A DNA stretch of 12,663 nt from a bacterium (GTDB lineage Bacteria > JAMCPX01): positions 1 through 12,663 of the forward strand of contig JAJYJX010000064.1 in assembly GCA_021789095.1 (NCBI GenBank). Reading direction: 5' to 3'. Position numbers and translations under genes: made by a program. The notes beneath the pieces were generated by a model. That model was not told where the DNA came from. It was given only the letters and a program-made list of their open reading frames with translations, and searched no databases. Shown in pieces: positions 1 to 12,663 of this stretch (its first letter is position 1; each line of letters starts with the position of its first letter).

Positions 1-275
1 ATCTGGCGCGCCGCCTGCACGTTCTCCGTTTGCCGGATGAGAATACCCCTGGCATCCTGTAACAGGGCACCTTTGAAAAACAAAAGCGCACAATATTCTT
101 TAAATCCGTGAATCAAAACTACGTTCTTTTCCTTGAACGTGTAACAAGGTTGGCCCCACTTCAATTCTTCGGTCAGTTGACTGTCGAGGACGATCATTCT
201 CAATTTCGCAAATTCTTTCTTCCACTTCTTGGCTTTACTTAAAAATACGTCAACCTTAGGATTCATTCTATTCAT
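1..275 (-). CDS. YdeI/DUF1801 family protein, N-terminal part (cut by window edge)
   Basis: The reverse strand encodes 91 residues starting MNRMNPKVDVFLSKAKKW and running open to the window edge, so the C-terminal part is missing. Features typical of the DUF1801 (YdhG/YdeI-type) fold are visible: a short Lys-rich N-terminal helix, a TEELKWG segment near residue 35, a PCYTF turn, then an IHGFKEYCALLFFKGALL strand pair and a QTENVQAARQ segment. Family members usually reach about 190-200 residues, with a second OmdA-like domain that would lie off the left edge. Their function is poorly known; one Bacillus relative has been called an iron chaperone, and I would not transfer that. The start is supported by GAGGAG nine bases upstream; an in-frame ATG three codons later is possible. 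It begins 24 bp after the ATPase stop, so the two may share a transcript. The segment looks more AT-rich than the ATPase gene. Confidence 0.8.
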   Translation of the reverse strand, partial: MNRMNPKVDVFLSKAKKWKKEFAKLRMIVLDSQLTEELKWGQPCYTFKEKNVVLIHGFKEYCALLFFKGALLQDARGILIRQTENVQAARQ

Positions 276-299
276 ATATTGATACTCCTCAGCATTGTC

Positions 300-2858
300 T
301 TACCCCTCCTTTAATTTTTTGTTTTTCAACTGTGCGTATAGCTTCACGGTCTCAAACCACCCTATGCTGAGCAGCCCTGCACCGATACAGATGGCTATAT
401 CAAGCGGCAGGAGAGTCGAGAACCTGAACAGGGTCTGCAGGAACGGTACGTAAATGGTAAGGGCAAGGAACACTATCGCACCGGAAACGACCCCCCAGAG
501 CGCCCTGTTCTTTATACCCAGGGTCGACACTATGGTCCTGGACCATGAACGGTTGGTCAGGATAAGCCCTAGGTTTGCGATGATCAGCGTGGTAAACGTC
601 AGCGCCCTGGATTCCGCCTCTGGTTGTCCCAGATGCATCGAAACAATAAAAATGGCGAACACGATGGCGAGCACGATGGCTCCCTGCAGCAGGCTTATGC
701 CGAACGTCCGCCGGTTGAACAGCCGTTCTTCGAATCTGCGCGGCCTGCGTTTCATGACGTCCGTTTCTTCGGCCTCTGCCTCGAATACGACAGAGCTTGA
801 CGGGTCTATGATGAGTTCGAGAAACGCTATGTGTACGGGCATCAGGATCAGCGGCCATCCGAACAGCACGGGTATAAGGGATATACCCGCGATCGGTACG
901 TGAATGGCGAGGATGTATGCCATTGCCTTTTTCAGGTTGTCGTATATCCTTCTGCCCATCCTGACGGATTTCACTATCGATGAGAAATCATCGTTCAGGA
1001 GCACGATGGACGCAGCCTCCCTGGCTACATCCGTTCCCCTGGCTCCCATGGCTATGCCTATGTGTGCGGACTTCAGTGCCGGCGCGTCATTTACGCCGTC
1101 GCCGGTCATGGCGACGATCTCACCGTTGGCCTTGAGCGCGTTGACGATGCGCAGCTTCTGTTCCGGGACCACCCGTGCAAAGATGTTCACCGACCTCAGC
1201 CTCGCCCCCAGTTCGTCGTCGTGCATACGGTCAAGTTCAGATCCTGTTATCACTTCGTCTGACGCCTGGAGTCCGATCTGTGCGGCAATGCTCCGGGCGG
1301 TAAGCGGGTAGTCCCCTGTTATCATAATCACCCGTATCCCGGCACCGTAACATTCCTTCATTGCGTCGGGCACGGACGGGCGAATAGGATCGGCAAACCC
1401 GACAAGGCCTATGAACCGAAAATCAAAATCGTGCTGGATCGGCGGCAGGTTATGCAGGCTGAAATACGCCTTGGCAATGCCGAGGATCCTGAGGCCTTCT
1501 CCTGCCATCACGCTGATCGTTTCCGCGAGGTGTTCTTTTTCTTCGGGACTTACGTGACACAGATCCGCTATTGCCTCGGGTGCGCCTTTGGCAGCTATGA
1601 CATAATCCCTGCCGTCTGCGGATTTCCAGACGCGCGACATGGCAAGCAGCTCTTTCGAAAGCGGATATTCGTGCTCCATCTCCCAGTCCGTGTGAAGATG
1701 CTCCGTATGCGACAGCAGATCGTTCCCGAGATTCTTCAGGGCACTCTCCATCGGGTCCCTGGGATCGCTCTGACTCGAGAGGATCGCGAATTCAAGGAGC
1801 TGGTGGAAGTCCTCGGGCAGGGGCCCCTTGTAATCCGGGGTAAGGTCAAAGAATGCATTGCCGGAGTATAATTTCGCAACGGACATCCTGTTCTGCGTCA
1901 GTGTACCTGTTTTGTCCACGCACAGGACGGTTGCAGCGCCGAGGGTCTCGATGGCCGATACCCTGCGGGTCAGGACGTGCTCTTTCGAAATCCTCCATGC
2001 ACCGAGTGCAAGGAATATGGTGAGTACAACGGGGAATTCCTCCGGCAGTATGGCCATGGCAAGGGTAAGCCCCGCGAGAAAACCGTTGGACCAGTTCGCC
2101 CTGGTGATGCCGTAGACGATTATCACAAGGGCCGAGAGCCCAACCGCGAAGAACGTGAAGTTGCGTACAAGCTGCCGCGTCTCACGGTGGAGCAGGGTTT
2201 CCTCGGGCTCGAGGACCTGCAGTATCTTTCCTATTTTACCCAGCTCGGTATTCAGGCCTGTCTTGACGACCTTTGCCGTTCCCTGTCCCTGCACCATAAG
2301 GGTGCCCGAATAAATGAACGGCAGGTCGTCTCCGCCGGGTCTGCCCATTTCCTGTACCCCGTTCCATGCGGATTTCCGCACGGGGACCGACTCGCCGGTA
2401 AGGAGTGATTCATCAACGGTTACATTGTTCGTCTTTAACAGTACCGCATCAGCGGGCACGCGGTCACCCTCGGACACTATGACGATGTCGCCGGTTACGA
2501 CCTCCCTGCCCGGGATCCTTATATGCTTTCCGTCCCGTATCACCATGGCTCTGGGGCTGGAGAGGTCCCTGAGTGCCTCGAGCGCCCTCTCGGTTTTCCT
2601 TTCCTGGTACAGGGTAATGCCGATGACCACAAACACGAAGCTGACGAGTATCATCGCCTCCTTGATGTCGCCGATGGTGAAGTAGAGCGTACCGCATGCC
2701 GCCAGCAGAAGCAGCATGGGTTCCTTGATGACATCGAAGGCGATCCGTAAGATGCTTCTTCGTTTTGAAGACGGGAGTTCGTTATAGCCGTCCTGCTTCA
2801 GCCTTTTTAAGGCCTCGCCGGATGAAAGGCCCGTCCTGTCTGCTGTCTGTTGATACAT
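300..2858 (-). CDS. P-type cation-transporting ATPase (P2-like, PEEFP subfamily)
   Basis: This 852-residue protein is an ATP-driven membrane cation pump. The whole P-type core is intact: an N-terminal cation-ATPase domain, actuator motif TGES at 154-157, M4 motif PEEFP at 272-276, phosphorylated Asp315 in DKTGTLT, nucleotide-binding KGAPE at 424-428, TGD at 514-516, and the hinge TGDGVNDAPALK at 585-596. About ten membrane segments are apparent (roughly 48-84, 233-285, 642-690 and four after 720), matching Ca2+/H+-type P2/P3 pumps rather than heavy-metal CPx pumps, and there is no N-terminal metal-binding domain. The ion site differs from SERCA: M4 has Glu273/Glu274, M5 has His653-Val-Pro, and M6 has Glu681 and Asp685. 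The transported ion therefore cannot be named. Only a weak ribosome site (GGCGG) precedes the ATG. Its GC content looks higher than that of its neighbours. It lies 152 bp downstream of the ion permease gene on the same strand. Confidence 0.93.
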   Translation of the reverse strand: MYQQTADRTGLSSGEALKRLKQDGYNELPSSKRRSILRIAFDVIKEPMLLLLAACGTLYFTIGDIKEAMILVSFVFVVIGITLYQERKTERALEALRDLSSPRAMVIRDGKHIRIPGREVVTGDIVIVSEGDRVPADAVLLKTNNVTVDESLLTGESVPVRKSAWNGVQEMGRPGGDDLPFIYSGTLMVQGQGTAKVVKTGLNTELGKIGKILQVLEPEETLLHRETRQLVRNFTFFAVGLSALVIIVYGITRANWSNGFLAGLTLAMAILPEEFPVVLTIFLALGAWRISKEHVLTRRVSAIETLGAATVLCVDKTGTLTQNRMSVAKLYSGNAFFDLTPDYKGPLPEDFHQLLEFAILSSQSDPRDPMESALKNLGNDLLSHTEHLHTDWEMEHEYPLSKELLAMSRVWKSADGRDYVIAAKGAPEAIADLCHVSPEEKEHLAETISVMAGEGLRILGIAKAYFSLHNLPPIQHDFDFRFIGLVGFADPIRPSVPDAMKECYGAGIRVIMITGDYPLTARSIAAQIGLQASDEVITGSELDRMHDDELGARLRSVNIFARVVPEQKLRIVNALKANGEIVAMTGDGVNDAPALKSAHIGIAMGARGTDVAREAASIVLLNDDFSSIVKSVRMGRRIYDNLKKAMAYILAIHVPIAGISLIPVLFGWPLILMPVHIAFLELIIDPSSSVVFEAEAEETDVMKRRPRRFEERLFNRRTFGISLLQGAIVLAIVFAIFIVSMHLGQPEAESRALTFTTLIIANLGLILTNRSWSRTIVSTLGIKNRALWGVVSGAIVFLALTIYVPFLQTLFRFSTLLPLDIAICIGAGLLSIGWFETVKLYAQLKNKKLKEG

Positions 2859-2960
2859 AGTACCGCCAGACTTATCAGACCGGACATACAGGCGTCAATA
2901 AAAGTGCCGGTGGGGTTCGGAAGTGGCGGGGTAAGACTTAAATATCGAGATTTTTGGCTC

Positions 2961-2986
2961 CGGATCCCCATTTTCATGGGAATGAC
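2961..2986. repeat. Small hairpin resembling a dispersed intergenic repeat
   Basis: In the 152-bp gap between the permease stop and the ATPase start lies a hairpin with arms CCCAT (2967-2971) and ATGGG (2976-2980) and a TTTC loop, set in the context GGATCCCCA...GGGAATGACG. This resembles the short dispersed element with a GGATTCCCG...CGGGAATGACG pattern found between genes in many environmental bacterial genomes. Only one copy is visible here, so calling it a repeat family is inference. It lacks a T-run in either direction, so it is not a convincing terminator. Confidence 0.4.
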
Positions 2987-3010
2987 GCAGAGAAGACAAT
3001 ACCCTGTCTG

Positions 3011-4258
3011 CTACAAAGTCAGAAAGAACCAGTAAACGGCAACGTTGATAAGGGTCAGAGGCAGGCCTGCCTTGAGGAATTCAATAAAGGTCAATGTTTC
3101 TCCGGTCTTTTTCTCGGCGTTCTGAATGATGATAACATTGCTTGCAGCGCCGAGTATGAGGAGGTTGCCCGCTATGGTGCTGCCTGCGGCCAGCGCTATA
3201 AGCGCTTTTGATGAGCCGCCCGCGTGCAGTAGTACGGGAATATAAAGCGCAACCATAGGTACATTTGATATAAGCTGGCTCAACGCAACGCTGATGCCCA
3301 GTACGGAAGGTACGGATGTTATCCGCCCGTCATAATTTTTTATGATGTGCTGGAAAAACCCGGTAAGCCACACGCTCTTCATGAGCACGAACATGGCCGG
3401 GAAGAATACGAGCGTACGCCAATCGATATGTTTTATTATAGTAAACCTTTGCCTGCTGAACAGCAGGACAGGCAGTGCCGCGAGCAGTGCAATGTATGTT
3501 AACCTGAAATCGAACCCTGAGTGCAATAGTGTGCCCGTTATCTTAAGAACTACAAGCAGAATGATGATTATCAACGATAGCTTTGAAAGTGTTGCAAGCT
3601 CCCTGTCTTTTATGCGTTCGGTTGTGTGGACCAGCGCGTTGCTGTGGAATTCATTCCTGAACAGGACCTTCAGTATTGCGTAGGCCGCGAGTATGTTGAT
3701 CATGGTAGGGACGAAGAGATACTCCAGGAAGGTTACAAACGGGTCTTTCAGATTCCCATTGATGGATATAAGCAGGTTCTGCGGGTTCCCTATGGGGCTC
3801 ATAACGCTGCCCGTCGTTATGGCGAACGCGAGTGCAAGCAGGAGCAATTTTGTGTGTATATTGTGCCTTTTCGCCAGCAGGATCATCAGGGGTGTGCCTA
3901 TAATGGCAAGGGTATCATTCATCAGAAAGGCCGATGCAATACCTGTCAAAAACAGTATACGCAGCACAAGCGCATCCACTGAACCGGCTTTTTTAAACAG
4001 CCTGTAAGATATGTGGGAAAGATAACCGCTTTTTTCCAGCGCCTCGCCGATAATGAACATGCCGAATAAAAACATGAGCACATCGGGGTCTATGGCTTTC
4101 AAGGCATTTGCAGGAGAGATACCGCGTGTGATCAGTACGGCTGCTGCACCGAAAAGCATAATCTGCCAGATCTCAAGCTTTATATTGCCGACCTGCCGTA
4201 TTGCGATCAGAACAAATACAACCAATAAAACTACTACGGGGATTGATAGGTGGCTCAT
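3011..4258 (-). CDS. ArsB/NhaD-type (ion transporter superfamily) membrane permease
   Basis: This 415-residue protein is almost entirely hydrophobic, with about ten to twelve membrane segments, and belongs to the ion transporter superfamily (ArsB, NhaD, SLC13/CitMHS relatives). The two-repeat signature is present: SAFLMNDT at 109-116 with SPIGNPQN at 154-161 in the first half, and SNVPMVAL at 331-338 with AGNLLILGAASNVI at 363-376 in the second. The Asn-Pro and GAASN loops correspond to the discontinuous helices that hold substrate and Na+ or H+ in the family. Length fits ArsB-like proteins (about 400-430). No arsR, arsC or arsA gene lies nearby, so arsenite export is not supported; Na+/H+ exchange or organic anion transport are equally possible. 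The ATG has no good ribosome-binding site. It is preceded by a palindrome-rich 110-bp gap after thiD, which may hold its own promoter. Confidence 0.85.
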   Translation of the reverse strand: MSHLSIPVVVLLVVFVLIAIRQVGNIKLEIWQIMLFGAAAVLITRGISPANALKAIDPDVLMFLFGMFIIGEALEKSGYLSHISYRLFKKAGSVDALVLRILFLTGIASAFLMNDTLAIIGTPLMILLAKRHNIHTKLLLLALAFAITTGSVMSPIGNPQNLLISINGNLKDPFVTFLEYLFVPTMINILAAYAILKVLFRNEFHSNALVHTTERIKDRELATLSKLSLIIIILLVVLKITGTLLHSGFDFRLTYIALLAALPVLLFSRQRFTIIKHIDWRTLVFFPAMFVLMKSVWLTGFFQHIIKNYDGRITSVPSVLGISVALSQLISNVPMVALYIPVLLHAGGSSKALIALAAGSTIAGNLLILGAASNVIIIQNAEKKTGETLTFIEFLKAGLPLTLINVAVYWFFLTL

Positions 4259-4286
4259 CAGGATTTACTTATTGCAAGTCCCACGG

Positions 4287-4351
4287 TAAGGTTATATGCG
4301 GTTACCTTATTTTGCAAACGCATTTTCCGGGTTAACCCGATAAACCGGTTT
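4287..4351. promoter_or_regulatory. Palindrome cluster upstream of the permease gene
   Basis: The 110-bp gap between thiD and the permease gene contains four dyads. There is an inverted repeat TAAGGT (4287-4292) / ACCTTA (4304-4309), TTTGCAAA at 4311-4318, the perfect 12-mer CGGGTTAACCCG at 4328-4339, and the perfect 10-mer AAACCGGTTT at 4342-4351. On the minus strand a possible promoter reads TTTGCA (4313-4318), a 16-bp spacer, then TATAAC (4291-4296), which puts the -10 inside the first inverted repeat. No T-run follows the hairpins, so they look more like operator or mRNA structure than an intrinsic terminator. The regulator is unknown. Confidence 0.35.
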
Positions 4352-4368
4352 TAAAACAAGAGCATGAA

Positions 4369-5169
4369 TCATTTGTTTGTGCAGATTGGCATGCCGATGT
4401 ATTTTTTTAAAGAGGACGAGAGTTTGTAGCTGTTTTCAATGGCCTTTTCCGTGAAAGCCTTTGCCAGCCTTACGGACTCGAGCTTGTCGTACCCCTTGAT
4501 GAGGAAAGACGTTATGGCAGAGGACATGATGCAGCCTGTCCCATGGACATCTTTATCTATGACCCTGCCTTTGAGAAAGGCATGCTGTTTCCTGTCCATG
4601 TACAGGTCAAGCCCTTTTTGTCCGAAATGACCGCCCTTGATGACCACTGCACCAGCACCGGTGTCTAAAAAATATTGCGCTGAACGGATCATGTCGTCCT
4701 TATTTTGTATGCTTATGCCGGATAGTGCGGATACCTCTTGCACATTCGGTGTTATGATTGTGCACAGGGGGAATAATGAACGCAAGGCATTCCTGGCATT
4801 GCGCTTCAAAAGTGGTGCACCGCTTGATGACAGCAGTACGGGGTCAAGCACTATATTTCTTAGCCTGTATCTCTTTATTGTTTGTATGACCAGCCTTATT
4901 GTTTCTGCGCTGTACAGCATGCCTATCTTTACGCCGTTCACAGCGCTGTAATCAAGTATGATACCAAGCTGTTCCCTGACCGTGGAAATTTTTACGCCTG
5001 CCGTTTGCTTTACGACATCTGTATTCTCAACGACAATGGCGGAAGGTACTGCGCAGGCATGGACGCCGATTGCCGAGAAAACCTTTATGTCCATAAGCAG
5101 TCCCGCCCCTGCGGAAGGATCAAGCCCTGCCAGTATCAAGCCTTTTTTGTCCGGGTGTTCTGCGGTCAT
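4369..5169 (-). CDS. thiD: Hydroxymethylpyrimidine/phosphomethylpyrimidine kinase ThiD
   Basis: This 266-residue cytoplasmic kinase phosphorylates 4-amino-5-hydroxymethyl-2-methylpyrimidine and then its monophosphate, giving the pyrimidine diphosphate used for thiamin phosphate synthesis. Ribokinase-fold family signatures are clear: an N-terminal substrate loop AGLDPSAGAGLLMDIKVFSA from about residue 14 (most ThiD proteins read AGSDxSGGAG), DPVLLSSSG at 109-117, TPN at 140-142, KGGH at 178-181, and the anion-hole motif HGTGC at 209-213. Length is normal (about 260-270) and the gene looks intact, ending in a Lys-rich tail. The ATG overlaps the stop of the upstream regulator gene by 4 bp (ATGA), which indicates translational coupling. 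Only a weak A-rich ribosome site precedes it. No other thi gene is in the window. A single-function kinase for pyrimidine salvage is possible, but the ThiD assignment is strong. Confidence 0.92.
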   Translation of the reverse strand: MTAEHPDKKGLILAGLDPSAGAGLLMDIKVFSAIGVHACAVPSAIVVENTDVVKQTAGVKISTVREQLGIILDYSAVNGVKIGMLYSAETIRLVIQTIKRYRLRNIVLDPVLLSSSGAPLLKRNARNALRSLFPLCTIITPNVQEVSALSGISIQNKDDMIRSAQYFLDTGAGAVVIKGGHFGQKGLDLYMDRKQHAFLKGRVIDKDVHGTGCIMSSAITSFLIKGYDKLESVRLAKAFTEKAIENSYKLSSSLKKYIGMPICTNK

Positions 5170-5852
5170 TGTTTCTTTATGCCAAGCTGTGTCATCTTTG
5201 TTTTGAACGTATTGCGATTTATCCCCAGCATCATGGACGCTTTTACCTGATTATTTTTTGAGAATTTCAGGGCTGTTTCTATAAACGATTTTTCCACGAT
5301 AGGCATGACAAGCTGGTAAAGGTTCGTAATGCCCCTCTGTGAAGGTTTCGAAAGCAGCATCGACAACTTCTTCTTTATCAATTCGCCGAGTCCGAGGTCC
5401 TCTATGTCATTATCAGAAGCCTGGTGGTCTGTATCTTTATGCCCTGCACTTTCAGAGGCCGATTGCAGGTTTAATTCCCTGTATAACTTGATTACATGGA
5501 TCGCCCTTCCGAGGGATGCCGCCGTTGTCAACGGCTTGAGCGGTTTCTGCAGTACTTCATACATGCCGTTATTCAAAAGTTTTGTGTAGATGACGTTCTT
5601 GTTTCTCGGTATGATACCTATGATGATGATGTCCTGTTTTATCCTTGCTATCCTGCCTATTGTTTCCAGCGTGTCCATGCCGAATCCGCTCATATCAATG
5701 CAGATAAGCTTATAGGCCTTTTTGTGCACGAGCTCAAGCGCTGATTCGTATGTTCTGACAGAACGTGAATTCAGGCCGATCTTTTTTATTGTTTTTAACA
5801 GGACCGCCTGCGGTTCATTTTTTGAAAGTATAAGTGCTTTTATCCTATACAC
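5166..5852 (-). CDS. Degenerate receiver plus Fis-type DNA-binding regulator
   Basis: This 228-residue protein has two parts. Residues 1-125 resemble a response-regulator receiver: the phosphoacceptor position Asp53 sits in CIDMSG and Lys103 in LQKPL, but the N-terminal acidic pair is replaced by SKNE (10-13) and the usual Thr/Ser after strand four is missing, so phosphorylation is doubtful. A polar linker (about 130-153) leads to a C-terminal Fis domain (about 158-228) with LYQLV at 178-182, VE at 186-187, and helix-turn-helix residues NNQVKASMMLGINRNTF at 200-216. By eye this aligns without gaps over almost the whole length of E. coli Fis, including the helix before LYELV. There is no AAA+ domain, so it is not an NtrC-type activator; RegA/ActR-type two-domain regulators are the nearest known layout. 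It starts with GTG inside the 3' end of dusB (8-bp overlap), with GGAGG six bases upstream. It is coupled to thiD downstream. Confidence 0.85.
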   Translation of the reverse strand: MYRIKALILSKNEPQAVLLKTIKKIGLNSRSVRTYESALELVHKKAYKLICIDMSGFGMDTLETIGRIARIKQDIIIIGIIPRNKNVIYTKLLNNGMYEVLQKPLKPLTTAASLGRAIHVIKLYRELNLQSASESAGHKDTDHQASDNDIEDLGLGELIKKKLSMLLSKPSQRGITNLYQLVMPIVEKSFIETALKFSKNNQVKASMMLGINRNTFKTKMTQLGIKKQ

Positions 5853-6849
5853 GATCCACCTCCATTAAGTAATCGAAGTATCCGTTTATAAGTTTTATCA
5901 GCGGTTCAAGTTTGTCAATTATTACGGCTTTTGCCCTGAAGTCGGAACTATGCCTTGCATGGAGCAGGGGAGAAGCGGGCCCGCCCCTGGAGTAATGCAC
6001 AAGGTGCTTCCTGAACAGCTTTACGCCCTTTGTTTCACCGTAGAACTCAACCATAAAATGAAGATGGTTAAGCACGGTCTCCCTTATGGAGGGTAACGAC
6101 GGCAGTACAAATCCGCGATCTTGCATATAATCAATGATCATGCCGAATATCCATGGCGCACCGAGTGCGCCCCTGCCCACCATTACACCGGCACATCCGG
6201 ATGCCGCCATCATGTGCTTTGCATCTTGCGGCGCTGTTATGTCCCCGTTGCCTATGACCGGGACTTTTGAACGACGCACTGCCTCAATCAGGCTCTGCAT
6301 ATCAATGCCCTTTTTAAAACCCATTGCTCTGGTCCTCAGGTGTATGGCTATTGCATCCACTCCCTGTTCGTTGGCAATATCGACGATCTGGAGTATATTT
6401 TTGGAATCCTCGTCCCATCCCGTCCTTGCTTTTATCGTGAAGGGGATGGCCAGGGCTTTTCTCATGGCGGCCGCAATCTCCCTTACAAGCTCCGGTTTTT
6501 TTAAAAGTGCGGCCCCTGCACCATTGCTTACGACGTTGTGTGCAGGGCATCCGAGATTGAGATCAACGATATCGGCACCTGCATCCATTGCCATGCCTGC
6601 CGCTTCTGCAAGGATACCTGCGTTCTTGCCGAGCAATTGCACGGTGACGGGTTTTTCTTCAGGAGAATATTTCATAAGCATTAAGGTTTTTTTGTTCTTA
6701 TGCACGAGGGCGTCTGCGCTTATAAGCTCCGTATAAACAAGACCTGCGCCGGAGCCAGTAACCATTCTCCTGAACGGGCTGTCAGTATACCCTGCAATGG
6801 GTGCCATTACATAAGGCTGTTTAATCTGTATATTTCCAATCCTGAGCAT
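5845..6849 (-). CDS. dusB: tRNA-dihydrouridine synthase, DusB/NifR3 type
   Basis: This 334-residue flavoenzyme reduces uridines in the tRNA D-loop to dihydrouridine using FMN and NADPH. The TIM-barrel family motifs are present in order: APIAGYTDSPFR at 16-27, TELISADAL at 40-48, QLLG at 71-74, the DLNLGCP segment with catalytic Cys101, Lys140 and RTGW at 142-145, IHLRTR with His170, NGDI at 201-204, and the FMN phosphate-binding GRGALG at 225-230. Length matches the family (about 320-340). The residue after GCPAHNVV is Ser where many members have Lys or Arg, a minor difference. The ATG follows a poor ribosome site. It is the first gene of a tight operon; its last codons contain the GGAGG that serves the regulator gene. 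A GC-rich double hairpin lies within 75 bases of its start and may be part of its leader mRNA. Confidence 0.95.
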   Translation of the reverse strand: MLRIGNIQIKQPYVMAPIAGYTDSPFRRMVTGSGAGLVYTELISADALVHKNKKTLMLMKYSPEEKPVTVQLLGKNAGILAEAAGMAMDAGADIVDLNLGCPAHNVVSNGAGAALLKKPELVREIAAAMRKALAIPFTIKARTGWDEDSKNILQIVDIANEQGVDAIAIHLRTRAMGFKKGIDMQSLIEAVRRSKVPVIGNGDITAPQDAKHMMAASGCAGVMVGRGALGAPWIFGMIIDYMQDRGFVLPSLPSIRETVLNHLHFMVEFYGETKGVKLFRKHLVHYSRGGPASPLLHARHSSDFRAKAVIIDKLEPLIKLINGYFDYLMEVDRV

Positions 6850-6865
6850 GATTATTTATCCCGTT

Positions 6866-6924
6866 GGAAAGCCCGCGTCTCAGCCTGAGGCTTGAGCCCC
6901 GGGTCCATTCACCCTCGAATGAAC
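6866..6924 (-). promoter_or_regulatory. GC-rich double hairpin in the dusB leader
   Basis: Two hairpins sit just upstream of dusB. The first has nested arms GGA/TCC (6866-6868 with 6904-6906), CCCG/CGGG (6872-6875 with 6900-6903), CTC/GAG (6879-6881 with 6894-6896) and AGCC/GGCT (6882-6885 with 6889-6892) with a 3-base loop. The second pairs CATTC (6906-6910) with GAATG (6917-6921), extendable to eight pairs with one G-U on the minus-strand RNA, in which case it competes with the outer GGA/TCC pairs of the first hairpin. It is markedly more GC-rich than the DNA to its right. It could be a leader RNA structure or a dispersed repeat; no known riboswitch core was recognised. Confidence 0.4.
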
Positions 6925-6979
6925 GCCGTACATGGCCAAATCCCTAACCGGATTTATCAACCATAGTATTTTAAAAAGT

Positions 6980-7006
6980 TCAATACAACCATTATGATTG
7001 TATTGA
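6980..7006. promoter_or_regulatory. 27-bp dyad, probable operator
   Basis: Arms TCAATACAA (6980-6988) and TTGTATTGA (6998-7006) are perfect 9-bp inverted repeats, and the centre adds CAT/ATG (6990-6992 and 6994-6996) around T6993. Only positions 6989 and 6997 break the symmetry, so 24 of 26 flanking bases are paired. The size and two-fold symmetry are typical of a dimeric regulator's operator. Its right arm overlaps a plus-strand TTGTAT, and its left arm holds the -35 of a possible minus-strand dusB promoter, so it could affect either operon. The binding protein is unknown. Confidence 0.5.
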
Positions 7007-7031
7007 TATTCTGAACAAAATCCATTAGCCT

Positions 7032-7101
7032 AAAAAATGCATTTTAAAATAAGGAAGGTTGTGTAGTGAGCGGACGAACGAATTTCCTTATTGCATTTTT
7101 T
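7032..7101. repeat. Bulged 18-bp inverted repeat with 27-base loop
   Basis: The right arm at 7084-7101 (TTCCTTATTGCATTTTTT) is the exact reverse complement of two blocks on the left, AAAAAATGCA (7032-7041) and ATAAGGAA (7049-7056), which are separated by an extra TTTTAAA. The loop 7057-7083 is more GC-rich, with GTGAGCGGACGAACG. Such a long paired structure upstream of a gene suggests a miniature palindromic element or a leader structure. The extra seven bases in one arm look like a later insertion or a duplication, but that is inference. Confidence 0.5.
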
Positions 7102-7122
7102 GGTTTATGTAATAAAAGTATT

Positions 7123-7146
7123 TTATTGAACCTGTTATTGAACCTG
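7123..7146. repeat. Two perfect tandem copies of a 12-bp repeat
   Basis: TTATTGAACCTG occurs twice head to tail (7123-7134 and 7135-7146) and is followed directly by a CCGGC-ATG-GCCGG hairpin (7147-7159), 42 bases before the porin start. Paired same-face sites about one helical turn apart could bind a regulator, or the repeat may be a slippage product. Confidence 0.55.
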
Positions 7147-7176
7147 CCGGCATGGCCGGTATAAACATCAAACAAA

Positions 7177-7181
7177 AGGAG
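7177..7181 (+). promoter_or_regulatory. Ribosome-binding site fixing the porin start at 7188
   Basis: AGGAG lies six bases before the ATG at 7188. An in-frame ATG at 7152 has no such site and would put a polar 12-residue extension (MAGINIKQKEYK) ahead of an otherwise classic signal peptide. Confidence 0.8.
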
Positions 7182-7187
7182 TATAAA

Positions 7188-8507
7188 ATGCAAAAGAAGC
7201 TCACGATTGTCAGTTTGATTATATTGTTCTTTCTTAAAGGAAATGCGCGGGCAAGCGTTTTTGACACCTTTGGCGTTGATTCACAGGGCATAGCCATGGG
7301 TAACGCAAGGACGGCGTCGGCCACCGACTGGACTGCGACTTACTATAACCCGGCAGGAATAACTCAGCAAAAGAAAACACTGGGGGCGAGTTTTATGTTT
7401 ATATGGAATCATCTTGACGTGAAGCCCTTCCCGGGCAGTACAGGGCTCGAGAACAAGGACAGCTCCAATATACAGGGGTTATCTCTGGGCTTAACATACG
7501 ATTTCGGTGTGGACATTTTCAGAGTAGGCTTAGGCCTGTACCTGCCGCTCAATGATGTTCAGGAACAGATAACGCATTGGGCGGATGAGAGAGAGGCGTT
7601 CTTTACAAACAAATTGTATTTCGAGATATACGAAAACAGGACGGAACATCAGATAATACTGCCAACAGTAGCTCTTAAGGTGCTTCCCTATCTGTCTATA
7701 GGCGGGGGGGTGTCTTTGTTCATACGCTCAATAACTTATTCGAATGTTTACCTGCCCAATGTGCTGAATCAGAGTGATGTATTCATTAATATTAATAACG
7801 TTCAGAAGTATACCTATGTGCCGAATTTAGGAGTACTTTTCCATCCCTCGAACGATTTCAAGATAGGTATTTCTTACATGGGGCAGGACAGCTTTCCCAT
7901 AGAGGGTGCGAGTTACGTTGATGTACCGCAGCTCGGCCAGCATTTTACCCAGACTATAGAACAGATAGTGTTTTATACGCCTGCACATATATCGGCGGGT
8001 ATCATGTACAAACCTACAAGCAGCGTCGAACTGAATGCCGATATTACATGGGTAGGGTGGTCGGGATATAAGGACAATCATAATGAGGTTCCGCAGACCT
8101 CATGGATAGATCCAAGTACAAACAGCCTGCAGCAGGGACAGGCGTGGAGCGATATTTATGTGCCGAGGATAGGCCTTAAATACCTTGCGGATTCATCATG
8201 GAGTTTTATGGCAGGATACTTTTATGAACCCAGCCCTGTGCCTCCTCAGATGCAGAGGAGTAATTACGTTGATAATGTCGCGAACGTGATTTCGGCAGGA
8301 AGCGGTTATAAGGTGCCTTACAGAGAGGGGAATATAAATTTTGTAATCCATGCCCAGGCGCATATACTCGGCGACAGAAAGACCTATAAAGAAATTGCCG
8401 TAGATGCGGATCCGAATACGCCGGGTATCCAGAACCCCGGCTATCCCGGCTATGAGAGCAAAGGCTACATTTTTGATACGGGGTTTGAGGTGTCCTATGG
8501 ATTCTAA
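7188..8507 (+). CDS. FadL/OmpP1/TodX-family outer membrane transport protein
   Basis: This 439-residue outer-membrane beta-barrel probably carries long-chain fatty acids or other hydrophobic compounds into the cell. A signal peptide is clear: MQKK, a hydrophobic core (TIVSLIILFFL), then GNARA with likely cleavage after Ala. The mature N terminus has the family pattern of a G-IAMGNA-TA-A segment followed by YYNPAGI, equivalent to the NPAA/NPAGL plug motif of FadL. The rest is rich in alternating strands and Tyr/Trp, and the chain ends in FEVSYGF, whose terminal Phe is the usual signal for barrel insertion by BamA. Length (430-450) is normal. The start at 7188 is chosen over 7152 for its ribosome site. 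It overlaps the next gene by 11 bp and lies upstream of beta-oxidation genes, which supports a fatty acid substrate; aromatic hydrocarbons (TodX-like) remain possible. Confidence 0.88.
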   Translation: MQKKLTIVSLIILFFLKGNARASVFDTFGVDSQGIAMGNARTASATDWTATYYNPAGITQQKKTLGASFMFIWNHLDVKPFPGSTGLENKDSSNIQGLSLGLTYDFGVDIFRVGLGLYLPLNDVQEQITHWADEREAFFTNKLYFEIYENRTEHQIILPTVALKVLPYLSIGGGVSLFIRSITYSNVYLPNVLNQSDVFININNVQKYTYVPNLGVLFHPSNDFKIGISYMGQDSFPIEGASYVDVPQLGQHFTQTIEQIVFYTPAHISAGIMYKPTSSVELNADITWVGWSGYKDNHNEVPQTSWIDPSTNSLQQGQAWSDIYVPRIGLKYLADSSWSFMAGYFYEPSPVPPQMQRSNYVDNVANVISAGSGYKVPYREGNINFVIHAQAHILGDRKTYKEIAVDADPNTPGIQNPGYPGYESKGYIFDTGFEVSYGF

Positions 8508-9162
8508 GGTTCCCTCTGAGGATGAGGTATCTTCAAAACTGACAGAGGCCTATCTCAGATACGAGAAATTCATAATCCCGGTTTTTCTTGTAACTTTCCT
8601 TTCGTTCGGATTTTATTATGTTGACTGGCACAATCATCTCCTGTGGAAAGAGGGCATGAAATTTTATGAACTGGATACGGGTATTGATCGTGCAATACCT
8701 TTTGTCCCATGGTTTATATGGCTGTACCTGCTTTATTATCCTTTTTGCTTTACCCCCATAGTTTTGTTGAATAACAGAGACACGTTCAGAAGGATAGCAG
8801 CCGGATTCCTCATGGAATTCGTCCTGGCTTTTATAGTATTCCTGACATTCCCTGTGAAAATGATAAGACCGGAGGTGACTGCGTCTTCTTTAAGCACAAA
8901 GGCAGTTGCCTTGCTTTACAGCATTGATCCCGGATTCAATGTATTCCCGAGCCTCCATGTTGCAAATTCGCTGTTCGTTGCTCTGATATTTTACAGGTAC
9001 AGCAAACCTGTCGGCATCCTGTTCATGCTGATAGCCGTTTTAATCTCGATATCCACACTTTATGTAAAACAACACTACCTGTTTGATATCGTTACAGGGG
9101 CGCTTGACACGCTTATGGTTTACCCGGTGGTCTTCAGGGGCCACAGGCCCGTAAAAGCATAA
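8497..9162 (+). CDS. PAP2-superfamily membrane phosphatase or transferase
   Basis: This 221-residue integral membrane protein has about six hydrophobic segments and the three PAP2 active-site motifs: K121-MI-R124-P125, PSLHV with Pro151, Ser152 and His154, and YVKQHYLFD with catalytic His193 and Asp197. The third motif has Lys-Gln before His where classic phosphatidate phosphatases have Arg; this version is typical of the PAP2_3 group, which includes inositol phosphorylceramide synthase-like proteins. Expected activity is removal or transfer of a phosphate group on a membrane lipid, with the active site probably facing the periplasm; the substrate cannot be named. The start at 8497 has GAGG about six bases upstream and overlaps the porin 3' end by 11 bp, so translation is probably coupled. 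An in-frame start at 8404 would add 31 Arg-rich residues encoded inside the porin gene and is unlikely. Confidence 0.82.
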   Translation: MDSKVPSEDEVSSKLTEAYLRYEKFIIPVFLVTFLSFGFYYVDWHNHLLWKEGMKFYELDTGIDRAIPFVPWFIWLYLLYYPFCFTPIVLLNNRDTFRRIAAGFLMEFVLAFIVFLTFPVKMIRPEVTASSLSTKAVALLYSIDPGFNVFPSLHVANSLFVALIFYRYSKPVGILFMLIAVLISISTLYVKQHYLFDIVTGALDTLMVYPVVFRGHRPVKA

Positions 9163-9227
9163 AACCCCGCTGGAAAGAGCAAGCCTTTAACCCTGACAGG
9201 GGTGAGAACAATCTTTAAAAAAATGTC

Positions 9228-9258
9228 TTGACTTGTATACAATCTTGTGTCATTTAAT
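9228..9258 (+). promoter_or_regulatory. Candidate fadA promoter
   Basis: TTGACT (9228-9233) and TTTAAT (9253-9258) resemble sigma-70 boxes, with a long 19-bp spacer. The -10 coincides with the left arm of the FadR-like operator, which is where a repressor would block RNA polymerase. A perfect 10-bp palindrome, TTGTATACAA (9233-9242), sits in the spacer. The boxes are inferred by eye. Confidence 0.35.
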
Positions 9259-9280
9259 GAATGAACAATCATTCATTAAA
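9253..9280. promoter_or_regulatory. FadR-like (TetR-type) operator upstream of fadA
   Basis: TTTAATGAATGA (9253-9264) and TCATTCATTAAA (9269-9280) are perfect 12-bp inverted arms around ACAA. The core TGAATGA-N4-TCATTCA has the same arms and spacing as the operator of Bacillus subtilis FadR, the TetR-family repressor of beta-oxidation genes that releases DNA when it binds long-chain acyl-CoA. It lies 24 bases before the fadA start, overlapping the candidate -10. No TetR gene is in the window, so the regulator is predicted to lie elsewhere. Confidence 0.75.
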
Positions 9281-9303
9281 CTTTAAACATAAAGGAGGCA
9301 GCT

Positions 9304-10524
9304 ATGAAAACGAATGGCAGGGATGCCGTGATAGTATCAGCGGTGAGATTACCTATTGGAAGGGCCAAGAAAGGCTTTTTTGTTAAAACAAGACCTGATG
9401 ATATGTTTACCATGGCCATTAAAGTTGCTCTGAAAAGACTGCCTGCTTTTGATTACAAGCAGATAGAAGACGTCATATGCGGTTCGGCTTTTCCCGAGGC
9501 GGAAGAGGGCATGAATGTCTCAAGGGTTGCAAGCATCCTGGCAGGCCTGCCTATCGAAGTGCCTGCAACAACAATAAACAGGTTTTGCGGCTCTGCAATG
9601 ACCGCACTTCATAAAGCTACGTATGAAATAATGGGAGGGGCCGGAGATATATTTATTGTGGGCGGCACCGAGAGTATGTCGATGATACCAATGGCAAGCA
9701 ATAAACCAACACCGAATATAAAGTTTGTGCTGGACGGTTCTGCGCTTCCGAATGTATACATCCCAATGGGCGAAACAGCAGAGAACGTGATAGACCGGTA
9801 CGGCGACAAGTATAAGCTGACCAGGGAGAACCTTGATAAGTTCTCTTACAACTCTCATATGAAGGCCGTGAAGGCACAGGAGAGCGGCAAGTTTAAGGAG
9901 GAGATTGCCCCTGTTGTTCTTAACCCGCAGACAGGCGACATAGAGCTGTACGATGGCAAGAAAGTGCCTGATGGGTGGGTCGTTATCGATAAGGACGAGT
10001 GTCCAAGGGCAGATACAACCCTGGAGGCACTGGCAAAATTAAAACCGGTTTTCAGGGCAAAAGGCAGGGTTACAGCAGGTAATTCCTCCCCGGTTAACGA
10101 TGGCGCAAGCGTCATGGTTCTTATGGCTTCTTCAAAGGCAAAGGAACTTGGAATAAAGCCCCTGGCAAAGATAAGGGCAACAGCGGTAAGGGCGCTCGAG
10201 CCGGAGGTAATGGGACTCGGCCCTATATATTCGACAAAGCGCGTACTGGAGAGGGCAAAGATGAGTATCAAGGACATACAGCTTGCCGAGATAAATGAGG
10301 CTTTTGCATCCCAGTCAATAGCCAGCGTAGAAGAGCTGGGATTAAACCCCGATATTGTAAACGTAAACGGCGGGGCAATTGCACTCGGTCATCCGCTTGG
10401 TATATCCGGCGTAAGGATACTTACGACACTTCTTTATGAGATGATAAAAAGGGACCTGAATATCGGTCTTGGAACCATGTGCATCGGCGGGGGCCAGGGT
10501 ATAGCCACGATTATAGAACGGTAA
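9304..10524 (+). CDS. fadA: Acetyl-CoA acyltransferase (3-ketoacyl-CoA thiolase)
   Basis: This 406-residue cytoplasmic thiolase cleaves 3-ketoacyl-CoA with CoA to give acetyl-CoA and a shortened acyl-CoA, the last step of each beta-oxidation round. Active-site residues are complete: nucleophile Cys95 in NRFCGSAM, NEAFA at 331-335, His363 in GGAIALGHPLG, and Cys393 in MCIGGGQG. GGTESMS at 120-126 is also typical. Length (about 390-410) is normal. The NRFCGS motif and the adjacent FadN-type gene favour a degradative FadA over a biosynthetic acetoacetyl-CoA thiolase, although the reverse reaction is chemically possible. A strong ribosome site (AGGAGG) precedes the ATG. The gene is preceded by a FadR-like operator and followed after 19 bp by the dehydrogenase/hydratase gene, so the two form an operon. 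Confidence 0.93.
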   Translation: MKTNGRDAVIVSAVRLPIGRAKKGFFVKTRPDDMFTMAIKVALKRLPAFDYKQIEDVICGSAFPEAEEGMNVSRVASILAGLPIEVPATTINRFCGSAMTALHKATYEIMGGAGDIFIVGGTESMSMIPMASNKPTPNIKFVLDGSALPNVYIPMGETAENVIDRYGDKYKLTRENLDKFSYNSHMKAVKAQESGKFKEEIAPVVLNPQTGDIELYDGKKVPDGWVVIDKDECPRADTTLEALAKLKPVFRAKGRVTAGNSSPVNDGASVMVLMASSKAKELGIKPLAKIRATAVRALEPEVMGLGPIYSTKRVLERAKMSIKDIQLAEINEAFASQSIASVEELGLNPDIVNVNGGAIALGHPLGISGVRILTTLLYEMIKRDLNIGLGTMCIGGGQGIATIIER

Positions 10525-10543
10525 GGTTACAGGAGGAATATTT

Positions 10544-12663
10544 ATGAACTATCAGATAAAACGAGTAACGATAATAGGTTCGGGTGTAATGGGGGCAGGA
10601 ATAGCGGCCCATCTTGCGAATGCCGGTATACCTTCTTACCTGCTTGATATAGTGCCGAAAGAGCTTACCGATGATGAGAAGAAAGCAGGACTAAGCTTAA
10701 AGGATCCCAGGGTAAGAAACAGGCTGGCTATCGCAGGTATTGAGCATATTAAGAAATCAAAGCCGGCTTTAATATATTCACAAAAGGATGTTTCTTTTAT
10801 TACTCCCGGCAATATGGAAGACAACCTTGATCTTATAGGCCAGTCTGACTGGATCATAGAGGTTGTTACGGAAAGACTGGATATCAAGAAGAAAGTTTTT
10901 GAGCAGGTGGACAAGTACCGGAAGCAGGGGTCCATAGTAAGCTCAAACACGTCCGGCATAAAGCTCAAGGATATGGCGGACGGAAGGAGCAAGGATTTCA
11001 GGGAACATTTCATGATCACCCACTTCTTCAACCCTGTGAGGTACATGAAGCTGCTCGAGTTTATTACCGGAGATGAAACAAAACCGGAGATAGTTTCGTT
11101 CATGCAGGAATTTTCCGAAAATGTGCTGGGAAAAGGCATTGTATACGGCAAGGACACTCCGAATTTTATAGCCAACAGGGTCGGTACGTTCTCTATGCTC
11201 GATACAATAAAGACAATGATTGAGGACGGCTATGCAATAGACGAGGTTGATGCGATAGTAGGCAGGCCTATGGGCAGACCGGGCAGTGCGGCATTCGGTA
11301 CGGCAGATCTTGTCGGCCTTGATACCTTGGTGCATGTTACAGACAATGTATATGAAAATACGCCGAATGATGAAAAAAGGGAGGTTTTCAAGGTTCCTGA
11401 GTTTATAAACAAGATGGTCAAGCAGGGCTGGCTTGGCGATAAATCCGGTCAGGGGTTTTATAAGAAGATGAAGGATGAAACAGGCAGAAAGAAGTTAGTG
11501 CTGGATTACAACACCATGGAGTACAAGGACTCGCAGAAGTACAAATATGAGTCCCTTGAGATGGCAAAGAATGCAGAGACTCCCGAGGAAAAATCAAGAG
11601 TACTTATTTCAAGTGACGACAGGGGAGCCAAGTTTGCATGGAAGGTAACAAGGGACACCCTTATATACGCACTCAACAGGATTCCGGAGATCGCAGATGA
11701 TATTGTCAGCATCGATAACGCACTGAAATGGGGGTATAACTGGTCTATCGGACCGTTTGAGGGCTGGGACGCAATAGGCGTGGCAAGCTCTATAGAAAGG
11801 ATGAAAAAAGAAGGTCTAAAGGTACCCGACACGGTCAACAGGGTTATAGAGAAAGGTTATGGACGGTTTTATCTTGATATCAAAGGAGACAAGTATTATT
11901 TCGACCTGCAGACAAATACGTATAATCCCATTGTAAGAAGACCCAATGTCATATCGCTCGATAGCTGCAAGAAGAAAGGCATGGTCCTCAAAGAGAACGG
12001 CAGTGCAAGGCTGATCGATATAGGTGACGGGGTCATATGCGTGGAGTTCAATTCAAAGATGAACGCCATTGATGACGACATAATAAATATGCTGAACAGC
12101 GGTGTGGATATGCTTGAGTCGCGGCACGATATAGCGGGTATGGTTCTTGCCAACGAGGGAGAGACATTCAGTGCGGGTGCCAATATATTCCTTGTTCTTA
12201 TGGCGGCACAGAACAAACAATGGAAAGAGCTTGAGAAATCGATAGACGGCCTGCATGGGGCCAACATGAGAATGAAGTATGCGTCCAAACCGATTGTTTC
12301 GGCTCCGTTTAACATGGCGCTTGGAGGCGGTTGCGAGGTCTGCATGCATACGCACAAGATAAGGGCACATGCGGAACTTTACATGGGACTTGTTGAGCTT
12401 GGCGTTGGCGTAATACCTGCCGGCGGCGGCACAAAAGAAGTTTACCTCAGGGCGCTCAGCAATAACGTTGTGAAGCCCGATCCAATGAAAGCTGCACTGC
12501 ACACATTTGAGACGATAGGGATGGCAAAGGTATCCATGAGTGCAAAAGAAGCAATTGAGCTTTACGGGTTCCTGAGTCCTGCGGATCAGATTACGCTGAA
12601 CAAGGAGAACCTGATCTATGATGCGAAACAGACAGTCCTAGCAATGGTAAAAGAAGGATTCAA
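10544..12663 (+). CDS. fadN: 3-hydroxyacyl-CoA dehydrogenase/enoyl-CoA hydratase fusion, FadN type (3' end off window)
   Basis: The frame is open from ATG 10544 to the window edge: 706 codons of an expected 790-800. The enzyme would carry out the two middle beta-oxidation steps, hydrating 2-enoyl-CoA and oxidising 3-hydroxyacyl-CoA with NAD+. The dehydrogenase half comes first: Rossmann motif GSGVMG at 12-17, NTSG near 140, catalytic His160 in HFFNP and Glu172, then C-terminal helical domains with GRPMGRPG and a second repeat around RDTLIYALNRI. The crotonase domain starts near 487, with an oxyanion segment FSAGANIF, Glu598 in GGGCEV and Glu618 in GLVELGVG; their 20-residue spacing matches the two catalytic Glu of crotonase, so both active sites look intact. 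This order is that of Bacillus FadN and the reverse of E. coli FadB. A strong AGGAGGA site lies six bases upstream. It is probably co-transcribed with fadA. Confidence 0.93.
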   Translation, partial: MNYQIKRVTIIGSGVMGAGIAAHLANAGIPSYLLDIVPKELTDDEKKAGLSLKDPRVRNRLAIAGIEHIKKSKPALIYSQKDVSFITPGNMEDNLDLIGQSDWIIEVVTERLDIKKKVFEQVDKYRKQGSIVSSNTSGIKLKDMADGRSKDFREHFMITHFFNPVRYMKLLEFITGDETKPEIVSFMQEFSENVLGKGIVYGKDTPNFIANRVGTFSMLDTIKTMIEDGYAIDEVDAIVGRPMGRPGSAAFGTADLVGLDTLVHVTDNVYENTPNDEKREVFKVPEFINKMVKQGWLGDKSGQGFYKKMKDETGRKKLVLDYNTMEYKDSQKYKYESLEMAKNAETPEEKSRVLISSDDRGAKFAWKVTRDTLIYALNRIPEIADDIVSIDNALKWGYNWSIGPFEGWDAIGVASSIERMKKEGLKVPDTVNRVIEKGYGRFYLDIKGDKYYFDLQTNTYNPIVRRPNVISLDSCKKKGMVLKENGSARLIDIGDGVICVEFNSKMNAIDDDIINMLNSGVDMLESRHDIAGMVLANEGETFSAGANIFLVLMAAQNKQWKELEKSIDGLHGANMRMKYASKPIVSAPFNMALGGGCEVCMHTHKIRAHAELYMGLVELGVGVIPAGGGTKEVYLRALSNNVVKPDPMKAALHTFETIGMAKVSMSAKEAIELYGFLSPADQITLNKENLIYDAKQTVLAMVKEGF

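Follow-up and report, generated by a model that had tools for sequence, protein, structure and literature searches.

In the 12,663-nucleotide stretch of bacterial DNA analysed here (the window), the gene following dusB encodes an N-terminal receiver and a C-terminal Fis-type domain, raising the question of where such a protein came from and how it works. A preliminary description had taken it either for an intermediate in the derivation of Fis from NtrC or for an independent product of the same gene neighbourhood. That Fis originated from NtrC was argued in 1998 on the grounds of sequence likeness and gene order (Morett & Bork; the proposal is cited in PMC7482072 and in PMC7962754).

The dusB, receiver-Fis and thiD cluster

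The cluster comprises three overlapping genes in the following order of transcription.

5845–6849, minus strand: dusB (tRNA-dihydrouridine synthase B, nifR3 family), 334 amino acids, first gene of the cluster; TIGR00737, Pfam Dus
5166–5852, minus strand: receiver-Fis gene, 228 amino acids, GTG start, second gene
4369–5169, minus strand: thiD (HMP/HMP-P kinase), 266 amino acids, third gene; TIGR00097

The receiver-Fis gene shares 8 bp with dusB and 4 bp with thiD; the former overlap and the gene coordinates, as first described, agreed with our check of the open reading frames (ORFs). DusB scored 311.5 bits against the TIGR00737 equivalog model (cut-off 293.3), with a Pfam Dus match of 7e-81, and ThiD 227.7 bits against TIGR00097 (cut-off 204.95). 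No kinase was found among the genes of the window, and ntrB is thus absent beside the receiver-Fis gene. The thiE gene of the source genome is located elsewhere, away from the dusB cluster. Rfam returned 0 matches in the window, and therefore no TPP riboswitch was found upstream of thiD. The genes at 7152–12661 resemble a fatty-acid uptake and beta-oxidation set on reading of the ORFs, with FadL and PAP2 assigned by Pfam.

7152–8507: FadL-type outer membrane protein (Pfam)
8404–9162: PAP2-family gene (Pfam)
9304–10524: thiolase-like gene (ORF reading)
10544–12661: 3-hydroxyacyl-CoA dehydrogenase/enoyl-CoA hydratase-like gene (ORF reading)

Upstream of dusB, one palindrome was identified.

6980–7006: perfect 9-bp inverted repeat, TCAATACAA-N9-TTGTATTGA, 27 bp

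An equally good palindrome occurred in 2.5% of shuffles. The repeat is unique in the genome at 0 mismatches, with one other site at 2 mismatches (G000:C197), and is not conserved upstream of dusB in the relatives. On the minus strand it is terminator-like and followed by a T-run, and it is a candidate for either an operator or a terminator-like leader element on that strand.

Besides the source genome, the search for relatives yielded eight members of its family and otherwise only genomes of the same domain. The order dusB, receiver-Fis, thiD was present in 7/9 family genomes from four genera, i.e. in 7/7 where the locus was found, including G004, whose contig holds just the last 95 DusB residues; the adjacency to dusB thus held in relatives. 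The two family genomes without the locus (80% and 84% complete) were also without dusB, and the order was not found in any other lineage sampled. A single-protein search of genome contigs returned no match, and the search with the family alignment succeeded. All seven receiver-Fis proteins were 226–228 amino acids long with an N-terminal receiver, those of the 6 relatives sharing 52–62% identity with that of the window. Where dS was estimable, dN/dS was about 0.1–0.2 in the receiver and about 0–0.1 in the Fis domain. Both domains are under purifying selection, which indicates that they are being kept for a function; together with the conserved gene order, the low ratios argue that the gene is neither a chance ORF nor a pseudogene.

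Domains of the receiver-Fis protein

The protein was divided into three parts.

5478–5852, minus strand: degenerate receiver, residues 1–125 (alignments and structure model)
5409–5477, minus strand: linker, residues 126–148 (dN/dS, family alignment)
5169–5408, minus strand: Fis domain, residues 149–228, helices A–D (gap-free alignment to E. coli Fis)

The alignment with Fis that had been made by eye was borne out, as residues 149–225 matched E. coli Fis 21–97 with 0 gaps (E-value 9e-9 with the single sequence), and the family profile matched E. coli Fis at 6e-11. The genome scan gave HTH_8 33.2 bits, and Pfam gave it 30.3 bits (cut-off 22). In a low-confidence full-length model (pLDDT 57), too weak for structural interpretation, the helices of the Fis domain are at residues 155–167, 178–197, 202–209 and 213–222. 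The top two NCBIfam models were NtrC with 54 bits, far below its cut-off of 558.6, and Fis with 50 bits, the Fis equivalog PRK00430 scoring 50.1 bits against a cut-off of 99. No Pfam match to a sigma-54 type AAA+ module (GAFTGA) was obtained in the protein, as the preliminary description had stated. The linker, which occupies the place of this module in NtrC, is under relaxed selection according to dN/dS in the comparison of relatives.

The Fis domain was separated from the 10 HTH_8 paralogues of the same genome by a tree split of 84/89, with one foreign NtrC-like row on the side of the paralogues; it falls with the NtrC/Fis types, away from the EBPs of its own genome. A second AAA-less Fis-type protein of this genome (L009:991–1626, G000:C30; 211 amino acids) has an EBP-type Fis domain.

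The receiver scored barely above the Pfam cut-off (30.5 vs 30.2). In comparison with the receivers of dusB-linked NtrCs, it has retained the phosphoacceptor D53 and K103, and has lost the acidic pair (K11 N12) and the switch Thr (I81). Across the family (n = 7), D53 was present in 6/7 members (Glu in one) and K103 in 7/7. The acidic pair was complete in 0/7, position 11 being acidic in 0/7 and position 12 in 2/7, and the switch Thr was replaced by Ile in all seven. A receiver-only model was obtained with pLDDT 90, and its best PDB matches were the receivers of NtrC1, NtrX, HupR and DctD, a resemblance that is partly built in, since the model's alignment included NtrC receivers. Judging from these residues, the phosphorylation chemistry has most probably been lost, which makes a classical two-component role unlikely, and the receiver is probably a folded, non-phosphorylatable dimerising or regulatory domain. 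Receivers of AAA-less receiver-Fis proteins elsewhere (L086, L087, L110, L111–113) were incomplete too: a degenerate or truncated receiver with Fis and without AAA+ was present in seven other families, the complete phosphorylation set in none.

The protein is accordingly filed neither as Fis, on account of its size and the cut-off, nor as NtrC, on account of the AAA+ module and the receiver chemistry. Like the window gene, enterobacterial fis lies directly behind dusB, and its product has no AAA+ module and aligns gap-free over residues 21–97; Fis is, however, a stand-alone protein of about 98 residues, whereas the window protein adds a 125-residue degenerate receiver and a linker, and its gene, unlike enterobacterial fis, is followed by thiD. 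With NtrC (NR(I), glnG; dusB/nifR3-ntrB-ntrC), it shares the N-terminal receiver, the C-terminal NtrC-type Fis domain and dusB upstream, but it is without the sigma-54 AAA+ module, its receiver chemistry is lost and there is no adjacent ntrB.

dusB, ntrC and thi genes in other phyla

In 100 dusB loci of other families, drawn by dusB score alone (three ran off a contig edge), dusB-ntrB-ntrC was identified four times (L150, L163, L181, L201), and a receiver-Fis gene behind dusB in none. Only two of these loci had thiE or thiD within about 4.5 kb of dusB (L181, through ntrC, and L196); elsewhere, thi genes seldom lie close to dusB.

Through L181 the phylum of G139 was reached, of which 46 genomes were available. 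In L227 (identities by Pfam and NCBIfam) and L234, the genes dusB-ntrB-ntrC-thiE-thiD formed one run, and L231 and L181 had dusB-ntrB-ntrC-thiE. The ntrC gene of this phylum was found in grades, from full NtrC, mostly with GAFTGA, through AAA+-Fis and lid-Fis to bare Fis.

339–377 amino acids: REC-less AAA+-Fis with Walker A and no GAFTGA, in 5 genomes (L254, L257, L271, L274, L092)
About 165–175 amino acids (226–238 from the longest start): AAA+ lid and Fis, in 8 genomes (L256, L262, L264–L266, L268, L270, L273)
About 110 amino acids: bare Fis, in 2 genomes (L252, L258)

As an example of the second form, L264 aligned to positions 310–463 of the NtrC model, i.e. lid and Fis. Directly downstream of 11/15 reduced ntrC forms was thiE or thiD, and in two more thiE was about 0.7 kb downstream. 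In the Fis-domain tree, the lid-Fis form of L268 grouped with full-length NtrC (100/92), away from the other lid-Fis forms, and on this placement ntrC was probably reduced at least twice in the phylum.

Stand-alone Fis genes behind dusB were present in six other genomes (L094, L103–L106, L115), which were fetched for their Fis genes. One of them, L106, of another phylum, had dusB-Fis-thiE, and L086, also of another phylum, had a degenerate receiver-Fis gene followed by thiE and thiD. Tiny Fis proteins of 92–124 amino acids, with the receiver reduced to its first strand and helix, were observed at L088:5355–5729, L091:4871–5245 and L095:5054–5332. In L088 and L095 the neighbouring genes encode a glutamate synthase large subunit and a small amidotransferase-like protein, and type III glutamine synthetase and P-II are encoded at the L095 locus as well; these tiny proteins seem to be NtrC remnants that have stayed within a nitrogen-assimilation cluster. 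An NtrC-like protein of 'Nitrospirae' (L079:4933–6249, L080:1164–2498), whose receiver is degenerate and whose AAA+ module lacks GAFTGA, is another erosion stage, its gene not being beside dusB or thi genes.

Two Fis-domain trees were built on 72–73 columns, and in both the window family was apart from E. coli-type (gamma-proteobacterial) Fis. Its sister was a stand-alone Fis of 118 amino acids from another phylum (99/87), and it was not beside the NtrCs of dusB-ntrB-ntrC-thiE loci. The gene of this sister (L085:4939–5295) sits between dnaB-like and queE-like genes, and stand-alone Fis proteins, mostly of 100–130 amino acids, were present in 44/144 genomes of the phylum of G275, that of L085 among them. 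The dusB-Fis pairs occupied four separate places in the tree. In the DusB tree, the DusB of the window grouped weakly (81) with ntrBC-linked DusBs, and the lowest E-value outside the family was obtained with the DusB of the dusB-ntrB-ntrC-thiE locus L231, with L126 at equal bits. In the phylum of the window, sampled through one family, no dusB-ntrC intermediate was seen.

Origin and function

The five-gene operon and the erosion series in another phylum strongly suggest an NtrC origin of the receiver-Fis protein. The window cluster has the outermost genes of this operon at its two ends, and between them a regulator with the terminal domains of NtrC, making descent by loss the most economical account. 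We infer that the ancestral operon would have been dusB-ntrB-ntrC-thiE-thiD and that the receiver-Fis gene would be what remains of its ntrC; the lineage of the window would have lost ntrB and the thiE copy at this locus, and NtrC would have lost its AAA+ module, while the receiver would have been retained as a fold and the NtrC-type Fis domain left intact. We read the receiver-Fis gene as an ntrC that was gutted separately from those of the G139 phylum. Further points in favour of this account are the dusB-Fis-thiE and receiver-Fis-thiE-thiD orders of other phyla, the rarity of thi genes close to dusB, the DusB match to L231, the place of the Fis domain with the NtrC/Fis types and the NtrC1/NtrX-like receiver fold. 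Against it speak the Fis-domain tree with a stand-alone Fis as sister, the weak grouping in the DusB tree, the absence of a dusB-ntrC intermediate from the one family sampled in the phylum of the window, the location of thiE elsewhere, the partly built-in likeness of the receiver model and the unconserved palindrome.

By analogy with known systems, the protein most likely acts independently of sigma-54 and of phosphorylation, binding and bending DNA as a Fis-like dimer, and it probably represses or tunes its own dusB promoter. Sinorhizobium NtrC binds PdusB and represses the dusB-ntrBC operon (PMC10746234), and enteric Fis represses dusB-fis (PMC7482072). In Caulobacter, an NtrC without GAFTGA binds a Fis-related motif and acts at sigma-70 promoters (PMC10274813). 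The GAFTGA-less NtrC of Caulobacter and Rhodobacter is comparable to the window protein in its departure from sigma-54, but it keeps the AAA+ module and uses a phosphorylated Asp, unlike the window protein. Descent from the five-gene operon, dimerisation, DNA bending and autoregulation are all deduced from such comparisons; that a gutted ntrC became a phosphorylation-independent, Fis-like binder tuning its own dusB promoter is, taken jointly, the reading we consider reasonably probable. In short, the protein probably works like Fis and descends from NtrC.

The reverse course, in which a stand-alone Fis behind dusB was fused to a receiver, is unlikely in our view, even though the nearest Fis domain is the 118-residue stand-alone protein and several other lineages have stand-alone Fis behind dusB. 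The order of receiver and Fis domain along the protein is that of NtrC, the thiD flank is the same as in the ntrC operon, and incomplete receivers before an AAA-less Fis in seven other families are the pattern expected from loss.

The proteins RegA, ActR and PrrA combine a receiver with a Fis-type helix-turn-helix without AAA+, as does the window protein, and differ from it in gene neighbourhood. A working regulator of this kind, phosphorylated by an orphan kinase, would agree with the intact receiver fold and the prevalence of D53 and K103, but we regard it as improbable, given that no member has both residues of the acidic pair, all have Ile instead of the switch Thr, one carries Glu in place of D53, and the gene has no kinase next to it. 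Among solved structures, moreover, the family profile matched no PrrA/RegA chain up to an E-value of 10, compared with 6e-11 for Fis, so that assignment of the domain to the NtrC/Fis type rather than to RegA/ActR was upheld.

That the protein is a direct intermediate in the descent of gamma-proteobacterial Fis is very improbable, despite the gene order shared with E. coli dusB-fis, the long gap-free alignment and a forced clade of the window family with gamma Fis that was not rejected (AU p = 0.36, 72 columns), since neither tree joins the two, and the four places of dusB-Fis, with lid-Fis L268 nested in full-length NtrCs, show that reductions recur. Of the two origins first proposed, the direct intermediate is thus unsupported, and independent emergence from the same neighbourhood is the better fit.

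Descent of the window protein from a gutted ntrC leads to a wider proposal, for and against which we give about equal weight, that repeated stepwise gutting of ntrC in dusB-ntrB-ntrC-thiE-thiD operons yields Fis-like proteins, E. coli Fis being one outcome and not a single transfer. If this is true, one phylum keeps nearly every stage, and the window family keeps the stage of pseudo-receiver and Fis. The derivation of Fis from NtrC is already known as an idea, and in the open-access literature, searched for dusB, ntrB and thiE together and for truncated NtrC or receiver-Fis, we found none of the present forms described; a receiver-Fis gene following dusB, the operon of five genes, the graded erosion series and the thi linkage appear to be new. 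With living intermediates at this locus, in bacteria far from Escherichia, the 1998 idea is now open to checking. It becomes testable step by step, in the order in which sigma-54 contact, ATPase and phosphorylation were lost, in the survival of dusB autoregulation, and in the reason why thiamine genes travel along.
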